The translations under genes and the position numbers were made by a program. Below, piece after piece: positions 1 to 64,000 of a stretch of DNA of 64,000 nucleotides. A model generated the notes under the pieces. The model was not told where the DNA came from. It made no database searches and was given only the letters and a program-made list of their open reading frames with translations. Each line of letters begins with the position of its first letter. Position 1 is the first letter of the stretch. The DNA is from Gemmatimonadota bacterium (GTDB lineage Bacteria > Gemmatimonadota > Gemmatimonadetes > Gemmatimonadales > Gemmatimonadaceae), in NCBI GenBank assembly GCA_026387915.1, contig JAPLKS010000020.1, positions 62,001-126,000 on the forward strand. Direction: 5' to 3'.

Positions 1-1
1 G

Positions 2-253
2 CAGGCGGTGCTGGATGTCGGCGGACGGCCGTTCTACCGCGGCCCGTTGCCCAGCACACTGTACGAACACTTTATGCGCTCGTTCAGCGATGCGTCAAAG
101 TTTACCCTGCATATCCGAGTGCTGCGCGGTTCCGATCGCCACCACGTCATTGAAGCGGCATTTAAGGCGCTGGGGTTTGCCTTGCGTCAGTCGCTCAGCG
201 ATACCGGTAGCGTCTTCAGTACGAAAGGCGCGGTCCGGTTGGAGCGGTCGTGA
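2..253 (+). CDS. hisB: Imidazoleglycerol-phosphate dehydratase, C-terminal part (cut by window edge)
   Basis: HisB dehydrates imidazole glycerol phosphate in histidine biosynthesis. Only the last 83 codons are present, and the reading frame is open to the left edge of the window. The segment carries the family's closing block: an [10 protein letters not shown] stretch, the metal-binding [12 protein letters not shown] motif, and the terminal STKG motif. The stop codon overlaps the GTG start of hisF by 4 nt, so it is the upstream partner in a translationally coupled histidine operon. In many operons hisH and hisA lie between hisB and hisF; they do not here and would have to be elsewhere. Confidence 0.9.
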
Positions 254-1017
254 CGCTCACCCGCCGGCTCATCGTCTGTCTCGATGTGCGCAATGGTCGC
301 GTCGTCAAAGGGACCAATTTCGTGGGACTCCGTGACGTGGGAGATCCCGTCGCGCTCGCCGAGCAGTACGAACGCGACGGGGCGGATGAATTGGTGTTTT
401 TGGATATTGCCGCAACGCACGAAGAACGAGCGACACTCCTCGACGTCGTTCGGCGTACGGCAGAGCGACTGTTTATTCCACTGACGGTCGGTGGCGGCAT
501 TCGTTCGGTTGAGGACATCGCCTCCGTCTTGCGCGCAGGCGCCGACAAAATCGGAATCAATTCGGCGGCTGTGCATAACCCGTCGCTGATCAATGAGGGC
601 TCGTCGCGATTCGGCGCGCAATGTATCGTTGCGTCTATTGATGCCAAGCGCGAGGGAGATCGCTGGGTGGTCTACACGTCCGGCGGCCGTACGCGCACGG
701 ACCTCGACGCGGTAACATGGGCACAGGAGTGTGCGACGCGCGGTGCCGGGGAGATTTTGCTCACGAGCATCGATCGTGACGGTGCTCGCACCGGTTACGA
801 CATTGCCCTCACGCAGGCCATTTCGTCTGTGGTCGATGTGCCGGTGGTCGCCAGCGGCGGGGCGGGGCTCCCTGAGCACGTCGCCGCGGCGATTGCCGAC
901 GGGGGGGCGGACGCCGCCCTCGTGGCCGGTATTCTTCATGACGGAGTGACCACGATCGCGGCACTCAAAAGCGCGATGCGTATGGCCAACCTTTCAGTAC
1001 GAGACACTGCCGCATGA
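250..1017 (+). CDS. hisF: Imidazole glycerol phosphate synthase, cyclase subunit HisF
   Basis: HisF is the (beta/alpha)8-barrel cyclase that, with glutaminase HisH, converts PRFAR to imidazole glycerol phosphate and AICAR. The 255-aa product has normal length. It shows the N-terminal CLDV motif with the catalytic aspartate, the VGGGIRS phosphate-binding loop, the second catalytic aspartate in ASIDAK, and the C-terminal SGGAG phosphate loop. The GTG start overlaps the hisB stop as GTGA and the stop overlaps hisN as ATGA. This fixes the start and implies one polycistronic message. The partner hisH is not in the window. Confidence 0.97.
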
Positions 1018-1793
1018 ACGAATCTGCCGATACGCTGATGCAAGCCGCCGCCGAAGTTGCGCGCATCGCCGGTGCGACGGCGCTCCAGTACTTCCACACG
1101 AATGTCGCCGTGGAATGGAAGGCAGACGGCACGCCGGTAACCATCGCTGATCGCGCCGCGGAGCGCGCCGCCCGTGACTGGATCGCCCAACGGTTTCCGG
1201 ACGACGGCATTCTCGGTGAGGAGTTCGGTGAGCAGGTAGGGCGAAGTGGGCGTCGGTGGATTCTCGACCCCATCGACGGAACCAAGTCGTTCGTGCGCGG
1301 CGTGCCACTGTGGGGTTCTCTGGTTGCCGTCGCCCATGACGACGTCGTACTGGCGGGCGCCGCGTCCTTTCCGCCTCTCTCAGAACTCATCGCGGCCGCT
1401 CCTGGCTGTGGCGCGTGGTGCAACGGCGTACGCGCCCACGTCAGCACGGTGGATACCATTGAGAGTGCCACCATGCTCGTCACAGACGACCGAACCCCAG
1501 GTCCGGCCGCCGCGCATCGCGGCTGGCAGGAGCTACACACGCGCGCCGCGGTCAGCCGAACATGGGGTGACTGCTACGGCTACCTCATGGTGGCCACCGG
1601 TCGCGCAGAAGTCATGATTGATTTCACGCTCGGGGACTGGGACGCCGCATGTTTTCAACCGATCATTACGGAAGCCGGTGGTGTGTTTACGGATCTCGTG
1701 GGGCATCCGACCGCGTTCGGCGGCAATGCGGTCGCGACCAACGCCGCGCTTGATACCGCCGTCCGCACGCTGTTGCGAGGTTCCACACCATGA
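1014..1793 (+). CDS. hisN: Histidinol-phosphatase, inositol-monophosphatase family (HisN)
   Basis: This 259-aa protein belongs to the Mg-dependent inositol monophosphatase superfamily. It has the metal-binding glutamates in ILGEEFG, the DPIDGTKSF signature and a C-terminal [17 protein letters not shown] motif. The superfamily also contains true inositol monophosphatases and CysQ. Placement between hisF and hisIE, with ATGA overlaps on both sides, makes histidinol phosphate the likely substrate (HisN type, as in actinobacteria). The function is therefore an inference from context, while the fold assignment comes directly from motifs. Confidence 0.88.
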
Positions 1794-2383
1794 CATGTGA
1801 TATTGCGGCATTGAACTTCGAGAAAAGCGGCGGCTTGGTTACGGTCGTCGCGCAGGACGCCCGCTCCGGTCGGGTATTGATGGTAGCGCACGCCGATGCG
1901 GAAGCCTTGCAGCTGAGCCTCGACACCGGCGAGATGCACTACCGTTCGCGCACGCGCGGTCTCTGGCACAAAGGCGCGACAAGCGGTAACACCCAGCAAC
2001 TCGTGGAACTGTTCATGGATTGCGATGCCGACGCGGTGCTTGCCCGCGTGATCCCGGCCGGTCCGGCCTGTCACACGGGCGCCACCACCTGTTTTGGCGA
2101 GGGTGCTGCAGACACGCTCGGCGAACTCGATGCCACCATCGATGCTCGGGCGGGCGAGAGCAACGCGACCGGCTACACGGCAAAGCTCTTGGCCGACCGA
2201 AACACTCGCCTCAAGAAGATTGGCGAAGAGGCGAGTGAACTCGTCACCGCATGCGCCGACGGAGACGCCGTGCGTGCGACCGAGGAGGCGGCGGATTTGA
2301 TCTACCACACGCTTGTCGCGCTACATGCCGCTGGCGGAACGCTCGATGGCGTGCGCGACGTCCTACGCGCGCGGCGGCGGTAA
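1790..2383 (+). CDS. hisIE: Bifunctional phosphoribosyl-AMP cyclohydrolase / phosphoribosyl-ATP pyrophosphatase
   Basis: This 197-aa fusion catalyses steps 2 and 3 of histidine synthesis. The N-terminal HisI domain (about residues 1-110) carries HYRSRTRGLWHKGATSGNTQ and the zinc-binding CHTG...C motif. The C-terminal HisE domain (about 115-197) carries KKIGEEASE and EEAADLIYH, the acidic Mg-binding helices of the MazG-like pyrophosphatase. The start overlaps the hisN stop as ATGA. It is the last gene of the operon; a GC-rich inverted repeat covers its stop codon. Confidence 0.97.
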   Translation: MTCDIAALNFEKSGGLVTVVAQDARSGRVLMVAHADAEALQLSLDTGEMHYRSRTRGLWHKGATSGNTQQLVELFMDCDADAVLARVIPAGPACHTGATTCFGEGAADTLGELDATIDARAGESNATGYTAKLLADRNTRLKKIGEEASELVTACADGDAVRATEEAADLIYHTLVALHAAGGTLDGVRDVLRARRR

Positions 2384-2398
2384 TCATCCCGCCGCGCG
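2368..2398. terminator. GC-rich hairpin between convergent hisIE and M16 gene
   Basis: A perfect 10-bp inverted repeat (CGCGCGGCGG at 2368-2377 and its complement at 2389-2398, 11-nt loop) spans the hisIE stop codon. It sits in the 30-nt gap before the convergent M16 peptidase gene. No long T-run follows, so it would be a hairpin-type or Rho-assisted bidirectional terminator. Confidence 0.5.
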
Positions 2399-2413
2399 AT
2401 TCTCTGCGGTCGA

Positions 2414-3721
2414 TTACGGAAAGCTGAGCAAGCGCTCGCGCGGCATGCGTGCAGGATCACCGACGTACGCCCAGCGGATGTCGCGGAAGTATTGCGCGAC
2501 AACGCGCTTGATGTCGTCGCCAGTTACGGCACGCAACTCACTGACAAATTTTGATCCGGCTCGAAAATCACCGCGGAAGAGTTGTGCGCGCGCGAGAAAA
2601 TCCGCCTGCGCCGTTGTGGTTTCGTTTTCGAGGAAATACTCCGTAATAAACTGTGCCACCAATGGCGCGAGATTTTCGGTCGGAATATTCGCCTTCGCAA
2701 TGAACTGCACTTCCTTTTTCATCAGCGCAATCGTCGTGTCCGGCGCCGTCGTGGTGACATACAACGCAATTGACGTCAGGCCGCGGTCTCGGTAATTCGC
2801 GCTCACCGCATACGTCAGATTGCGCTTCGAGCGAATTTCGGAGAAGAGGCGTCCCGAGAGCACGGCGGCCGCCACCCGCAAGGCCGCAGCGTCGCGATGG
2901 TTGGCCGGCGGTCCGGCAATGACCCCCTGTATATAGTTGGTCGGGAGCGTCCGCCGAAGAAAGACGGCATCGGTGGGCAACGACGCACTGGCCTCTGGCG
3001 CTTTCCATTGATACGAACCGGCTGGAAGCGTACCAATCGTCGTCCGGACCAACGTTTCAATTTTCTCGCGTGCCACATTGCCCACCACCACCAGGAGCAT
3101 GCGTGACGTCACAAACTGATCGCGATGATACCGGCGCAACTGCGCACGCGTAATACTCGAAATCGTTTCCGCCGTTCCGACGGCGGACAAGGCGTACGGC
3201 TGTCCGGTGTATGCAATACTGTCGGATAAATAGTCGAGCATCGCGTCGGGACTATCGGCGCGCTGACGGACGCCGCTCAAGAGTTGCGTCCGCACCAGTT
3301 CGACTTCCGCGGAGTAGAGCGTTGGATGCATCACACGGTCGGCGAAGATCGCCCAGGTGGAATCGAGCTCCTGTGGTGTTGTTCGAATACTGATGGTGGT
3401 CCAATCTTCCCGAGGGGCAATCCCGATTTCGCTCCCCGTGCGCGCTAGGGCGCGACGCATCGCATCGCGTGGATATTTCGTGGACCCACGCTCCGAGGCC
3501 GCGAGCAACAGGCTTTCGGTGCCTGCGGTCTGTGGCGTGGCCTGCCGCAACCCACCGAGCAAATACAGGTTCGCCACGACAATACTTGCCGGCGTCCGGC
3601 GCTGAATCACCTGAACACCACTCACGACGTAGCGCACCGTGTTGCTGTCCGTATCCTGCGCGCCCACGACTGATGCGGGCGCGGTCAGCGCACAGGCGAG
3701 AACCATCAGAGCGCGCTTCAT
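2414..3721 (-). CDS. M16 family peptidase-like protein without zinc motif (non-catalytic partner)
   Basis: This 435-aa protein has a signal peptide (MKRALMVLACALTAPASVVGAQ) and the two-domain M16 (insulinase/processing peptidase) architecture, including the central peptidase_M16_C-type region ending near residue 400. The position that should hold the HxxEH zinc motif reads TESLLLAASERGS, so it cannot bind zinc in the usual way. It starts within the stop codon of the neighbouring M16 gene (ATGA overlap), which does carry HxxEH. Such active/inactive M16B pairs form heterodimers like mitochondrial processing peptidase, so this is probably the structural subunit of a periplasmic enzyme. Confidence 0.88.
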   Translation of the reverse strand: MKRALMVLACALTAPASVVGAQDTDSNTVRYVVSGVQVIQRRTPASIVVANLYLLGGLRQATPQTAGTESLLLAASERGSTKYPRDAMRRALARTGSEIGIAPREDWTTISIRTTPQELDSTWAIFADRVMHPTLYSAEVELVRTQLLSGVRQRADSPDAMLDYLSDSIAYTGQPYALSAVGTAETISSITRAQLRRYHRDQFVTSRMLLVVVGNVAREKIETLVRTTIGTLPAGSYQWKAPEASASLPTDAVFLRRTLPTNYIQGVIAGPPANHRDAAALRVAAAVLSGRLFSEIRSKRNLTYAVSANYRDRGLTSIALYVTTTAPDTTIALMKKEVQFIAKANIPTENLAPLVAQFITEYFLENETTTAQADFLARAQLFRGDFRAGSKFVSELRAVTGDDIKRVVAQYFRDIRWAYVGDPARMPRERLLSFP

Positions 3722-5136
3722 GGCGTGGCCCTCGCGCCGATGGTGCTCAACTCCAACACATTCAGTCCGATCCGACGACGATCCGGAGCCGTAAGCATCA
3801 CCCCCGTGATATGGGGACGGTCAATGATGTACTTGTTCGCATACGCACGAAGATCGGCGGCCGTGCGTTTGCCCATTTCATCGTTGTACTTCATATAGTA
3901 GTCGAGCCCCGACACGCTCCACCAAAAACCAATCGTGTGCGACGACTCCGAACTGCGCTCAAGCCCAAACGCCGTGGACACGGAGCGATTCGCCTTGGTC
4001 GCGTCCAGTTCTTCTTGTGACATGTATCCGGGCTGCGTAACCACCAGCCGCAGTTCCGCAAACAACGCGCGGAGTGCCTCGCGAAGTTTATCGGGAGTGG
4101 TCTGTCCGCTGATCGAGATGGGGCCAACGTTGTTGAGCGTGTAGTAGTTCACACCAACGCCCTGCCACAACCCCGTATCGACCAGCCGTTTCTGAAAGCG
4201 AGACTGCGGGTTATTGAGTACATCCGAGAACACATCGGCCACAAAGGTCGCGTCCTCGTCCTTTCGCACACTGGGGCCTTGCCACTGAATGAGGACGGTC
4301 ACCGCATTCACGTCCTCTTCCACAATCACGGCGTCGCTCTTGACGAGCGGCGGAATCGTGGGCACCGGCACTTTCACAAACGGATCTTCACCGCGCGGCC
4401 AGACTCCATAAATACGCTCCGCCATCGCGAACGCCGCCGACGGATTGACATCACCAGATATGATTAACACCGAATTGTTGGGCACGTAGTACAGGTCGCG
4501 AATACGGCGCATTTTGTCCGGCGTGACGGTGGAAATCACTTGCCGGTCGCCAATGACGTTTTTTCGGCTCCACTGATCGCTCCACAGCTTCTTTCCCATC
4601 GCCTCTTCAAGGCGGAAGAATGGCTGAGATTCGTTGCGGTCATATTCACCGATGACCACCTGCCGTTCGCGTTCTAACTCATCCTGACGGAACTTGGGGC
4701 CCAGCAACGCGGCCACGAGATACCGCATCGCCCCTTCTACTGAGTCCGAGGCCACGGTCAGGTAGTAGTTGACCTGCTCTTCCCGCGTCTGCGCATTAAA
4801 CACGGCGCCCAGCTCGCTGGCTTTGTCGATGTACTGGTCAACAATCGGATACTGGTCGTTGGCCTTGAAGAACATGTGTTCATATAGATGGGCCAGCCCA
4901 GCGTATTCGGGCGACTGGGTGAAGGAGCCGTTGCGCACCGAAACTTCCACGGTCGCCAATGGCACCCCGTGGTTTTCGAGCACCACCACCTCTAACCCGT
5001 TCGGCAGCACCCGACGCTGGATCACCTTTTCCAAGACGGCGCGCTGAGCCAGCACCGGGGCCGCCCCAACCATACAGAACAGCACAGCGCTGGCGAGAGT
5101 GCGCGAGCGCTTGTTGATTACCGATAGTATGCCCAA
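3718..5136 (-). CDS. M16 family zinc metallopeptidase (catalytic subunit)
   Basis: The protein is about 472 aa with an N-terminal signal peptide ending near AAPVLAQ. HLYEH at residues 83-87 is the inverted zinc-binding HxxEH motif of insulinase-type peptidases, and a downstream ELERERQVVIGEYDRNE segment matches the third-ligand region. The chosen TTG start at 5136 has GGGAG six nucleotides upstream and gives a clean signal peptide; the frame is open further upstream, but that part overlaps murB and looks non-coding. The start region overlaps the divergent murB start. The next gene overlaps the stop by 4 nt and encodes the inactive partner. Confidence 0.9.
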   Translation of the reverse strand: MGILSVINKRSRTLASAVLFCMVGAAPVLAQRAVLEKVIQRRVLPNGLEVVVLENHGVPLATVEVSVRNGSFTQSPEYAGLAHLYEHMFFKANDQYPIVDQYIDKASELGAVFNAQTREEQVNYYLTVASDSVEGAMRYLVAALLGPKFRQDELERERQVVIGEYDRNESQPFFRLEEAMGKKLWSDQWSRKNVIGDRQVISTVTPDKMRRIRDLYYVPNNSVLIISGDVNPSAAFAMAERIYGVWPRGEDPFVKVPVPTIPPLVKSDAVIVEEDVNAVTVLIQWQGPSVRKDEDATFVADVFSDVLNNPQSRFQKRLVDTGLWQGVGVNYYTLNNVGPISISGQTTPDKLREALRALFAELRLVVTQPGYMSQEELDATKANRSVSTAFGLERSSESSHTIGFWWSVSGLDYYMKYNDEMGKRTAADLRAYANKYIIDRPHITGVMLTAPDRRRIGLNVLELSTIGARATP

Positions 5137-6097
5137 AGAAATCTCCCGTCCGGCTGGCGCGGCTGACGAACTGATTCGTGCCCTTCGCCCTTCACTCGCG
5201 GCCGATCGACTGCGCCCCGGCATCCCGTTGGCGCCGTACACCACCTTTCGTATTGGCGGTCCGGCCGACGTCCTGTACGATGCCACATCGGCCGACGATC
5301 TCGCTACGGCTGTCACCGCTGCACAATCCGCCGGAATCCCGTGGTTTGTCCTCGGACTCGGTGCCAATATCCTGATCGGCGACCTCGGATTCCGCGGATT
5401 GGTCATTCGGAACTGTGCCCGCGAGTTCGATGTTCCGCGTGAGGGAGCCATCCACGCCGGCAGCGGTGTCATAATCGCCGACCTGATTCCAGAAGCCGTC
5501 CGTCTGGGGCTCTCTGGGCTCGAACACTATGTCGGCATTCCCAGCACCGTCGGTGGGGCCGTCTGGCAAAACCTGCATTTCCTCTCGCCGGCCCCCGAAC
5601 GTGCGCGGACCATGTTCATCGCGGAAGTCGTGGAGTCCGTTGACCTCCTGACCGGGGCGGGTGTCCGTCAGACCGTCAGCGCTGCCGAAATGCGGTTTGG
5701 ATACGACACGTCCCGCCTCCACGACAGTGGCGAGATCGCGCTTGCCGTCACCTTCGCCCTAACTCACGGTGATGAAACCGCGATGCGGCGCACCATGCAG
5801 GAGAATCTCGACTGGCGCGGCGCGCGACACCCTCATCTCGACGTGGAACCGAGCGCTGGATCGATTTTCAAGAAGATCGAAGGCGTAGGGGCGGGTCGGT
5901 TGATCGATGACTGTGGACTCAAGGGCTTTCGGATTGGCGGTGCTCAGATTTCTCCGTTGCATGCCAACATCATCGTGAATGTCGGCAACGCCACGGCCTC
6001 CGATGTGCGCGCCGTCATCGCGCACGCACAAGCTGCTGTGCTGGCGCGCAGTGGCCACCACCTCGAACCTGAAATCGGGTTTATCGGAGAGTTCTAA
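5129..6097 (+). CDS. murB: UDP-N-acetylmuramate dehydrogenase MurB
   Basis: MurB reduces UDP-GlcNAc-enolpyruvate to UDP-MurNAc in peptidoglycan synthesis, using FAD and NADPH. The roughly 322-aa product has the FAD-binding segments TTFRIGGPAD and LGLGANILIGD and the C-terminal SAGSIFKK block, whose serine is the proton donor, followed by GLKGFRIGGAQISPLHANIIVN. The block after GIPSTVGGAVWQN normally reads MNAGAYG in MurB but here reads LHFLSP. I chose the ATG at 5129; an in-frame upstream GTG at 5099 only adds residues inside the divergent gene. Confidence 0.93.
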   Translation: MPKEISRPAGAADELIRALRPSLAADRLRPGIPLAPYTTFRIGGPADVLYDATSADDLATAVTAAQSAGIPWFVLGLGANILIGDLGFRGLVIRNCAREFDVPREGAIHAGSGVIIADLIPEAVRLGLSGLEHYVGIPSTVGGAVWQNLHFLSPAPERARTMFIAEVVESVDLLTGAGVRQTVSAAEMRFGYDTSRLHDSGEIALAVTFALTHGDETAMRRTMQENLDWRGARHPHLDVEPSAGSIFKKIEGVGAGRLIDDCGLKGFRIGGAQISPLHANIIVNVGNATASDVRAVIAHAQAAVLARSGHHLEPEIGFIGEF

Positions 6098-8316
6098 AAC
6101 CGCTGCCCAAACTCGGCGCGTACGCGCCAGGCAGCCGCGTGATCAACGGGTCGGGCAATCGCCACACCGAGCGCACCGCCAAAGAATCGGACTCCAGCGC
6201 TCACCGACGAGCGTACGCCATCGGTGATCACCGCACTTGGCGTAAGGCGCCGCATCGCAACCCAGTCGGCCGCACTCGTGGCGCCAGTCCAGCCCGACTG
6301 AAACGACAGCGACAGCGCGGGATCAAGGGCCGGCAACCAAACCCGCCCATACAGATGGAGCGGCGCGCGCCACCAGCCGAGCCGATACATCGCCAATCCG
6401 CGTGCCGTCGCTGCTTGGGTCCCCGTGAATTCCTTGTACTCATATCCTGGAAGATTCAGCTCACGCCCCATTTCAAACAATTGTTGCGTGGGAGTATTTC
6501 CGGTCACAACGCCAGCATCCATGCGCGCGGCAAAGGTCCATGCGTTCACATTGCGACGCGTCGTGGCCCGCGCTTCCACTCGCTGAAAGCGAAGCGTCCC
6601 GTCACCACGGAGATAGTTCACCGAGAATCCCGTACCGGGTCGCAAGAACTCGGCCTGCACATTGCGATTCCATTCAAATGCCAGTGCGGTGCGCAGATAC
6701 TCGCCGGCATCGACCGGGCGATTCGGCACAAACGGTTCACGTCCAACAAGACCGTGCGCGAGATGTTGAACCGCTGATTGATCCCGTGCCCAGCCAACGT
6801 CAAGGCGCAGTAAACTGTTATCGCCGTTAAACAACCGTGACGCCTGTACGCCGGCGCTCCAACGATCGACATAGTCATGATCATCAACACCAAACAGCGC
6901 GCCGAGTGTCGAAATGGAATCCAACCCGTTTGAGAAATCGTTCGTCGGGTCGAGGGAACGCCCACCACGCGCGGCGAATCGCCAGGGTCGACGCGCCAAT
7001 TCCACACTCATGCGCCCGCGCACGGTCTGCTCGCTCCACGCGTACCCCACGTTGCCGCGCGCGATCAGTCCAGGAAAGCGGTCGCGCAAACGCACGGATG
7101 CCCCAATTCCCGTGTACGGCCCCTCGATTCTGTTGACATGCACGACATCCTGAAAGTGCTCGGCCTGAACCGCGAAGATCGGTGGACCGGTCGAACGCCA
7201 ACGCGTGGGGGCGACATCTACAAAATCTTCGGAACTCACTGTCGCGCTGGCCGTGCCGATCTGCTCTCGCCACTTCACGTATCGCGCTAACGAGTCGGCA
7301 CTGGCAAAGCTGAGCACATGAGGGCGAGCCGCGAGCGTGTCGGACACGGACGGTGTTCCGTGAGTGTCCTGCGGTGCGGCGCGCGACGCGCGGGCTGAAT
7401 CCACTCCCAACACGGCGACGTCGCCCGCGCGCGCGGCTTCAATTTCAAATCCTCTAAAGCGGGTCAGAATTCTGAAGATGGCCTTTCCTTCCCCCAGAAC
7501 AGGCGCAAGCCCCTGCGCCTCAAATCGCTGGTATTGGGGCAGCCAGAATTCACTATTAATCTCGCTGTTCACGAGCTCAACAAACACACCCGCATCGAGG
7601 GCCGTGGCGCCCCGCAGGATCGCTCCAACTCCAAACGCCTGAGGGGCTTTTGTTTCGGTAAACGATCCACGCATACGGACCACATGTTTGCGCGCCGCAT
7701 CAAGATCCACCTCCCCATTGAACGCAACCGTGCCCGCCGGCAGCGCGGCGCGCGGCGTCACATCAATGCGCACAATGTTGATCACGCGGTCGCCGATCGT
7801 GAGCGATTCGATGGTATCGCCACCGGCAAACCGATAAATCGTCTCACGATCATCCGCGAGCGGATGCACGGCCCACTGCCGCGCACCCTCGGCGCGCTTG
7901 GTACCGGTTGACCGCCGCCGAGGTGCCGCGTTGCGCCCAAAGAGTAAGGCCAACCGATTGCCATAGAGGCTTGGCACCGCCCACGCGTCCTCGAACAGGC
8001 CAATCGTTGCGAGTTGCGGACCGAGTGACTGCGACCGGTACCCCGTGACGTGCTGATCTACCTCACCCGTGCGCTTCCACGTGAGCGCGCTGGCCACTTG
8101 TTCAACCGATGTCGTGATTTCGCGCCCGGAACTTCCGTCCCGAAATCCGAGTGAAATCTCGCTTTCGAGTTGCGCAGCGTACTGACCAAGCCCCGGTGGC
8201 ACCCGGTGATTGATGACGCTTGCCTCCGCAACCAAGCGACGCAGCGCCAACGAGGTATACGTGGCGGTGTCGGGAGTCTGTGTGACGACCTGAACGAGCA
8301 GCAGCAGAGCGAACAT
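6094..8316 (-). CDS. Predicted outer-membrane beta-barrel protein, function unknown
   Basis: I do not recognise a named family. The 740-aa product starts with a short hydrophobic signal (MFALLLLVQVVTQTPDTATY). Its N-terminal half looks like a periplasmic domain rich in beta strands. The C-terminal half (about 430-740) has alternating-hydrophobicity strands such as GIGASVRLRDRFPGLIARGNVGYAW and ends in an aromatic residue (FGQRF), which is the usual signature of BamA-inserted barrels. ATG at 8316 was chosen because it starts the signal peptide; the frame is open upstream but low quality. The gene converges on murB with a 4-nt overlap and lies 59 nt downstream of the helix-turn-helix fusion gene. 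Confidence 0.72.
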   Translation of the reverse strand: MFALLLLVQVVTQTPDTATYTSLALRRLVAEASVINHRVPPGLGQYAAQLESEISLGFRDGSSGREITTSVEQVASALTWKRTGEVDQHVTGYRSQSLGPQLATIGLFEDAWAVPSLYGNRLALLFGRNAAPRRRSTGTKRAEGARQWAVHPLADDRETIYRFAGGDTIESLTIGDRVINIVRIDVTPRAALPAGTVAFNGEVDLDAARKHVVRMRGSFTETKAPQAFGVGAILRGATALDAGVFVELVNSEINSEFWLPQYQRFEAQGLAPVLGEGKAIFRILTRFRGFEIEAARAGDVAVLGVDSARASRAAPQDTHGTPSVSDTLAARPHVLSFASADSLARYVKWREQIGTASATVSSEDFVDVAPTRWRSTGPPIFAVQAEHFQDVVHVNRIEGPYTGIGASVRLRDRFPGLIARGNVGYAWSEQTVRGRMSVELARRPWRFAARGGRSLDPTNDFSNGLDSISTLGALFGVDDHDYVDRWSAGVQASRLFNGDNSLLRLDVGWARDQSAVQHLAHGLVGREPFVPNRPVDAGEYLRTALAFEWNRNVQAEFLRPGTGFSVNYLRGDGTLRFQRVEARATTRRNVNAWTFAARMDAGVVTGNTPTQQLFEMGRELNLPGYEYKEFTGTQAATARGLAMYRLGWWRAPLHLYGRVWLPALDPALSLSFQSGWTGATSAADWVAMRRLTPSAVITDGVRSSVSAGVRFFGGALGVAIARPVDHAAAWRVRAEFGQRF

Positions 8317-8375
8317 GGTGACCGATAATGAGTGTTCGCACCGCCACGGGCGGATCGAACCGAGAAGTACTCGTC

Positions 8376-9638
8376 CTACGTGAGTTGGGTCAGCGTCCGA
8401 AGGCGATCTACAACGGTCTGCGTGAGTTCGTGCAACACGGCAGCGTCGGGCAGGGTGCGCGCGATCACAAAGCTCAGCCCTGTGTCCGCGAGGAGCGCCT
8501 CTGCCGCGCGGCGAACAATAATCCGGATCTCCGCTGGTGCCGACGCGCATTCGCCGACCACCGACGCACGAAGCGCCAGGAGCGCGACCACATCTTCGGC
8601 CCAGGCGCTGTCCGACGCCGCCTGACCGCCGGAGAGAAAACCATTGCACAGCAACGCGAGCAGTGCGTGAGCGGCGGTCACTCGCACAACGACACCTCCC
8701 CCAACATCAAACCCGTTCGTAAGCAACAGTGCGTATTCGATCCACGGCATTCCCGGTTGATCATCGTCCCCACTCACCTGCTCGAGATCAAAGTCAGGTC
8801 CGCCAGGAACACGCCACCGATCTGCCGTCGGTCCACGCTGTACACGCTCCAGTCCGAGCGCTCGAAGCTCGGCTCCTACTCGGTCAACGGAGTAAGAGGT
8901 CAGCACCCGCAACGTTGCGTCCTCGCGGTGGCGCGCCGGTGCGAGCACGACAGTTTCTGTTCGGAGAACTTCCGCAGCGGCGCGCCCAGCAAAGACAACG
9001 CGGTTCAGCAGTGGCCCGATGGCCTTGGCAACATCAACGAGCGAGTGCTCTCCGCTGTTTCCGGGGGTAAGGGGGGTAAGGGGGGCGAGGGGGGCGAGGG
9101 GCGGTGCCCCGTTTTCGGCACCGTAGTTCAATTGCTCACGGATCTGGCCGAGGGCCCAACCGCGCTCGCGAACCCCAGCCGTCCGGATCACATCCACCCA
9201 GACGAGGAGGCGGTAGAGGGTGGGGTTTCGCTCAGCGAGGTCGGCCGCTCCTGGGAACAGGGGAACGAGACCACGCCCACGGGTTGGCCCTCCAGCCTTC
9301 GGCCAGACAACGGACCGCGGGGCCGAACCGATGTCATCTGGCATGGTATCGGCGACAGCAGTTTCGACTCCCGGTCCGGCCGGAAGCCAGATTGGCGGGA
9401 AGGCTACTGCGGCACCATGCTCTAAAAAGCCGTCAAGCCGCGCGCGCACAACCCGACGCATGTCGTGATCTAGGAGCCCAGAAAGAGCCAGCCGTCTGAG
9501 TGCGTTGTGAACCTCACCGACACTAATGCCTATGGACGCACCGATTTTGCTAATAGGCTGCCGCACTCGTATCGCAAGTTCAAGAGCGACAACGAGATCA
9601 ACTGGCTTTAGTGATGGTTGTTTCGGCATAATGTTCAC
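8376..9638 (-). CDS. Helix-turn-helix protein fused to a degenerate nucleotidyltransferase-like domain
   Basis: This 420-aa protein has two recognisable halves. Residues 1-165 have a winged helix-turn-helix (QPISKIGASIGISVGEVHNALRRL) followed by FLEHGAAVAFP and VVWPKAGG...LVPLFPGAA, which resemble the regulator usually encoded next to AbiEii-like nucleotidyltransferases. Residues 200-420 resemble that neighbour: IGPLLNRVVFAGRAAAEVL for the FVGG helix, and SDSAWAEDVVALLALR for the late acidic helix. The catalytic DxD region instead reads HREDATLRV and the GG is GR, so catalysis is doubtful. A proline-rich linker encoded by a 9-bp tandem repeat joins the halves. The start is GTG at 9638 or ATG at 9629; a palindrome lies just upstream. 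Fold assignments are from memory of the families. Confidence 0.6.
   Translation of the reverse strand: MNIMPKQPSLKPVDLVVALELAIRVRQPISKIGASIGISVGEVHNALRRLALSGLLDHDMRRVVRARLDGFLEHGAAVAFPPIWLPAGPGVETAVADTMPDDIGSAPRSVVWPKAGGPTRGRGLVPLFPGAADLAERNPTLYRLLVWVDVIRTAGVRERGWALGQIREQLNYGAENGAPPLAPLAPLTPLTPGNSGEHSLVDVAKAIGPLLNRVVFAGRAAAEVLRTETVVLAPARHREDATLRVLTSYSVDRVGAELRALGLERVQRGPTADRWRVPGGPDFDLEQVSGDDDQPGMPWIEYALLLTNGFDVGGGVVVRVTAAHALLALLCNGFLSGGQAASDSAWAEDVVALLALRASVVGECASAPAEIRIIVRRAAEALLADTGLSFVIARTLPDAAVLHELTQTVVDRLRTLTQLT
9063..9098. repeat. Tandem 9-bp G-rich repeat in linker of HTH fusion gene
   Basis: Four 9-bp units (two GGGGGTAAG, then two GGGGGCGAG) stand in tandem. On the coding (minus) strand they are in frame and encode the PLAPLAPLTPLTP linker between the two domains. 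The plus strand has four runs of five Gs and so also fits a G-quadruplex motif. Confidence 0.9.
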
Positions 9639-9650
9639 GATTCATGAATC
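9639..9650. promoter_or_regulatory. Perfect 12-bp palindrome abutting the HTH gene start
   Basis: GATTCATGAATC is a perfect palindrome immediately upstream of the GTG start at 9638. Because the downstream gene encodes a helix-turn-helix protein, an autoregulatory operator is a reasonable guess. The rest of the 261-nt spacer to the divergent M1 peptidase gene is relatively AT-rich and shows no ORF I would support. Confidence 0.4.
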
Positions 9651-9899
9651 TTACAATTACTCGATAGAACTGTCTAGTACCGTACGTAACATCAAGCACT
9701 TACATGATTTCACGGCTCTACACACTCCGTATTACCCGGATTGGGTAGCAGACGCCGGTGCTCGCCACTTATAACGCTCGAGTGGCAGCGCAGTTCAGTG
9801 TTCTTGTGGCTCACCTGTCGGTCCCGAGGGTCAACAAAACGGCTGTCCTCCAGAAGGCTTCTCTTCCTATAGATTGCCAAAGCCTCCACTGAGACGACC

Positions 9900-12503
9900 A
9901 TGCGCTTTCGCTTCATTCATCTCCTGTTTGCCCTCACGGCCGCCGCGTTTTCCGCCGAGCCAGCTTACTCCCAGGGTGCTCTCGACGGCCCAGGCGTCTC
10001 GCTCCCGCTCGCTCGGCTCCGCGCGCACACCATCCGTGACGTCAAATACGACCTCTCCCTCGACGTCACCGCACGAGATTCCGCCGTCGGGACCGTCTCC
10101 ATCCGGTTCGACTACCTCGACACCGGCGACGTATTACTCGATTTCCGCGGCCGACGGGTACTCAGCCTTCAATCCAACCGGCAGGCCGTGCCACTCACGG
10201 CCTGGAATCGCGCGCACATTCGACTGCCGGCTCGCTCACTCCACGCCGGCTTCAATACCGTCGTCGTTTCCTTTGTGAGCGAGATCGCCCCGACGGGCGC
10301 CAGTATCATTTCCGCCCACGACCCAGACGGTAGCGACTACCTCTACACGCTACTCGTCCCCAGCGATGCCAATCAGCTCTTTCCAAGCTTCGATCAGCCC
10401 GACCTCAAGGCGCGCGTCACCTTTCATCTGACCGCCCCGCGGGGCTGGACCACCATCGCGAATGGTTCCGAGCAGCGAGCCGACAGCACCGCCACGACGA
10501 TTGCACATCACTTTGCCGAAACGCGGCCGCTGAGCACGTACCTCATCGCGTTCGCCGCAGGCCCTTGGACACGAGCCACGAGTACCGCGAACGGTCGAAC
10601 GATCAACGTCTTTGTCCGAGCCTCGCGCGCCAAGGAAGCAGACCTCGACACGCTGCTCGCGCTCAACCAGCGTGCCATCAGCTGGATGGAACAGTATTTC
10701 GCGCGGCCCTATCCCTTTGAGAAATTCGATTTCGTGCTCGCCCCTGCCTTTCCGTTTGGCGGCATGGAACACCCAGGCGTGGTGATGTACAACGAAAATT
10801 CTTTCATTTTTCGGGAACGTCCAACGCTGCCGCGTCGCTTAGGTCGATTCTCCACCATTCTGCACGAAGTCGCACACCAGTGGTTTGGCGACCTCGTTAC
10901 GATGAAGTGGTTTGACGATCTCTGGCTCAAGGAGGGGTTCGCCACATACATGGCAGCCAAGGCGCTCGCGAGCATTGAGCCCAACAGTGGTGCGTGGAAG
11001 TCGTTCTATCAGTCCAATAAACCAGCCGCCTACGGGGTCGACCAAACCACCGGGACCAATCCCCTATGGCAGGAGCTTGGCAACCTCGACCAAGCCAAGA
11101 GCAACTACGGCGCTATCGTCTATAACAAAGCGCCAAGTGTACTCAAGCAACTCAACTTTCTGGTCGGCGAAGCCGCATTCCAGAAAGGGGTGCGGGCCTT
11201 CCTCGGAAAGTTTGCGTACGCCAACGCCACCTGGCAGGATCTCCTCTCCGCCATCGGAAAGGCGTCCTCGAAAAATTTGACCGTGTTTGGGAAGAACTTT
11301 ATGCTCCGGCCGGGCATGCCGGTGGTCGAACAAAAACTGACACTCGCCGGCGGAAAGATCGTGTCGCTCGAACTCACGCAGCGGCCCGCGCAGGCACTCA
11401 GTGGCGACGCGCCGTGGCCGATGCGCACGGAACTCTTGCTGGCCTACGACGATCCGACGCCCAGCGTTCGCCTGTCGGTGGACCTCACGGCAAAGACAAC
11501 CGTTGTGCGCGCGGCGGCGGGCAAAAAAGCGCCGCGTTTTGTTTTTGCAAACGCAGACGATTACGGCTATTTCCTCACGCTGCTCGATTCCAATAGCGTC
11601 GCCGCGCTCGAGCATGGCGCCATCACGACCGTGCGCGATCCATTGCTCCGCACTATGCTGTGGGGCGCGCTCTGGGATCTCGTCCGTGACGCGCGCCTAG
11701 AGCCAGCCCGTTTCATTCGCCTCGCCTTACGCGATCTGCCGCGTGAACGTGACGAACAAATATTTCCGAATGTCTTGGGCCGACTCACGCGCGCCTTCAC
11801 CGCCTATGCGTCCGACTCCGTGCGGAGCGAACTGCGTCCTCAATTAGAGGCGATGCTCTGGCAACAACTGGGCGATCGGACGCTCGCATACGGCCTACGG
11901 CGAGCGTGCCTAGACACATACATCGGGCTCGCGACGTCGCCAGACGCCATCGGGAAGTTGATCGTGCTCTATGCGGCGGACTCGGTGGTCGGCGAGCCGG
12001 TGCGCGATCCGACGCGATGGGAAATCGTGAATCGTCTCATGGTGCTCGAACACTCTGACGCGTTGCGCGTCCTGGCGGTACAGAGTGCCCGCGATACGAC
12101 CGCGGACGGAAAGCGCCGCGCGTTCGTCGCGGGGGCTGCCCGACGCACAGCCGAGGCAAAGCGGGAATACTTTACGCGGTATTTCAGTGATGCCGCACTC
12201 AACGAAGAGTGGGCCAGTGGCTCGCTCGGCGCCTTCAACGCGCACGAACACGCGGCGCTTACCCTGCCGTATCTGCGGCCCGCGCTCGACTCACTTCCGT
12301 TTGTTCAGGCCAACCGCCGTATTTTCTTTTTGGGCAGTTGGCTGAGTGCATTTATTGGCGGACAATCTGGAAGCGACGCGCTCGATGTTGTTCGGAAGTT
12401 TCTCGACGAGCACCCCGCACTTCCTCGCGATCTTCGCCAGAAAGTGCAACAGACCGTCGATGAACTCGAACGAACCGTACGGATCCGTCGTCGATTCGGT
12501 TGA
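9900..12503 (+). CDS. Secreted M1 family aminopeptidase
   Basis: This 867-aa zinc aminopeptidase removes N-terminal residues from peptides. A signal peptide covers residues 1-25 (ending near AYSQ). The exopeptidase GGMEHPG motif (GAMEN type) lies near residue 286, the gluzincin motif HEVAHQWFGD begins at residue 322, and the downstream LWLKEGFATY supplies the third zinc ligand. The C-terminal roughly 340 residues are helical like the ERAP1_C domain of ERAP/APN-type enzymes. The protein is expected in the periplasm or outside. ATG at 9900 starts the signal peptide directly. The gene ends 3 nt before the convergent zinc-ribbon/SH3 gene. Confidence 0.93.
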   Translation: MRFRFIHLLFALTAAAFSAEPAYSQGALDGPGVSLPLARLRAHTIRDVKYDLSLDVTARDSAVGTVSIRFDYLDTGDVLLDFRGRRVLSLQSNRQAVPLTAWNRAHIRLPARSLHAGFNTVVVSFVSEIAPTGASIISAHDPDGSDYLYTLLVPSDANQLFPSFDQPDLKARVTFHLTAPRGWTTIANGSEQRADSTATTIAHHFAETRPLSTYLIAFAAGPWTRATSTANGRTINVFVRASRAKEADLDTLLALNQRAISWMEQYFARPYPFEKFDFVLAPAFPFGGMEHPGVVMYNENSFIFRERPTLPRRLGRFSTILHEVAHQWFGDLVTMKWFDDLWLKEGFATYMAAKALASIEPNSGAWKSFYQSNKPAAYGVDQTTGTNPLWQELGNLDQAKSNYGAIVYNKAPSVLKQLNFLVGEAAFQKGVRAFLGKFAYANATWQDLLSAIGKASSKNLTVFGKNFMLRPGMPVVEQKLTLAGGKIVSLELTQRPAQALSGDAPWPMRTELLLAYDDPTPSVRLSVDLTAKTTVVRAAAGKKAPRFVFANADDYGYFLTLLDSNSVAALEHGAITTVRDPLLRTMLWGALWDLVRDARLEPARFIRLALRDLPRERDEQIFPNVLGRLTRAFTAYASDSVRSELRPQLEAMLWQQLGDRTLAYGLRRACLDTYIGLATSPDAIGKLIVLYAADSVVGEPVRDPTRWEIVNRLMVLEHSDALRVLAVQSARDTTADGKRRAFVAGAARRTAEAKREYFTRYFSDAALNEEWASGSLGAFNAHEHAALTLPYLRPALDSLPFVQANRRIFFLGSWLSAFIGGQSGSDALDVVRKFLDEHPALPRDLRQKVQQTVDELERTVRIRRRFG

Positions 12504-12506
12504 CCG

Positions 12507-13334
12507 TTACGGCTTTGCGGCGGGAACAAACAACCGTGGATCGACCCACCCTTGGTCTGTTCCCACGCGCGCCGCGCGCCAACCGTTTGTCGAAGGACCA
12601 AGCAAAACGCGCTGCGACGAATCGATCATACGTACTTCGTCACCGTTGCGACCCGGTTTATCCCGGAGCCGAACCCACGTGGTCGCACGCCAGTAACTCC
12701 AACTCGAATCAGCCGCAGGCCGCACCGGTTGCGTGGCTCTCTGCGCGTCTGGCGCGATAGCGGGAGCTGGCACGGAAGCGGGAGTTGTGGCTGGCGCTGT
12801 CGCCGTCTTGGGTGGCGCGATCGGCGCAGTCTTGGGCACCTCAACCTTCGGAGGGGCAGCCTGCACAACGGCTGTGGCGCCGCGCGAACGACTCATCAGC
12901 GCCGGAGTGGAATCCACTGGCGTTTCTGGCGGGATGTTTTCGCGCGACCCGCCGACCGAATCCAATGATGCCGGTGCGGCTGACGCACCAGGATTCATGT
13001 CTGGAGCGACCGTCGGCTGATTCGCAACGGCCGAGTCGCGTGACGTGCTACTGAACTGTGTAATCGCGAATCCGCCAACCAGTATCAAGAGAATCACACC
13101 GCCAGCCAGCATAAGCCCGCGCGCGGACCGTTTGTTGGGACTTTCCGGCCCAGCGTGACAATTGGGACACACGCCGATGGCTGAGGGCCGCAACACACCG
13201 CACCCCTGGCATCGCACGGTTTCCGGTCGCTTGGCTCCCGGTGCATAGGATACCAGCGGCGTCTGGCACCGCGGACACCGCGTGGCTCCGACGAGCGTTT
13301 TCGCTCCGCACGCTGCGCACAGGCTGTAGGCCAT
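12507..13334 (-). CDS. Zinc-ribbon, single-TM protein with C-terminal SH3-like domain
   Basis: The 275-aa product begins with two CxxC pairs (CAACG...CPRC) and another pair (CQGCG...CPNCH), forming double zinc ribbons in residues 1-65. A single transmembrane helix (about 73-92, LMLAGGVILLILVGGFAI) follows. Next comes a Pro/Ala-rich spacer of about 110 residues. A bacterial SH3-like domain closes the protein (TTWVRLRDKPGRNGDEV...GWVDPRLF). Topology would put the ribbons inside and the SH3 domain outside, where such domains bind cell-wall material. It lies 23 nt downstream of the M24 peptidase gene on the same strand and may be co-transcribed. The specific role is unknown. Confidence 0.78.
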   Translation of the reverse strand: MAYSLCAACGAKTLVGATRCPRCQTPLVSYAPGAKRPETVRCQGCGVLRPSAIGVCPNCHAGPESPNKRSARGLMLAGGVILLILVGGFAITQFSSTSRDSAVANQPTVAPDMNPGASAAPASLDSVGGSRENIPPETPVDSTPALMSRSRGATAVVQAAPPKVEVPKTAPIAPPKTATAPATTPASVPAPAIAPDAQRATQPVRPAADSSWSYWRATTWVRLRDKPGRNGDEVRMIDSSQRVLLGPSTNGWRAARVGTDQGWVDPRLFVPAAKP

Positions 13335-13357
13335 TTGGGATTCCCGTTATGCCGCGC

Positions 13358-14644
13358 CTACGCAGCGGCGAACGGTTTCTCCAGACTGGGGGATTGTGGT
13401 GTGAACAATTCCGCGCCGTTTTCCGTGATGAGCATATCATCTTCAAGGCGAATCCCGAACTCTCCTGGAATATAAATTCCTGGCTCATCGCTGAAGGTCA
13501 TCCCGGCCTTCAACGGCAGCGTGTTGCCGCGCACAAGGTATGGCCACTCGTGACCGTCCATCCCCATTCCGTGCCCAACGCGATGAGAAAAATATTTATA
13601 GTCGGGACCAAAGCCGGCATCCACAATCACCTTGCGCGCGGCGGCATCCACGGCTTCGCAGGGCAATCCCGGACGGGCCGTCTTCACGGCCATCGTTTGC
13701 GCACGATGTTCGATTTCAAAGACGTCGTTCATGCGTTGCGTGGCCTTGCCGAGGACAAAGGTGCGTGAAATATCAGAACTGTATCCCTCGACCTTACATC
13801 CGCCGTCGATCAACAGAATAGAGCCCTCTCGCACCACCTGCGGCGTGGCAGAACCGTGCGGCAGTGCGCTGAATTTGCCAACCTGCACGCCGGCCGATCC
13901 ATCAAAACCCAGTCGCGTGTGAGCCGCGCTTACCAGCGAAGCAAAATCATTTTGGCTCATGCCTTCTTTCAGAGATTTCCACGCCGCCTCATAGGCTTTC
14001 AACGTGACCTGCGCGGCCAAGCGCATCAGTGCGATTTCATGTGCGTCTTTGATGGTGCGACAGCCAGCCGTGACGGGCGTACCGCTCACCACCTTGACGC
14101 CCGGGAGATGTGCCGTTCCATCAGCGAAAACGAAGCGGACAGTTTCTTCCGCGCCAATGGTTGCGGTGGCGAGGCCACGCGCGCGCAATCCTGTCGCAAT
14201 AAGCTCCCAGGGATTCTCGTGCTCTTCCCACGGATACACCTGCGCGTCTTTTCCGAGCGGCCCGAGGTGCGCTTGTTCCATCGCGCGCTCTTCTTCGAAC
14301 TTTGGTGTCACTAAAAATGCTGCGCCATTCACTGGGATGACCGTCGCCAGCATCCGCTCACTCAGCCCCCAGCGGATCCCCGTGAAATATTCCATGGAGG
14401 TGCCGCCGTTCAGCATCAGGGCGTCAATGCCGTTCGCTTTCATCAGGACGCGCGCTTTTTCAATGCGCCCCCGACGCTCGTCGACTGAAATCGGCGTGGC
14501 CAAACTCCGCATGGATTTCAGTGCCTTGATCGCGGGCGGCAGATCATCGGCGCTCCGTTGAGCCGCGCCAGCGGGACGTGTACCCACGGCCACTCCAACG
14601 GTGGCAGCGGCAGCGGACCCAAGAAAGTCGCGACGTGAAGACAT
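13358..14644 (-). CDS. M24 family metallopeptidase (Xaa-Pro aminopeptidase-like), Tat-exported
   Basis: The protein is 428 aa. It starts with a twin-arginine type signal (MSSRRDFLGSAAAATVGVAVG). The creatinase N-domain (about 50-190) precedes the pita-bread fold with its metal ligands: LLIDGGCKVEGYSSDISRTF (two Asp), SHRVGHGMGMDGHE (His), FSDEPGIY (Glu) and GIRLEDDMLIT (Glu). It would cleave X-Pro bonds or a related substrate in the periplasm with two Mn or Co ions. It is transcribed divergently from the M20 amidase gene, which also has a Tat-like leader, and both may serve amino-acid salvage. Confidence 0.9.
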   Translation of the reverse strand: MSSRRDFLGSAAAATVGVAVGTRPAGAAQRSADDLPPAIKALKSMRSLATPISVDERRGRIEKARVLMKANGIDALMLNGGTSMEYFTGIRWGLSERMLATVIPVNGAAFLVTPKFEEERAMEQAHLGPLGKDAQVYPWEEHENPWELIATGLRARGLATATIGAEETVRFVFADGTAHLPGVKVVSGTPVTAGCRTIKDAHEIALMRLAAQVTLKAYEAAWKSLKEGMSQNDFASLVSAAHTRLGFDGSAGVQVGKFSALPHGSATPQVVREGSILLIDGGCKVEGYSSDISRTFVLGKATQRMNDVFEIEHRAQTMAVKTARPGLPCEAVDAAARKVIVDAGFGPDYKYFSHRVGHGMGMDGHEWPYLVRGNTLPLKAGMTFSDEPGIYIPGEFGIRLEDDMLITENGAELFTPQSPSLEKPFAAA

Positions 14645-14771
14645 GGCAGCCTTAATCCGAGGATAGTAGTGATCTTCCTGCTCTGAAGATGGGGCGAATG
14701 ATACCTTGGGAGCAAATGCACGGGGTCGGCGCCCCTGTCCGACCGCTACCCAGCACCCCTATGTTTGCCCG

Positions 14772-16091
14772 ATGCAACGTCGACACTTTGTTCGCCTGGC
14801 AGCCCTCGCCGCGTCCTCCGCCGGCATCCCGAAGTCGTGGCGCGACCTCGCGCACCTCCGCGCCACCCCGTCGGTCAACGCGGCTCGCCTGAACGCCCAT
14901 TTGCTGACCTTGCGCCAGTTCGGGAAGAACGAGGCGGGGGGGATATCTCGCATCGCCTACTCTGCAGCCGATCTCGGCGCGCGCGACTACGCGAGGCAGC
15001 TGATGCGCGAAGCGGGGCTGACCGTCCGAACGGACGCCGCGGGCAATATTTTCGGTCGGCGCGCGGGCAGCGACAGTCGGGCCACCCCCATTCTGTTCGG
15101 GTCGCACGTGGATTCTGTGCCGGACGGCGGTAACTACGACGGGCAGGTCGGGTCGATGGGCGCTATCGAAGTGGCGCACGCCCTGCAGGACGCTGGCGTG
15201 GTCACGCGACATCCGCTCGATGTGGTCATTTGGCAAAACGAAGAAGGGGGCACATGGGGCAGTCACCTCGTCACGAGTGACACCACCGACCGTGAACTTG
15301 CCACCGTCGCCACCAGCGGCAAGACGATCCGCGAAGGCCTTGCCCTCCTCGGAGGCAACGTCGAACAGCTGAGCGCCGCGCGACTCCGGAGCGGCAGCAT
15401 TCATGCCTATTTCGAGTTGCATATCGAACAGGGCGGTTTGCTAGACAAGGCCGGCATTCAGATTGGTGTCGTCGAAGGCATTGTCGGACTGCGGCAATGG
15501 GAAGTGACAATTCAGGGCGTGGCTAACCACGCTGGCACGACCCCCATGCCTGAGCGACACGACGCGATGCTCGCCGCCGCCCGTTTCACGGAAATGGTCA
15601 ACCGTGTGGTCACCAGTGAAGCCGGGCGACAAGTGGGAACCGTCGGCCGCATTCAGGCATTTCCGGGTGCACCCAATGTCATCCCAGGAAAGGTCGTCTG
15701 CACGTTGGAACTTCGTGATCTCGATGATCCGAAAATTGAACGGCTCTTCCGGTCGGTGCAGCGAGAAGCGCAGGCGATTGGCGTGAAAAACGGGACGACC
15801 TTTGCGTTCCGTGAATTCGTCACGCACGAGAGTGCGCTATCGGATCCGCGTCTGCGCACGATCATCGGCGACGCCGCGCGCCGGCTTGGATTTTCGACCA
15901 TGAGTTTGCCGAGCGGCGCTGGCCACGATGCGCAAAACCTCGCACGCATCGGGCCGATGGGGATGATCTTTGTTCCGAGCGTCGCGGGCATTAGTCACGC
16001 GCCAGCGGAGTTTTCGGCGCCGGACGCGATTGCGCGTGGCGCCGATGTTTTGCTGGCGACGATCCTCACCGCCGACACCACGACGTTCTAG
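14772..16091 (+). CDS. M20 family hydantoinase/carbamoylase-type amidase, Tat-like leader
   Basis: This 439-aa enzyme resembles N-carbamoyl-L-amino-acid hydrolase and allantoate amidohydrolase. Metal-ligand motifs visible are GSHVDSVPDGGNYDGQVG (His, Asp, Asp), QNEEGG (Glu) and a late HDAQNLA (His). The dimerisation domain starts around IQGVANHAGTTPM. I chose ATG at 14772 because MQRRHFVRLAALAASSAG reads as a Tat-type leader; the in-frame upstream ATG at 14706 adds 22 unconvincing residues. The substrate cannot be decided from sequence alone. Allantoin-pathway neighbours are absent, which slightly favours a carbamoyl-amino-acid role. The gene ends immediately before the convergent terC-like gene. 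Confidence 0.86.
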   Translation: MQRRHFVRLAALAASSAGIPKSWRDLAHLRATPSVNAARLNAHLLTLRQFGKNEAGGISRIAYSAADLGARDYARQLMREAGLTVRTDAAGNIFGRRAGSDSRATPILFGSHVDSVPDGGNYDGQVGSMGAIEVAHALQDAGVVTRHPLDVVIWQNEEGGTWGSHLVTSDTTDRELATVATSGKTIREGLALLGGNVEQLSAARLRSGSIHAYFELHIEQGGLLDKAGIQIGVVEGIVGLRQWEVTIQGVANHAGTTPMPERHDAMLAAARFTEMVNRVVTSEAGRQVGTVGRIQAFPGAPNVIPGKVVCTLELRDLDDPKIERLFRSVQREAQAIGVKNGTTFAFREFVTHESALSDPRLRTIIGDAARRLGFSTMSLPSGAGHDAQNLARIGPMGMIFVPSVAGISHAPAEFSAPDAIARGADVLLATILTADTTTF

Positions 16092-17084
16092 TTACGAATG
16101 GCGCTTTTGTCGCCGGTCCGCAACAACACTCGCCAACGATCCGGCAAGCAGAATGCCGGCGACGATTGCAAGCATTCCAAAATTCTGCGCTTCACCAAAC
16201 CGCTCCGCAATCCACTTGGCGGCCAGCATCTTCACGCCGACGATGCCGAGAATCACGGCGAGTGAGATCTTCAGATAACGGAATTTCTCAATGAGCCCAG
16301 CGAGGCCAAAGTAGAGCGACCGCAGACACAGAATCGCAAAGACGTTCGAGGTGAAGACGAGAAACGCATCGGTCGTGATGGCGAAGATGGCTGGAATAGA
16401 ATCCACGGCAAACACAAGGTCCGTCGTTTCCACCAACACCAGCGCCACAGCAAGTGGCGTCAGGCTCCACTTGCCATCCACCACAAGCGCGAAGCGTGAT
16501 CCGTGAAATCCACGCGTCACTGGGAAGTGCCGCGTGAGCCAGCGAACCACCCACGCTTCTTCGGGCTCTTCTTCCTTCTCTTTTGCCACAAGCATCTTGA
16601 TGGCCGTAAACACCAGGAAGGCGCCGAAGAAGTACAAGATGCCGTGGTAGCGCGCCACCAACGCGGTTCCACCACCAATCATGGCGCCACGCATTGCCAG
16701 CGCGCCCAGAATTCCCCAGAAGAGCACGCGATGCTGCAGCGTCTTGGGAACTTTGAGATGCTCGAACAGCAACGCAATCACAAAGACGTTGTCCATACTC
16801 AGGCTCATCTCAACGATGTAGCCAGTCACAAACTTCACCGCCGCTAAGCGGCCATCGTTCATCTGACCGTCAACGGCATCGCGAATGAGGCCAAGGCCGT
16901 TCCAGTGATTCTCGTAGGCTTCGTAGATGAAGCCCGCAAATCCAATGGCCAGCGCTACCGTCATGGCGGTAAACGCAAGGGCTTCGCGAATGGTCGGCGC
17001 GTGCGCGTTCTTGTTGAACACCCCGAGGTCGAGTGCCAACAGCATTGCCACAAACGCGAGGAATCCAATCCACATGAGAATCAC
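16092..17084 (-). CDS. TerC/Alx family integral membrane protein
   Basis: This 330-aa protein has about nine hydrophobic segments. It carries the family's acidic membrane motifs, EMSLSMDNVFVIALLF and LVETTDLVFAVDSIPAIFAI. TerC/Alx proteins export or handle Mn2+ and support metallation of secreted enzymes. That would suit a genome region rich in exported metallopeptidases, though the link is inference. A charged cytoplasmic loop, KEKEEEPEEAWVVRW, lies near the middle as in Alx. The first helix starts directly at the chosen ATG (MILMWIGFLAFVAMLLALDLG). The stop codon abuts that of the convergent M20 gene. Confidence 0.92.
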   Translation of the reverse strand: MILMWIGFLAFVAMLLALDLGVFNKNAHAPTIREALAFTAMTVALAIGFAGFIYEAYENHWNGLGLIRDAVDGQMNDGRLAAVKFVTGYIVEMSLSMDNVFVIALLFEHLKVPKTLQHRVLFWGILGALAMRGAMIGGGTALVARYHGILYFFGAFLVFTAIKMLVAKEKEEEPEEAWVVRWLTRHFPVTRGFHGSRFALVVDGKWSLTPLAVALVLVETTDLVFAVDSIPAIFAITTDAFLVFTSNVFAILCLRSLYFGLAGLIEKFRYLKISLAVILGIVGVKMLAAKWIAERFGEAQNFGMLAIVAGILLAGSLASVVADRRQKRHS

Positions 17085-17123
17085 GAAACCGTTCCGTGCT
17101 CGAGGTCGCGACCACTAGGACGA

Positions 17124-17495
17124 CTAGCCACGCTTGGCCGCCTCAATCCACTGTTCCCACTCTGCCGCCGCATGCCCAATGGTCACCTTCTGCTGCCATC
17201 GCACCAGCGGCTGCACCAGCACGAGCGGTTCGGCAACAAGGGTTTCCATCCACCGCTCGTCGCCGTAGCGGACCACGCCAAGTCCGAGATCTTGATACCG
17301 ACGCGACTGTTTGTCGATGAGCGCCGTCAGCCCAAACCGCTGCGCGAATCGCTGTAACTCCCCTTTGCTCGCCGCGCGCTCCTTGAGGTCCACAAAATGC
17401 ACTTTCACGCGGCGCTCGGCGAAAAATCGCTGCGCCTTTTTGGTATCCTGGCTTTTGTTCGTGCCAAAAATCTGAACTTCCATCGAGAGTGGCAT
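17124..17495 (-). CDS. ArsC/Spx-family thioredoxin-fold protein lacking the active-site cysteine
   Basis: The 123-aa product has the ArsC/Spx/YffB fold signature: a beta strand (VQIFGTNKSQDTKKAQRFF), then FVDLKERAASKGELQRF, and the late RYGDERWMETLVAEPLVLVQPLVR that mirrors the RPI..PLVR block. The active-site CxxC or CxxxR position reads NKSQDTKK, with serine where the reactive cysteine should be, so arsenate or disulphide reduction is unlikely. Start choice is uncertain: ATG at 17495 or 17483, with no clear ribosome binding site at either. The gene is divergent from the YheT hydrolase gene with about 130 nt between them. It may act as a binding or regulatory protein. Confidence 0.8.
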   Translation of the reverse strand: MPLSMEVQIFGTNKSQDTKKAQRFFAERRVKVHFVDLKERAASKGELQRFAQRFGLTALIDKQSRRYQDLGLGVVRYGDERWMETLVAEPLVLVQPLVRWQQKVTIGHAAAEWEQWIEAAKRG

Positions 17496-17628
17496 CCCGG
17501 AGACTATGCGATGAAGCCCTGCAGCAACTCCGCTACTATTATATCGCGGCGACAGCTCCGCTGATGCCTGCGGAATGCTAACGGTCGTCCTCCTCTTCTC
17601 TCCCCGTCTTATTCTCGTGCGGTAGCCG

Positions 17629-18609
17629 ATGCCTGAACTGGAATCCGGATTTCGCCCTGCGTGGTGGCTCCCAGGTCCCCATCTCCCAACAATTTGGGGG
17701 AAACTCGGCCGACGGCGTCCTACGGTGCACGACCGGCTTGAGCGCCTGACCACCCCCGATGGCGATCACATCACCCTGGTGCGAATGGGGCAGGCACGCC
17801 CCGGTGTTCCCCACCTCCTCGTGCTTCACGGACTGGAGGGCAAGGTCAATGCGAAGTACGCACACGGCCTGCTCGACGAAGCGCGAGCGAGGGGATGGAG
17901 TGGTGATCTCATGATGTTCCGGTCGTGTGACGGCGAGATCAACGCGGCGCGGCGGTTTTACCACTCCGGCGAGACGACCGACATCGATTTCGTGATTCGC
18001 GCACTGATCGCCCAAGAGCCAGCGCTACATCTCGTGCTCTGCGGTGTTTCACTTGGCGGCAATGTCACGCTCAAGTGGCTTGGCGAGCAGGGCTCGTCAC
18101 TGCCGCAGCAGGTGAAGCGGGCCGCTGCCGTGAGTGTGCCGTACGACCTAGAGGCCGGCGCCGTCTTTATGGAGAAGGGGTTTGCCCGCCGATATGTCCA
18201 ACACTTCCTCGACACGCTCACGGAAAAGGCGCTCAAGAAGCTCGCGCTTCACCCTGGGCTCTTTGACAAAGAACGACTGTTAGCTGCACGCACATTTCGT
18301 GACTTTGACGACCTTATCACCGGTCCCTTGCACGGATTTATCGATGCGCACGATTACTACACAAAATCGAGTTCGATCGGGTTTCTTGACGGGGTGGCGG
18401 TAGACACCCTCCTGCTCAACTCCAAAGATGACCCATTCCTTCCTATTTCAGTCTTGGAAAAGGTACGGAAAATCGGTGCCTCAAACACGCGCCTTCATAT
18501 TGAGTTTTCGCAACGAGGTGGGCATGTGGGCTGGGTGGAAGGACAACCATGGAACCAGCGCTATTACATGGAAGAAAGAGTGATCGAGTGGCTCTCTGGG
18601 GTGAAGTAA
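17629..18609 (+). CDS. YheT-like alpha/beta hydrolase
   Basis: This 326-aa protein matches the YheT/EMB8 branch of alpha/beta hydrolases. The N-terminal FRPAWWLPGPHLPTIWGKL block is characteristic of the branch. HGLEGK forms the oxyanion region, GVSLGGN carries the nucleophilic serine, DDPFLP the acid and RGGHVGWVEG the histidine. It is cytoplasmic with no signal peptide. Natural substrates of YheT proteins are poorly defined; eukaryotic relatives act on lipids. The ATG at 17629 begins the conserved N-terminus. Confidence 0.9.
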   Translation: MPELESGFRPAWWLPGPHLPTIWGKLGRRRPTVHDRLERLTTPDGDHITLVRMGQARPGVPHLLVLHGLEGKVNAKYAHGLLDEARARGWSGDLMMFRSCDGEINAARRFYHSGETTDIDFVIRALIAQEPALHLVLCGVSLGGNVTLKWLGEQGSSLPQQVKRAAAVSVPYDLEAGAVFMEKGFARRYVQHFLDTLTEKALKKLALHPGLFDKERLLAARTFRDFDDLITGPLHGFIDAHDYYTKSSSIGFLDGVAVDTLLLNSKDDPFLPISVLEKVRKIGASNTRLHIEFSQRGGHVGWVEGQPWNQRYYMEERVIEWLSGVK

Positions 18610-18801
18610 GTCTTTGGCTTTCATTGCAAGCACCGTGCGCCTCATAGTTGTGCTAACAGCATACCAATAAAGAAGATACCTGTGATTGTTGCATGATATT
18701 AAGGCGATACTCCATGGCCATCGACTTGATGAAACAGTGGCGATGAGAATGAGTATCAATCTCGACAGTGACTGTTGCAGGGGTGCATGAGGGGTACTGA
18801 A

Positions 18802-18832
18802 ATAAATAAATATACTTAGTATATCTATTTAT
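18802..18832. promoter_or_regulatory. 31-bp imperfect palindrome overlapping a start codon (operator candidate)
   Basis: Two 14-nt arms (18802-18815 and 18819-18832) flank a TTA centre; 13 of 14 positions pair, with the core ATATAC-TTA-GTATAT perfect. The right arm runs into the ATG at 18831, and a TATACT hexamer at 18811-18816 could serve as a -10 element, giving a very short leader. This is the layout of a self-repressed DNA-binding protein. The preceding spacer from 18610 shows nothing else I can support. Confidence 0.55.
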
Positions 18833-19457
18833 GACTCTCGCTCAACTCGCGATCGCCTCGCGATCTTCCGTTGCTTGGCTCAACAACGCGAGGCGACTCA
18901 CCGGTCGCCGAATCCACCGCACGCCTAACGGGGCTCGGTGGTGGGGAATGATCCGGATACTCAATAGCGAGCTCGGAATTTCGCTCGGTTCTTCTGTGAT
19001 ACTGGCTGACACCATCCTTGGCGCACCCCACACCACGCACCGGGTACGCATTGCCGCCAGTACAGACCACTCCGTTGCGCTTCATTTCGACCTTGAGCGG
19101 TTCCACTCCACGGCTAATGCGGCCCTCGCCGCAGCCCTTGCCTTCTCGCAGCCGAAGTCGCGAGGGCGCCCCAAGCGGGCGAGCGCCGAGCGCGCACGTC
19201 CGCGAATGGCCCCAATCTCAGATGTATGGGTGATCCGCGTTGAGGATTCGCCGGCGGCACTAGAGCGGCTCTCCCATCACCTAAAGGAGTGGGGAGCCTA
19301 CCCTCGCGGCATTGAAGGTGGGCTCCCATTCATCATGGACGCGGCCACCCTCAAGGCCGTGCCAAGGCTCGCACTCTCAACAACCGAGAAAGGGCCAATC
19401 GACGTGCTGGTGACGGGGCCTTCGCCGCTCGGAGACCCCGTACCACAACCTCTTTAG
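18831..19457 (+). CDS. Uncharacterised protein with HTH-like N-terminus and AT-hook-like motif
   Basis: I do not recognise a named family. Residues 1-30 (TLAQLAIASRSSVAWLNNARRLTGRRI) look like a helix-turn-helix. A basic segment around residue 104, SRGRPKRAS, contains the RGRPKR core of an AT-hook. The C-terminal part (DSPAALERLSHHLKEWGAY...GLPFIMD...STTEKGPIDVLV) resembles the second half of minimal nucleotidyltransferase-like domains, where a T..G.vDll block is common, but the catalytic DxD equivalent reads DVWVIR. This likeness is weak and from memory. The AT-rich palindrome over the start codon suits an AT-hook DNA binder that represses itself. The gene ends in a 4-nt overlap with the convergent phosphoesterase. 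Confidence 0.6.
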   Translation: MTLAQLAIASRSSVAWLNNARRLTGRRIHRTPNGARWWGMIRILNSELGISLGSSVILADTILGAPHTTHRVRIAASTDHSVALHFDLERFHSTANAALAAALAFSQPKSRGRPKRASAERARPRMAPISDVWVIRVEDSPAALERLSHHLKEWGAYPRGIEGGLPFIMDAATLKAVPRLALSTTEKGPIDVLVTGPSPLGDPVPQPL

Positions 19458-22264
19458 CGGCGCTTCGTTGGTGCGCGCGGAGCGCGCGGCGCGGCTGGCG
19501 CTACCTCGCGGCGGCGCTCCACGTCTTCCCGCTGCTCATCGTCTAGATCGGAGCTCAACGGAAAGAAGACCGACCGACGAACGCCAGGGAACGGTGTCCC
19601 CCAGCCCCGCGCGTCGTGCCAAAGAATTTCATTCAGCCGGTCCGATGGCGCGGCATCTGGCTCACGAAAATTCATCTTTCCACTCGCCAGCGCGGCCTTT
19701 CGTTGCTCCGCGGCGTTCGGACCCTTGATGGCCCCAACCTTCACGTTTGTTTCGTGGAGACTCTGCGTGGGCATCAATGCCGAATACGGCGTGAAGTCTG
19801 GCTTTTCTGCCGGTGCCAAAAAACTGGCCCGCATCGGGTTCGCCACGAGATCAAACATTGAAAGCGCCGGTAATCCGAGCATCAACTCAATGGTTTTTAC
19901 CATCGACGGCTGGCCGTAGAACGTGCTGTCAATCACGCCACGCCTAGCCCACGGACTCGCCACCAAGGCCACTGTGCGGTGGCCATCTATATGATCAACG
20001 CCATTCTGGGCATCATCCTCGACCACGAGAATCGCCATGGAGGGCCAGAAGCTCGAGTGGCTCAACGCCTCGACAATCTTCCCGAGCGCCAGATCGTTGT
20101 CGGCCACACACGCTTTCGGCGTACACCATCCGGCGCGCGTCCCCACCGTGTGATCACTCGGCAACACCATCATCACGAGATTCGGCATCTGTTTTGCCGT
20201 TTCCCATTCCTTGAGGTGCTCAAGCACCACGTCGGCCTTCACCACATCAGGCACTTCAAGCGTCCACCCTGGGTATTCGCGCACCAACGCGCGGTCCAGT
20301 GATGGGATCTCGCTCGTCGTTCGATACATCCCTCGCAGCGCATCTCGAAAGAACGCAGGGCGATGGGGCTGCGAGTCTCGGTACTGTTCCAGTAAGCGAG
20401 TGCGAACGCTGCTGACGGAATCGCGCGGCGAGGGAGCGTACTCGCCAAAAACAGAAACCGTCTTGCCCTTCGCCTGCGCTGCCTCCCACAAAAATCCACC
20501 CGAACTGTACGCGAGGGGATCGTTCCCTTCACTTGGATAGCTGCGTCCAAAATACAGCGGCCAGTAGGGATACTCCGTTTCGTTCGCCTGCGTCAGCCAC
20601 TGGTGTCCGTCAGCGCTATTGCCGCCTGTCGCAAAGAAATGATCCAAGAGCACGAATTGCTCTGAGAGCGCGTGCGCATTCGGGGTAACATCGCGCCCAT
20701 ACATTGTGAGATTGGCGTCGCTTGCGCCCTTGCCCATATCACCGAGCACCTGATCGTACGTCCGGTTCTCGCGAATCACGTACACGACATGCGAGACGCG
20801 GCTTGCTTCGTCGGGACGTTCTGGCACGGGTTGCGCCGCAAGACCGCGACGTGGCGTCACGTCGACCGCCGCATCGCGGGCGAGTGACAGCCGATTGTTC
20901 TGTGCCACCGAGGTGGTGTACGCGGCAAGTTCCGCTGCGGCCGGCACGGAAATCACATTCACAGATCCACGATTCGCGTGAACAAATCCGCCGCGTTTTC
21001 CGGGATGACCTGAGGTTTCGCCGAGGCCGGATCCAACACCGAGCAGTGTGCCGACGGCGAGCGTCGTGCCGTCCGCACTCACGTCAACGGCGTTGGGATA
21101 CCAACCGGTTGGGATCAAGCCGCGGAGGACGGCACGGTCTGTGGTTCCTGCCGACACATCAAAAACAGCCACAGCATTAATGCCACCGAGCGCCACGTAG
21201 AGCGAGGCGCCATTCGGTGCGAGGGCGACGGCCGTAGGGGCGAGGCCGATTTTGCGTTCATGAAACGGTGACACGCGAATCGTTCCGCGCACCGCGTTGG
21301 TGCGCGTATCCACAACGGTGATGTCATCCGAGTTGCCGTTCGCGATGTAGAGGAGATTGCGCGCCTTGTCCCAGGCGATGCCGGTTGGATGAAGACCCGC
21401 CATCAGTGTGTGGGTGGTTTGCATTCGGTTGAGGTCAACCCGCACCGCCGATCCACGAACCGCAATTCCGCGCGCATCCACTCGCACACGCTCGATGCGT
21501 GGATCGCAACACTGCGTGGCGGCTCTGTCACGCGACGTTGGTTTGTCGCCGCCGAACACCGTCACCCAAGCCGTCGAGCCGTCATCACTGATCACGGCGG
21601 CAATCGGCAGCACTCCGAGTGATACGGCGCCGAGCAACGCGCCATCATCCGCGTCGACAATCGCCAGCCGGTCATTTGCCGGCAATGGCACGACCACTGG
21701 CCGGTGGCCCGTCGCATTTTTGGTGCGTGCAACCGCTGGCGCGCCAGCCATATAGTCGCCCACTGATCCAGAACTGAATACACGGGGGGCAGGGAGTTGT
21801 GTTTCTGGCTTTGGCGTAGCGTTGCCGGTTGTCACGCCAGGGCGCGTGAACCCTGCGAGTTGCGCGATAACCTTCGCGCTCGCTGGAACTGCGGTTCCTG
21901 GAAGCCGCGATGTGGCCAGTGTTCCTGGCAGCTTCCCAACGGACGAGACGTATGCACGGCGCGTCGATGGGTCATAGGCGACCCCCTGTACGCCAGGGCG
22001 ACCATCAAAATCTCCGCGCGCGACGAGTTTATTGTCTCGCCAACTCATTAGATACGCGCCACCTTGGCTCGCGATCCACACCTCCGACGGTGTGTCGCCA
22101 AATCGTACACCATAGACACGGTCTTCGAACACGCTTTGCACGCCAGCCGGCGTGACGCGCTGAGCAGTGGCAATGACGCCAGAATCGGGAACGGAGCGCC
22201 GAGGCTGCGGAGGCACGGGGGTCGCGGCAGCGGCCTGAAAAAGCATAAGTGCAAGAGAAATCAT
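19454..22264 (-). CDS. Secreted beta-propeller plus phosphoesterase (acid phosphatase/PLC-like) protein
   Basis: The 936-aa protein has a short signal peptide (MISLALMLFQAAAA). Residues about 40-480 form YVTN/NHL-type propeller blades, for example NLLYIANGNSDDITVVDTRT and APNGASLYVALGGINAVAVFD. The C-terminal phosphoesterase domain (about 500-850) starts at VVYVIRENRTYDQVLGDM and continues with DHFFATGGNSADGHQW, the region that binds metal in the AcpA/phospholipase C superfamily. The tail is basic and alanine/proline-rich. It is likely periplasmic or extracellular; the substrate could be phosphomonoesters or phospholipids. It is divergent from the dienelactone hydrolase gene with a 198-nt spacer. 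Confidence 0.87.
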   Translation of the reverse strand: MISLALMLFQAAAATPVPPQPRRSVPDSGVIATAQRVTPAGVQSVFEDRVYGVRFGDTPSEVWIASQGGAYLMSWRDNKLVARGDFDGRPGVQGVAYDPSTRRAYVSSVGKLPGTLATSRLPGTAVPASAKVIAQLAGFTRPGVTTGNATPKPETQLPAPRVFSSGSVGDYMAGAPAVARTKNATGHRPVVVPLPANDRLAIVDADDGALLGAVSLGVLPIAAVISDDGSTAWVTVFGGDKPTSRDRAATQCCDPRIERVRVDARGIAVRGSAVRVDLNRMQTTHTLMAGLHPTGIAWDKARNLLYIANGNSDDITVVDTRTNAVRGTIRVSPFHERKIGLAPTAVALAPNGASLYVALGGINAVAVFDVSAGTTDRAVLRGLIPTGWYPNAVDVSADGTTLAVGTLLGVGSGLGETSGHPGKRGGFVHANRGSVNVISVPAAAELAAYTTSVAQNNRLSLARDAAVDVTPRRGLAAQPVPERPDEASRVSHVVYVIRENRTYDQVLGDMGKGASDANLTMYGRDVTPNAHALSEQFVLLDHFFATGGNSADGHQWLTQANETEYPYWPLYFGRSYPSEGNDPLAYSSGGFLWEAAQAKGKTVSVFGEYAPSPRDSVSSVRTRLLEQYRDSQPHRPAFFRDALRGMYRTTSEIPSLDRALVREYPGWTLEVPDVVKADVVLEHLKEWETAKQMPNLVMMVLPSDHTVGTRAGWCTPKACVADNDLALGKIVEALSHSSFWPSMAILVVEDDAQNGVDHIDGHRTVALVASPWARRGVIDSTFYGQPSMVKTIELMLGLPALSMFDLVANPMRASFLAPAEKPDFTPYSALMPTQSLHETNVKVGAIKGPNAAEQRKAALASGKMNFREPDAAPSDRLNEILWHDARGWGTPFPGVRRSVFFPLSSDLDDEQREDVERRREVAPAAPRAPRAPTKRR

Positions 22265-22462
22265 GCCCCAACGATACAGCGACAGCTGAGTTCTGCACGA
22301 GCCCTAAGGTCACGACTGTGTTTCGGCCACCGAGGGTTCGGCGGCCTTCGGTTTTGCCGCGAACTGGCTCCCGCCCACAAGCGTTCCGTTGACGCTGGGT
22401 GCGAGTTCGTGCATCATCGTGAGTACCCTATCATCCGGTTTCCCCCAACCGAGGAGTTTCTG

Positions 22463-23500
22463 ATGTCCCTTCGCTCTGTCGCTCTGTTTATTGCCGTCGC
22501 GTTTGCCTCCGCTTGCTCCGTTCAGCGCTGGCAACCATCGAAGTCCTCGGCAATGGATGAGCACATGTCCCATATGACCGCGGTGGACATGGCCGCAGGC
22601 TCGGGCGCAGCTCGCGCAAACACAGCGGCGCCTCAGGGAACCCCAGGGTTGCCAGCAAGCGCCGCGACGGCCGCCGCACGCGTATCGGGTTCCCCGCGCC
22701 ACGCCGAATGGGTGAAAATCGCGTGGGAGCCGGGATCCAGCGACTCCCTGATGGCGTGGATTGTGTACCCGATGACGAAGACCAAGGCGCCGGTCGTCGT
22801 CGTCGTGCACGAAATTTTTGGCCTTTCCACTTGGGTTCGGTCTGTGGCCGACCAGTTTGCCGCCGAGGGGTTCATTGCCATCGCCCCCGACCTGAACTCA
22901 CGGGTGCGTGGCGGACCGAGCACCACCGAACTGTCTTCGGATTCGGCGCGCAAGTTGATCGCGGGCGTCAACTTCACCGATCGCAACAAGGGCATTTCCG
23001 CCGTGGCCGCGTACGCCATGAGCCAACCAAGTGCAGAAGCGCGCTATGGCGTGGTCGGCTATTGCTGGGGCGGTTCAACCGCATTCGGCCACGCGGTCTA
23101 TAACGGCAAGGGGCTACGCGCTGCGGTCGCCTTCTATGGACTGCCGTTTACGCGCCCCCTCACCGACTCGACAGGGAAGGCCGTGGGCGTCGAAGTGATC
23201 GCCGATTCACTCGCGAAGATTACCGTTCCCATGATGTTGCTGAACGGCTCCGCCGATCAGCGGATCGCGGCGGCGATGCCGGAGTTAGAGGCCAAGATGA
23301 AGGCGCTCAAAAAGGACTACCTCGGCAAGAACTACGAAGGCGCCGTGCACGGTTTCCTTCGCGCTCAGGACGATGGGCCTGCTCCGGGACAGCAGGCAAG
23401 TGCAGCTACGCAGGCCGCACAGGCAGCGAACCTCGCGGCCACCAAGGACGCGTGGCCGCTCACCGTCTCATTCTTTAAGAAGCACCTCAGTTCGAAGTAG
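22463..23500 (+). CDS. Dienelactone hydrolase family protein, lipoprotein-type leader
   Basis: This 345-aa alpha/beta hydrolase starts at ATG 22463, ten nucleotides after a GAGGAG ribosome binding site; the frame upstream is open but non-coding in character. The leader MSLRSVALFIAVAFASAC fits a lipobox ending in Cys18. The hydrolase domain (about 80-345) has VVVHEIFGLSTWVR, the nucleophile motif GYCWGG with cysteine as in dienelactone hydrolase, and GAVHGF with the catalytic histidine. Between leader and domain lies an Ala/Met-rich linker. The substrate is not predictable; the exported location differs from classical cytoplasmic ClcD enzymes. Its end overlaps the convergent small gene by 14 nt. 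Confidence 0.88.
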   Translation: MSLRSVALFIAVAFASACSVQRWQPSKSSAMDEHMSHMTAVDMAAGSGAARANTAAPQGTPGLPASAATAAARVSGSPRHAEWVKIAWEPGSSDSLMAWIVYPMTKTKAPVVVVVHEIFGLSTWVRSVADQFAAEGFIAIAPDLNSRVRGGPSTTELSSDSARKLIAGVNFTDRNKGISAVAAYAMSQPSAEARYGVVGYCWGGSTAFGHAVYNGKGLRAAVAFYGLPFTRPLTDSTGKAVGVEVIADSLAKITVPMMLLNGSADQRIAAAMPELEAKMKALKKDYLGKNYEGAVHGFLRAQDDGPAPGQQASAATQAAQAANLAATKDAWPLTVSFFKKHLSSK

Positions 23501-23798
23501 TCTCGCCGGCGCCGCGCGCGCCGCGCACGAAGACTTCGATCCACTCAGGCCAATTGCCGCTTAAGTCAAAAAAATCCTCAAAGTGCACTAACCCTGCCGT
23601 CTCGAAGGCGGCAAGGAGTGCATCGAACCCCGCATCGTCAAACACCGGACCGATAGCAATCAGCGGTCCTTCGACGCGAAACTCCTCGTCGGTGAGGGTG
23701 AGCGCGCGATCAACGTCGGCGCGGGTAAACCCGGTGCGCTCGAACGCTTCTTTGCGGACAAGCAGGGTTGGGGCGCTGTTGGTAAGTGAAAGTGGCAT
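23487..23798 (-). CDS. Small acidic hypothetical protein
   Basis: The predicted 103-aa product from ATG 23798 is MPLSLTNSAPTLLV..., with acidic stretches (FDDAGFDALLAAFETAGLVHFEDFFDL) and a short tail. I recognise no domain, and it has no signal peptide or membrane segment. The codon-position pattern looks coding and it fits neatly between the convergent dienelactone hydrolase gene and the divergent mnmG. An in-frame GTG/ATG further upstream would overlap mnmG and is less likely. Confidence 0.6.
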   Translation of the reverse strand: MPLSLTNSAPTLLVRKEAFERTGFTRADVDRALTLTDEEFRVEGPLIAIGPVFDDAGFDALLAAFETAGLVHFEDFFDLSGNWPEWIEVFVRGARGAGETTSN

Positions 23799-23821
23799 GC
23801 GCGCACGATAGCTTTCCGGTA

Positions 23822-25732
23822 ATGAACGCCACAAGGTACGAAGCACAATTTGACGTTGTTGTGATCGGCGGCGGCCACGCGGGAACCGAGGCCGCCGTCG
23901 CGGCGGCGCGGTCGGGAGCGGCGGTCGCACTCATTACCAGCACCGTCGAAACGATTGGCCAGCTGTCGTGTAACCCGGCCATCGGCGGCGTTGCCAAAGG
24001 GACGGTGGTGCGCGAAGTGGACGCCTTTGGCGGCGTGATGGCCCGCGCAACCGACCTCGCCACTATTCAGTTCCGCATGCTCAACCGCGGCAAGGGTCCG
24101 GCGGTCTGGGCCCCGCGTGCGCAGTGCGACCGTGGTCTGTATCGGCGCGCCGTGCGTGGACTTGTCGAAGCTCAGCCAGGCGTCTCCGTGGTGCAGGGCA
24201 CCGTGCAGCGCTTGCTCTTCGAGGCCGGCGGTTCGACGGTCTGCGGCGTCGAGACTCTCGAGGGGCGTTGTTTCGGAGCGCGCGCCGTCGTTATTACCAC
24301 CGGCACCTTTCTTCGCGGTCGTATCCACATTGGCACGGAGACTCGTGTCGCTGGTGGACGTGCTGGGGAAGCGGCAACCACGCACCTCGCGGAACAGCTC
24401 GCCGAGATTGGTCTTACGGTCGAACGATTCAAAACCGGTACGCCGCCCAGAATCGATGGGCGGTCGGTGAATTATTCCGTGCTCCAGCAACAGGACAGCG
24501 AGCTCGCCGACTTCCGATACCACTGGTCGTTGTTCTCGGGGGATCGCGTCGGCCAGCATAACGATCCGCCGTTGCCGCAACTGCCCTGTTGGATCGCCTT
24601 TGCCGAAGCTCCAACCAAGGCGATTGTCGCCGCGCACATTAATGAGTCCGCGATGTACGGTGGCGCCATCGGCGCCCGTGGCCCGCGGTATTGCCCGTCC
24701 ATCGAAGACAAAATTGTGCGCTTTCCGGACGCTGAACGACACCAGTTGTTCCTAGAACCCGAAGGGCTCGACACGCACGAACTGTACGTCAACGGGCTAT
24801 CGACGTCGCTCCCGGCTGCCGTCCAGATTGAAATGTTGCGCTCGGTCACCGGCCTCGAGCGCGTCGAGATGACGCGCGCCGGATACGCGATTGAGTACGA
24901 CTATTATCCGCCAACGCAGTTGCGTGCGAGCCTCGAAGTGCGCGCCATTGCCGGATTGTTCTTTGCCGGACAGATCAACGGAACGACCGGATACGAAGAG
25001 GCTGCGGGGCAGGGAGTGATGGCCGGCATCAATGCCGCCGCTCGAGCGCTTGGCCGTGAACCGTTGATCCTTGGCCGCGAAACGTCTTACATCGGTGTGT
25101 TAATCGACGACCTCGTGACCCGAGGGGTTGATGAACCATACCGGTTGTTCACCTCTCGCTCGGAATTCCGTCTCACGGTGCGACAGGACAACGCGGTGCG
25201 ACGGCTCGCCTCTGTGGGAGTGGCGCGCGGAATGTTCACCGACATCGAACGGCAGACCATTACCGATCGACTGGACGCGGAAGACCGCGCACTTGTCTTG
25301 TCGCGCGAAACGAGTGTACGGCCGGAGCAGGTGTCCGCGTTACTGGAAGCCGGTGGCTCGACGGCGCTCCCACACGCCATGCGCGTTTCTGAAATTGCAA
25401 AACGCAACGGCGTGAGCCTTGCCGCACTGTTCGCGGCGGTCGAGGTGGGAGCCTCGCTCCCACGCGAGGTGCTCGACACGGTCGAGCTTGAACTTAAATA
25501 CGACGGCTATTTTGCGCGTGAGCGTGTGGCCGCCGATCGACTGCGTCGCATGGCGCAGTTTCCGCTTCCGCCGGATGCCGTGTACGAATCCATGCGATCC
25601 CTATCGATGGAGTCGCGACAGAAACTCGCCGTTCGGCGCCCAACTACTCTGGCGCAGGCGGCTAACATACCGGGCGTCAGTCCGAGCGATCTCCAGAACC
25701 TCATCATGGAGATTGAACGATCGCGCGGCTAA
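23822..25732 (+). CDS. mnmG: tRNA uridine-5-carboxymethylaminomethyl modification enzyme MnmG
   Basis: MnmG (GidA) with MnmE installs the carboxymethylaminomethyl group on U34 of tRNAs, using FAD, NADH and methylene-THF. The 636-aa product has the dinucleotide fold VVVIGGGHAGTEAA at its N-terminus. It also has the family blocks CNPAIGGVAKG, LNRGKGPAVWAPRAQCD, LKTGTPPR-like FKTGTPPRIDGRSV, and GLFFAGQINGTTGYEEAAGQG. The GidA-associated helical C-domain ends near NIPGVSPSDLQNL. I chose ATG at 23822 because it directly precedes the FAD fold. Its partner mnmE lies about 29 kb away, whereas rsmG, which often follows mnmG, is absent. Confidence 0.97.
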   Translation: MNATRYEAQFDVVVIGGGHAGTEAAVAAARSGAAVALITSTVETIGQLSCNPAIGGVAKGTVVREVDAFGGVMARATDLATIQFRMLNRGKGPAVWAPRAQCDRGLYRRAVRGLVEAQPGVSVVQGTVQRLLFEAGGSTVCGVETLEGRCFGARAVVITTGTFLRGRIHIGTETRVAGGRAGEAATTHLAEQLAEIGLTVERFKTGTPPRIDGRSVNYSVLQQQDSELADFRYHWSLFSGDRVGQHNDPPLPQLPCWIAFAEAPTKAIVAAHINESAMYGGAIGARGPRYCPSIEDKIVRFPDAERHQLFLEPEGLDTHELYVNGLSTSLPAAVQIEMLRSVTGLERVEMTRAGYAIEYDYYPPTQLRASLEVRAIAGLFFAGQINGTTGYEEAAGQGVMAGINAAARALGREPLILGRETSYIGVLIDDLVTRGVDEPYRLFTSRSEFRLTVRQDNAVRRLASVGVARGMFTDIERQTITDRLDAEDRALVLSRETSVRPEQVSALLEAGGSTALPHAMRVSEIAKRNGVSLAALFAAVEVGASLPREVLDTVELELKYDGYFARERVAADRLRRMAQFPLPPDAVYESMRSLSMESRQKLAVRRPTTLAQAANIPGVSPSDLQNLIMEIERSRG

Positions 25733-25758
25733 TCGCCGTTGTCCTCGCGCTCCTGGGC

Positions 25759-27777
25759 GTGCTGCCGATCGCCAACTGGATCGGCGGCGGCGCTGTGGAT
25801 CCTGCGTATGCGCGACGATGGTCAGAGTGGGGATATGGCACCGGCATTTGTGTTGGCGTTGCCATTATTGCGGCGATCCTGGCACGGCGTGACCCCGTAC
25901 GCCGCTGGTTCTCGCGTCGCGCAGACGATGCCGCGGGCGCACCATCAGCGATCGCTGCGCACCCAGACGAATCGGTGTTCACGCTCGCCACCGCTTCGCT
26001 GATGGCGTTCGCACTCTATGCGGGAGTGGCCCACTGGGTCTTTTCCGCCGCGCCTCTCTTGATTGACGAACTCGTGCAGTTGTTTCAGGCGCGCATTTTT
26101 GAGTCTGGACAGCTCGCACTCCCCGTCGCCGCGCACCGTGAGTTCTTCTCGGTGCTGCATGTGGTGGACATGGGCGATCGCGTGTATTCGCAGTTTCCCC
26201 CTGGGTGGCCATCCATGCTCGCTCTCGCCGATGGCGCAGGCGTGTCGTGGATGGCCGGGCCTCTGTGTGGCGCGCTCTCCGTGGCGCTCTTTGCGCGCCT
26301 GGTGCGCCTCATTCAGCCGTATTCGTCGCGCGCCTTCGTCCTTGGTGCGAGCGCACTTTTTGCCGCCGCACCGTTCGGCGTTTTTCAATTTTCCTCGCAC
26401 ATGAATCACGGGCCGGCCCTGATGTGGCTCCTGGTTGCGCTCGTCGCGGTAGGCGAGTTGCTGCGCGCGCGCGGCCCCGTGTGGGGGCTCGTGATTGGTT
26501 TGGCCTTGGGAGCGGCTGCCACGATACGACCGCTGGATGCCTTTGCTTTTGCGTTACCGATTGGCGGCTGGCTGCTCTGGCGTGCGCTCTATGTACGGTC
26601 GCATGTAGATACAGCGAGTGTCGCGCGCGCGCGCCGCGCCTTCTGGCTTTCCGGAGTCGGTGTGAGCATCCCCATGCTCGCGATGTTTTATGTCAACATA
26701 CAAACCACCGGATCGCCACTTGTGTTTGGATATGAGGTGCTCTGGGGAAAAGCACACGGTCTTGGCTTTCACGCCGCTCCATGGGGCGCGTTGCACACGC
26801 CGGCGAGAGGGTTGGAGTTGTTGTCGCTCTACGTCACGCGCCTCCAGACGTATCTGTTCGAAACACCGTTTCCCGCAGTAGCACCGGCCATCATCGCGTT
26901 GGCCTTGGCCGCGCCACTGGGCGCCCTCGACCGTTTTCTGCTCATCTCGTCTGCCCTGCTCGGCGCGCTCTACTTTGCGTATTGGCATGACGGATTCTTT
27001 CTCGGCCCCCGTTTTGTGTTTGCGTGGCTGCCGGTGCTGGTGCTTTGGACGGTGCGGCTTCCCGGTGTCATTCGCGCGCGCTGGCCGGTCACGCGGAGCA
27101 TCGAGGCTCGGGCTGCACTCACCGCATTCTTTGCGGCGGGGATTGTGATGACTGTCGGGTTTTCACTGCCCGTGCGGATCACGCAATACCGAAGCGGGCT
27201 AACGTCGATGCGCACAGACTACGCGCGGTCGGCGGCGGCGGCGGGCGCTGGCGGCGCTCTTGTTTTTGTGCGGGAAAGTTGGGGGGCGCAGTTGATTGCG
27301 CGTTTGTGGGCGGTTGGCGTTTCACGAAGCGCCACCGCGGCACTCTACGCCGGGGTGGACGCCTGCCTGCTCGAGCGCGGGTTGCAGCGCGTAGAGACGG
27401 CGGAACTCCGGGGCGTGGACGCCGAGCGTTCGCTGACCCCACTCCTTGTGGATTCATCGCGTGTCCGGTCGAGCCCTTGGAGTCCGGACAGCACGGAAAA
27501 ATTCTTGCGCGGCGCTCGCTACGACGCAGTGTGTGTCGCTCGCATCAACCAGGACCGTGAGGGGTATGTCCACTTAGCCCCCTTGCTGCTCGAGCGGACG
27601 AGCCGGAACCTCTATGCGCGCGACTTGCACAGCCGAGATTCTTTGTTGCTCCAGGAGCACCCCGATCGACCCGTGTTCTTGTTACGTCGTCTTGGGACGA
27701 ACGCGGACGCGCCCCTGCAGTGGGCGCCACTCCGCCGCGACTCGTTGTTCGCGGCATGGCGGCGCAGCGAGCCGTAG
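25759..27777 (+). CDS. Polytopic membrane protein resembling GT-C glycosyltransferases
   Basis: The product is about 672 aa with roughly ten or more hydrophobic helices in residues 1-460 and a soluble C-terminal part. After helix 2, LLIDELVQLFQARIF places an acidic DE pair in the first extracytoplasmic loop, as in GT-C (PMT/ArnT-type) enzymes that use polyprenyl-phosphate sugars. No family name is certain. The GTG start at 25759 cuts into a hydrophobic stretch: the same frame is open back to 25717 and reads RLIAVVLALLGVLPIANW, so translation may start upstream at a rare codon. It follows mnmG by 26 nt and is probably co-transcribed. Confidence 0.7.
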   Translation: MLPIANWIGGGAVDPAYARRWSEWGYGTGICVGVAIIAAILARRDPVRRWFSRRADDAAGAPSAIAAHPDESVFTLATASLMAFALYAGVAHWVFSAAPLLIDELVQLFQARIFESGQLALPVAAHREFFSVLHVVDMGDRVYSQFPPGWPSMLALADGAGVSWMAGPLCGALSVALFARLVRLIQPYSSRAFVLGASALFAAAPFGVFQFSSHMNHGPALMWLLVALVAVGELLRARGPVWGLVIGLALGAAATIRPLDAFAFALPIGGWLLWRALYVRSHVDTASVARARRAFWLSGVGVSIPMLAMFYVNIQTTGSPLVFGYEVLWGKAHGLGFHAAPWGALHTPARGLELLSLYVTRLQTYLFETPFPAVAPAIIALALAAPLGALDRFLLISSALLGALYFAYWHDGFFLGPRFVFAWLPVLVLWTVRLPGVIRARWPVTRSIEARAALTAFFAAGIVMTVGFSLPVRITQYRSGLTSMRTDYARSAAAAGAGGALVFVRESWGAQLIARLWAVGVSRSATAALYAGVDACLLERGLQRVETAELRGVDAERSLTPLLVDSSRVRSSPWSPDSTEKFLRGARYDAVCVARINQDREGYVHLAPLLLERTSRNLYARDLHSRDSLLLQEHPDRPVFLLRRLGTNADAPLQWAPLRRDSLFAAWRRSEP

Positions 27778-27805
27778 CCCACGGAGTCGTCAACACCGTA
27801 GCGCG

Positions 27806-27865
27806 CCGGGTCGCCAGCCGGATCGCCAGCCGGATCGCCAGCCGGATCGCCAGCCGAGTCGCCAG
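27806..27865. repeat. Five tandem 12-bp GC-rich units downstream of the GT-C-like gene
   Basis: Five consecutive 12-bp units of consensus CCGGRTCGCCAG stand 28 nt after the stop codon of the preceding gene; units 2-4 are identical, and units 1 and 5 each differ by one base or so. No reading frame here looks like a gene. The remaining spacer (27866-28027) turns AT-rich and carries the inverted repeat listed separately. Confidence 0.9.
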
Positions 27866-27921
27866 CGCCGTATCCCGCACCGCGACCGTGCCCGCGCATC
27901 CGCGCGCCCAATTAAGTTCCA

Positions 27922-27998
27922 GATTGATACTATTAAAATCTCCAGCCTTTACACTGGACCGAACGACTATTGTATATATCGCCAATATTTAGTATCAA
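27922..27998. promoter_or_regulatory. Separated inverted repeat in AT-rich promoter region of the SIMPL gene
   Basis: TTGATACTA (27922-27930) and its exact complement TAGTATCAA (27990-27998) flank a 59-nt AT-rich core that includes TTTACA and TATATA-like promoter hexamers, 30 nt before the start of the SIMPL gene. An operator pair for a looping or dimeric regulator is possible. The octamer TGATACTA recurs in the 25-bp palindrome at 49015-49039. Confidence 0.35.
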
Positions 27999-28027
27999 AT
28001 AGTTACTTATAATCCCCAGGAGAGGCC

Positions 28028-28768
28028 ATGACCCGTCTTCGCGTATTCCATGCAACGCTGCTCGCCTCTGGCGCATGTCTGCTTCCCTCCATTGGCCGGG
28101 CCCAGGGCGGCAGTCCTTCGCCTCAACCTCCACAGCTGTCGGTCACCGCGTCCGCTGAGGTTGAGGTGAAGCCGGACCAGGCAACATTGACCCTCACCAT
28201 CGAGGGCCGTGGCAGCACCGCCGCCAAGGCCGGTGCAGAGACTGCGCAAAAGGCACGCGCTGTGATCGACACCGTAAGGGCCCTTGGGGTGTCCGGTGAG
28301 CTTATAAAAACCCTTCGCCTCGACATCTCACCTGAATACAGCTACCCGGGGGAGGGTAAGCCTCCTCGGCTCACCGGATACGTGGCGCGGAACTCGATTC
28401 AAGTGGAAGTCCGCACTATCGACCAAACGGGAGCGCTGATTGACGCGGCACTGGCCAAAGAAGCCTCTGGCCTTGGGGGGCTACTGTTTAGCAGCTCAAA
28501 GGCGAGCGAAGCAAGGCTTCAAGCACTCGCGCGCGCTGTAGCCAAGGCACGAGAGGAAGCGGCAACCATGGCCGTAGCTGCAGGGGGAGCTCTCGGGGGA
28601 CTCCTCGAAATGAACGCGAGTCCGGCTCCCGAAGCTTTTGAGCAGGCCTCCGCTGACTACCGTGTAGCGAGGATGGTCGCTTCCCCGCCTCCCGAAACGC
28701 CGGTTTCTCGCGGTCTTCTAAAGTTTTCCGCATTCGTGAGCGGAAAATGGGTGTTTATCCCCAGGTAG
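28028..28768 (+). CDS. SIMPL domain (DUF541) periplasmic protein
   Basis: This 246-aa protein has a cleavable signal peptide (MTRLRVFHATLLASGACLLPSIGRAQ). A SIMPL/DUF541 domain begins at LSVTASAEVEVKPDQATLTLTIEGRG, continues with the TGYVARNSIQVEVR strand and a helix ALARAVAKAREEAATMA, and closes with a strand ending in KFSAFVSGKWVFIPR. SIMPL proteins are periplasmic or outer-membrane associated; relatives bind signalling partners or affect oxidative stress, but no single function is established. AGGAGAG precedes the ATG by about 6 nt. parS lies in its 3' flank. Confidence 0.9.
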   Translation: MTRLRVFHATLLASGACLLPSIGRAQGGSPSPQPPQLSVTASAEVEVKPDQATLTLTIEGRGSTAAKAGAETAQKARAVIDTVRALGVSGELIKTLRLDISPEYSYPGEGKPPRLTGYVARNSIQVEVRTIDQTGALIDAALAKEASGLGGLLFSSSKASEARLQALARAVAKAREEAATMAVAAGGALGGLLEMNASPAPEAFEQASADYRVARMVASPPPETPVSRGLLKFSAFVSGKWVFIPR

Positions 28769-28777
28769 GGTGTGGAT

Positions 28778-28793
28778 TGTTCCACGTGGAACA
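28778..28793. promoter_or_regulatory. parS centromere site
   Basis: TGTTCCACGTGGAACA is a perfect 16-bp palindrome (18 bp with the flanking T/A) that matches the conserved chromosomal parS consensus, with CC/GG in place of TC/GA beside the CACGTG core. It lies 79 nt upstream of parA and about 23 kb from dnaA, exactly where ParB nucleation is expected. I saw no second full copy in the window. Confidence 0.93.
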
Positions 28794-28813
28794 ACCGTGC
28801 TTGCCACGGGTTG

Positions 28814-28847
28814 GGGGGACCGGTAACTTCTTCGGTCCCCCTCTCTG
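28814..28847 (+). terminator. Intrinsic terminator after the SIMPL gene
   Basis: A 9-bp GC-rich stem (GGGGGACCG at 28814-28822 with CGGTCCCCC at 28833-28841, 10-nt loop) is followed by CTCTCTGTTT, a weak pyrimidine tail. It lies between parS and the parA start, so it likely separates SIMPL transcription from parAB. Confidence 0.65.
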
Positions 28848-28871
28848 TTTCCCAAAACAACGGCACCGGCT

Positions 28872-29651
28872 GTGGCTCGAGTCATTGCAATCGCAAATCA
28901 AAAGGGTGGAGTTGGTAAGACAACCACCGCAGTAAACCTGGCTGCTAGTCTCGCCGCCGCCGAACAGAGGGTGCTCCTTGTAGACGGGGATCCTCAAGGC
29001 AACGCGTCGAGCGGCATTGGCCTCGACAGAGACTCCTACCTTGGCACCGTCTACGACGTGTTGCTAGAGCCAACGACTATTGAGTCGGTCATCAAGCGAG
29101 AGGTGCAGTTCAAGCACCTCGATGTGTTGCCCGCTACTCCGGATCTCGCTGGAGCGGAAGTCGAACTCGTCTCGAAGACCGATCGTGAACTTTCGATGCG
29201 GCACGCGCTCGAAATCGTCCGAGGGAACTACGATTTCATTCTTATCGATTGCCCTCCGTCGCTTGGATTGATCACCGTCAATATGCTGGCGGCAGCGGAT
29301 GCACTCCTGATTCCCCTGCAGTGCGAGTACTACGCGCTCGAAGGGCTTTCACAGTTGCTCAACACCGTGCGCCTCGTGCAGCAGGGCGTGAACCCAACGC
29401 TGGCAATCGATGGTGTGCTCCTCACGATGTATGACGCGCGCCTCAACCTCTCGCGCCAGGTCGCAGCAGACGCACGCGAGTACTTCGGCGAAAAGGTGTT
29501 CCGAAGCGTGGTTCCCAGAAATGTCCGATTGGCAGAGGCCCCTAGTTTTGGAAAGCCAATCATTCTTTACGATGTCGCGTCTGTGGGAGCTCAGGCGTAC
29601 CTGGGTGTGGCCAATGAGGTGATTGAACGATCGACATCAAAGAGGCCGTAA
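28872..29651 (+). CDS. parA: Chromosome partitioning ATPase ParA (Soj)
   Basis: ParA is the deviant-Walker ATPase whose DNA-bound dimers pull ParB-parS complexes apart. The 259-aa protein starts at GTG with [23 protein letters not shown], which contains the signature-lysine Walker A. Walker A' ([13 protein letters not shown]) and Walker B ([11 protein letters not shown]) follow. It lacks the N-terminal HTH of plasmid ParA types, as expected for chromosomal Soj. It is followed by parB after 97 nt, and parS lies just upstream, so the partition module is complete. Confidence 0.96.
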
Positions 29652-29748
29652 CTCTTTTAACCACAAATAGTTACGGTGCAATACTGGGACCTGTCGGTCG
29701 TTCAATCTTGATTCTTTTAGCCGTTCAATAATTTTCGCCGGTAATATT

Positions 29749-30687
29749 ATGTCAACTGATAAAACGCGGCGGCTTGGCCGCGGCCTCGAAGCGCTCCTCT
29801 CTCCGCGCCCTCCACAAGCTGAGCCTGTTCAGCCGGCGCGGCCCTCTGGTGAAGAGACGCCTAAGCTCGGGCTACGCCAGATTCCGCTCTCGCAGATTCG
29901 CCCAAATCCGTTGCAGCCGCGCAAAGAGTTCAATGCCACCGAGCTCGCGGATCTTGAGGCGAGCATTCGAGCGAACGGCTTATTGCAACCGGTCACGGTG
30001 CGCACCGCTGCGAATGGCTACGAGTTGATTGCCGGCGAGCGGAGATTCCGTGCCGTGCAGCGAGTCGGATGGACGGAGATTCCCGCGATTGTTCGCGGTG
30101 AAGCGGATGTGGATGACAAGGCCGCGCTCACACTCGCGCTTGTCGAAAATCTACAGCGCGCCGATCTCAATCCAATTGAAGAAGCGGAAGGATATCAGCA
30201 GCTCATTGCGCAGTTCTCGCTGACACAGCAAGAAGTGGCAGAGGTCGTTGGCAAGGATCGCTCAACGGTCGCGAACGTCCTGCGCTTGCTGGCATTACCG
30301 GCGGCAGTACGACGGATGGTCCGCGAAGGACAGTTGACGCTCGGACATGCGCGCGCACTCCTCGCGCTCGGCGACGATCATCGAATGCTCGAACTTGCCA
30401 AGATCGTGATCGCAGAAGGCTTGAGTGTGCGTGATGTCGAGCGTCGCATTCGTGAGTCCGGTACGGCGCGCACTCGTGCCGGAGCCGCCCCGAGCGCCAC
30501 TCCCGAAACCAAGCGCCCAGCAGAGGTCGTCCGTATTGAAGATGAACTTCGGCGCCACCTCCAGACGGATGTGAAAATTCACCTGTCTGCACAGGACAAG
30601 GGCGAGGTACGCATTGCGTTCTATTCCACCGACGACCTTGAGCGTGTGCTGGACATCCTCCTGGGCGCGTCGAGAGAACGCCTGTGA
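29749..30687 (+). CDS. parB: Chromosome partitioning protein ParB
   Basis: ParB is a CTP-dependent clamp that loads at parS. The 312-aa protein begins with the ParA-interacting RRLGRGLEALLS segment. The ParB/Srx CTPase core carries LQPVTVR, the GERRFRA motif and LVENLQRADLNPIEEA, followed by a helix-turn-helix (LTQQEVAEVVGKDRSTVANVLRLL) that reads parS. The C-terminal dimerisation part ends at LDILLGASRERL. The stop overlaps the start of the next gene as GTGA, coupling ParB with a coiled-coil membrane protein and bactofilin. Confidence 0.96.
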   Translation: MSTDKTRRLGRGLEALLSPRPPQAEPVQPARPSGEETPKLGLRQIPLSQIRPNPLQPRKEFNATELADLEASIRANGLLQPVTVRTAANGYELIAGERRFRAVQRVGWTEIPAIVRGEADVDDKAALTLALVENLQRADLNPIEEAEGYQQLIAQFSLTQQEVAEVVGKDRSTVANVLRLLALPAAVRRMVREGQLTLGHARALLALGDDHRMLELAKIVIAEGLSVRDVERRIRESGTARTRAGAAPSATPETKRPAEVVRIEDELRRHLQTDVKIHLSAQDKGEVRIAFYSTDDLERVLDILLGASRERL

Positions 30688-31298
30688 GTGATCGCGGGAG
30701 CGAGTCCACGTCACACCGCCACGGGAACATCTTCTCTCGTCACTCGGGAGCGATGTTGATTCACGTGCAGCGGGAAAACGGACTTGCCCATCGCACGATG
30801 TCGCTGCGTCCCTGGCAGGTACAGTTGCTCCGGGTCGCGCTGTCGCGGTGGTTCGTGGCGATCCTTGCCATTGCCGTTTGCAGTTGGGGGTACTTCGCTG
30901 TTCAGGCCGCGCGCGTGGCGCTCGTGTCCCGCCGCTTGGTGGTGCTGGAAGCGGACGCGCTTCGCCTCGATACGCTACAGCGCGCGCTGACCCAGTTACA
31001 GCAGCGCTACGATCAGGTGCAGAAAATGATGAGCGCCCAGAACGGCGCACGAGGCGCGGGCGCCGGATCACCGACGCCCACACCGCCGACCGCCACTGCA
31101 CTATCAACGGTAACGCGCGACAGTACAAAGCGAGTTGCCGGAAACAAGAGCAAGCCTGACACCACGGCCGCGCTCGCGGTGCTCAAGCGAACAAAAAGTG
31201 CCGCGGACACTCAGTTGCCTCCTCGCCGAAAAACACAGAACGATTCCGCGTCCGCCGAACGAAAAACAAAAACCGATAGTAGCGCCAGAAAACCGTAG
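30684..31298 (+). CDS. Single-TM coiled-coil protein of the parAB operon
   Basis: The 204-aa protein has a basic cytoplasmic N-terminus and one transmembrane helix (about 52-74, WFVAILAIAVCSWGYFAV). A short coiled coil with leucine heptads follows (RRLVVLEADALRLDTLQRALTQLQQRYDQVQKMM). The tail is Ser/Thr/Lys-rich and low in complexity. In related operons a LysM/M23 peptidase with a similar TM-coiled-coil N-terminus sits here; this protein has no peptidase domain, so it may be a truncated or scaffold version. The GTG start overlaps parB by 4 nt. It could tether the partition machinery or bactofilin to the membrane; that is inference. Confidence 0.72.
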   Translation: MSDRGSESTSHRHGNIFSRHSGAMLIHVQRENGLAHRTMSLRPWQVQLLRVALSRWFVAILAIAVCSWGYFAVQAARVALVSRRLVVLEADALRLDTLQRALTQLQQRYDQVQKMMSAQNGARGAGAGSPTPTPPTATALSTVTRDSTKRVAGNKSKPDTTAALAVLKRTKSAADTQLPPRRKTQNDSASAERKTKTDSSARKP

Positions 31299-31326
31299 CG
31301 CCTACGCTTTCAAAGGGGATGTCGTG

Positions 31327-31737
31327 ATGTTCGGAAAAGATGCTGCCGCACGACCGGAGTCCCGTGGTGCCGGCACCGAAGGCACACTTTCTATTCTGTC
31401 AGCCAGCGTTCGAATTGTCGGCAACCTTGAGACAACCGGAACGCTGAAGATCGATGGCAGGGTTGAAGGCTCTGTATCTGGAGCGCGGCAACTTATGCTG
31501 GGCCGAGGTGGTTCAATCCAGGGTGATGTCTCGGCAGAAGAGGTGGTGATTGGTGGAACGGTGGATGGTGGTGTACGGGCAGCCACGAGAATCGAACTGC
31601 AGGCCAGCGCGGTCGTGAACGGCGACATCGAAACGAAATCGATCGTGGTACTCGAGGGCGCGCGAATCAACGGAACCGTACGCATGACGGGTGTAGCGGC
31701 GCGAATCAGCACTCAGGTCGCGAAAGCAAACCAGTAG
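31327..31737 (+). CDS. Bactofilin
   Basis: This 136-aa cytoskeletal protein polymerises into filaments without nucleotide. After a short disordered N-terminus (to about residue 20) comes the right-handed beta-helix with regular turns: SASVRIVGNLETTGTLKIDGRVEGSV, then LGRGGSIQGDVSAEEVVIGGTVDGGV, then VVNGDIETKSIVVLEGARINGTV. I chose ATG at 31327 (MFGKDAAARP...); the reading frame upstream overlaps the preceding gene. In Caulobacter and Myxococcus, bactofilins organise stalk enzymes or ParABS complexes. Its place 640 nt after parB agrees with a chromosome-positioning role. Confidence 0.93.
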   Translation: MFGKDAAARPESRGAGTEGTLSILSASVRIVGNLETTGTLKIDGRVEGSVSGARQLMLGRGGSIQGDVSAEEVVIGGTVDGGVRAATRIELQASAVVNGDIETKSIVVLEGARINGTVRMTGVAARISTQVAKANQ

Positions 31738-31856
31738 TGCCGAGCGTTCTCCGGGTGGCAGATATCCACAAACGTTCCTAAATAGCCTTCTGAAAACCGT
31801 ATTTCAAACACTTGTTTCCGTCACCGGCGTAAAGACTTGTCAATACGAAGGATACA

Positions 31857-32834
31857 ATGCTGAAATGTAGGAGTTTTGCTTCAGGTGTTCTGGCGCTCTT
31901 GGTTTTTGGTGGATGTGCCGGAACGGAGCGTAACGCCGCTTTTCGCGTGGCTCTCCTGACCCCCGGGCCCATTACCGATCAATCTTGGAACGGTGGGGCG
32001 TACGCGGGACTGATGCGGATCAAGGACAGTCTTGGCGCACAGGTCAGCCATATCCAGACCAAGACCCCTGCTGAGTTTGACGAAAATTTCCGGCAGTACG
32101 GCGCGGGCGGCTATTCCTTGGTATTCGGACACGGTTTTGAATTTCAAGAAGCCGCGGCACGCGTCAGTCCTGAATATCCGAATACCGTTTACGTGACGAC
32201 CGGCGGCACGATCACGGGGAAAAACCTGGCCTCCATGTCGTTCTCGTTTGACGAGCCATCGTTTCTCGCCGGCATGATCGCCGCATCGGTCAGTAAGAGC
32301 GGCATCATTGGGTGCCTCGGCGGCACGGAGCTCCCGCCGGTAAAGGCCAGTTTTCTTGCGTTCACGGCGGGCGTACACGCCGTGAAGCCAAACGCCTCAG
32401 TCATTTCGGCGTTTATCGGAAATTGGGATGACGCCGCAGCCGGCAAGGAACAGGCGCTCGCACAGATCGGCAGGGGAGTGGACGTCATCTTTCAGAACGC
32501 CGATGCCGCAGGGCTCGGTGTGTTTCAGGCGGCCCGAGAGTCCAAGGGCGTGTATGTCGTTGGGTCTAACTCCAATCAAAACGAAGTGGCGCCCAGCGTG
32601 ACACTCGGCAGTGTGGTCATCGACCTCCCGCATGCCTTCATCACGGTCGCCCGCGAAGTGAAAGCGAAAACATTCCAGCCGCGGGTCATTCAACTCGACA
32701 CGCGAAGCGAAGTGGTGCGCTGGGTACCCAACCCTGCGACGGCGTCGCTGCTTTCGGCCAAGGCCGTCTCAATGATTGATTCCGTGCGCGCGATTATGCT
32801 CGCGGGCCATTTTGCTCTTCCGGTGAGCCGATGA
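31857..32834 (+). CDS. BMP-family substrate-binding lipoprotein of an ABC transporter
   Basis: This 325-aa protein has a lipoprotein signal (leader ending LLVFGGC, Cys20) and the BMP/PnrA-type periplasmic-binding fold: RVALLTPGPITDQSWNGGAYAGL near the N-terminus, PNTVYVTTGG, FDEPSFLAGMIAAS and GVDVIFQNADAAGLGVFQAA. Such proteins bind purine nucleosides for import. It starts the operon bmp-nif3-ATPase-permease-permease, in which each gene overlaps the next by 4 nt. The nucleoside substrate is inferred from the family. Confidence 0.9.
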   Translation: MLKCRSFASGVLALLVFGGCAGTERNAAFRVALLTPGPITDQSWNGGAYAGLMRIKDSLGAQVSHIQTKTPAEFDENFRQYGAGGYSLVFGHGFEFQEAAARVSPEYPNTVYVTTGGTITGKNLASMSFSFDEPSFLAGMIAASVSKSGIIGCLGGTELPPVKASFLAFTAGVHAVKPNASVISAFIGNWDDAAAGKEQALAQIGRGVDVIFQNADAAGLGVFQAARESKGVYVVGSNSNQNEVAPSVTLGSVVIDLPHAFITVAREVKAKTFQPRVIQLDTRSEVVRWVPNPATASLLSAKAVSMIDSVRAIMLAGHFALPVSR

Positions 32835-33610
32835 CACCGATCGCCCTGCGCACCATCACCGATCACCTCGACACACTCCTCGGCACGCACGACACGCCCG
32901 ACTATGCGCCGGCGCTGAATGGTGTACAGGTCGAGCATCGTGGTCCGGTCTCGCGCATTGCAGCCGCCGTCGACTGTTCAGAGCGAACCATTCGCGCGGC
33001 CGCTGCGGCGGGCGCGAATTTGTTGCTGGTGCATCACGGTCTTTTCTGGGGCGGGCTACGACCCATCACCGGGCCGATGCACACACGCCTGCGACTGCTT
33101 TTCGATCACGATATTGCGTTGTACGCCTCGCACTTACCGCTCGACGCGCACGAAACGTTTGGGAACTCCCGGTTGCTCGCCCAGGCCATTGGCCTTGAGC
33201 CGACCGCGCCGTTTGCGCGCTATCAAACGATTCATTGTGGTGTGAGCGGCGACTGTGCGCTTGCTACGACGGCGTTGCTTGATCGCGTTCGGCAGTTCTC
33301 CGCGCTGCACGGTGGCGATGCCATTGCAAGCCTCTTTGCAGCTGGCCGCCAAACTGCCCGCTGGGCGATCTGCTCCGGTGCAGGAGCGAATGCCGACACG
33401 ATGGCAGAAGCGGCGGCGCGGGGTATCGACACGTTGATCACTGGGGAAGGTCCGCATTGGAGCGCGGTGGACGCCGAGGAACGGGGGCTCGCGATTATCT
33501 ACGCCGGTCACTACGCCACGGAAACGCTTGGGGTGCAGGCGCTCGCCGCGCATGCGTCGGCGCAATTCGGCCTTCCGTGGAGCTTCCTGCCAGCGCCCAC
33601 CGGCCTGTGA
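32831..33610 (+). CDS. Nif3-like dinuclear metal centre protein (DUF34/GTP cyclohydrolase I type 2 family)
   Basis: The 259-aa product carries the metal-ligand motifs of the Nif3/YbgI family: VQVEHRG near residue 30, AAGANLLLVHHGLFWGG, YASHLPLDAHE, and the late GEGPHWSAVDAEERG and YAGHYATET with the last ligands. The family is nearly universal but its role is unresolved, with proposals around GTP cyclohydrolase activity and metal insertion. It sits unusually inside a nucleoside ABC transporter operon, overlapping the binding-protein gene as ATGA and the ATPase gene as GTGA. This could reflect joint handling of nucleosides, or only shared expression. Confidence 0.92.
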   Translation: MTPIALRTITDHLDTLLGTHDTPDYAPALNGVQVEHRGPVSRIAAAVDCSERTIRAAAAAGANLLLVHHGLFWGGLRPITGPMHTRLRLLFDHDIALYASHLPLDAHETFGNSRLLAQAIGLEPTAPFARYQTIHCGVSGDCALATTALLDRVRQFSALHGGDAIASLFAAGRQTARWAICSGAGANADTMAEAAARGIDTLITGEGPHWSAVDAEERGLAIIYAGHYATETLGVQALAAHASAQFGLPWSFLPAPTGL

Positions 33611-35178
33611 GTGACGCCGCGCTGTCGCTGCGCGGAATTTCAAAGCGCTTCGGTCGAACGCTCGCGCTCGAGGGTGCAGCGTTGGAAGTGCGAGCTGGAA
33701 CGATGCACGCACTGCTCGGTGAAAACGGCGCTGGAAAGAGCACGCTCATGCGCATTGCCTTTGGGGAACTGCGCGCCGATGATGGTGTGGTTGCGCTCTC
33801 CGGCACGAACCGCGTGTGGCGCAGTAGCGCGGACGCCATCGCCGCTGGCATTGGGATGGTGCACCAGCATTTCACCCTTGTTCCCGCGCTGACCGTTGCG
33901 GAGAACGTTGCGCTCGGTGATCGCGGGTTTTGGGGTGGCTACACTCCGGCACGGGCGGCGGCGCGCGTACGGGAGATCGGCGCACAAACGGGTTTGGTTC
34001 TCGAGCCGACTTCGTATGTATCCGATCTTCCGGTGGGTGCACAACAACGCCTGGAGATTGTGAAAGCGCTTGCCCGACATGCGCGCGTGCTCATTCTCGA
34101 TGAACCAACGGCGGTGCTCTCACCGCGCGAAAGTGTGGAGCTCTACGACTGGTTGCGCCAGTTCGTCTCCGGTGGTGGAACGGGAATTTTGATCACCCAC
34201 AAATTGCGCGAGGCGCTGGCGCTGGCGGATGATGTCACGGTGTTGCGTCACGGCCGCACGGTGCTGCAGTCGGTTGTTCGTGATGTCACCGAAGAGTCCG
34301 TTGTGGCGGCCCTCCTCGGTGAATCGCGCGGTGAATCGCGCGGTGAATCGCGCGGTGAATCGCGCGGTGAATCGCGCGGTGAATCGCGCGGTCAATCGCG
34401 CGGTCAATCGCGCGGTCAATCGCGCGGGGACTCACACGGTGAATCGCGCGGGGCGCGCGTCGGGTCGGTGCTTGAGTCTCCGCAGGTGCTGCGGACCGAC
34501 GCGCCGGTTGTCGCGCTGCGTGACGTCAGTACGGTTGATCCGAACGGGGTGTCGCGACTTCGCGACGCCACGGTTGTGGTGAGTGCAGGAGAGGTGCTCG
34601 GCGTGGCGGGCATCGAAGGGGCCGGCCAGTTTGAATTGCTCCGTCTTCTGGCGGGCCGTCGTGCGCCGTCGACTGGCACGGTCACATTGCCAAAACGGAT
34701 TGGTTTTGTTCCAGAAGATCGGCTGCGTGACGCCATTGTGCCCACGATGTCGCCTGCTGAAAATGTGGCGCTGCGCAACGCCAATCAATTTCACGGCCAT
34801 ATGCCGTGGCGCCAACTCTCCGCAGAGGCCTCCGCTATTTTTTCTGAGTACGATGTGCGGCCGACCGACAGTGAGACGCTTGGAGCGTTGTCTGGTGGAA
34901 ACCAGCAGAAGTTCGTGATGGGGCGCGAACTCCGAGGATCGCCGGAGCTTCTGGTGTTGGAAAATCCCACACGCGGTCTGGATATTCGGGCTGCTGAGTT
35001 CGTCCTGGATCGCATTCGGTCGGCGCGCGCCTCCGGTTGCGCGGTGGTCGTATACTCAAGCGATCTCGACGAACTCCTCACACTCGTCGACCGCATGGTC
35101 GTGTGTCACGCGGGTTATGTGCGAGAGGTTCCGGCGGATATGGAAGCGATCGGCCGTGCGATGGTTGGGATCGCGTGA
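33607..35178 (+). CDS. ABC transporter ATPase with two nucleotide-binding domains (nucleoside type)
   Basis: The 523-aa protein is a tandem ATPase like NupO/RbsA. Domain 1 (about 1-235) has Walker A GENGAGKST, the Q-loop region, and Walker B VLILDEPTAVLSP. Domain 2 (about 290-523) has a degenerate Walker A (GIEGAGQFELLRLLAG), signature LSGGNQQK and LVLENPTRGLD, as is usual in this subfamily. Between them 11 tandem 12-bp repeats encode a charged GESR/GQSR linker. The GTG start overlaps nif3 as GTGA. It energises the two following permeases; domain order and gene context support nucleoside import. Confidence 0.93.
   Translation: MSDAALSLRGISKRFGRTLALEGAALEVRAGTMHALLGENGAGKSTLMRIAFGELRADDGVVALSGTNRVWRSSADAIAAGIGMVHQHFTLVPALTVAENVALGDRGFWGGYTPARAAARVREIGAQTGLVLEPTSYVSDLPVGAQQRLEIVKALARHARVLILDEPTAVLSPRESVELYDWLRQFVSGGGTGILITHKLREALALADDVTVLRHGRTVLQSVVRDVTEESVVAALLGESRGESRGESRGESRGESRGESRGQSRGQSRGQSRGDSHGESRGARVGSVLESPQVLRTDAPVVALRDVSTVDPNGVSRLRDATVVVSAGEVLGVAGIEGAGQFELLRLLAGRRAPSTGTVTLPKRIGFVPEDRLRDAIVPTMSPAENVALRNANQFHGHMPWRQLSAEASAIFSEYDVRPTDSETLGALSGGNQQKFVMGRELRGSPELLVLENPTRGLDIRAAEFVLDRIRSARASGCAVVVYSSDLDELLTLVDRMVVCHAGYVREVPADMEAIGRAMVGIA
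34318..34449. repeat. Eleven tandem 12-bp codon-phased repeats inside the ABC ATPase gene
   Basis: Six identical GGTGAATCGCGC units are followed by three GGTCAATCGCGC units, one divergent unit and a final GGTGAATCGCGC. They encode (GESR)6(GQSR)3 GDSH GESR in the linker between the two nucleotide-binding domains. Homogeneous blocks of identical units point to recent expansion by slippage or unequal recombination. Confidence 0.97.
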
Positions 35179-36218
35179 GCCGCGCGCGCGCATGGCGTGA
35201 GGTCCTGCCGGTGATGGCTATTCCTGGCGCGCTGTTGCTGGTTGCGCTCGCGGTACTCTCGAGCGCGGGCGCTGATCTGCGCACAACGCTTTCCGCCCTC
35301 TGGTTTGGCTCTCTCGGGAGCCCGTACGCGTTGCTCTCGGCGACGCTCGTACGAGCCACTCCGTTGATCCTGCTCGGCTTGTCGGTGACACTCGCCTTTC
35401 GTGCCGGTGTTTTGAATATTGGCGCGGAAGGTCAGTTTATCGCTGGTGCAAGCGCCGGTGGCGCGGTGGCGCTTGCAACTGCTCCGGTGCTTCCGGGATA
35501 CCTCTCCCTCCTACTGGCCCTGTGTGCCGGCATTTTCGCCGGCGGCGTGTGGGCCGCGGTCGCTGCTGAGCTCAAGCGACGGTTTGGTGTGCTCGAGGTG
35601 ATTAGCACGCTGATGTTGAATTTCGTGGCCCTGTATGGCGTGAGTTATCTCGTGCACGGACCGCTGCAGGAGCCAACGCGTGCGTATCCGCAGTCGGCCA
35701 CACTGCCGCTGGCTGTGCGGCTTCCCTTTGTGATTGATGGCCAGCGGCTGCATCTCGGGTTCATCTTTGCCGTACTGCTTGGTCTTGCGTTGTGGTATAT
35801 CTTCGCGCGCACGGCGGCAGGGTTTCGCATCCGCATTACAGGAGCGGGGGCGGCGGCAGCGGCCAGTGCGGGGGCGGTCGACACCGCACGCGTATCGTTT
35901 CTTGCGTTTATCGCGAGTGGTGCCATTGCCGGCGCTGCTGGTGCCGTGGAAGTCACGGGAGTCACGTATACGTTGTTCGAGCGAATCTCTCCGGGGTACG
36001 GGTACAGCGCGATTGCGGTCGCACTACTGGCGCGACTGCACCCCACCGCAGTGATTGGAGCCGGGATTTTCTTTGGCGCTCTAGAAGCGGGCGCGTCGGC
36101 CATGCAACGCGATGCCGGTGTTCCCTCTCAATTTGCCGCGATTATTGAGGCGCTCGTTATTCTCGGTGTGTTGGCGATTGATCGCTTACAGGCGCGCCGA
36201 CGGGGTATGACCCTGTGA
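35175..36218 (+). CDS. ABC transporter permease 1 (BMP/nucleoside-type, BPD_transp_2 family)
   Basis: This 347-aa integral membrane protein has about nine hydrophobic segments and the family motif GVLNIGAEGQFIAGA after helix 3, which is the coupling region in sugar/nucleoside permeases. LKRRFGVLEVISTLMLNF is a second characteristic block. The GTG start at 35175 overlaps the ATPase stop as GTGA; the frame upstream is only a shadow of the ATPase gene. It pairs with the next permease to form the membrane channel. Confidence 0.92.
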   Translation: MSRARAWREVLPVMAIPGALLLVALAVLSSAGADLRTTLSALWFGSLGSPYALLSATLVRATPLILLGLSVTLAFRAGVLNIGAEGQFIAGASAGGAVALATAPVLPGYLSLLLALCAGIFAGGVWAAVAAELKRRFGVLEVISTLMLNFVALYGVSYLVHGPLQEPTRAYPQSATLPLAVRLPFVIDGQRLHLGFIFAVLLGLALWYIFARTAAGFRIRITGAGAAAAASAGAVDTARVSFLAFIASGAIAGAAGAVEVTGVTYTLFERISPGYGYSAIAVALLARLHPTAVIGAGIFFGALEAGASAMQRDAGVPSQFAAIIEALVILGVLAIDRLQARRRGMTL

Positions 36219-37123
36219 ACACAACCAGCGCTTTCGCCGAAGCCGTCGTGCGTGTGGCCACGCCGTTGGCGTATGCGGCGCTCGGTGAACTTGTTGTGGA
36301 GCGCTCGGGGATCATCAACATTGGCCTTGAGGGGTCCATCATTGCTGGTGCCTATGGGGCACTCGTCTTCGCCGGACACGGTGGCGCCGTGTTCGGTGTG
36401 GCGGGCGGGCTCTTGGCTGGTGTGTTGTTGGCGGTTCTTTTTGCGGTCTTTGTGTTGGTGTTTCGCGCGGACCAAATTATTACTGGCACGGCCATCAGTA
36501 TTTTGGCGCTCGGAGTGACGGGTGCCCTGTATCAAACCATGTACGGCAGTGTCGGTGTCGCACTCACCACGCCAACCTTTGCGCCGTTCGCCGTTCCCGG
36601 GTTGTCCTCGTTACCTGTTGTTGGACGAGCGTTGTTTGCCCAGCCGGTGATGACTTACCCGCTGTATTTTTTGTTTCCGTTGCTTGCGTGGTGGATGTAT
36701 CGAACCGCCGCTGGCCTTGCTCTCCGCGCGGTTGGTGAAAAACCTTTCGCAGCCACGGCAGCGGGGGTTTCGGTGTCCCGTGTCCGATGGCTCGCCCTCT
36801 TGTTTGGTGGTGCAATGGGTGGCCTCAGCGGCGCCACGCTCGTTCTCGCGCAGGCGGGGACGTTTCTTGAGGGCATGTCGGCGGGGCGAGGATTCATTGC
36901 CATCGCGATCGTAGCGCTTGGGCGGTGGACCCCGCTCGGCGTCGCTGGCGCTGTGTTGCTCTTTGGTGCCGCCGGAGCGCTCCAGTTTCTCGCGCAAGCC
37001 ATGGCGTGGCCTATTCCGTACTCTGTGTCACTCGCCACGCCGTACGTCTTTACGTTAGTGGTGTTGGCCGTCACGCGCGGACGGGCGGTGGCTCCAGCGG
37101 CGCTGGGTGCGCGCGAAGACTAA
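36215..37123 (+). CDS. ABC transporter permease 2 (BMP/nucleoside-type, BPD_transp_2 family)
   Basis: The 302-aa permease has about eight to ten membrane helices and the family motif SGIINIGLEGSIIAGA near residue 30. FRADQIITGTAISILALG and RAVGEKPFAATAAGVSV resemble the cytoplasmic loop of NupQ-type permeases. GTG at 36215 overlaps permease 1 as GTGA. It is the last gene of the transporter operon, ending 3 nt before the convergent lipoprotein gene, with no clear terminator hairpin between. Confidence 0.92.
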   Translation: MNTTSAFAEAVVRVATPLAYAALGELVVERSGIINIGLEGSIIAGAYGALVFAGHGGAVFGVAGGLLAGVLLAVLFAVFVLVFRADQIITGTAISILALGVTGALYQTMYGSVGVALTTPTFAPFAVPGLSSLPVVGRALFAQPVMTYPLYFLFPLLAWWMYRTAAGLALRAVGEKPFAATAAGVSVSRVRWLALLFGGAMGGLSGATLVLAQAGTFLEGMSAGRGFIAIAIVALGRWTPLGVAGAVLLFGAAGALQFLAQAMAWPIPYSVSLATPYVFTLVVLAVTRGRAVAPAALGARED

Positions 37124-37126
37124 ATG

Positions 37127-38026
37127 TCAGCGCACGCAGGGAAGGGAGTGTGTTGTCCAGCGCAGTCGCCAGTCGCCCTGCGACAGGCGCTCGACAAACT
37201 CAATGTGCGGCCCCCGATCCGTTTCTCGCACAAAGACAAATGTCGGGCGCCCGTCGGCTAACACGAGCGCCGCGAGAAGATCGGCCCCACTCACCGTTTC
37301 CTCAGGCCCCGCATCTCGACGGGTAAACACCGTCCGCCATGACGCGGTGCTCTTGGCTGTCCCCTCAGATTCTGCCAACAGCGTCACCACATCCGCCCGT
37401 GGATTGGATTCGACATTCAGTGCACGGGTGGCGATCGCCGCAATCACCGTTGTACCGCTCGGGAGCTGCACTTGCCACGCATCCCGCACTGTCACGGGAA
37501 GTCCACGAAAGGGCGCCGAGGTAGAGTCGTCGGGCAGAGCACTCACCAGTTTGTTGATGCGTACGATCAAGGCGCTTGAATCTTTGGGCGCGAGATCTCC
37601 CACGGCGGTAATGCCAAGTGCGGTCGCCGTTCCCGGAGCGAGCGCGAGTGACCACACGGTCGGCGAGTCGGCTTGCGGCCCGTGAATCAACTGCGTTTGC
37701 CGAAGCCAGCTGCAGCCGCCAATCGGCGACCCCACGCGCAATGTCCCGGTGGCCGCGCGCTCGTCGTGAGAGAATAGGTCCACCACCATTTCTGTACCGG
37801 CCGCAGTGTCGCGAACGAATGCCAATGTTTGCGTGCCATCAATGGCAGGAGTCGCCACGAGTGCGCCCAGCGCATCATCCCAAACGCGGGTCGCCATCGG
37901 CGACACGGCACTACTCGTGCTCGTGATCGCAGACGGACTCACCGCTGGTGTTTGGGGGGTGATGCTGGGGTTCTTGCTGTCCGCACAGGCAGCAGCAAAT
38001 AACAAAAGGACGACCGCGCGATTCAT
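37127..38026 (-). CDS. Hypothetical lipoprotein
   Basis: The 299-aa product starts with a plausible lipoprotein signal (MNRAVVLLLFAAAC, Cys14) and a Ser/Pro/Thr-rich tether. Beyond it are beta-rich segments with several short W/F-containing strands (VWSLALAPGTATALGITAVG; DAWQVQLPSGTTVIAAIATRAL). I recognise no family. ATG at 38026 was chosen because it opens the leader and overlaps the upstream gene's stop as ATGA, so both are translated from one message. Confidence 0.7.
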   Translation of the reverse strand: MNRAVVLLLFAAACADSKNPSITPQTPAVSPSAITSTSSAVSPMATRVWDDALGALVATPAIDGTQTLAFVRDTAAGTEMVVDLFSHDERAATGTLRVGSPIGGCSWLRQTQLIHGPQADSPTVWSLALAPGTATALGITAVGDLAPKDSSALIVRINKLVSALPDDSTSAPFRGLPVTVRDAWQVQLPSGTTVIAAIATRALNVESNPRADVVTLLAESEGTAKSTASWRTVFTRRDAGPEETVSGADLLAALVLADGRPTFVFVRETDRGPHIEFVERLSQGDWRLRWTTHSLPCVR

Positions 38027-38262
38027 CGTGTGTCCGTGACGGGTGGGAGCCAGGGACCAACAAGATCCCAATGCCAAGCGTCGCGGCGCTCTTCGGTCCG
38101 AGGGTCTCGGAGCGGTTTGAACTGCAGTCGTACCGGGTTCAATCCGCGCGAGATGCCGTAGCGGACGAGCGCGCTGTGGTCTGATGACACGAGGTGCGCC
38201 ATTGGACGACCCATCCAGATGTGGCGATGCAACCAAAGACCGCCCGACATCGCGTGTATCAT
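38023..38262 (-). CDS. Small DUF4031-like protein
   Basis: The product of about 79 aa (MIHAMSGGLWLHRHIWMGRPMAHLVSSD...) resembles DUF4031 proteins, which share a W-rich N-terminus, an S/AHLVS block, a basic helix and a late WDL-type segment (RRDAWHWDLVGPWL). The resemblance is from memory and moderate. Start could be ATG at 38262 or 38250; a GAGAGGGG purine run precedes both and spaces better for 38250. The stop overlaps the downstream lipoprotein gene by 4 nt. Confidence 0.55.
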   Translation of the reverse strand: MIHAMSGGLWLHRHIWMGRPMAHLVSSDHSALVRYGISRGLNPVRLQFKPLRDPRTEERRDAWHWDLVGPWLPPVTDTR

Positions 38263-38327
38263 CCCCTCTCGGCGGTTCTTGAACTCACGCCATTCTGGGG
38301 CTGGCGACGCATCGGGCAGCTGCCGGC

Positions 38328-38717
38328 TTACTGGCAGCCGATCAACCCTTCGACGGTGGCGGGCGCCTGTGCAGCCACGTTGCCGAAGTAAATCGCACAG
38401 GTGTAGGGAAAGGACGCGGGGTGCGTGGCCTTTGCGGCCCACCCAGAGCTCGTGGCGTTGGTGATCGTGAGCACGACGCCCGGAGATGTTTGAAAAGTCA
38501 GACTGCTCGAGGTCGACGTGTAGACGTCGTTGTCGTAGAAGTAGGCTTCTTCGGCCGCCGATAAATTGCGCAAATCAGACTTCAGGGCAGCAGCATTGGC
38601 TTTGCCCTTGGTGTTCTGAAATTTCGGGATCGCGATCGCGGCAAGAATGCCGATGATCACAACCACGATCAGCAGTTCGATCAGCGTGAACCCGCGCTTC
38701 TGAGCACCCATACGCAT
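38328..38717 (-). CDS. Type IV pilin / pseudopilin (prepilin with GFTLIELLIV motif)
   Basis: This 129-aa protein has the class III prepilin leader, KRGFTLIELLIVVVIIGILAAIAIP, with cleavage between Gly and Phe and Glu at +5. The N-terminal helix is followed by an asparagine/alanine linker and a small globular domain with a C-terminal cysteine pair (YTCAIYFG...GLIGCQ). Size suits a major pilin or minor pseudopilin. No other pilus genes lie nearby, so assembly proteins must be encoded elsewhere. The 240-nt spacer upstream (38718-38957), between polA and this gene, is unassigned. Confidence 0.93.
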   Translation of the reverse strand: MRMGAQKRGFTLIELLIVVVIIGILAAIAIPKFQNTKGKANAAALKSDLRNLSAAEEAYFYDNDVYTSTSSSLTFQTSPGVVLTITNATSSGWAAKATHPASFPYTCAIYFGNVAAQAPATVEGLIGCQ

Positions 38718-38957
38718 CCGGTCAACGGTAACGCGAGAGAAGGGTCAGAACAGCCCCCACGATCCCAAGACGGTTGAAAGGGCCGCCTGGTTACTGTTCT
38801 TCTATAACGGCAAGCTCAAGGCCGCAGTACATATTGTGACATAAACGTAAACACCGCAACAGGTTGCCTGGCAAGTGGATCGGTTTCACGTGCGCCTGCT
38901 GGCTGTCGTTTCGCACAATTCATCGCACTCTGCAAGACGGTGGACCCCCCTGAAGCG

Positions 38958-41888
38958 CTAGCGTTTTGTCTCCAGCCAGTTGGGGCCCGTCCCAATATCC
39001 ACCACCAATGGCACGTCGAGCGCGACGGCGGTCGTCATTTCGTGCTCAACGAGGGTCCGTAGGGTTTCAAGCTCATCACTGGGACACTCGAACACCAATT
39101 CGTCGTGCACCTGCAGCAACATCCGGCCAGTCAGCTTCGCGGCGATCAGGGCGTGGTGGATGCGAATCATCGCCACCTTGATGAGGTCGGCCGCCGATCC
39201 CTGAATCGGAGAGTTCTGGGCCGTACGCTCGCCAAAGGCCCTGATGTTGAAATTGCGGTCCTGAAGCTCGGGGATATAACGCCGCCGTTTAAAGATTGTC
39301 TCGACGTACCCCCGCGCCTTGGCCTGGGTGACCGTATCGTCGAGAAATTTCCGAATCCCAGCAAACCGCTCGAAGTACGTCTCAATGAACGCCTTGGCTT
39401 CTGCGTTCTCGACTTTCAACTGCCGAGAGAGTGCGAACGCGCCTTGGCCATAAATCGTCGCGAAATTAATTGTCTTGGCGCGCGCGCGCATTTCCGATGT
39501 GACCGAGTCGAGCGGCACCCCAAAAATGATTGCGCCGGTTTGCCGGTGGATATCGCCTCCGGCGTTGAAGGCCTCGACGAACGCCGGGTCGTGCGAAAGA
39601 TGTGCCAGCAGTCGGAGTTCAATCTGTGAATAATCCGCGGCAAGCATTGTCCAACCAGGAACCGGGATAAACCCTTTGCGAATCTCTTTGCCGAGTTGCC
39701 GGCGGATGGGAATATTCTGCAGGTTCGGATCACTCGACGCGAGGCGCCCCGTGCTCGCCACCGTTTGACTGTAGGACGTATGCAGCCGACCGTCCCTGGG
39801 GTTCACGAGCGCCGGCAGCGTATCGAGGTATGTGCTTTCGAGTTTTGCCAGCTCGCGGTACTCCATCATCAGTGCGGGCAACACGTGGCCTTCGTCCGCG
39901 AGTTCCTGGAGAACTGATGCGTCGGTGCTCGGGCCCGTTGTGGTTTTTTTCCGAACCGGAAGACCGAGTTTTCCGAAGAGAATAACGCCGAGCTGCTTAT
40001 TGGAGTTGATGTTGAACTCTTCGCCGGATGCGGCGTAAATCTGCTGCTCTACCGCTTCGCGTTCTTTCGCGAAGCGCGTTTTGAGCGAATGAAACCACGG
40101 CACATCGATCGCGATCCCGTGCCATTCCATTTCGGCGAGCACTTCAATAAGCGGCAGCTCCACATCCCGCATCAGGGGAGTGGCTTCGACCGTGTCGAGC
40201 CGCGGTTCGAGCAGCATGCGAAGCCGGAGCGCAATGTCGGCATCGGCACACGAATACTCCGCTGCCGTCGCGACCGGGACTTCGTCGAAGGGGATTTGTG
40301 TTTTGCCTTTGCCGGTGAGTTCGTCGAACCCTGTCATGGGGATTTGCAGAAACTCGATTGCTAGTGCGTCGATGGCATTGGAGCGACGGCCTGGATCTAG
40401 CACATAGCTGGCCAGCATCGAATCAAAATCAAGTCCGCCCACCGTGACGCCGGTGCGGCGCAATACCAAGAGATCGTATTTCGCGTTGTGTGCCGTCTTG
40501 CGCACCGAGACATCGGCGAGGAGGGCCCGAAGCGGCGCCATCTCGTCGCCGAGCAACGATGGAAGATTTTGGGCTGGCGCAGCGCCTTCGGCGATCGCTC
40601 GGGCGGCAATACTGGAGCCCGCCGCCGTGGCGCTCTTGGGAGATGCCCCAAGCGCGAGGTCGCCTTGCGAGGACGCGCGGTCGCGATGCGCGAATGGCAA
40701 ATAATAGGATTCGCCTGGTGCCACCGCGACAGACAACCCCACGAGGTTCGCACGGAGCGGGGTGATGATGGGTGGCGCACCAGCGTCGAGCACGGTTTCC
40801 GTATCGATGGCGATGAACGGAACCTGGCGGGCCCGTGCGATGAGTTCGTGCACCCCAGCCACGGTGTCGATCACGCGATACCGCTTCTCTACCTGAGGCG
40901 GTGGTGGCTCGGTCGCTGCTGACGCACCCGCCGGACGGTCTCCGGTATCAGCAACAGCGGTGGCCGTGGTCGTCGCTGGCGCGCCCGCCTGCACGGCCGC
41001 ATCCTGTGCGGCGCCGCGAAACTCGAGTTCCACAAATAGTTCACGGAGACGATTCCAGTCGGGCGTCGACAGGGCAAGCGCCTCGAGGTCGAGTGTCATC
41101 GCCAAATCGTCTCTAATTGTTACTAATTCTTTCGACAACACGCCGTTGGCACCGAACTCTTTGAGCGCATTACGGGCGCGGGTCGGTTCCACTTCTTCCG
41201 TGTGCGCGAGAATCGCTTCGAGCGGTCCCCATTTCTCGATCAACGCGTGGGCGCCTTTTTCTCCAATCCCTTTGACGCCCGGCACGTTATCGGAACTATC
41301 GCCGAGGAGCGCGAGATAGTCCGTCACCAGGTGGGGTGGCACCCCAAGCCGTTCGGCGGCGTTCGCGAGGTCGTACCATTTCTCGCTCGTGAAACCAGGA
41401 CGCCCGTGCCATGGATTCAAGATCCAAATGTGTTCGTCGATCAGTTGTACGAAATCTTTGTCGCCGGACACCACGACCGTATTGAGACCGCGCGCCGCCG
41501 CCTGCCGCGCAAGTGTGCCAATGACGTCGTCGGCTTCGTAATGCTCGAGCGACAGCACGGGAACGTGATACGCTTCGAGAATCTGCGTAATCCGCTCGAC
41601 ACCGGTGTCAAAATCGGCCTGCATGGCCGGCTCAAGTCGTTCGCGGGTGGCTTTGTAGGCGGGGTAGCGCTCGTGCCGAAACGAAAGGCCCGCATCGTGG
41701 ACCCACCCGAGATATTCGGGTTTGTGTTTTTCGATGAGGCGTTTGAGAAAATCACTCGCCCCGCGCGCAATCGACGTGTTTTCACCGCGACTGTTGAGGA
41801 GCGGTTGTGCGCCGAGCGCAAAGAACGAGCGATAGATGAGCGCGTAGCCGTCGATGAGAAACAGACGGGGACCGGTGGGTGCAGACAT
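38958..41888 (-). CDS. polA: DNA polymerase I
   Basis: The 976-aa enzyme fills repair gaps and removes RNA primers. The N-terminal 5'-3' exonuclease domain (about 1-300) begins LFLIDGYALIYRSFFAL and includes the GIGEKGAHALIEKWG helix-hairpin-helix. The 3'-5' proofreading domain (about 340-560) retains its acidic residues: IDTET, and Y-S-C-A-D at the exo III position, so it is probably active. The polymerase domain has motif A DYSQIELRLLAHLS, motif B RAKTINFATIYGQG and motif C QVHDELVFE. I chose ATG at 41888, directly before the exonuclease fold; 12 extra codons upstream are possible. Confidence 0.97.
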   Translation of the reverse strand: MSAPTGPRLFLIDGYALIYRSFFALGAQPLLNSRGENTSIARGASDFLKRLIEKHKPEYLGWVHDAGLSFRHERYPAYKATRERLEPAMQADFDTGVERITQILEAYHVPVLSLEHYEADDVIGTLARQAAARGLNTVVVSGDKDFVQLIDEHIWILNPWHGRPGFTSEKWYDLANAAERLGVPPHLVTDYLALLGDSSDNVPGVKGIGEKGAHALIEKWGPLEAILAHTEEVEPTRARNALKEFGANGVLSKELVTIRDDLAMTLDLEALALSTPDWNRLRELFVELEFRGAAQDAAVQAGAPATTTATAVADTGDRPAGASAATEPPPPQVEKRYRVIDTVAGVHELIARARQVPFIAIDTETVLDAGAPPIITPLRANLVGLSVAVAPGESYYLPFAHRDRASSQGDLALGASPKSATAAGSSIAARAIAEGAAPAQNLPSLLGDEMAPLRALLADVSVRKTAHNAKYDLLVLRRTGVTVGGLDFDSMLASYVLDPGRRSNAIDALAIEFLQIPMTGFDELTGKGKTQIPFDEVPVATAAEYSCADADIALRLRMLLEPRLDTVEATPLMRDVELPLIEVLAEMEWHGIAIDVPWFHSLKTRFAKEREAVEQQIYAASGEEFNINSNKQLGVILFGKLGLPVRKKTTTGPSTDASVLQELADEGHVLPALMMEYRELAKLESTYLDTLPALVNPRDGRLHTSYSQTVASTGRLASSDPNLQNIPIRRQLGKEIRKGFIPVPGWTMLAADYSQIELRLLAHLSHDPAFVEAFNAGGDIHRQTGAIIFGVPLDSVTSEMRARAKTINFATIYGQGAFALSRQLKVENAEAKAFIETYFERFAGIRKFLDDTVTQAKARGYVETIFKRRRYIPELQDRNFNIRAFGERTAQNSPIQGSAADLIKVAMIRIHHALIAAKLTGRMLLQVHDELVFECPSDELETLRTLVEHEMTTAVALDVPLVVDIGTGPNWLETKR

Positions 41889-41979
41889 AGATGGAAGTTG
41901 GTCGCCGCGGCGGTTCTTGACCACCCACCTGCCACAGGAGTGCGCGCTTGTAGCGGGGGAGATCGGCGTGTTCGCTGTC

Positions 41980-42588
41980 TCAGGACAGCAGAATGAACGA
42001 AGCGGCAGCGGCCGTGGCGATGACCGCGTTGTCGTCTAGTCGCCCAGAGGCTCGTTCGGCGGCGGCGGCCGAGAGACCGACCAAGAGCCCGGTCACAGGG
42101 GAAACGCCCGTCAGGGCGACGACTCCGACGGCACTCACCACAAGCAGTGTGGTCGAACCGGCGATCGAACGGCCCTGTGGTGGGACGCCTCGCCAAGTTC
42201 GCCACGCGACGCCACTGATCGCAGCGGCAGCATCGCCAGCCGTGGCTGCCCACAGGGCCGCTACGGCTGCGGGGCGGGGAAGCACGGCTACGGCAGCAAC
42301 GCAGGCGACCGCCAACCAGGTGGCGCCAGTCAGGCGCTCGTGTTCAAATGGCCTGAGGAGCGAACCGAACACACGACGGAAGGCTTCGCGGCTCGGCGCG
42401 TGTACCCGTCGCGCCCCTTCCACCAAGAGGGCAACCCCACAGGTCGAACCCAGTAGCACCAAGAGATGCGCACGGGAAACCCCGAGCGCGTACGCGACGG
42501 GCACCGCGCACGTCGCGAAGTGCAGGGCTTTGCGCGCAAGCTCGCGCCAGAGCGGCGCTAGCGGCGCTATTGCACGCGCCGGCGCCAC
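41980..42588 (-). CDS. Dolichol-kinase/phytol-kinase-like membrane protein
   Basis: This 202-aa polytopic protein has about six hydrophobic segments. It shows the SEC59/VTE5-type features: an N-terminal RKALHF motif, AAATAGDAAAAISGVAWRTW with the conserved GD pair, and a following GRSIAGSTTLLV segment matching the KS-x-EGS loop. Family members phosphorylate polyprenols or phytol with CTP. In bacteria the usual role is lipid-carrier or prenol salvage, not proven here. The GTG start at 42588 overlaps the end of the GWxTD gene by 22 nt on the same strand, so they are probably co-transcribed. Confidence 0.78.
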   Translation of the reverse strand: MAPARAIAPLAPLWRELARKALHFATCAVPVAYALGVSRAHLLVLLGSTCGVALLVEGARRVHAPSREAFRRVFGSLLRPFEHERLTGATWLAVACVAAVAVLPRPAAVAALWAATAGDAAAAISGVAWRTWRGVPPQGRSIAGSTTLLVVSAVGVVALTGVSPVTGLLVGLSAAAAERASGRLDDNAVIATAAAASFILLS

Positions 42589-43976
42589 GCCGCGGTAAAC
42601 TCGAGTTCGCTGCTATTCGTCAGGCGCCACCGTCCAAAGCCACTCTGGTCATAGAATGTCAACTGCACGTTGAGGCCTCGATACTCCCAGATTTGCGTTC
42701 GCCCGCGCTGGCCCATGTCACCAGCTCTCGGTTGTTGCTCAAACACGGCATCTGGGTCGCCCAATCCGAGTAAGACCTTCCCGCGGTCGGTCTTCCAACC
42801 GGGAGATCCTTCTTCGTGGAACCGGGTGTTCGCGTCGAGCAAGCGACGGAAGTACTCGCGCAATGGGTCATTTCCAGCCACGGCCGAAGCGCTGGTTTTG
42901 AGGAAGGCCGCCCAGGCCCCCGCCCGCATCTCAGGAGCCGTATCGCGAAGCGCCTTGAGTCGAACGGGATTCGCAAACCACCGCAGATAGTCGACCATGT
43001 CCTGATAGGACGCGACCGGCAGATCATCGCCGAACGAAATGAATACAACCGCCTTTACGCTGTCCGCCGTTCCGAGGCGCGAAAACGCGACCGTTGCCGG
43101 GCCGATGCCGACGCGGGACACGGCGAGATACACGACGCCACTGTACAGCGAGCCGCGGCGGGGAAGAGAGAGGGTGTCCGAAAAAAGGCGCGAGCCGCGA
43201 TCCGCTGTCACTGTCACGTTCAACGGGAGGCGTGCTTGCGTTCCGTTGTCATACGCTTCGACGTAAACGCCCACAACACTGTCGCGCCCAAAGACGGCCG
43301 CCGACTGCGGGTTGGCAACGAGCCGAGGCAGTGAATCCACTGAAATGCGGGGCGATACGCGCGTGAAGGCGATGGGGGTTGAGATCGTGCCCGCTCCCAC
43401 ACCGAGTGTTGGGACAATCAGTGCGACGTCCTCAGTGGCCGAGCGAGAGCTTCCATCATCGCGAACCGTCACACTCAGCGTGTAGCGCCCAGGTTTTACC
43501 GTGAGCAAATCCTGATAGATGATGCTTTCATCGATACGGGATGTCTCCTTGTAGCTCGCGACCAACACAGATTCGTGCGCTTCACTCTGCGCGACTGTTG
43601 CGCCACCGTCCTTGATGAAAATGCTGATGCTGTAGCCGGCGCGAAAACGATCGTTTTCGCGGGCAAAGGTGAGCGCGGCATTGGTCATCGAGACGGCGAA
43701 CAGCGCGTGTGTGGAGTCTTTACTGGGTGCGGCAAGAAAGGAAATGGTGCCGATAAATGGCATCGGCGCGCCACGAGCAAGGAATCCCATGTCCTGATAC
43801 AGCTTGGCCTGATCAAACTCAGGACCGGCCGGTGTGACGCGGCGCGCGCCAGCGTCTGGCGCAGCTGACGGAGCTGGGCCGCGCCCTGGAGCGCTCGCTG
43901 GAGTCGCTCCGCGGCAGGCAGAGAGAATCAGAATGGTTGCCGTAAAGGCAACTGCGCGGCCGGCCTGTGTTGGCAT
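42567..43976 (-). CDS. GWxTD domain-containing lipoprotein
   Basis: The 469-aa product has a lipoprotein signal (MPTQAGRAVAFTATILILSAC) and a long Pro/Ala-rich tether. The middle region is beta-sandwich-like. The C-terminal GWxTD domain (about 360-469) shows HEEGSPGWKTDRGKVLLGLGDPDAVFEQ and a following IWEYRGLNVQLTFYD strand. The domain is frequent in Gemmatimonadota, Acidobacteria and Bacteroidota but has no settled function. ATG at 43976 is preceded by AAGGGA; the longer open frame above it is not needed. The gene is divergent from the Ser/Thr kinase gene. Confidence 0.85.
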   Translation of the reverse strand: MPTQAGRAVAFTATILILSACRGATPASAPGRGPAPSAAPDAGARRVTPAGPEFDQAKLYQDMGFLARGAPMPFIGTISFLAAPSKDSTHALFAVSMTNAALTFARENDRFRAGYSISIFIKDGGATVAQSEAHESVLVASYKETSRIDESIIYQDLLTVKPGRYTLSVTVRDDGSSRSATEDVALIVPTLGVGAGTISTPIAFTRVSPRISVDSLPRLVANPQSAAVFGRDSVVGVYVEAYDNGTQARLPLNVTVTADRGSRLFSDTLSLPRRGSLYSGVVYLAVSRVGIGPATVAFSRLGTADSVKAVVFISFGDDLPVASYQDMVDYLRWFANPVRLKALRDTAPEMRAGAWAAFLKTSASAVAGNDPLREYFRRLLDANTRFHEEGSPGWKTDRGKVLLGLGDPDAVFEQQPRAGDMGQRGRTQIWEYRGLNVQLTFYDQSGFGRWRLTNSSELEFTAAWRRRVQ

Positions 43977-44084
43977 TATTGCGTCCCTTAAAGTGTCGTT
44001 GGCCCCGCTCAATCTTACACGTACCCGAAAGTCGCTCGGGCGTTTCGCTTGCCAGTCTCCGCACCGCCAGTTAGGTTCGCCCGC

Positions 44085-44999
44085 GTGGCTCGTGATCCCC
44101 TTGTAGGCACAACATTGGCAGGCTATGCCCTTCTCGACCGCGTCGGTGAGGGGGGCACGGCCACGGTATACCGTGCCACTCACCCAACGTTTGGTGAGTG
44201 CGCCGTCAAAGTTTTACGCGAGCGGCTTCGTCAAGATAAGACCGCGGTCGCCCGTTTTCTCCGCGAGGCCTCATACGGCACCCGCGTCCAACACCAAAAT
44301 GTGGTACGAACGCTCGAAACTGGACAGTCCGCCGAAGGACTTCACTTTCTGGCCATTGAATGGGCTCCGGGCGAGATCCTTGAGGGATACGCCAAGCGAC
44401 ACGCCCCGCTTCCGGCCGACGAAGTATCGGCGATCATCCTTCAGATCGCCGATGCCGTGTACGCCGCTCACAGTAGCGGCATTGTCCATCGGGACTTAAA
44501 GCCCGAAAATCTCATGTATGACCCGGCAACCCGCATCGTCAAGTTGCTGGATTTTGGTATTGCCACTTCCACAGACGCAACGGCAGACGACCGCCTGACG
44601 CGTGCGGGATTTTTTGTCGGCACCCTGATGTACGTCGCACCCGAAGCGTTGTCCGGAGAAGTGGTCACACCTGCTGCCGACCAATACAGCCTCGCGACGA
44701 TCGCCTATCTGCTGCTGACTGGCACCCTGCCGTACACCGCCAAGACGCCGCGCGAGATGTTCACGCAACTGCTCTCTCAGCCGCCGATTGCGCTCAATAA
44801 GGCCAAGCCAGGCGTCCAGTTCTCGCCGGTGGTTGAGCAGACCGTTATGCGTGGACTCGAGAAGGCGCCCGCGGATCGCTTTGCCGACGTTCTGGCGTTT
44901 GCCAAGGCCCTCGAACTTTCTCTCGCCGATGGCGGGAAGGCTGAGGACGGTGGGGGCTTTATGACGCGGATGAAGGGCTTGTTTCGGGGAAAGAACTAG
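44085..44999 (+). CDS. Soluble Hanks-type serine/threonine protein kinase
   Basis: This 304-aa kinase has all catalytic elements: the glycine loop GEGGTATVY, the ATP lysine in CAVKVL, HRDLKPEN with the catalytic Asp, DFGIA, a GTLMYVAPE activation-segment end, and the D-x-YSLA helix. There is no transmembrane segment or PASTA domain, so it is a cytoplasmic kinase. Start is uncertain: GTG at 44085 (MARDPLVGTT...) or an in-frame TTG at 44049; neither has a strong ribosome binding site. Its 3' end overlaps the convergent histidine-kinase gene by 41 nt. Confidence 0.9.
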   Translation: MARDPLVGTTLAGYALLDRVGEGGTATVYRATHPTFGECAVKVLRERLRQDKTAVARFLREASYGTRVQHQNVVRTLETGQSAEGLHFLAIEWAPGEILEGYAKRHAPLPADEVSAIILQIADAVYAAHSSGIVHRDLKPENLMYDPATRIVKLLDFGIATSTDATADDRLTRAGFFVGTLMYVAPEALSGEVVTPAADQYSLATIAYLLLTGTLPYTAKTPREMFTQLLSQPPIALNKAKPGVQFSPVVEQTVMRGLEKAPADRFADVLAFAKALELSLADGGKAEDGGGFMTRMKGLFRGKN

Positions 45000-46026
45000 T
45001 CTGTTTTTCCGGTGGCGGTGAGTCGGCAGGCACCCACAGCGTGAAGACCGTTCCTTTACCGAGCTGACTCTCGAGGGTGATATCCCCGTCGAGCAGTCGG
45101 GCTAGGCGCCGTGAGATTGAAAGGCCAAGCCCCGTTCCGCGCCGCATCGAATCGCCGCGCGGCCCCGCATTCACTTGCTCAAACTCTTCGAACACCCGTT
45201 CCAGGTCCTTCTCGTCGATCCCTGGGCCCGTGTCGATGACCTGCAGCGCCACCCAGTTCCCGCCCGCCGCTAACAGCGGACGAGCGTGGGCCGCGGCCGC
45301 GAACGTTGTCACCTGCCCTTCCAGCACGAAGGCCGCGCGCATCGTGATACTTCCTTCGGCTGTGAATTTTATGGCATTGCCAAGAAGGTTCACGAGAATC
45401 TGCCGCAGGTGCGTTGGGTCGGTGGCGATGCGCGGAAGTGTGGACGGCACCGCAATAGAAAACGCGAGCCCTTTCTTTGTAATCAGTGGCTCCACTTCAG
45501 CGGCCACGTCGATGACAAACGGGCGAAGCTTGATGAGTTCGCGATGCACATCGAGGCGGCCGGCCGCCATTTTGGCGAGATCCAGCACCTGCTCCACAAG
45601 CTCGCGCAGATGATTGGCCGACGACTCAATGCGCTCGACGGGGCCCGTCTGACGCGCACTGAGCTCTCCATACGCGCCCTCGCGTAAGAGGTCCACGAAC
45701 CCGACGATGGCCGCCAGCGGCGTGCGAAGCTCATGCGAGACGTTCGCGAGGAATTCGGATTTGGCCCGATTCGCGCGATACAGTTCCGCAGAAAGTTGCT
45801 CCAGTTCGGCTGATCGCTCCGCGATACTGCGGGCCTGTCGGCGCTCGAACACCAGCCCCACAAGAATGGCGATCACGGCCACCAGGAGGGTGGCCCATAA
45901 CGCCAAGCGCATCGGCCAGCCTGCCTGCCGCACGTAGCGGTCCGCGATCACCAATACGATGAAGACGCTGACAAACACCGTGCCTAGGGCGACCGTAGAA
46001 GCGCGCAACCGAAACCGCAGACTCAC
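44959..46026 (-). CDS. Membrane sensor histidine kinase
   Basis: The 355-aa protein has two transmembrane helices (about 11-28 and 41-60) with almost no periplasmic loop, then a coiled linker. The HisKA domain has its phosphoacceptor at His98 (NVSHELRTPLAAIVGF). The HATPase domain carries N (QILVNLLGNAIKFT), G1 (DTGPGIDEKDLERVFEEF) and G2 (GTGLGLSISRRL) boxes. It probably senses an intramembrane or cytoplasmic cue. GTG at 46026 was chosen because GGAGGAG precedes it. No response regulator is adjacent, so it is an orphan here. Confidence 0.93.
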   Translation of the reverse strand: MSLRFRLRASTVALGTVFVSVFIVLVIADRYVRQAGWPMRLALWATLLVAVIAILVGLVFERRQARSIAERSAELEQLSAELYRANRAKSEFLANVSHELRTPLAAIVGFVDLLREGAYGELSARQTGPVERIESSANHLRELVEQVLDLAKMAAGRLDVHRELIKLRPFVIDVAAEVEPLITKKGLAFSIAVPSTLPRIATDPTHLRQILVNLLGNAIKFTAEGSITMRAAFVLEGQVTTFAAAAHARPLLAAGGNWVALQVIDTGPGIDEKDLERVFEEFEQVNAGPRGDSMRRGTGLGLSISRRLARLLDGDITLESQLGKGTVFTLWVPADSPPPEKQTSSFPETSPSSAS

Positions 46027-46096
46027 CTCAACTCCTCCCGGCAATAATTCGTCGACACATTGACGCGCCCCTCGTCCGCTCCTTACTTCCTGCACC

Positions 46097-46666
46097 ATGA
46101 CGCCTCACGAACAACTCCTCGCCTTCCTCGCCGAACGCTCGGCGCGCCGCGGCAACTTCACGCTGGCCTCCGGACGCCAGTCGTCGTTGTATATCGACGC
46201 ACGCCTGACCACGATGAGCCCGGATGGCCTCGCCACGATTGGCCCCCTGGCACTCGCCGCCATTCATGATGCGGGGTGGTCACCAGACTCTGTTGGTGGC
46301 TTAACCCTTGGTGCCGATCCTGTGAGCTACGCGATTGCGTATGCGAGCGCCCTCGCGGGAGCTCCGATCCGTGCGTTCACGGTTCGGAAGGAAGCGAAAG
46401 CACACGGTACAGGCAAGCTCATTGAAGGGCCGTTCCAGCCGACCGACCGCGTGGTGGTCATTGAGGATGTTATCACGACGGGCGGATCGGCGCTCAAGGC
46501 CATCGCCGCCGTGCGAGCTGCCGGCGCGACGGTCCTCGGCGTGCTCGCCGTTGTGGACCGGGAAGAGGGGGGGCGTGAGGCTATTGCCGCCTCGGGGGTG
46601 ACGGCCATTGCCTTGGCGGGCGCGGCTGAAATCATCGCGCGCATGCCAGAAACCTCAGGGTCCTAA
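46097..46666 (+). CDS. pyrE: Orotate phosphoribosyltransferase
   Basis: PyrE joins orotate and PRPP to give OMP in pyrimidine synthesis. The 189-aa product has GNFTLASGRQSSLYIDARL near the N-terminus (the orotate site), VRKEAKAHGTGKLIEG with the catalytic loop, and the PRPP-binding motif VVVIEDVITTGGS. Length is slightly short but normal for the clade. It is divergent from the histidine kinase gene with 70 nt between, and converges on the AraC-type regulator with a 4-nt overlap. With upp 10 kb away it gives the window two pyrimidine PRTases. Confidence 0.95.
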   Translation: MTPHEQLLAFLAERSARRGNFTLASGRQSSLYIDARLTTMSPDGLATIGPLALAAIHDAGWSPDSVGGLTLGADPVSYAIAYASALAGAPIRAFTVRKEAKAHGTGKLIEGPFQPTDRVVVIEDVITTGGSALKAIAAVRAAGATVLGVLAVVDREEGGREAIAASGVTAIALAGAAEIIARMPETSGS

Positions 46667-47559
46667 GCGGCGGCGGAAATAGTACCGGGAACGGCGACCG
46701 CCCGCACCGTCGCCCGCACCGCGAGTGGTCGCAAGGTTTGGAGCCGATCCAGATACGGCAGCACGAGGTCGGCGCGAAATCGTTCCGACATCGCATCTCC
46801 CGTATAGCGCGCGCGAAACTCACTGGCGGTGAGATGTAACAGCGTACGAACGTGCCGTCCAAAGCTTTGGGGTGACGAATAGTCGAGATGGTTGGCGACA
46901 TCGGCAACCGAGAGTCCGGTGTTCTCGAATAAGCGCGCCGCGCGAATCAGTCGCGTATACGCGAGATAGCGCTTGGGTGCCGGCAGCCGCGCTCGAAAGA
47001 ATCGACTCATGAGGGTTGACGGCAAAACACCGAGACTGCTCGCGAGTTGACGAACGGTCGACAGTTGCGCGCCAGCCGCGAACAACGACTCGAAAAATCG
47101 CCAGCAATCTCCAGGCACCCCCGCGAGATCCTCGCGCAGCAGCGCGAGTGTTGCCCGGTCGACGTCGCGCGACGCTTCTGCTCCGAGCAACTCCCGAAGC
47201 TGTGCCCATCCTGCGGGTTCCCGTGCATCCACGAGCGAACGCACGCCGCAGTTTCCCATCGCAAGAATCGCCTCCGCGTTGCGCTGACCCGTGTTCGATG
47301 ACAGCAGCGCGACGGCAGGGATGCGTGGAAATTCTCGCACCATCGCTTCTACACGCGCGGGCTCCTCGTGCACACATCGCGCGACGGACAGGAGGACGGC
47401 ACTCACACGTCGCTCTCGCAGATCCCGCACAATCTCATCAACGCGCTCGCGATGGATGGTGCGATAGAGGCCGGCGCCGGCAGCGTCAACGCGCGAACGT
47501 TCGTGCGGCTCCAGCATCGTTGCAACCGGAGCCATGTGTGGTGAGGCGCGGTGTGTCAT
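46663..47559 (-). CDS. AraC-family transcriptional regulator
   Basis: The 298-aa regulator ends in a double helix-turn-helix of AraC type (about 175-265): LASSLGVLPSTLMSRFFRARLPAPKRYLAYTRLIRAARL, then VADVANHLDYSSPQSFGRHVRTLLHLT. The N-terminal part (about 30-130) does not look like an AraC cupin; its alternating strands and helices (VSAVLLSVARCV, IPAVALLSSN) suggest a degenerate receiver-like fold. ATG at 47559 has GGAGGG six nucleotides upstream. A G-quadruplex-capable run lies 14 nt further upstream. The target is unknown. Confidence 0.85.
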   Translation of the reverse strand: MTHRASPHMAPVATMLEPHERSRVDAAGAGLYRTIHRERVDEIVRDLRERRVSAVLLSVARCVHEEPARVEAMVREFPRIPAVALLSSNTGQRNAEAILAMGNCGVRSLVDAREPAGWAQLRELLGAEASRDVDRATLALLREDLAGVPGDCWRFFESLFAAGAQLSTVRQLASSLGVLPSTLMSRFFRARLPAPKRYLAYTRLIRAARLFENTGLSVADVANHLDYSSPQSFGRHVRTLLHLTASEFRARYTGDAMSERFRADLVLPYLDRLQTLRPLAVRATVRAVAVPGTISAAA

Positions 47560-47572
47560 GGTGTTCCCTCCA

Positions 47573-47590
47573 GGGTGGGGTGGGTGGGGG
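47573..47590. promoter_or_regulatory. G-quadruplex motif just upstream of the AraC-type regulator start
   Basis: GGGTGGGGTGGGTGGGGG on the plus strand has four G-runs separated by single T residues, the most stable type of quadruplex motif. It lies 14 nt from the regulator ATG, on the template strand, so the mRNA leader carries the C-rich complement. The rest of the 47591-47740 spacer up to rnpB has no ORF. Confidence 0.6.
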
Positions 47591-47740
47591 TCGCGCCAAC
47601 GGTTCATGCGCCTCGTCACCCTCCTGTCACCCCCACGCCCCGCCAGACGCTTGGGTGTCACTCTGCCCTTTTTTGCGCCCCTGCGCGTGCTTTGCACTGT
47701 CTCCTGTGCAGACCGTCCCCAGAGCGACTACCTTACAGAC

Positions 47741-48123
47741 GGGGATTCCCTCGGCCGGACGGTCGCGTCGCAGAGGTTGGATTTCTGCGCCGAGGAAAGT
47801 CCGGGCTCCATGGACACGTTGCCAGGTAACGCCTGGGCACCTCGTGAGAGGTGACGGACAGTGCCACAGAAAATAGACCGCCCACTTCGGTGGGTAAGGG
47901 TGAAACGGTGGGGTAAGAGCCCACCGCGTTCGTGGTAACACGGACGGCACGGCAAACCCCAGCGGGAGCAAGGCCGAATAGGCGGCGAGCAGCAGTCCTC
48001 TGCGATCCAGACGCCGCGGGTAGGCTGCTAGAGGGTACGGGCGACCGTACTCCGAGAGAAATGACCGTACGGCGTTGATTTGACGCTGACAGAACCCGGC
48101 TTACAGGCCGAGGGATTCACCCC
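47741..48123 (+). ncRNA. rnpB: RNase P RNA (bacterial type A)
   Basis: This is the catalytic RNA that matures tRNA 5' ends. Conserved blocks appear in order: GAGGAAAGTCCGGGCTCC (CR-I), ACAGAAAATAGACCGCC, GGTAAGGGTGAAA, GGTAAGAGCCCACCG, AAACCCCA..GGAGCAAG..AATAGG (CR-IV region), GAGAAATGACCGT, and ACAGAACCCGGCTTACAGGCC (CR-V and the CCA-binding region). The P1 helix pairs TCCCTCGGCC at 47747-47756 with GGCCGAGGGA at 48106-48115. Ends are approximate to within a few nucleotides. The protein subunit gene rnpA lies about 4 kb away. Confidence 0.97.
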
Positions 48124-48135
48124 ACCTCGTTTTTT
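48109..48135 (+). terminator. Intrinsic terminator of rnpB, abutting the next start codon
   Basis: CGAGG (48109-48113) pairs with CCTCG (48125-48129) and is followed by six Ts (48130-48135). The upstream stem strand is also the 3' strand of P1, so terminator and mature RNA structures compete. The T-run ends exactly at the ATG of the next gene. Confidence 0.65.
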
Positions 48136-49020
48136 ATGCGCGCGCCTTCACTCATCCGCTCGCTCGTCAGCGCTTTGGTGCTCGTAGGTGTTGCTGGTGT
48201 CAGCGCCTGCCGTCCGCCCGTTCCGGAACAAGTCCTTCATCCGTCCATGCCTACGCCGGCGGGACCGCTGCTCGGCGCGCGCGCGGAGTGGTGGGTTCCG
48301 CGCTCTTCGGGTGACTCGATGACGTTCGTGATTGACGCGATGTCGTCTCTGCAGGTGGCCCAAGACACGACGGTGCGAACCGACAGTACTTCGGCACACA
48401 CCGAGCTGTTGTGGCGCGGCGTCACGTCTGGTCGGTTTAGTGGCCGGGTCGGTGTCTTTGTGACGCGAACAGGCAACACGTCCACTCCGGTTTCTCCCAA
48501 CACGCTCCCGCTCGCCTTTTCTGGCGACGCACGAACGTCAGGGAGTGTTCTGCTTTCTTCACCGACCCCAAGCTGCGCGGCGCCCGCACCTGCGGCTGCC
48601 GTGGCCGCCGCGATCTACAGCACGCGAGATCTCTGGTTTCGCCTTCCCGATACGTTGCGCGTTGGCACGGTGTGGCAAGACACGGCCACGATGGTACAGT
48701 GTCGCGACGGAATTCCGCTGCACCTGAGCGCGGTTCGCTCGTACCGCGTCGCACGAACCGAGGACACCGATGACGGGGTGGTCGTGGTCATCACGCGCGG
48801 CCAGCACCTCACACTCAGTGGCCGTGGCGACCAGTGGGGCGAGGCGGTCTCTGCCGAGGGCGCGGGAGATTCACAGATGAGCTTGCGTGTCTCCGCGAGC
48901 ACGGGCGCGTTGCTCACGGCAGAGGGGACTGGAGTCCTTGAGCTGCGGTTCGGCGGCACGCGTCGCATGCAACGCGTGCGCCAGACCACCATGACTCGGA
49001 TTCGTCGTGCGCTAAAATAG
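48136..49020 (+). CDS. Hypothetical lipoprotein
   Basis: The 294-aa product starts with MRAPSLIRSLVSALVLVGVAGVSAC, a good lipoprotein signal with Cys25. The remainder is beta-rich with no motif I can name (SGRFSGRVGVFVTRTGNTS; VVVVITRGQHLTLSGRG; ELRFGGTRRMQRVRQTTMTRI). There is no ribosome binding site: the six Ts of the rnpB terminator touch the start codon. Translation may come from a leaderless transcript or from rnpB read-through. The stop codon lies inside a 25-bp palindrome. Confidence 0.75.
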   Translation: MRAPSLIRSLVSALVLVGVAGVSACRPPVPEQVLHPSMPTPAGPLLGARAEWWVPRSSGDSMTFVIDAMSSLQVAQDTTVRTDSTSAHTELLWRGVTSGRFSGRVGVFVTRTGNTSTPVSPNTLPLAFSGDARTSGSVLLSSPTPSCAAPAPAAAVAAAIYSTRDLWFRLPDTLRVGTVWQDTATMVQCRDGIPLHLSAVRSYRVARTEDTDDGVVVVITRGQHLTLSGRGDQWGEAVSAEGAGDSQMSLRVSASTGALLTAEGTGVLELRFGGTRRMQRVRQTTMTRIRRALK

Positions 49021-49039
49021 TATCACTGTGATACTATTT
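49015..49039. promoter_or_regulatory. Perfect 25-bp palindrome at the gene end, between convergent genes
   Basis: AAATAGTATCAC (49015-49026), a central T, and GTGATACTATTT (49028-49039) form a perfect 12-bp inverted repeat containing the stop codon of the lipoprotein gene. The near-absent loop suits a protein-binding site or a cruciform rather than a classical terminator, although it could also stop transcription towards dnaN. Confidence 0.6.
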
Positions 49040-49058
49040 CGCCCTTTGTCCTGTGTGG

Positions 49059-50168
49059 TTAGTCCACCAGGCGCAGCGGCATCAACAGACAGAGGTATTT
49101 GGTGGGATCGGACCAGCCTTCCGGTTCGATCGTCGCCGCACGCTCTGGTGCCTTGAAGGTCATGCGCACTTCATCCGTCGGCATATAGCGGAGAATCTCA
49201 AGCAGATAGGCCGCGTTGAAGCCGATGTCGAGCGGATCTCCAACAAACCGTACGGGCATTTCGTCTTGGGCGTCGCCAAGGTCCGGTGTGCTCACACTGA
49301 ACTTCACCATCGCGGCGTTGAACGAGAGGCGAATTCGGTGTGTTTGGTCGGACGCCACGACGGACATTCGCTTCAGCGCGCTAGCAAACGCACTCTTGTC
49401 GAGAATGGCGTACTTGTCGTTGTCCTTGGGAATCACCTGATCATAGCTCGGGTACGGGCCTTCGATGAGGCGGGTGTACACGGCGGTGAACGGTGAACGG
49501 AAGCCGAGGTGATTTTCACCCTGCGCGACCTCGAGTTCCTCTTCTGCCGGAAAGAGGCGTCGGATCTGTTCGAGCGCTTTTGGCGGAATAATGAGATCGC
49601 TGGTTGTGCCGGCGGTCCGTCCCGGAACTTCCATTTTCGCCAAGCGATGTCCATTCGTGGCGACCATGCGCATGTACTCCGGGCGAAGCTCCCAGAGCAC
49701 ACCGTTGAGAATCGGTCGGCTCTCCTCGGTACTTGCTGCGAAGGCCGTGTGTTGAATGAGTTTTTGCAACTCACCAGACGGAATACGCATTGCCTTTTCG
49801 AAATGCACAGCCGGGAAGCTTGGAAACTCACTCTTTGGGAGTCCAAGCAACTTGAAGCGTGAGCGCCCACACTCGAGGGTGATGCGCTGGTCGCCGGTCG
49901 CCGAAATTTTGACTGGGGCCGGCGGAAGCTCGCGAGCGATCTCCGACAGCTTTCGCGCCGGAATCGTAATCGCTCCCGCTGCCTCGACGTCGGCGGTCAC
50001 TTCCGTGCTTATGGCAATATCGAGATCGGTACCGGAAATCCGGATGCCTTTCTCGGTTGTCTGCACGAGCAAGTTCGCGAGAACCGGCAACGTGGTTTTG
50101 GAGGGGACCGCGGAGGCAACCGCGGCGAGCCCTTCCTGGAGTTTTTCCCGCGAAATTGTAAAGCGCAT
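49059..50168 (-). CDS. dnaN: DNA polymerase III beta sliding clamp
   Basis: This 369-aa clamp starts at ATG 50168 with the typical MRFTISREKLQEGLAAVASAVPSKTTLPVL. Three repeated clamp folds follow. AFAASTEESRPILNGVLWEL marks domain 2, and the C-terminus has the conserved YLCLLMPLRLVD block corresponding to the MPMRL end of DnaN. It encircles DNA and tethers polymerase III. It lies downstream of dnaA on the same strand, the standard order, with a 232-nt spacer (50169-50400). The spacer has no ORF and only weak DnaA-box-like sequences. Confidence 0.97.
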   Translation of the reverse strand: MRFTISREKLQEGLAAVASAVPSKTTLPVLANLLVQTTEKGIRISGTDLDIAISTEVTADVEAAGAITIPARKLSEIARELPPAPVKISATGDQRITLECGRSRFKLLGLPKSEFPSFPAVHFEKAMRIPSGELQKLIQHTAFAASTEESRPILNGVLWELRPEYMRMVATNGHRLAKMEVPGRTAGTTSDLIIPPKALEQIRRLFPAEEELEVAQGENHLGFRSPFTAVYTRLIEGPYPSYDQVIPKDNDKYAILDKSAFASALKRMSVVASDQTHRIRLSFNAAMVKFSVSTPDLGDAQDEMPVRFVGDPLDIGFNAAYLLEILRYMPTDEVRMTFKAPERAATIEPEGWSDPTKYLCLLMPLRLVD

Positions 50169-50400
50169 ACGCGACCAAGTCCCTGAAAGTGTGGACACCG
50201 ACTCGCTCTATCTTTTACTGATTAAGGAGTCTCCAACTCTCGCAGTAGAAGTAGTAAGGTGTGGAAAGTTGAAAAGCAATACAAGTCGTTGTTTTACTTG
50301 AACTTCTCGTCTGTCAGGTGATGTGAACACGCCGTGGAAACTTCGGGGGAGGCCGTGGATTGAGGGGCCCGGGTCTCGCCCACCTTTCTGGAACCGATGG

Positions 50401-51789
50401 TCATTGTTCACGACGCAAAGTTTCCCTCACCTTTTCCACACGGTTTCGGAAGGCGGCATCGTCCCGCATTTCCTCACCAACCCGCTCAATACTATGAATA
50501 ACGGTCGAATGGTCTCGTCCCCCAAAGGCGAGGCCGATCTCGACCAGCTGTAGCCCCAGGAGCTCCCGCGAGAGGAACATGGCCACCTGACGTGGCACCG
50601 TCAGGGTCTTGGTCCTGGTTTTGGACTGGAGCCCCTCAATGGTGACCCCCCACTCCGCGGCGACCCGCTGTTGGACGGTGCGCATGCGATCATGACGCGA
50701 ACTCCGGGGTGGTGCGTCATCATTTGCTTTCAGTTTGTCCCGAAGTGCTTCGCGGGCGAGCTCGACCGTGACCACGCGCCGCTTGAGCGAGGCAAAGGCG
50801 AGCAGCTTGATGATGGCTCCCTCAAGCTCTCGCACGTTGGCGCGTACGTTATCCGCAATGAAGTGCAGCACATCGTCCGGGATGGTCTGCTCGAGGTGAT
50901 CCGCTTGCGATTTCTCTCGGAGAATGGCGATGCGGTGCTCAAGGTCCGGCTGAATGACATCGGCGACCATACCCCACTCGAAGCGTGACACAAGGCGCGC
51001 TTCGAGTTTTTGAATTTCAGACGGTGGCCGGTCGCTCGTGAGGACGATCTGGCGACCGGCCTCGTAGACGGCATTAAACGTGTGAAAGAACTCTTCCTGG
51101 GTGGCTTCCTTGCCGCCGAGGAATTGCACGTCGTCGACGAGGAGCAGGTCGGATTCTCGATATCGCCGGCGAAAGTCCACCATGGTGCGCCGGCCGATCG
51201 AGGTAATGACGTCGTTGGTGAACTGCTCGGTGCTGATGTACATGACGCGGGTGTTGGGATTGCGCGTGAGGATTTCGTGCGCAATCGCCTGCATCAGGTG
51301 GGTTTTGCCAAGCCCCGTGGCGCCGTGAATGAAGAGCGGGTTGTAGCTCTTTCCTGGAGCGCTGGCGACGGAGGTGGCAGCAGCGGCAGCAAGTTCGTTT
51401 GAGCGTCCGACCACGAAGTTGGCGAAGGTGTAACGATCGCTCAAAACACTTAAAACGACGTTATTGTCGCGCCTTGGTGGCGTTATGGTGGCGCCAGATT
51501 GCGGTACAAACAGGTCCATTTGCTGGCGTGTTATACGCTCCTGCTGGACCTTAAGAACAATTTTGAGTGGCTCGCCGATACAGATCGGGCCATAGCTTTC
51601 GAGGAGGGCGCTGTGTTTTGTTTCGTTCCACTCAACGGACCATTGGTCTGGGGCGGTCAGCGTGAGCTGCGAGTCGGCATACACCGCTGGTTCTAGGGGA
51701 ATCAACCAAGTCTCGACGACGTGCGCCGGGAGTTCGGTTTTTGCCCGATCGAGCAGTCGAGACCAGACTTCGGCGGCGGTGAGGGTCAT
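50401..51789 (-). CDS. dnaA: Chromosomal replication initiator DnaA
   Basis: DnaA melts oriC and recruits helicase. The 462-aa protein has the N-terminal domain I (VWSRLLDRAKTELPAHVVETWLIPLEP) and an AAA+ core starting YTFANFVVGRSNELAAAAA, with Walker A GATGLGKTHLM and Walker B LLLVDDVQFLGG. The ISS motif helix is present, and the C-terminal duplex-binding domain carries the signature FGGRDHSTVIHSIERV. The start at ATG 51789 lies about 32 nt after a predicted transcription start. Its promoter contains a DnaA box, so autoregulation is likely. Confidence 0.98.
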   Translation of the reverse strand: MTLTAAEVWSRLLDRAKTELPAHVVETWLIPLEPAVYADSQLTLTAPDQWSVEWNETKHSALLESYGPICIGEPLKIVLKVQQERITRQQMDLFVPQSGATITPPRRDNNVVLSVLSDRYTFANFVVGRSNELAAAAATSVASAPGKSYNPLFIHGATGLGKTHLMQAIAHEILTRNPNTRVMYISTEQFTNDVITSIGRRTMVDFRRRYRESDLLLVDDVQFLGGKEATQEEFFHTFNAVYEAGRQIVLTSDRPPSEIQKLEARLVSRFEWGMVADVIQPDLEHRIAILREKSQADHLEQTIPDDVLHFIADNVRANVRELEGAIIKLLAFASLKRRVVTVELAREALRDKLKANDDAPPRSSRHDRMRTVQQRVAAEWGVTIEGLQSKTRTKTLTVPRQVAMFLSRELLGLQLVEIGLAFGGRDHSTVIHSIERVGEEMRDDAAFRNRVEKVRETLRREQ

Positions 51790-51827
51790 TCGCGGTGTCG
51801 CAGGGTGGTGCCTTGGGTGGGGGAGCG

Positions 51828-51856
51828 AACCTACCCCAGCGATGTGGATAAGTCAA
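51828..51856 (-). promoter_or_regulatory. dnaA promoter with overlapping DnaA box
   Basis: On the minus strand, TTGACT (51856-51851), a 17-nt spacer and TAGGTT (51833-51828) form a good sigma-70-type promoter about 39 nt upstream of the dnaA ATG. The perfect DnaA box TTATCCACA begins at the last base of the -35 hexamer and fills half of the spacer, so bound DnaA would block polymerase. Confidence 0.7.
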
Positions 51857-51887
51857 CATTCGAGAGTGCAAGCCAGAAGTGCCGGAC

Positions 51888-51916
51888 TTGACCTATCTCT
51901 AGTAACGAACTAGGTT
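51888..51916 (+). promoter_or_regulatory. rpmH promoter
   Basis: TTGACC (51888-51893), a 17-nt spacer and TAGGTT (51911-51916) lie 52 nt upstream of the rpmH ATG. The -10 hexamer and spacing are identical to those of the divergent dnaA promoter, which supports both calls and hints at a local housekeeping consensus of TTGAC-N17-TAGGTT. Confidence 0.65.
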
Positions 51917-51967
51917 TAGCCGTCTGTATTAGATCAGAATCGCGCACAGTTTTCTTTTGGAGTTTGC

Positions 51968-52132
51968 ATGGGTAAGCCGACCTATCGTCCGCGCAATACG
52001 CGTCGTCTCAAGACGCATGGTTTTCGTGCGCGGATGGAAGACAAGTGGGGCCGGGACGTATTGAGCCGCCGTCGCAAGAAGGGGCGCAAGCGCTTGACCG
52101 TTAAGCTCCCGTCGAAGTACGCCGGCGTCTGA
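51968..52132 (+). CDS. rpmH: 50S ribosomal protein L34
   Basis: The small basic protein of 54 aa begins [20 protein letters not shown] and has the L34 signature in THGFRARM and the Lys/Arg-rich tail [13 protein letters not shown]34 sits in the large ribosomal subunit near the 23S rRNA domain III. TTTGGAG lies six to eight nucleotides upstream of the ATG. It opens the conserved cluster rpmH-rnpA-yidD-yidC-mnmE on the plus strand. Confidence 0.97.
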
Positions 52133-52187
52133 TCGCGCCCGGCTGCCTCGTGCAGCCCGGCTGACGCGTGCTGCACAGCTCGACGCC

Positions 52188-52484
52188 GTGCGGCTGAAAG
52201 GGAAGCGGATCCGAACCGGAGTAATCGAGGTTCGGTATCTCGCTTCCCTTCTGCGTCATGCCCGAGTGGGGGTGATCGTGCCGAAGCATTCGCACTCGTC
52301 GGTTGAACGCAACTTGGTCAAGCGACGCCTGCGAGAGCTGGTCCGACGCGAACTATTGCCGTTTCTTCCGTCCCTTGATGTGGTGGTGCGGGCGGCGCCC
52401 TCCGCGTATGGCGCAAGCTTCGACCGGTTACGCGACGCCACGCGCCGCGTTCGGGAAACTCTTGAAGTGCGCGAGACGTCGTGA
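52188..52484 (+). CDS. rnpA: RNase P protein component
   Basis: RnpA binds the 5' leader of pre-tRNA and helps RNase P RNA. The frame shows [28 protein letters not shown], which matches the family's RNR motif region (here [11 protein letters not shown]), followed by the usual VVVRAAP strand. From GTG at 52188 the product is 98 aa and lacks the family's N-terminal helix. That helix is encoded in the same frame upstream: [16 protein letters not shown] directly precedes the GTG, back to the end of rpmH. Only CTG codons (52143, 52161) could start it. The real start is therefore probably upstream, at about 52143. Confidence 0.9.
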
Positions 52485-52693
52485 TGCGACACGTGTTCAT
52501 CTGGTTCGTGCGTGCGTATCAAGTGGCACTCTCACCACTGCTGCCACCGTCGTGTCGGTATTTTCCAAGTTGTTCAGCATATGCGATTGAGGCGCTCGAG
52601 AAGTATGGTGCGTGGCGCGGCGGCTGGATGGCGGCGCGACGCATTGCGCGGTGTCATCCGTTTCGTGCCGGCGGCTTTGATCCGGTTCCCTAA
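52484..52693 (+). CDS. yidD: Membrane protein insertion efficiency factor YidD
   Basis: The 69-aa protein carries the family hallmarks: IRxYQ-like [30 protein letters not shown] with its three cysteines, and the end [17 protein letters not shown]. YidD is a small amphipathic protein at the inner membrane that assists YidC-dependent insertion. The ATG at 52484 shares its A with the rnpA stop (TGATG); a GTG three nucleotides upstream is an alternative. Position between rnpA and yidC is canonical. Confidence 0.95.
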
Positions 52694-52712
52694 CCTTCGT
52701 GTGAATCGCTAG

Positions 52713-54404
52713 ATGGAAAAGCGTTTCGTTCTCGCCCTGCTGTTGACGGGTGCTGTGGTGGCGGTGACGCCGCTCTTGATGCCGACTCCACCGGCTCCTG
52801 CCGTTTCGACCACCGCTGCGGATTCATCCGCGACGGGCGCCGCGGCTTCATCCAACGCGAGCGCGCCGGTGACGTCTCCGGCCGCGCTGGCGCCCAAAGC
52901 CGACCTGACCACAGTCCCAGGAGCGGCGCCCCTCGCGCTCCCCGCGACAGCGGCCGAGACGGTGCTGGTGCATGCTCCGCTGGCGGTGATGTCGTTTAGC
53001 ACGGTTGGCGCGGCACCGCTCACCGTGCAGTTGGACAGCTACCCCGCGCTCAATGCCGGGCGAGCGAAAGGCGCGGCCCGTCCCGCCGTGACGCTCCGTC
53101 ACGGCGCCGAGCCGATGTTGCGCTACCGCGTCATTATGGCGAACGACACGGTGCGGTTTGATGCCGCGACGTTCACGGCGACGCGTGGGACTGCCGGCGC
53201 GGATTCCACACTGACGTTTGCCGCCACGCATGGCGCCATGACGCTGCAGGTTCGCTATCAGTTTCCGTCGACGATTGAGCGCGCGTACATCTCGCGTGTG
53301 GGTATCACGGTAGCAGGAACGACCGGGCCCGCCTTTTTGCTCGTCGACCTTCCCCGCGGCTTCGATACACAGGAAGCCGATAGTGTGGGCGACGCGACGC
53401 TGCTCGCATACTCTGTGAAGCCGGTCAATCAGGGCGCACGCGGCACGCCCTTCACCAAGCTGGATTCTGGCGAAAAGAAACTCGAGCCGGGTCCGTTGTC
53501 GTGGGCGGTGGCCAAGAACAAATACTTCATGGTTGGCCTCCTTACACCGACCAATGGAAAGCCGATCGCGGAAGCGCATCTCGAAGGAGGCGCGCGCACA
53601 CGAAAGCAGGCGACCCACGGCCGCGCAGAAGTGGTGCTCGCGCTCGACAACGGCAAGGCTGATTTTGAGCTGTACGCTGGGCCGCAGTCGTGGCCGCGCC
53701 TCGTGAAGATGGGGCGCGACTTTGAAACGGCAAACCCGTACGGCGGATTTTTGCAGCCCGTGGTGCAGCCGTTCTCGACCATCGTCATGCGCATGCTGCT
53801 CTGGATGAAGCGCACCGTGCGCCTCGATTACGGATGGGTGCTCATCATCTTTGGCGTGTCGGTGCGGCTCATTATGTGGCCGCTCAACCAGTCGGCGATG
53901 CGCTCGAGCATCAAGATGCAGCGCCTCCAGCCGGAGCTGCAGGAAGTACAAGCCAAGTTCAAAAGCGATCCGCAGAAGCAGCAGCAGGAAATCATGCGGG
54001 TGTACAAAGAGCATGGGATGAGTCCGTTCAGCCCGCTGGCGGGCTGTTTACCGGCCCTGATTCCGATGCCCGTGCTCATGGCGCTGTTCTTTGTTTTTCA
54101 GAACACCATTGAATTTCGCGGCGTGAGTTTCTTGTGGCTGCCGGATATTTCGCTTCACGATCCGCTGTACATCTTGCCGTTGGCGATGGGCGCTTCTATG
54201 GCCGTGCTTTCGTGGATTGGCATGCGCAACGCGCCTCCGAATCCGCAGGCCAAGATGATGGCGTGGATGTTCCCCGCCATTTTGACCATGGCACTGATCA
54301 ACTCGGCGGGCGGGCTCAGCTTGTACTACTTCATTCAGAATCTTGCGGCGCTGCCGCAGCAGTGGCTGATCGCCAATGAACGGGCGAAGGCGGCCAAGAG
54401 CTGA
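52713..54404 (+). CDS. yidC: Membrane protein insertase YidC
   Basis: YidC inserts and folds inner-membrane proteins. The 563-aa form is the Gram-negative type: an N-terminal TM ([22 protein letters not shown]), then an Ala/Pro/Thr-rich stretch, then a large periplasmic beta-supersandwich domain (about 90-345). The conserved insertase core follows (about 355-563): [20 protein letters not shown], the helical hairpin [56 protein letters not shown] split across TM2-TM3, and a late aromatic TM pair. The conserved TM1 arginine is present (VSVRLIMWP). It lies in the rpmH-mnmE cluster. Confidence 0.96.
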
Positions 54405-54414
54405 TGCCGCTCCA

Positions 54415-55791
54415 ATGAGCGCGCCGCTCGGCGCGCTCATTCGGGGTGACACGATCGCGGCGATCGCGAGCGCGCCGGGCCGTGGCGCGATTGCCATGGT
54501 GCGACTGAGTGGACCGCAGGCCGTGGACATTGCGCGTCAGATTGCGGCGCCCTGGCCGGCGACGGCACGGCGCGCGACACGCTGCACGGTGCGTGATCCC
54601 GAGCGCGGCGACGTCCTGGACGACGCGATGGTGACCGTCTTTCCAGGTCCTGGATCCTACACGGGCGAAACTGTTGTCGAGTTCTGTACGCATGGCGGAA
54701 CGTTTGTGCCGGCGGCGGTCCTCGCGGCTCTCGTGTATGCGGGTGCGCGCCCGGCCGAACCCGGCGAGTTCACGGAACGTGCGGTGCTCAACGGGAAACT
54801 GGACCTCGTGCGCGCGGAGGCGGTGGCTGACTTGATTGACGCGCGGTCACGCGCGCAGCACCGCACGGCGATTGCCCATCTTCATGGGGCGCTGAGTACA
54901 CATCTCATGGCGTTGCGCGACGAACTGCTGACCCTCGATGCGCTCTTGGCGTTTGATATTGATTTTCCCGAGGAAGATGCCGGCCCGTTGCCCCGCGCCC
55001 GTGTTGACGTGGCGTGCAACGAGGTGCTTGGCCGGCTGGAAACGCTGCTCGCGACCGTCCCCGCCGCGATGCTCGGACGGGACGGCGCGATGGTGGTGCT
55101 CGCTGGCGCGCCGAACGCGGGAAAATCGTCGTTGCTCAACGCGCTGATTGGCGAGACGCGCGTCATCGTCAGTGAGGTGCCAGGGACCACACGCGATGCC
55201 GTCGAGGTGCTCCTCGAACACGATCCGTGGCCGCTCCGTCTGGTGGATACGGCAGGGTTGCGCGACAGTGACGACCCGGTGGAACGACTCGGGATTGAGG
55301 TCAGCGCGCGGTATTTGGCGCAGGCGCACGTGGTGTTGGCGTGCGCCGAGACGCGCGACGGGTTGGCGACAACCACGGCGATTGTTCGATTGCACACCGA
55401 CGCGCCGATTGTGCCGGTGCTGACGAAATGTGATTTAGTAGCAAAAAGTCACGAAATATCACGCGCGTCGGAAATATCCGTGGTGAGCGCTGTCACCGGA
55501 GACGGTCTCGCGGCGCTCCGTGCAACGATGACCGTCGCGGTCGAGCGGTCCGTCGGCGCGCCGCCGGCGGACACACCGATGGTCACGCGGGCGCGTCACC
55601 GTGCAGCGCTGACGCAGGCACGGGACGAACTTCTCGCGTTTCGCGCGGCGTGGTCATCCGCCACTTTGCCGGCGCCCGTGGCTGCGGTGCATGTGCGTGC
55701 TGCAGTTCACGCGCTCGATGAATTGATTGGCGCGGTGGACGTTGAAGAGGTGTTTGCGCGCGTGTTTTCGACGTTCTGTGTGGGCAAATAG
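54415..55791 (+). CDS. mnmE: tRNA uridine-5-carboxymethylaminomethyl modification GTPase MnmE
   Basis: MnmE is the GTPase partner of MnmG in modifying wobble uridine. The 458-aa product has the N-terminal folate-binding domain ([22 protein letters not shown]), a helical domain, and the inserted G domain: G1 [10 protein letters not shown]2 TTRDAVE, G3 DTAGLRDS, and G4 TKCD. The C-terminal CVGK provides the catalytic cysteine region (CxGK). ATG at 54415 begins the conserved [14 protein letters not shown]; the frame upstream overlaps yidC's end. Its gene is about 29 kb from mnmG, although the two are often neighbours. Confidence 0.97.
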
Positions 55792-55801
55792 CCCACAGGC
55801 T

Positions 55802-56740
55802 CTACGCGGTGCGTGCTGCGGAGTCTGAGACGTCGAGCAGTTCGTGCGCGCCCGCGCGCAACGCCCAGGCGAGCCCCTTCTCGGCGATCGCGTCCTCAAC
55901 CATGCGTGCGCCAAGGAAGTAGCCCGCGCGCTCCGGCAGGACGTAGCGCTGCACGGTGCGGGCTTCGTCGCTCATGCCACCCGAGAGATACCGGAGGCGC
56001 AACCCAAGGCCGGTGCGGTCCAGATCGTCGGTGACGGCTCGGGACAGGACGGCCTCCAACTCACGGATGCGCGCGTACTGCTTGCGCTGATACCCGAAAT
56101 ATTCCCACGGGGCGTGGCCCGGGCTGAAGCGCCGAGCGGCCTGTACGGCGAGGCCTTCGTTGACCAGCAGTTCGCGGAGCGTGGCGTCGCGACCGGTTTC
56201 CCAATAGGAGTAGTATCCCCCGGCGGCGCTGACGAGCTGCCGGAGTTCACTACGGCTTTGCGGCGATGTGTAGCGCACACAGTGGGCGATTTCATGCGCC
56301 AGCCACATCGGCAGCAGCTCGGGATCGAGCCCAAGGGCGTGGGTGGTGGGATTGTTGACGCCAGTGAAATGTTCGAGGCAGACGAACGCGACGCCTCGAC
56401 CGTTGACGACAAGTTCCCCGGCGTTTGCCGCCCCAACGCCGACCATGAGCACGACATCGACGTGGCTATCCACTTCAAACAACTGGCGGCACTGCTCCTC
56501 GGCGTTTCGCGCGAGGGTCACGATATCCGTTCGGGCGAGCATTGCGTGGAGGTCGTCGCGACTGGCCCGGACCGTGTCTGCGACGACGTCCTCGAAATGC
56601 TGCCCTGACGGATCAATCACATAGTTGTGCCAGTACGCTTCGAGCGTCGCCCGGTGCGCCTCGAAGTAGCGGTGGTATGCCGCGACTGCGTCGGTGCTCT
56701 GAAGAACTTCAAGAAAGTCCGGCAGCAGGTTGATCAGCAT
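55802..56740 (-). CDS. Putative zinc metalloprotease (DUF2268-like) of unknown role
   Basis: The 312-aa product starts at ATG 56740 (MLINLLPDFLEVLQSTDAV). A zincin-type motif, WLAHEIAHCVRY (HExxH), lies at about residue 150 and is followed by ELLVNEGLAVQAARRF, where a glutamate could be the third ligand. This arrangement resembles predicted Zn-dependent proteases of the DUF2268 group. There is no signal peptide. The longer open frame above 56740 overlaps non-coding sequence and upp, so I do not use it. It is downstream of upp on the same strand with a 160-nt spacer that contains an imperfect hairpin. Confidence 0.75.
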   Translation of the reverse strand: MLINLLPDFLEVLQSTDAVAAYHRYFEAHRATLEAYWHNYVIDPSGQHFEDVVADTVRASRDDLHAMLARTDIVTLARNAEEQCRQLFEVDSHVDVVLMVGVGAANAGELVVNGRGVAFVCLEHFTGVNNPTTHALGLDPELLPMWLAHEIAHCVRYTSPQSRSELRQLVSAAGGYYSYWETGRDATLRELLVNEGLAVQAARRFSPGHAPWEYFGYQRKQYARIRELEAVLSRAVTDDLDRTGLGLRLRYLSGGMSDEARTVQRYVLPERAGYFLGARMVEDAIAEKGLAWALRAGAHELLDVSDSAARTA

Positions 56741-56900
56741 GAGCGAGTTGCAGGGCGAACCACCGGCGAACCGAACAGCATGTGCGCCAAAAATATGCAT
56801 GCGCACGTGATTGCAAACAAGTATACGTGGTTGCGGGCAGAAATGCGCGAGGTCGCGCGCGCAAACAGTTGCTGCGAGTTGTTCCGATTGCGCGTCGCGG

Positions 56901-57548
56901 TCAGCGCGTGCCGAACAACCGATCGCCGGCGTCGCCGAGTCCGGGCAAGATGTAGCCGCGCTCATTGAGTTCGCGATCGAGCGCGGCGCAGAAGATCGGC
57001 ACATCCGGATGCGCGGCGTGCACGCGCTCGACGCCGGCGGGGGCGGCGACGAGGCAGAGAAAACGAATACGCTGCGCGCCGGCTTTTTTGAGCGCGTCGA
57101 GTGCTGCGACGGCGCTGCCGCCGGTTGCGAGCATGGGATCGAGTAACAGAAAGTCCCGTTCTGACGCGTCGCCGGGAATCTTGAAGTAGTACGCAACCGG
57201 TTCGAGCGTGTCGTGATCGCGATAAAGGCCAATATGTCCGACCCGCGCCGACGGCACGAGCTTGAGAATCCCCTCTACCATACCGAGGCCGGCGCGCAGG
57301 ATGGGAACGAGTGTCAGTTTTTTCCCGGCCACACGTTGCCCAATGGTCTGCTCCAGTGGGGTTTCCACCCCGACCGGTTCTAGGGCGAGGTCGATGGTGG
57401 CCTCGTAGGCCATGAGCATGGCGATTTCGTCGACGAGTTCCTTAAATATCTTTGTCGGCGTCGCTTTGTCGCGCAGGATGGTGACCTTGTGCTGGACCAG
57501 CGGATGGCGGACGAGGGTCAGTCCGTTGAGGGCAGGGGTAGTCGGCAT
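56901..57548 (-). CDS. upp: Uracil phosphoribosyltransferase
   Basis: Upp salvages uracil to UMP with PRPP. The 215-aa enzyme starts [23 protein letters not shown] and has [13 protein letters not shown], the PRPP motif [13 protein letters not shown], and the C-terminal uracil-binding [19 protein letters not shown] at 57548 is favoured because it leads straight into the conserved N-terminus; 14 upstream codons in frame are less plausible. It is the last clear chromosomal housekeeping gene before the AT-rich island. Confidence 0.97.
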
Positions 57549-57773
57549 GCCTACTAGTCTAGTATTCTTGCGGATATGAAAGAATAACAAAATCCCATGA
57601 ATGTTACACCTCTAGTCGAACACCATAAACCGTTGCCACAGAACCACTTACAGCCGCCAGTCAATTTCAGAGAAACCCGTAAAACTCGCGCACACGGCAA
57701 TTATGACGAAAGTTTTGACGAAGTTTGCTGAAGATAAATAATAAACAATAAAACAAAGAACGGTTGTAATTCT

Positions 57774-57828
57774 GGCGAAACGTGAGAACAGAAAAAGTGA
57801 ACCGCATAATCACTTTTTCCGTTCTCTC
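57774..57828. repeat. Hairpin repeat A (left copy of paired island hairpins)
   Basis: GGCGAAACGTGA leads into a 17-position stem (57784-57800 with 57810-57826, one A-C mismatch) around a 9-nt loop ACCGCATAA. The inner arm AAAAAGTGA/TCACTTTTT is identical to copy B, 2.7 kb away, whereas two outer base pairs differ by compensatory changes. No gene ends here on either strand, so a plain terminator role is unlikely for this copy. Confidence 0.85.
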
Positions 57829-57990
57829 ATCTACACCGAACACTGGGACAGAAACCACATCATTTTTAGACTAAAGATTCTTTTATAGTCAAATTTGAAG
57901 AAAGCGATTCCCTAACACACAAGACAAATCTACTCATTTCTTATGTGTTAAGTGCTTATCCTACAAGCAGTTAGACCACCAAACGCGTGC

Positions 57991-58023
57991 TTGACCATTG
58001 AGGAATAACACTTAAATTTAAGT
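57991..58023 (+). promoter_or_regulatory. Recombinase promoter candidate with 14-bp palindrome
   Basis: TTGACC (57991-57996) and TAAATT (58013-58018) are spaced 16 nt. The -10 lies inside the perfect palindrome ACTTAAATTTAAGT (58010-58023), 36 nt upstream of the recombinase start. The palindrome may be an operator or a recombinase binding site. Confidence 0.45.
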
Positions 58024-58058
58024 ATCAGTCTATTCTTATACACTAAAAAGGGGAGATT

Positions 58059-58724
58059 TTGAAGAAACTCACTGTCGTCTATTGCAGAGTCAGTAGTAAG
58101 AACCAGTCACTGGAACGTCAGGAACACGGACTTTCTCATTCTGCGACGATTCTAGGCGGTTTAAAGACACAAGCAGATAGGATTTACTCGGAAAAGGTGA
58201 GTGGTGCGGTCAAGTTCTCGGAACGAACAGAAGGTCGGAAACTTCTAGATGCAGTATCTAACGGTGAGATTGGCACGATTCACTTCACAGAACTGTCAAG
58301 AGTTGGACGAAATACCATTGATGTACTGACTACGATGCAGTTCTTTGCCGAGCATCTAGTTCAAGTCATCATCGCCAAAGAAAACATCCGACTGCTAACA
58401 GAGACAGGAGAAATAGACAACGTCAGCAACATGATTATGACGGTGCTTGGTTGCGTTGCACAGATGGAACGTCAAACAATACGAGAGAGAACGCTAGAGG
58501 GTATTGCACTAGCTCGCATCAAAGGAAAATATCTAGGACGCAAGGTTGGTACTGTTGAATCTCGCGCGAAGTTCTTGAGCAAGCCGCAATCAGTGAAAGC
58601 GATTAAACTGTTAAGAGACAATCTTTCCGTAACTCACGTTAGTAAAATCCTGAATGCATCGCCAATAACGATTTCTAAAGTTCGCAGAATGATAGTTGAT
58701 AAGAACGGAGTTTTTACATGCTAA
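58059..58724 (+). CDS. Serine recombinase (resolvase/invertase family)
   Basis: This 221-aa protein has the catalytic domain first (VVYCRVSSKNQSLERQEHGL with the nucleophilic serine in RVSS, and LSRVGRNTIDVLTTMQFF). The long E helix follows (VLGCVAQMERQTIRERTLEGIALARIKGKYLGRKVGT), then a C-terminal helix-turn-helix (KAIKLLRDNLSVTHVSKILNASPITISKVRRMI). This is the domain order of Tn3 resolvases and DNA invertases, not of large integrases or IS607 transposases. The TTG start at 58059 is supported by GGGGAG seven nucleotides upstream. It is the likely mobility or dimer-resolution enzyme of the island. Confidence 0.93.
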   Translation: MKKLTVVYCRVSSKNQSLERQEHGLSHSATILGGLKTQADRIYSEKVSGAVKFSERTEGRKLLDAVSNGEIGTIHFTELSRVGRNTIDVLTTMQFFAEHLVQVIIAKENIRLLTETGEIDNVSNMIMTVLGCVAQMERQTIRERTLEGIALARIKGKYLGRKVGTVESRAKFLSKPQSVKAIKLLRDNLSVTHVSKILNASPITISKVRRMIVDKNGVFTC

Positions 58725-58735
58725 CAGAAACTTGT

Positions 58736-58768
58736 ACTAAGACTATATGGTTTTTCACTAAGACTATA
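58736..58768. repeat. Two direct 12-bp repeats just after the recombinase gene
   Basis: ACTAAGACTATA occurs at 58736-58747 and 58757-58768, with a period of 21 nt (two helical turns). Repeats phased like this beside a resolvase gene could be protein-binding subsites. The surrounding 440-nt spacer (58725-59164) has no ORF I support and otherwise holds the minus-strand terminator. Confidence 0.7.
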
Positions 58769-58904
58769 CATCAGTAGTACTACACAGCTAAAGAATTACA
58801 CCGTGAAATACTTCAACAACTCGCGTTACACGGTTGACTAAACCACAGAGACTTGCATAGGTAAAACAGGTTCAGGAACAGATATTCAAAAAAGTTTTCG
58901 CTGC

Positions 58905-58931
58905 AAAAAAGCCAACCCAAAAGGTTGGCTT
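58905..58931 (-). terminator. Minus-strand intrinsic terminator inside the leader of the Rep-like gene
   Basis: AAGCCAACC and GGTTGGCTT (58909-58917, 58923-58931) form a 9-bp stem with a 5-nt loop; read on the minus strand it is followed by six Ts. No convincing minus-strand protein gene ends here, so it may terminate a small antisense RNA. I found no clear promoter for such an RNA. Confidence 0.7.
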
Positions 58932-59164
58932 CGTCGTATATGGCAACACTGTTACAAAGAATCGTTGATTTTCGCAGTCCAGGAATGGTCAGCACGTATA
59001 AATAGTTTTGCTCACGGGAATCCACTTGTGAACACAGACATAGCGTGCAAATCAATCATCGTTATCCTTGACTGTTTTACCACTATTCATCTGTACATCT
59101 GAGACACACAAAAGGTCACGGTTTAGAAGAGGGTGACTCTAAACAAAACATATCTAAGAACATA

Positions 59165-59968
59165 ATGACAAACACAACAACATATTCACTTCTCCAAGAA
59201 GCTCCCAGCAACAAGGAATGCATAACAAATAGAGATGCATTAAAGACCTGGATAAGCAAACAACACTGGGACATCGTTGTTCAGTTTCAGCCGAAGTCTG
59301 ATGCCGTGACAACAATCCAATATCAGTTCGCTAACCAACTACGAGCAAAGTCAGTTCGGAGAATAGCAGGAGTCAACACAAGTGCGAGTTACAAAAGATA
59401 CTCGCATTCAAATCCTCCGAAATCAAAAACCGTAACCATAGCGCGGCAACAAGTTGATGCTGTTGAGTACCAACAACGACTTCAGGGAACGTTTAGACGA
59501 GAGCTTAAGAAGCATCTAAAGTGTGGAATAAAAATGTTATCGATTGTTGAGCAGTATGCAGATAAACGCGCTCATGGAGCCGTGTACATGTCAGCAGTAG
59601 GAATGAACAACATGTCTGATGATGTAATCATTCAGGCAGCTAAGAAAGCCAATCTCGTGATTGGTCGAAACATTCATGGTGCTTATTTCATTTCAACAAA
59701 ATCAGCTAATGAAGAACATTACTGCAACAAAATCAAATACCTGATGAAGACTTTAGGTAATAAGCACTTAGAGGATTCAGGACAACTCGATAACTCTCAA
59801 GATTCTTGGGAAATGAGCGAAGCGTTGTACAGCCAGTTTGCTAAAGAACGCGGATTGGACATTATCCATCATAGAACTCCAAAATCAGTTACACACTTTA
59901 AACCCAAATATGCCGATATCTCTAAAGATGTTATGAGATTTGGTTGGTTGGAAAGGAGTAAGACATGA
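59165..59968 (+). CDS. Island protein, tentatively HUH/Rep-like replication initiator
   Basis: I do not recognise this 267-aa protein with certainty. Its layout recalls small rolling-circle Rep proteins. There is an N-terminal hydrophobic strand with WDIVVQFQP (motif 1-like). Next comes KMLSIVEQYADKRAHGAVYMSAV, where HxH would read RAH. A helix IIQAAKKANLVIG and IHGAYFIS follow, then CNKIKYLMKTLGNK with a YxxK (motif 3-like). If so, the first metal-binding histidine is lost. It stands behind a 440-nt leader with a minus-strand terminator, overlaps a ribbon-helix-helix gene by 4 nt, and is followed by an excisionase-like gene. That is the order of a replication-control region. The assignment is inference. 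Confidence 0.5.
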   Translation: MTNTTTYSLLQEAPSNKECITNRDALKTWISKQHWDIVVQFQPKSDAVTTIQYQFANQLRAKSVRRIAGVNTSASYKRYSHSNPPKSKTVTIARQQVDAVEYQQRLQGTFRRELKKHLKCGIKMLSIVEQYADKRAHGAVYMSAVGMNNMSDDVIIQAAKKANLVIGRNIHGAYFISTKSANEEHYCNKIKYLMKTLGNKHLEDSGQLDNSQDSWEMSEALYSQFAKERGLDIIHHRTPKSVTHFKPKYADISKDVMRFGWLERSKT

Positions 59969-60117
59969 ACACTAAAGCATTAACAGTGAAAATCACTGAG
60001 GAAAAATATCTGATATTAATCGAGCTGCTGATGACGCGATTTCATTGCAAAACCATGGCAGAGGTTATTCCACGTTTGATTGAGTTCGCGTACAGAAATC
60101 ACATCATCATCAAGTAG
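59965..60117 (+). CDS. Small ribbon-helix-helix (CopG/Arc-like) DNA-binding protein
   Basis: The 50-aa product (MNTKALTVKITEEKYLILIE...) has a short beta strand ALTVKIT, then a helix EEKYLILIELLMTRF, a turn, and a second helix TMAEVIPRLIEFAYRNH. This pattern and length are typical of CopG-type repressors, which bind DNA as dimers through the paired strand. Its ATG overlaps the stop of the Rep-like gene (ATGA). CopG proteins often regulate rep genes, so it may control its upstream neighbour. Confidence 0.7.
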   Translation: MNTKALTVKITEEKYLILIELLMTRFHCKTMAEVIPRLIEFAYRNHIIIK

Positions 60118-60147
60118 CAGCATCCCTACACAATAAAAGAGGTTACA

Positions 60148-60348
60148 ATGAAGGTCACGCAGACTATAGAACAGAAATATTTCAGTATCAACTCGTTAGC
60201 AATGTCGTATGGCATGTATCGAGATTCGTTCGCACGTTTGTTAGATGCCTTGCTCGTGGAACGCAAAGACATTCGCCCAATACGCATTGGACGAAAGGTG
60301 TTGTACATCAAGAAGGAAATAGATTCATTGATGATGGTGTCGGCATGA
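60148..60348 (+). CDS. Excisionase-like helix-turn-helix protein
   Basis: This 66-aa protein reads as a winged-helix of the excisionase/AlpA type: YFSINSLAMSYGMYRDSFARLLDALL as the helix-turn-helix and IRPIRIGRKVLYIKKEIDSLM as the wing with the RIGRKVLY motif. AAAGAGG precedes the ATG by six nucleotides. Proteins of this kind bend attachment-site DNA or regulate mobile elements. It is the last gene of the rightward operon; a perfect intrinsic terminator follows 25 nt after its stop. Confidence 0.75.
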   Translation: MKVTQTIEQKYFSINSLAMSYGMYRDSFARLLDALLVERKDIRPIRIGRKVLYIKKEIDSLMMVSA

Positions 60349-60372
60349 CTCAAGCAACGAGTAGATAGCAAG

Positions 60373-60407
60373 AAAAACTCTCAGACGAATACTCTGAGAG
60401 TTTTTTT
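60373..60407 (+). terminator. Intrinsic terminator of the island operon
   Basis: AAAAACTCTCAGA and TCTGAGAGTTTTT form a perfect stem with a 7-nt loop (CGAATAC) and end in seven Ts. The A-run on the left makes it usable on both strands, so it may also stop leftward transcription. Confidence 0.9.
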
Positions 60408-60473
60408 ATGCACCACCGACATGTTATGACAGACTATCCGACCTCATCGTTCAGTCATCAAATCACGGTGAAC

Positions 60474-60528
60474 GGTGAAACGTGACACCGAAAAAAGTGA
60501 ACACACATAATCACTTTTTCTGGTGTCT
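60474..60528. repeat. Hairpin repeat B (right copy of paired island hairpins)
   Basis: GGTGAAACGTGA leads into a 17-position stem (60484-60500 with 60511-60527; one A-C mismatch and one G-T wobble) around the 10-nt loop ACACACATAA. Compared with copy A, the pairs A-T and G-C are both replaced by C-G, which keeps the stem. Its right end reaches the stop codon of the leftward gene at 60527, so this copy could double as a terminator. Confidence 0.85.
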
Positions 60529-61144
60529 AGAATTTAATCTGTGAGAAGTCTGGCTTTGCTCGTGTTAGAAATGAACTGCGCGTTGCCAAGATTTGGTCCT
60601 TGATTTGGTACATCACTGGTGGGTTCAACACTTCTAAAGCGTTATTCAATGCGTAAATCTTTACATCGCGCTTTGTCATCGTTCCACGCTTCACCATTTC
60701 TGTACAATAAAAACTGTTAGATCCAATCACCCGCGGCATGTTATCAGCGCATGGTTGTTCTTCAGGTGGATCACGGTCGAGCCAGTCTGAGTATCGAGAA
60801 AAGTCTTCACGTATGTGTTCTAACGCTGCTTCATACGCTTCTTCACATTTTTCATTCATTCTTATTCGTTTCTCATCCGTACCCTGTTTGAGCGCGTGCA
60901 TTCTTTCGTATCTACCCTCAAGAAACTGTGCAATCCTTAGTAGTTTTTGATAACGGATGATGTGTTTTGGCTTCGTCTCTCGTCTGGCTGCTTTTTCTTT
61001 TTGCCAGCTTTGTTTCATCTCATCTATTTGTTTTACGCTCAGCACTGTAGACAGCATCTTATTCGAAACAGTATCGCCCTTTTCAAGACGCTTCATAAGT
61101 GTTTTGATGCGAGCAATGTGTTGGCGTTTGGTCACATACCACAC
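60527..61144 (-). CDS. Unknown charged helical protein of the island
   Basis: I recognise no family in this 205-aa protein. It is rich in Lys, Arg and Glu with long predicted helices (KRLEKGDTVSNKMLSTVLSVKQIDEM; RYQKLLRIAQFLEGRYERMHALKQ; EEAYEAALEHIREDFSRYSDWL) and a small C-terminal part with two aromatic residues and one cysteine (GSNSFYCTEMV). It has no signal or membrane segment. It probably starts at GTG 61144 (MWYVTKRQ); the next ATG is 17 codons in. It has the island's AT-rich codon use and its stop lies at the edge of hairpin B. Nucleic-acid binding would suit its charge but is a guess. Confidence 0.65.
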   Translation of the reverse strand: MWYVTKRQHIARIKTLMKRLEKGDTVSNKMLSTVLSVKQIDEMKQSWQKEKAARRETKPKHIIRYQKLLRIAQFLEGRYERMHALKQGTDEKRIRMNEKCEEAYEAALEHIREDFSRYSDWLDRDPPEEQPCADNMPRVIGSNSFYCTEMVKRGTMTKRDVKIYALNNALEVLNPPVMYQIKDQILATRSSFLTRAKPDFSQIKF

Positions 61145-61243
61145 TCGTCGTTAGGTGTTGAACACGCGCGCGTTCTGAAAGTATTCTGACGACACGGGCT
61201 GCTTGTCGCCGCTGCGTAATCTGCTTGCGACTGTCTGACATCC

Positions 61244-61255
61244 ACGGTAAACCGT
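61244..61255. promoter_or_regulatory. Small inverted repeat upstream of the restriction nuclease gene
   Basis: ACGGT-AA-ACCGT is a perfect inverted repeat 64 nt upstream of the HNH gene start, and TATACT (61255-61260) follows as a possible -10. Restriction genes often carry operator boxes of about this size, but no controller gene is visible. Confidence 0.3.
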
Positions 61256-61318
61256 ATACTTGTGTAAGCCGACCAAGCCAAATTGCACCGCAGCCGACAG
61301 ATACTGGGAGAGCCTTTA

Positions 61319-62467
61319 ATGAGATACGCCGCCAAATGGCTCGGTTTTGATCGTGGACGTGAGGGATCCTACGAGGAAGTCTATTGGCTAGGCGTCCTTC
61401 GAACTTTAGCTAATCACGAGGGCGAATCTATCCGCGAAGAGAGTTCGCCCGTGTACACTTCTCTTTCCCAAGAGTTTCCTGAAACGGCTTGGATTGGTAC
61501 CAGCCCCGATCGCAACTTCTTTCGCGGGTATCAGAGTCCGTGGACCCTACTTGGAGTGCTAACCCCCACGATTAAAACAAAGGGGGCGATCCATGTGACT
61601 CCATTGGGACGTGCGCTCTTGGAAGACCGAGTTTCGACGCGTGCGGTCTGGATACAGGCGATGGCTGAGCTAGTCGAAGAAGACGGCGAGCGATCATTCG
61701 CCGTGCTCGCAAGTGCGTTTCTCGACGTCGGAGATCAAACTCTTTCTTTCGAACAGATCTACTGGGGTATCGAACATAACTGGCGTCCTGGCGACGGTTC
61801 ACTTCTAGCAGCGCTCGCTTCGAATAGTCAGCCTCCAGACGACAAGACAACTCCAGCCCGTCGCTTACGCGCAATGCTAAAGGTGATGGTTCGTCACGGT
61901 TTGCTCACCCAGACAGGTGACGGTTGGCAGGCACGGTCACCTGATCTGCTTTCGGCTATCGTGCATGGGAAAACTATTGGCGATTACCCTCCAGTCGCCG
62001 TTGTGCCCGCTAGCACCAGCACGTTGCCAGACGGGGAACTTGCGACGCTCGCTAATGAAGCGGATGCTATGCCAATGCCCGTCCGCGAGAGAATCATGCG
62101 TGCCATAGCAGTGCGCCGTGGGCAGCCGCGTTTCAGAAGGCAGTTGCTCGCGCTCTATCAAGGACGATGCGCAATAACGCAGTTCGATGCCGCGGCTGCA
62201 TTGGAGGCGGCGCATATCGTTCCGTTCTCTGTGGACGGCACGCATGCTCCAGAAAACGGACTCCTACTTCGAGCCGACGTGCATACCCTGTTCGACCTGA
62301 ACTACATAGGGGTGGATCCTGCCAGCTTCTCTGTGGTTATGTCGAAGCGAATCGCTGCGACGAAATACGGCGACTTGGACGGGCGTTCCCTGCACCTTCC
62401 AATCAGCATTGCCGACTATCCGTCAGCGACTCATCTACAGGCACATCTCGCGCAGCTCGAAACCTGA
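61319..62467 (+). CDS. HNH restriction endonuclease-like protein
   Basis: The 382-aa protein has a predicted DNA-recognition part (about 1-270) with winged-helix-like segments and a C-terminal HNH domain (about 275-382). The HNH domain has GRCAITQFDAAAALEAAHIVPFSVDGTHAPENGLLLRADVHTLFD split over its beta-beta-alpha metal site: AAHI with the catalytic His, N in PENGLL, and H in VHTLFD. ATG at 61319 follows GGGAGAG by seven nucleotides. It converges on a C5-methyltransferase gene, ending 3 nt from it, so it is the likely nuclease of a type II restriction-modification system. The sequence specificity is unknown. It is GC-richer than the island to its left. Confidence 0.85.
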   Translation: MRYAAKWLGFDRGREGSYEEVYWLGVLRTLANHEGESIREESSPVYTSLSQEFPETAWIGTSPDRNFFRGYQSPWTLLGVLTPTIKTKGAIHVTPLGRALLEDRVSTRAVWIQAMAELVEEDGERSFAVLASAFLDVGDQTLSFEQIYWGIEHNWRPGDGSLLAALASNSQPPDDKTTPARRLRAMLKVMVRHGLLTQTGDGWQARSPDLLSAIVHGKTIGDYPPVAVVPASTSTLPDGELATLANEADAMPMPVRERIMRAIAVRRGQPRFRRQLLALYQGRCAITQFDAAAALEAAHIVPFSVDGTHAPENGLLLRADVHTLFDLNYIGVDPASFSVVMSKRIAATKYGDLDGRSLHLPISIADYPSATHLQAHLAQLET

Positions 62468-62470
62468 GCG

Positions 62471-63607
62471 TCACTTGCGCTGAAAAAGGTGTTCCTGCCC
62501 AAGTGATTTCACTGCGTCACTGAGAGTAATCCTTTTTCGCCCAAAGATCTGAGTGGCGATTGCGTTCCCTACGGCAGCTGCTAGCAGCGGAGGGACGGCG
62601 TTTCCAACCTGACGGATGGGATGACGGGAAGTCCCCGAAAACGACCACCAGTCAGGAAAAGTTTGAATGCGAGCACTTTCCCTTGGTGTAACCTCACGAG
62701 GTTCAGTCGGATGAACATGTCCCTTTCCACCCCCCTTGTCCGAGCCGACGATGATTGTGAAACTCGGTCTATCGAGATCCAGCCTGTTGATGCGAGTCTT
62801 GGGATCTCGTTCGCCAGGCTTAAGTGACTGATACCGATCGATGATTCGCTCACTGTGTTCCCTGCCAGTGTGATTTGCGATGTCGGAAGTGCCGATCTTC
62901 GGCAGCCCCCTGAGCGCGTCTCTGACATTTCGGTATGAAGGCTTGGCTGGCGAGAAGAGATCAGAACCTTCCGTCGTCCACGAGTCAATAGACCCCACAG
63001 CCTTTCCGATACGACTGCCAATCAAGAAGACTCGATCTCGGTATTGCGGCACTCCGAAGCTCACGGAGTTGAGGCGTAGCACAGATACTTCGTAGCGCAT
63101 GCCACGTGCGGGACGCGAAAGTTTGTCTACGATGAGCTCAAGCAGCTTGCCGCCATCAATCGTCAAGAGCCCGAAGACATTCTCGAACAAGAAAGTTTCG
63201 GGATTGAGTGCCTTCAGCACGCGAAGGTACTCAAAGGCAAGGGTTCCACGAGCATCCGCCATGCCGCGACGTTTGCCAAAAATGCTGAATGCTTGGCATG
63301 GTGGACCACCAGAAAGCACACTGATCTCGCCTGAGCGTAGGTCAGCGGCTTCTGCGATTGCCACGGGATCAAGCGCCCTAATGTCTTGCTTGACAATGAG
63401 GGCTGGGCGATTGTGGTTCAGCTGCCTCGCACGGGAGTTGAGTTGTGCAAGCGAGATACAGCTATGAAAGTCAATGTCCGTCGCAACGGCAGTGTGGAAG
63501 CCAACAGCATCAAGACCAAGGTCAAGCCCACCGCCTCCAGAAAACAGACTGAAGATTGTGGGTGAGTCCTTAATGCGCGCGCGTTTCGTTGTCTTCGCTA
63601 CGCTCAC
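62471..63607 (-). CDS. DNA cytosine-5 methyltransferase
   Basis: The 378-aa enzyme has all core C5-methylase motifs: I (FSLFSGGGGLDLGLDAVGF, SAM), IV (SGGPPCQAF with the catalytic Cys), VI (ENVFGLL), VIII (PQYRDRVFLIG), IX (RESARIQTFPDW) and X (QVGNAVPP). The variable target-recognition region lies at about 220-290. Motif order is the standard m5C order. It would protect the host from the adjacent HNH nuclease. GTG at 63607 directly follows the stop of a small upstream ORF, with GGGAAG as ribosome binding site. Confidence 0.95.
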   Translation of the reverse strand: MSVAKTTKRARIKDSPTIFSLFSGGGGLDLGLDAVGFHTAVATDIDFHSCISLAQLNSRARQLNHNRPALIVKQDIRALDPVAIAEAADLRSGEISVLSGGPPCQAFSIFGKRRGMADARGTLAFEYLRVLKALNPETFLFENVFGLLTIDGGKLLELIVDKLSRPARGMRYEVSVLRLNSVSFGVPQYRDRVFLIGSRIGKAVGSIDSWTTEGSDLFSPAKPSYRNVRDALRGLPKIGTSDIANHTGREHSERIIDRYQSLKPGERDPKTRINRLDLDRPSFTIIVGSDKGGGKGHVHPTEPREVTPRESARIQTFPDWWSFSGTSRHPIRQVGNAVPPLLAAAVGNAIATQIFGRKRITLSDAVKSLGQEHLFQRK

Positions 63608-63694
63608 CTATCGCTTCCCAGATTCGAGTGACTGTTCCACAGCACGACGATTGTCAGACTTTTTGATGGTGGGTCTTTGTGTTTTCAGTGACAT
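63608..63694 (-). CDS. Small upstream ORF coupled to the methyltransferase gene
   Basis: A 28-codon ORF (MSLKTQRPTIKKSDNRRAVE..., net basic) starts at ATG 63694 behind a strong AAGAGGA ribosome binding site and ends with TAG immediately before the methyltransferase GTG. It may be a real small protein, a leader peptide coupling translation to the methylase, or a remnant of a controller gene. I see no known motif. Confidence 0.45.
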   Translation of the reverse strand: MSLKTQRPTIKKSDNRRAVEQSLESGKR

Positions 63695-63765
63695 TGAGCT
63701 TCCTCTTAAAGGTGATCACCGGCGGAGCGTATGTGTCAATCACAATCCGACGCTGAAGCTAGAGT

Positions 63766-63999
63766 CTACGATTTTGCCAAGGTACCGAAGAACTGTTGTG
63801 ATGCCGGTGCAAATGGTGATGGTGTTTGTTGTGATTGTGCAGTGTTCAAATCAGACTCCAGAAACTTTTGCAATTTCGCACGATCCTCATTCAGCAGTTC
63901 CCTCGTGAACGTGTGCTTGCGTTGGTAGAGGTCAAGCATTTCGCGGTTCGCGTGACCAAAATAGTATTGAATATGAGAACGAACGATTCCAGCTGACTC
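63766..63999 (-). CDS. Probable tyrosine recombinase, C-terminal fragment (cut by window edge)
   Basis: The frame is open from the right edge for 77 codons to a TAG at 63766-63768. It begins ESAGIVRSHIQYYFGHANREML and contains DLYQRKHTFTRELLNEDRAKL. The FGHAN...DLYQ spacing fits the LGH...Y catalytic end of phage-type integrases (His and the nucleophilic Tyr). The rest, including the Arg/Lys residues, lies outside the window. A Gln/Pro/Ser-rich tail follows. An integrase beside a restriction-modification pair suggests a second mobile segment; the call rests on a short stretch. Confidence 0.55.
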   Translation of the reverse strand, partial: ESAGIVRSHIQYYFGHANREMLDLYQRKHTFTRELLNEDRAKLQKFLESDLNTAQSQQTPSPFAPASQQFFGTLAKS

Positions 64000-64000
64000 A

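What the first reader, a model, noticed from the sequence alone, without database searches (positions are those of the whole stretch)
57774..60528. Two hairpins 2.7 kb apart with compensatory stem changes frame a recombinase/Rep-like module
Copies A (57774-57828) and B (60474-60528) share GG(C/T)GAAACGTGA, an identical inner stem AAAAAGTGA/TCACTTTTT and a CATAA loop end. The outer stems differ yet still pair: A-T at 57788/57822 becomes C-G at 60488/60523, and G-C at 57786/57824 becomes C-G at 60486/60525. Two compensatory substitutions indicate selection on structure, in DNA or RNA. Copy A ends no gene, so these may be element ends, nicking origins or recombinase sites of an undescribed small element.
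Basis: partly seen in the sequence, partly recalled or inferred. Interest (0 to 1): 0.72.

Follow-up and report, generated by a model that had tools for sequence, protein, structure and literature searches.

The report
Paired hairpins inside a mobile island
The two look-alike DNA hairpins are real and are found only inside a small, undescribed mobile DNA island of lake bacteria (Gemmatimonadota), but they lie within the island rather than marking its ends; they probably serve its copying or transfer, with a role in stopping transcription as the close alternative.

Summary
The hairpins are real at the stated coordinates, with two compensatory pair changes. They do not bound an element. Copy A lies about 200 bp inside the left end, and copy B is internal, in a ~7.5-kb tyrosine-integrase island at upp. 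Its true ends are the 11-bp core TATTCTTTCAT (window 57576-57586, and next to the integrase on contig C22). Empty upp sites exist in sister species. The island family (serine recombinase, Rep-like protein, two small ORFs, variable cargo, integrase) was found in four species of one genus. The corrected covariance model finds five strong hairpins in 395 phylum genomes, all inside these islands. Only this genome has two in one island. A relative with a complete 4.0-kb island has none, so 'framing' is not general. The Rep-like protein has an HUH-like predicted fold (low confidence; best match SIRV1 Rep, Z 8.7). Hairpin stems are conserved while the loop differs between the two Rep/recombinase clades. 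Best explanation: a single-strand-acting replication or transfer site (nick site or single-strand origin), 0.40. Main rival: an island-borne terminator or insulator (0.33). Copy B sits at a gene end, and weak look-alikes in relatives all sit near gene 3' ends. Nothing here shows activity.

The parts
57576..57586 (-). left attachment core (TATTCTTTCAT on the - strand), the start codon region of the displaced MKEYQ gene
   Evidence: same core beside the integrase on G000:C22:354934 and at both ends in G082 and G263; uninterrupted ..TGGTATTCTTTCAT..upp in sister genomes
57774..57785 (+). conserved 12-nt flank GGCGAAACGTGA of hairpin A, overlapping the stem foot
57784..57826 (+). hairpin A (17-bp arms 57784-57800 / 57810-57826, 9-nt loop)
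   Evidence: conserved in G082 and G263 (twice)
58059..58724 (+). serine recombinase (resolvase/invertase type, intact YCRVSS motif)
   Evidence: PF00239 E 6e-28; homologues in G082, G263, G057
58909..58931 (.). inverted repeat AAGCCAACC/GGTTGGCTT after the recombinase gene, terminator-like
59165..59968 (+). Rep-like protein, predicted HUH-type fold; conserved H137 and Y192-x-x-K195, second His of HUH absent
   Evidence: no Pfam, PHROGs or NCBIfam family
59965..60117 (+). 50-aa small ORF conserved in G082 and G057
60148..60348 (+). small HTH (AlpA/excisionase-like) ORF conserved in G082 and G057
   Evidence: weak HTH_17, synteny
60373..60405 (+). canonical-looking intrinsic terminator after the HTH gene
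   Evidence: perfect 13-bp inverted repeat plus T run
60474..60485 (+). conserved 12-nt flank GGTGAAACGTGA of hairpin B, overlapping the stem foot
60484..60527 (+). hairpin B (17-bp arms, 10-nt loop), overlapping the stop codon of the 205-aa ORF
60527..61144 (-). 205-aa orphan ORF (cargo)
   Evidence: no relative in 395 phylum genomes, phages or plasmids
61283..62467 (+). HNH endonuclease (cargo, restriction-like)
   Evidence: PF13391 E 2e-13
62471..63607 (-). C5 cytosine DNA methyltransferase (cargo)
   Evidence: PF00145 E 7e-56
63772..64000 (-). 3' part of the tyrosine integrase; runs on past the window to the contig end and onto G000:C22
   Evidence: 98% identical to the G082 integrase; 89-bp contig overlap

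Best explanation
The hairpin, with its conserved 12-nt flank, is a cis-acting site of a small integrative element that works when the DNA is single-stranded, during rolling-circle-type copying or transfer of the excised circle. It would be either the site nicked by the element's HUH-type Rep-like protein or a single-strand origin used to rebuild the second strand. Shown: the element, its att sites, its gene content, the strict hairpin-element link in the genomes searched, and conserved pairing. Supported only by a low-confidence model: the HUH-like fold. Inferred: that the element replicates this way, that the Rep-like protein is active, and that the hairpin is its site.
For: All strong hairpins in 18 genus, 179 family and 395 phylum genomes lie in islands of this family. 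The Rep-like model (mean pLDDT 57.8) matches SIRV1 ORF119 best (Z 8.7, rmsd 4.0, 111 of 116 residues), then AAV and geminivirus Reps and a hairpin-binding RAYT at Z 5-6; the chain 2X3G is a documented Rep (PMC4187194). Motif order I, H (motif II), YxxK (motif III) is kept in three diverged homologues. Stems are conserved while loops differ between Rep/recombinase clades: G082 and G263 share ACTGACGTTA, whereas A and B share CATAA. Copy A has no annotated gene end beside it and lies at a fixed place about 200 bp inside the left att. The - strand, with the conserved flank 3' of the hairpin, folds better in three of four copies. Hairpins are known origins: nick site in a hairpin and Rep-independent sso (PMC5714925), ICEBs1 sso (PMC4595007), SNJ2 ori hairpin (PMC13107129).
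Against: The G057 element has intact homologous genes and no such hairpin. The hairpin is shared by elements whose Rep-like proteins are only 36% identical and is absent from G057, whose serine recombinase is closer to the hairpin-bearing G082/G263 than the window's own (57% against 48%). The HUH motif lacks its second His. Model confidence is low, and middling Z values are common by chance. Copy B sits where a terminator would. No circular form, copy number or nick has been seen.
Confidence: 0.4

Rival explanations
1. The hairpins are bidirectional transcription terminators or insulators carried by the island. B separates the converging HTH operon and the 205-aa gene. A would block transcription that enters the left end from the promoter of the displaced MKEYQ gene on the upp side.
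For: B overlaps the stop codon of the 205-aa ORF between convergent genes. All ten weak model hits inspected in related genomes (six other species and one in G000) lie close to the 3' end of a gene by a crude gene call, most between convergent genes; in G323 their arms are built of GTGAAAC units like the A/B flank. Both strands fold.
Against: No annotated gene ends at A. The HTH operon already has a canonical terminator at 60373-60405. There is no T run after either stem, and the terminator scan does not call them (its loop limit of 8 would also exclude them). Among 38 strong hairpins in 464 kb of the host, mostly GC-rich with short loops, A is unusual (88% purine arm, 9-nt loop) and is one of only two scored as divergent. 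The GTGAAAC-tandem pattern is absent from 483 kb of the host.
Confidence: 0.33
2. The hairpin is a dyad bound as duplex DNA by an element protein: crossover or accessory site of the adjacent serine recombinase (for example multimer resolution, or deletion of the 2.7 kb between directly repeated A and B), or an operator of the small HTH proteins.
For: A lies 230 bp upstream of the recombinase gene, a usual place for res sites. A and B are direct repeats. The recombinase catalytic motif is intact.
Against: The dyad (17-bp arms, 9-10-bp centre) is long for a resolvase site, from general knowledge. G057 has the recombinase without the hairpin, although its recombinase is closer to those of G082/G263 than the window's is. 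Compensatory half-site changes fit a structure better than a fixed protein site.
Confidence: 0.15
3. One reading: A and B are the ends of an undescribed 2.7-kb element that moves as a unit.
For: Two copies in direct orientation around recombinase, Rep-like and HTH genes in this genome.
Against: Only this genome has two hairpins in one island; G082 has one and G057 none. Real ends with a shared core lie outside A and far beyond B, and empty sites match those ends. No hairpin-bounded empty site was seen.
Confidence: 0.03

Closest known systems
Integrative and mobilizable elements (IMEs) with relaxases related to rolling-circle initiators (Streptococcus; PMC5357655)
   Same: small islands with a tyrosine integrase, an initiator-like gene, small DNA-binding genes and swapped cargo
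   Different: no relaxase family, coupling protein or oriT recognised here; an extra serine recombinase; a Gemmatimonadota host; transfer not shown
ICEBs1 single-strand origin sso1 and RCR plasmid ssos (PMC4595007)
   Same: stem-loops in an integrative element that act when single-stranded and need no Rep
   Different: one 43-nt hairpin with a 12-nt flank rather than three known stem-loops; no sequence relation tested; no activity shown
SNJ2 provirus hairpin origin with Rep-Arvir (PMC13107129)
   Same: conserved hairpin beside a rolling-circle-type gene in a small integrated element
   Different: archaeal, Rep_trans-like rather than HUH-like; that hairpin is downstream of rep and has been tested by mutation
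SIRV1 ORF119 Rep (2X3G) and other HUH Reps
   Same: best fold match of the Rep-like model; Tyr-x-x-Lys motif
   Different: no detectable sequence relation; one of the two HUH histidines missing; low-confidence model
Intrinsic terminators and GTGAAAC-unit gene-end hairpins of Gemmatimonadota
   Same: long purine/pyrimidine-armed hairpins; B lies at a gene end
   Different: A is not at an annotated gene end; no T run; sequence specific to the island

Membership tests
Integrative element of the tyrosine-recombinase type | tyrosine recombinase with R..R/H..Y catalytic residues | tested here: met
   PF00589 E 3e-4 in the G057 integrase, though below Pfam's cut-off; invariant R273, R341-R345, H367, Y376 in the integrase alignment. 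In G000 it is split over two contigs
Integrative element of the tyrosine-recombinase type | core sequence at both ends and an empty site in relatives | tested here: met
   G057 19-bp direct repeat
HUH endonuclease / rolling-circle Rep | HUH fold | tested here: inconclusive
   VIA-align Z 8.7 to 2X3G, other HUH Reps Z 5-6, model pLDDT 57.8
HUH endonuclease / rolling-circle Rep | His-hydrophobic-His metal motif | tested here: not met
   only the first His is kept: HGA, HAT, HPM
HUH endonuclease / rolling-circle Rep | catalytic Tyr with nearby Lys (YxxK) | tested here: met
   Y192/K195 and equivalents in three homologues; activity not testable
Integrative and mobilizable element | relaxase and oriT | tested here: inconclusive
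   Rep-like protein matches no relaxase family; the hairpin is only a candidate site
Integrative and mobilizable element | transfer through a helper conjugative element | not testable with these tools
   needs mating assays
Intrinsic terminator | GC-rich stem followed by a T run | tested here: not met
   read from the sequence: no T run after either stem; one search does not call A or B (its loop limit of 8 excludes them anyway)
Intrinsic terminator | position at a gene 3' end | tested here: inconclusive
   B yes; A no in the integrated state
Small element bounded by the hairpins | hairpins at both ends of each copy | tested here: not met
   one hairpin in G082, none in G057
Known structured RNA family | match to Rfam | tested here: not met
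   two sub-threshold matches only, neither at a hairpin

The most novel reading that the evidence does not exclude
A and B are both nick sites of a new single-histidine HUH Rep family, so that copying begun at A can end at B and release a 2.7-kb circle carrying recombinase, Rep and regulators without cargo and integrase. This would be a mobile element with a built-in minimal replicon.
Probability: 0.06. Interest if true: 0.65.

Novelty: new variant of a known kind. Interest (0 to 1): 0.36.

Why it matters
It gives a delimited, previously unannotated family of small mobile islands in a poorly studied phylum, with a Rep-like protein that no family library recognises. It also names a discrete 55-bp site that can be tested directly as origin or terminator. 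It shows that a hairpin pair that looks like element ends can be internal, and that the att sites must be found first.

Tried and rejected
Model R1 was built with the pairing one column out of register (exposed by the slid control). R2 replaces it; the five strong hits are the same. G082:C26 and C31 were considered as two elements: they carry the two opposite att ends of the upp site and overlap by 403 bp at 97.3%, so one element with strain variation is likelier, though not proven. G172's duplicated upp start is probably a contig overlap. Rep, recombinase and hairpin searches in viral contigs and plasmids gave no relative of the Rep-like protein or of the hairpin; the serine recombinase has only distant (under 60%) plasmid relatives. 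The 205-aa ORF has no relative found, so B's gene context could not be compared. Pfam hits of the Rep-like protein (Peptidase_M19, OmpH) are below cut-off and rejected. Promoter-like matches inside the hairpins are no more than chance (7 found, 7.0 expected) and are not kept in G082/G263. Integron attC: no box match seen by eye and no integron integrase recognised; not pursued. Whether the loop tracks Rep rests on two clades only.

Full report
OBSERVATION. Both compensatory changes are correct. Four sequences (A, B, G082, G263) keep 98.4% of 64 pair cells against 48-57% in slid controls, with two pairs changed on both sides; the shuffle control is weaker (76 of 500 reach two such pairs). Single-strand DNA folding gives z -4.2 and -4.4 on the + strand and -5.3 and -3.6 on the - strand. 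A-B similarity ends abruptly outside about 55 bp. In the 64-kb window only four hairpins are as strong.

SETTING. The hairpins lie in a 40%-GC island beside upp in a 60-66%-GC Gemmatimonadota genome. The phylum comes from the record titles of the sister genomes that hold the same gene. The island carries a serine recombinase (PF00239), the Rep-like protein, a 50-aa ORF, a 66-aa HTH ORF, a terminator, hairpin B, a 205-aa orphan, an HNH endonuclease, a C5 methyltransferase and a tyrosine integrase that runs off the contig.

TRUE ENDS. In sister genomes without the island, upp is preceded by TGGTATTCTTTCAT..AATACTAGACT, which starts a divergent gene MKEYQ... In G000, G082 and G263 the upp side reads TTTGTTATTCTTTCAT.. 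and the other side, TTGGTATTCTTTCAT.., abuts the integrase on another contig; G027 shows the integrase side only. The core is TATTCTTTCAT. Contigs C20 and C22 of this genome overlap by 89 bp inside the integrase, giving an island of about 7.5 kb. G057 has a complete 4.0-kb relative elsewhere, with 19-bp direct repeats CGACACTTTCTGGGAATGA. G263 probably has a second island at another site (contigs C1 and C21) with a different integrase. So A is about 200 bp inside the left end and B is internal.

DISTRIBUTION. The Rep-like protein was found in four genomes of one genus and in no other of 395 phylum genomes; a scan of 84,980 species genomes returned only the same sister species. This excludes only relatives those searches could detect. 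The corrected model R2 finds five strong hairpins (78-86 bits) in 179 family and 395 phylum genomes: two here, one in G082, two in G263. G057 has none, and G082's island has no second one.

REP-LIKE PROTEIN. No Pfam, PHROGs, NCBIfam or PDB sequence match above cut-off. A model of the G082 homologue (mean pLDDT 57.8) has as best fold match SIRV1 ORF119 (2X3G; Z 8.7, rmsd 4.0, 111 residues), then AAV Rep, geminivirus Rep and a RAYT at Z 5-6, mixed with unrelated chains at similar Z. Foldseek alone gave no match below E 0.01. ORF119 is a Rep with a catalytic tyrosine (PMC4187194). Three homologues keep one His in motif II and YxxK in motif III, but not the second His. I read this as a probable, not proven, HUH-type protein.

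WHICH PARTNER. A 140-bp block around A is 93% identical between G000 and G263-C1, and the 327-bp left end is 85% identical between G000 and G082, while Rep-like proteins are 36% and recombinases 48% identical. By recombinase G057 is closer to G082/G263 (57%) than G000 is, yet G057 lacks the hairpin. So the hairpin does not follow recombinase descent, and it also spans two integrase types. The loop differs by clade: ACTGACGTTA in G082 and G263 (Rep 86% alike)..CATAA in both A and B of G000. Conserved stem, clade-specific loop and a conserved flank 3' of the hairpin on the better-folding - strand resemble nick sites. A hairpin shared across diverged initiators resembles a single-strand origin, which does not need Rep (PMC5714925; PMC4595007). 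I cannot separate these two and give the joint reading 0.40.

TERMINATOR RIVAL. B abuts the 205-aa stop codon between convergent genes. Weak R2 hits (about 29-42 bits) in G323, G141, G374, G395, G358, G143 and one in G000 are ten of ten close to gene 3' ends by a crude gene call, and G323's are built of GTGAAAC units reminiscent of the A/B flank. Against this, A has no annotated gene end, neither stem has a T run, and among 38 strong hairpins in 464 kb of the host, A has by far the most purine-rich arm and is one of only two scored as divergent. A could still block transcription entering from the displaced MKEYQ promoter; that is inference. I give this 0.33.

VERDICT. Observation confirmed; element-end reading not supported; origin-type reading open. 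The island family looks new at the level of a family but works like known small integrative elements. Interest is moderate.

Noticed in passing
window 57540-57590; L012, L016, L017, L073-L075: The upp/MKEYQ intergenic region is an integration hotspot: near-identical integrases sit there in G000, G082, G263 and G027, while several sister genomes show the uninterrupted site.
   Followed up: yes
window 61283-63607: Island cargo is a restriction-like HNH protein plus a C5 cytosine methyltransferase; G082 carries instead a 574-aa FG-GAP/Big_2 protein flanked by a repeated HTH gene end.
   Followed up: partly
L013 5618-9664: Complete 4.0-kb minimal island of the same family in G057 with 19-bp direct repeats and no hairpin.
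   Followed up: yes
L014 (C1) and L076 (C21): G263 probably holds a second island of the family at another site; shared arm-like motif AGTAACTTCTTTAGTAA near both ends, core near TTTACAACA.
   Followed up: partly
L107 7846, L108 8446, L109 4084, L110 3198: In G323 (another family of the order) long hairpins built of tandem GTGAAAC units lie near gene 3' ends, often between convergent genes; they may be a lineage-specific terminator or 3'-end class.
   Followed up: partly
window 60527-61144: 205-aa lysine/arginine-rich orphan ORF with no relative in the phylum sample, phages or plasmids.
   Followed up: yes
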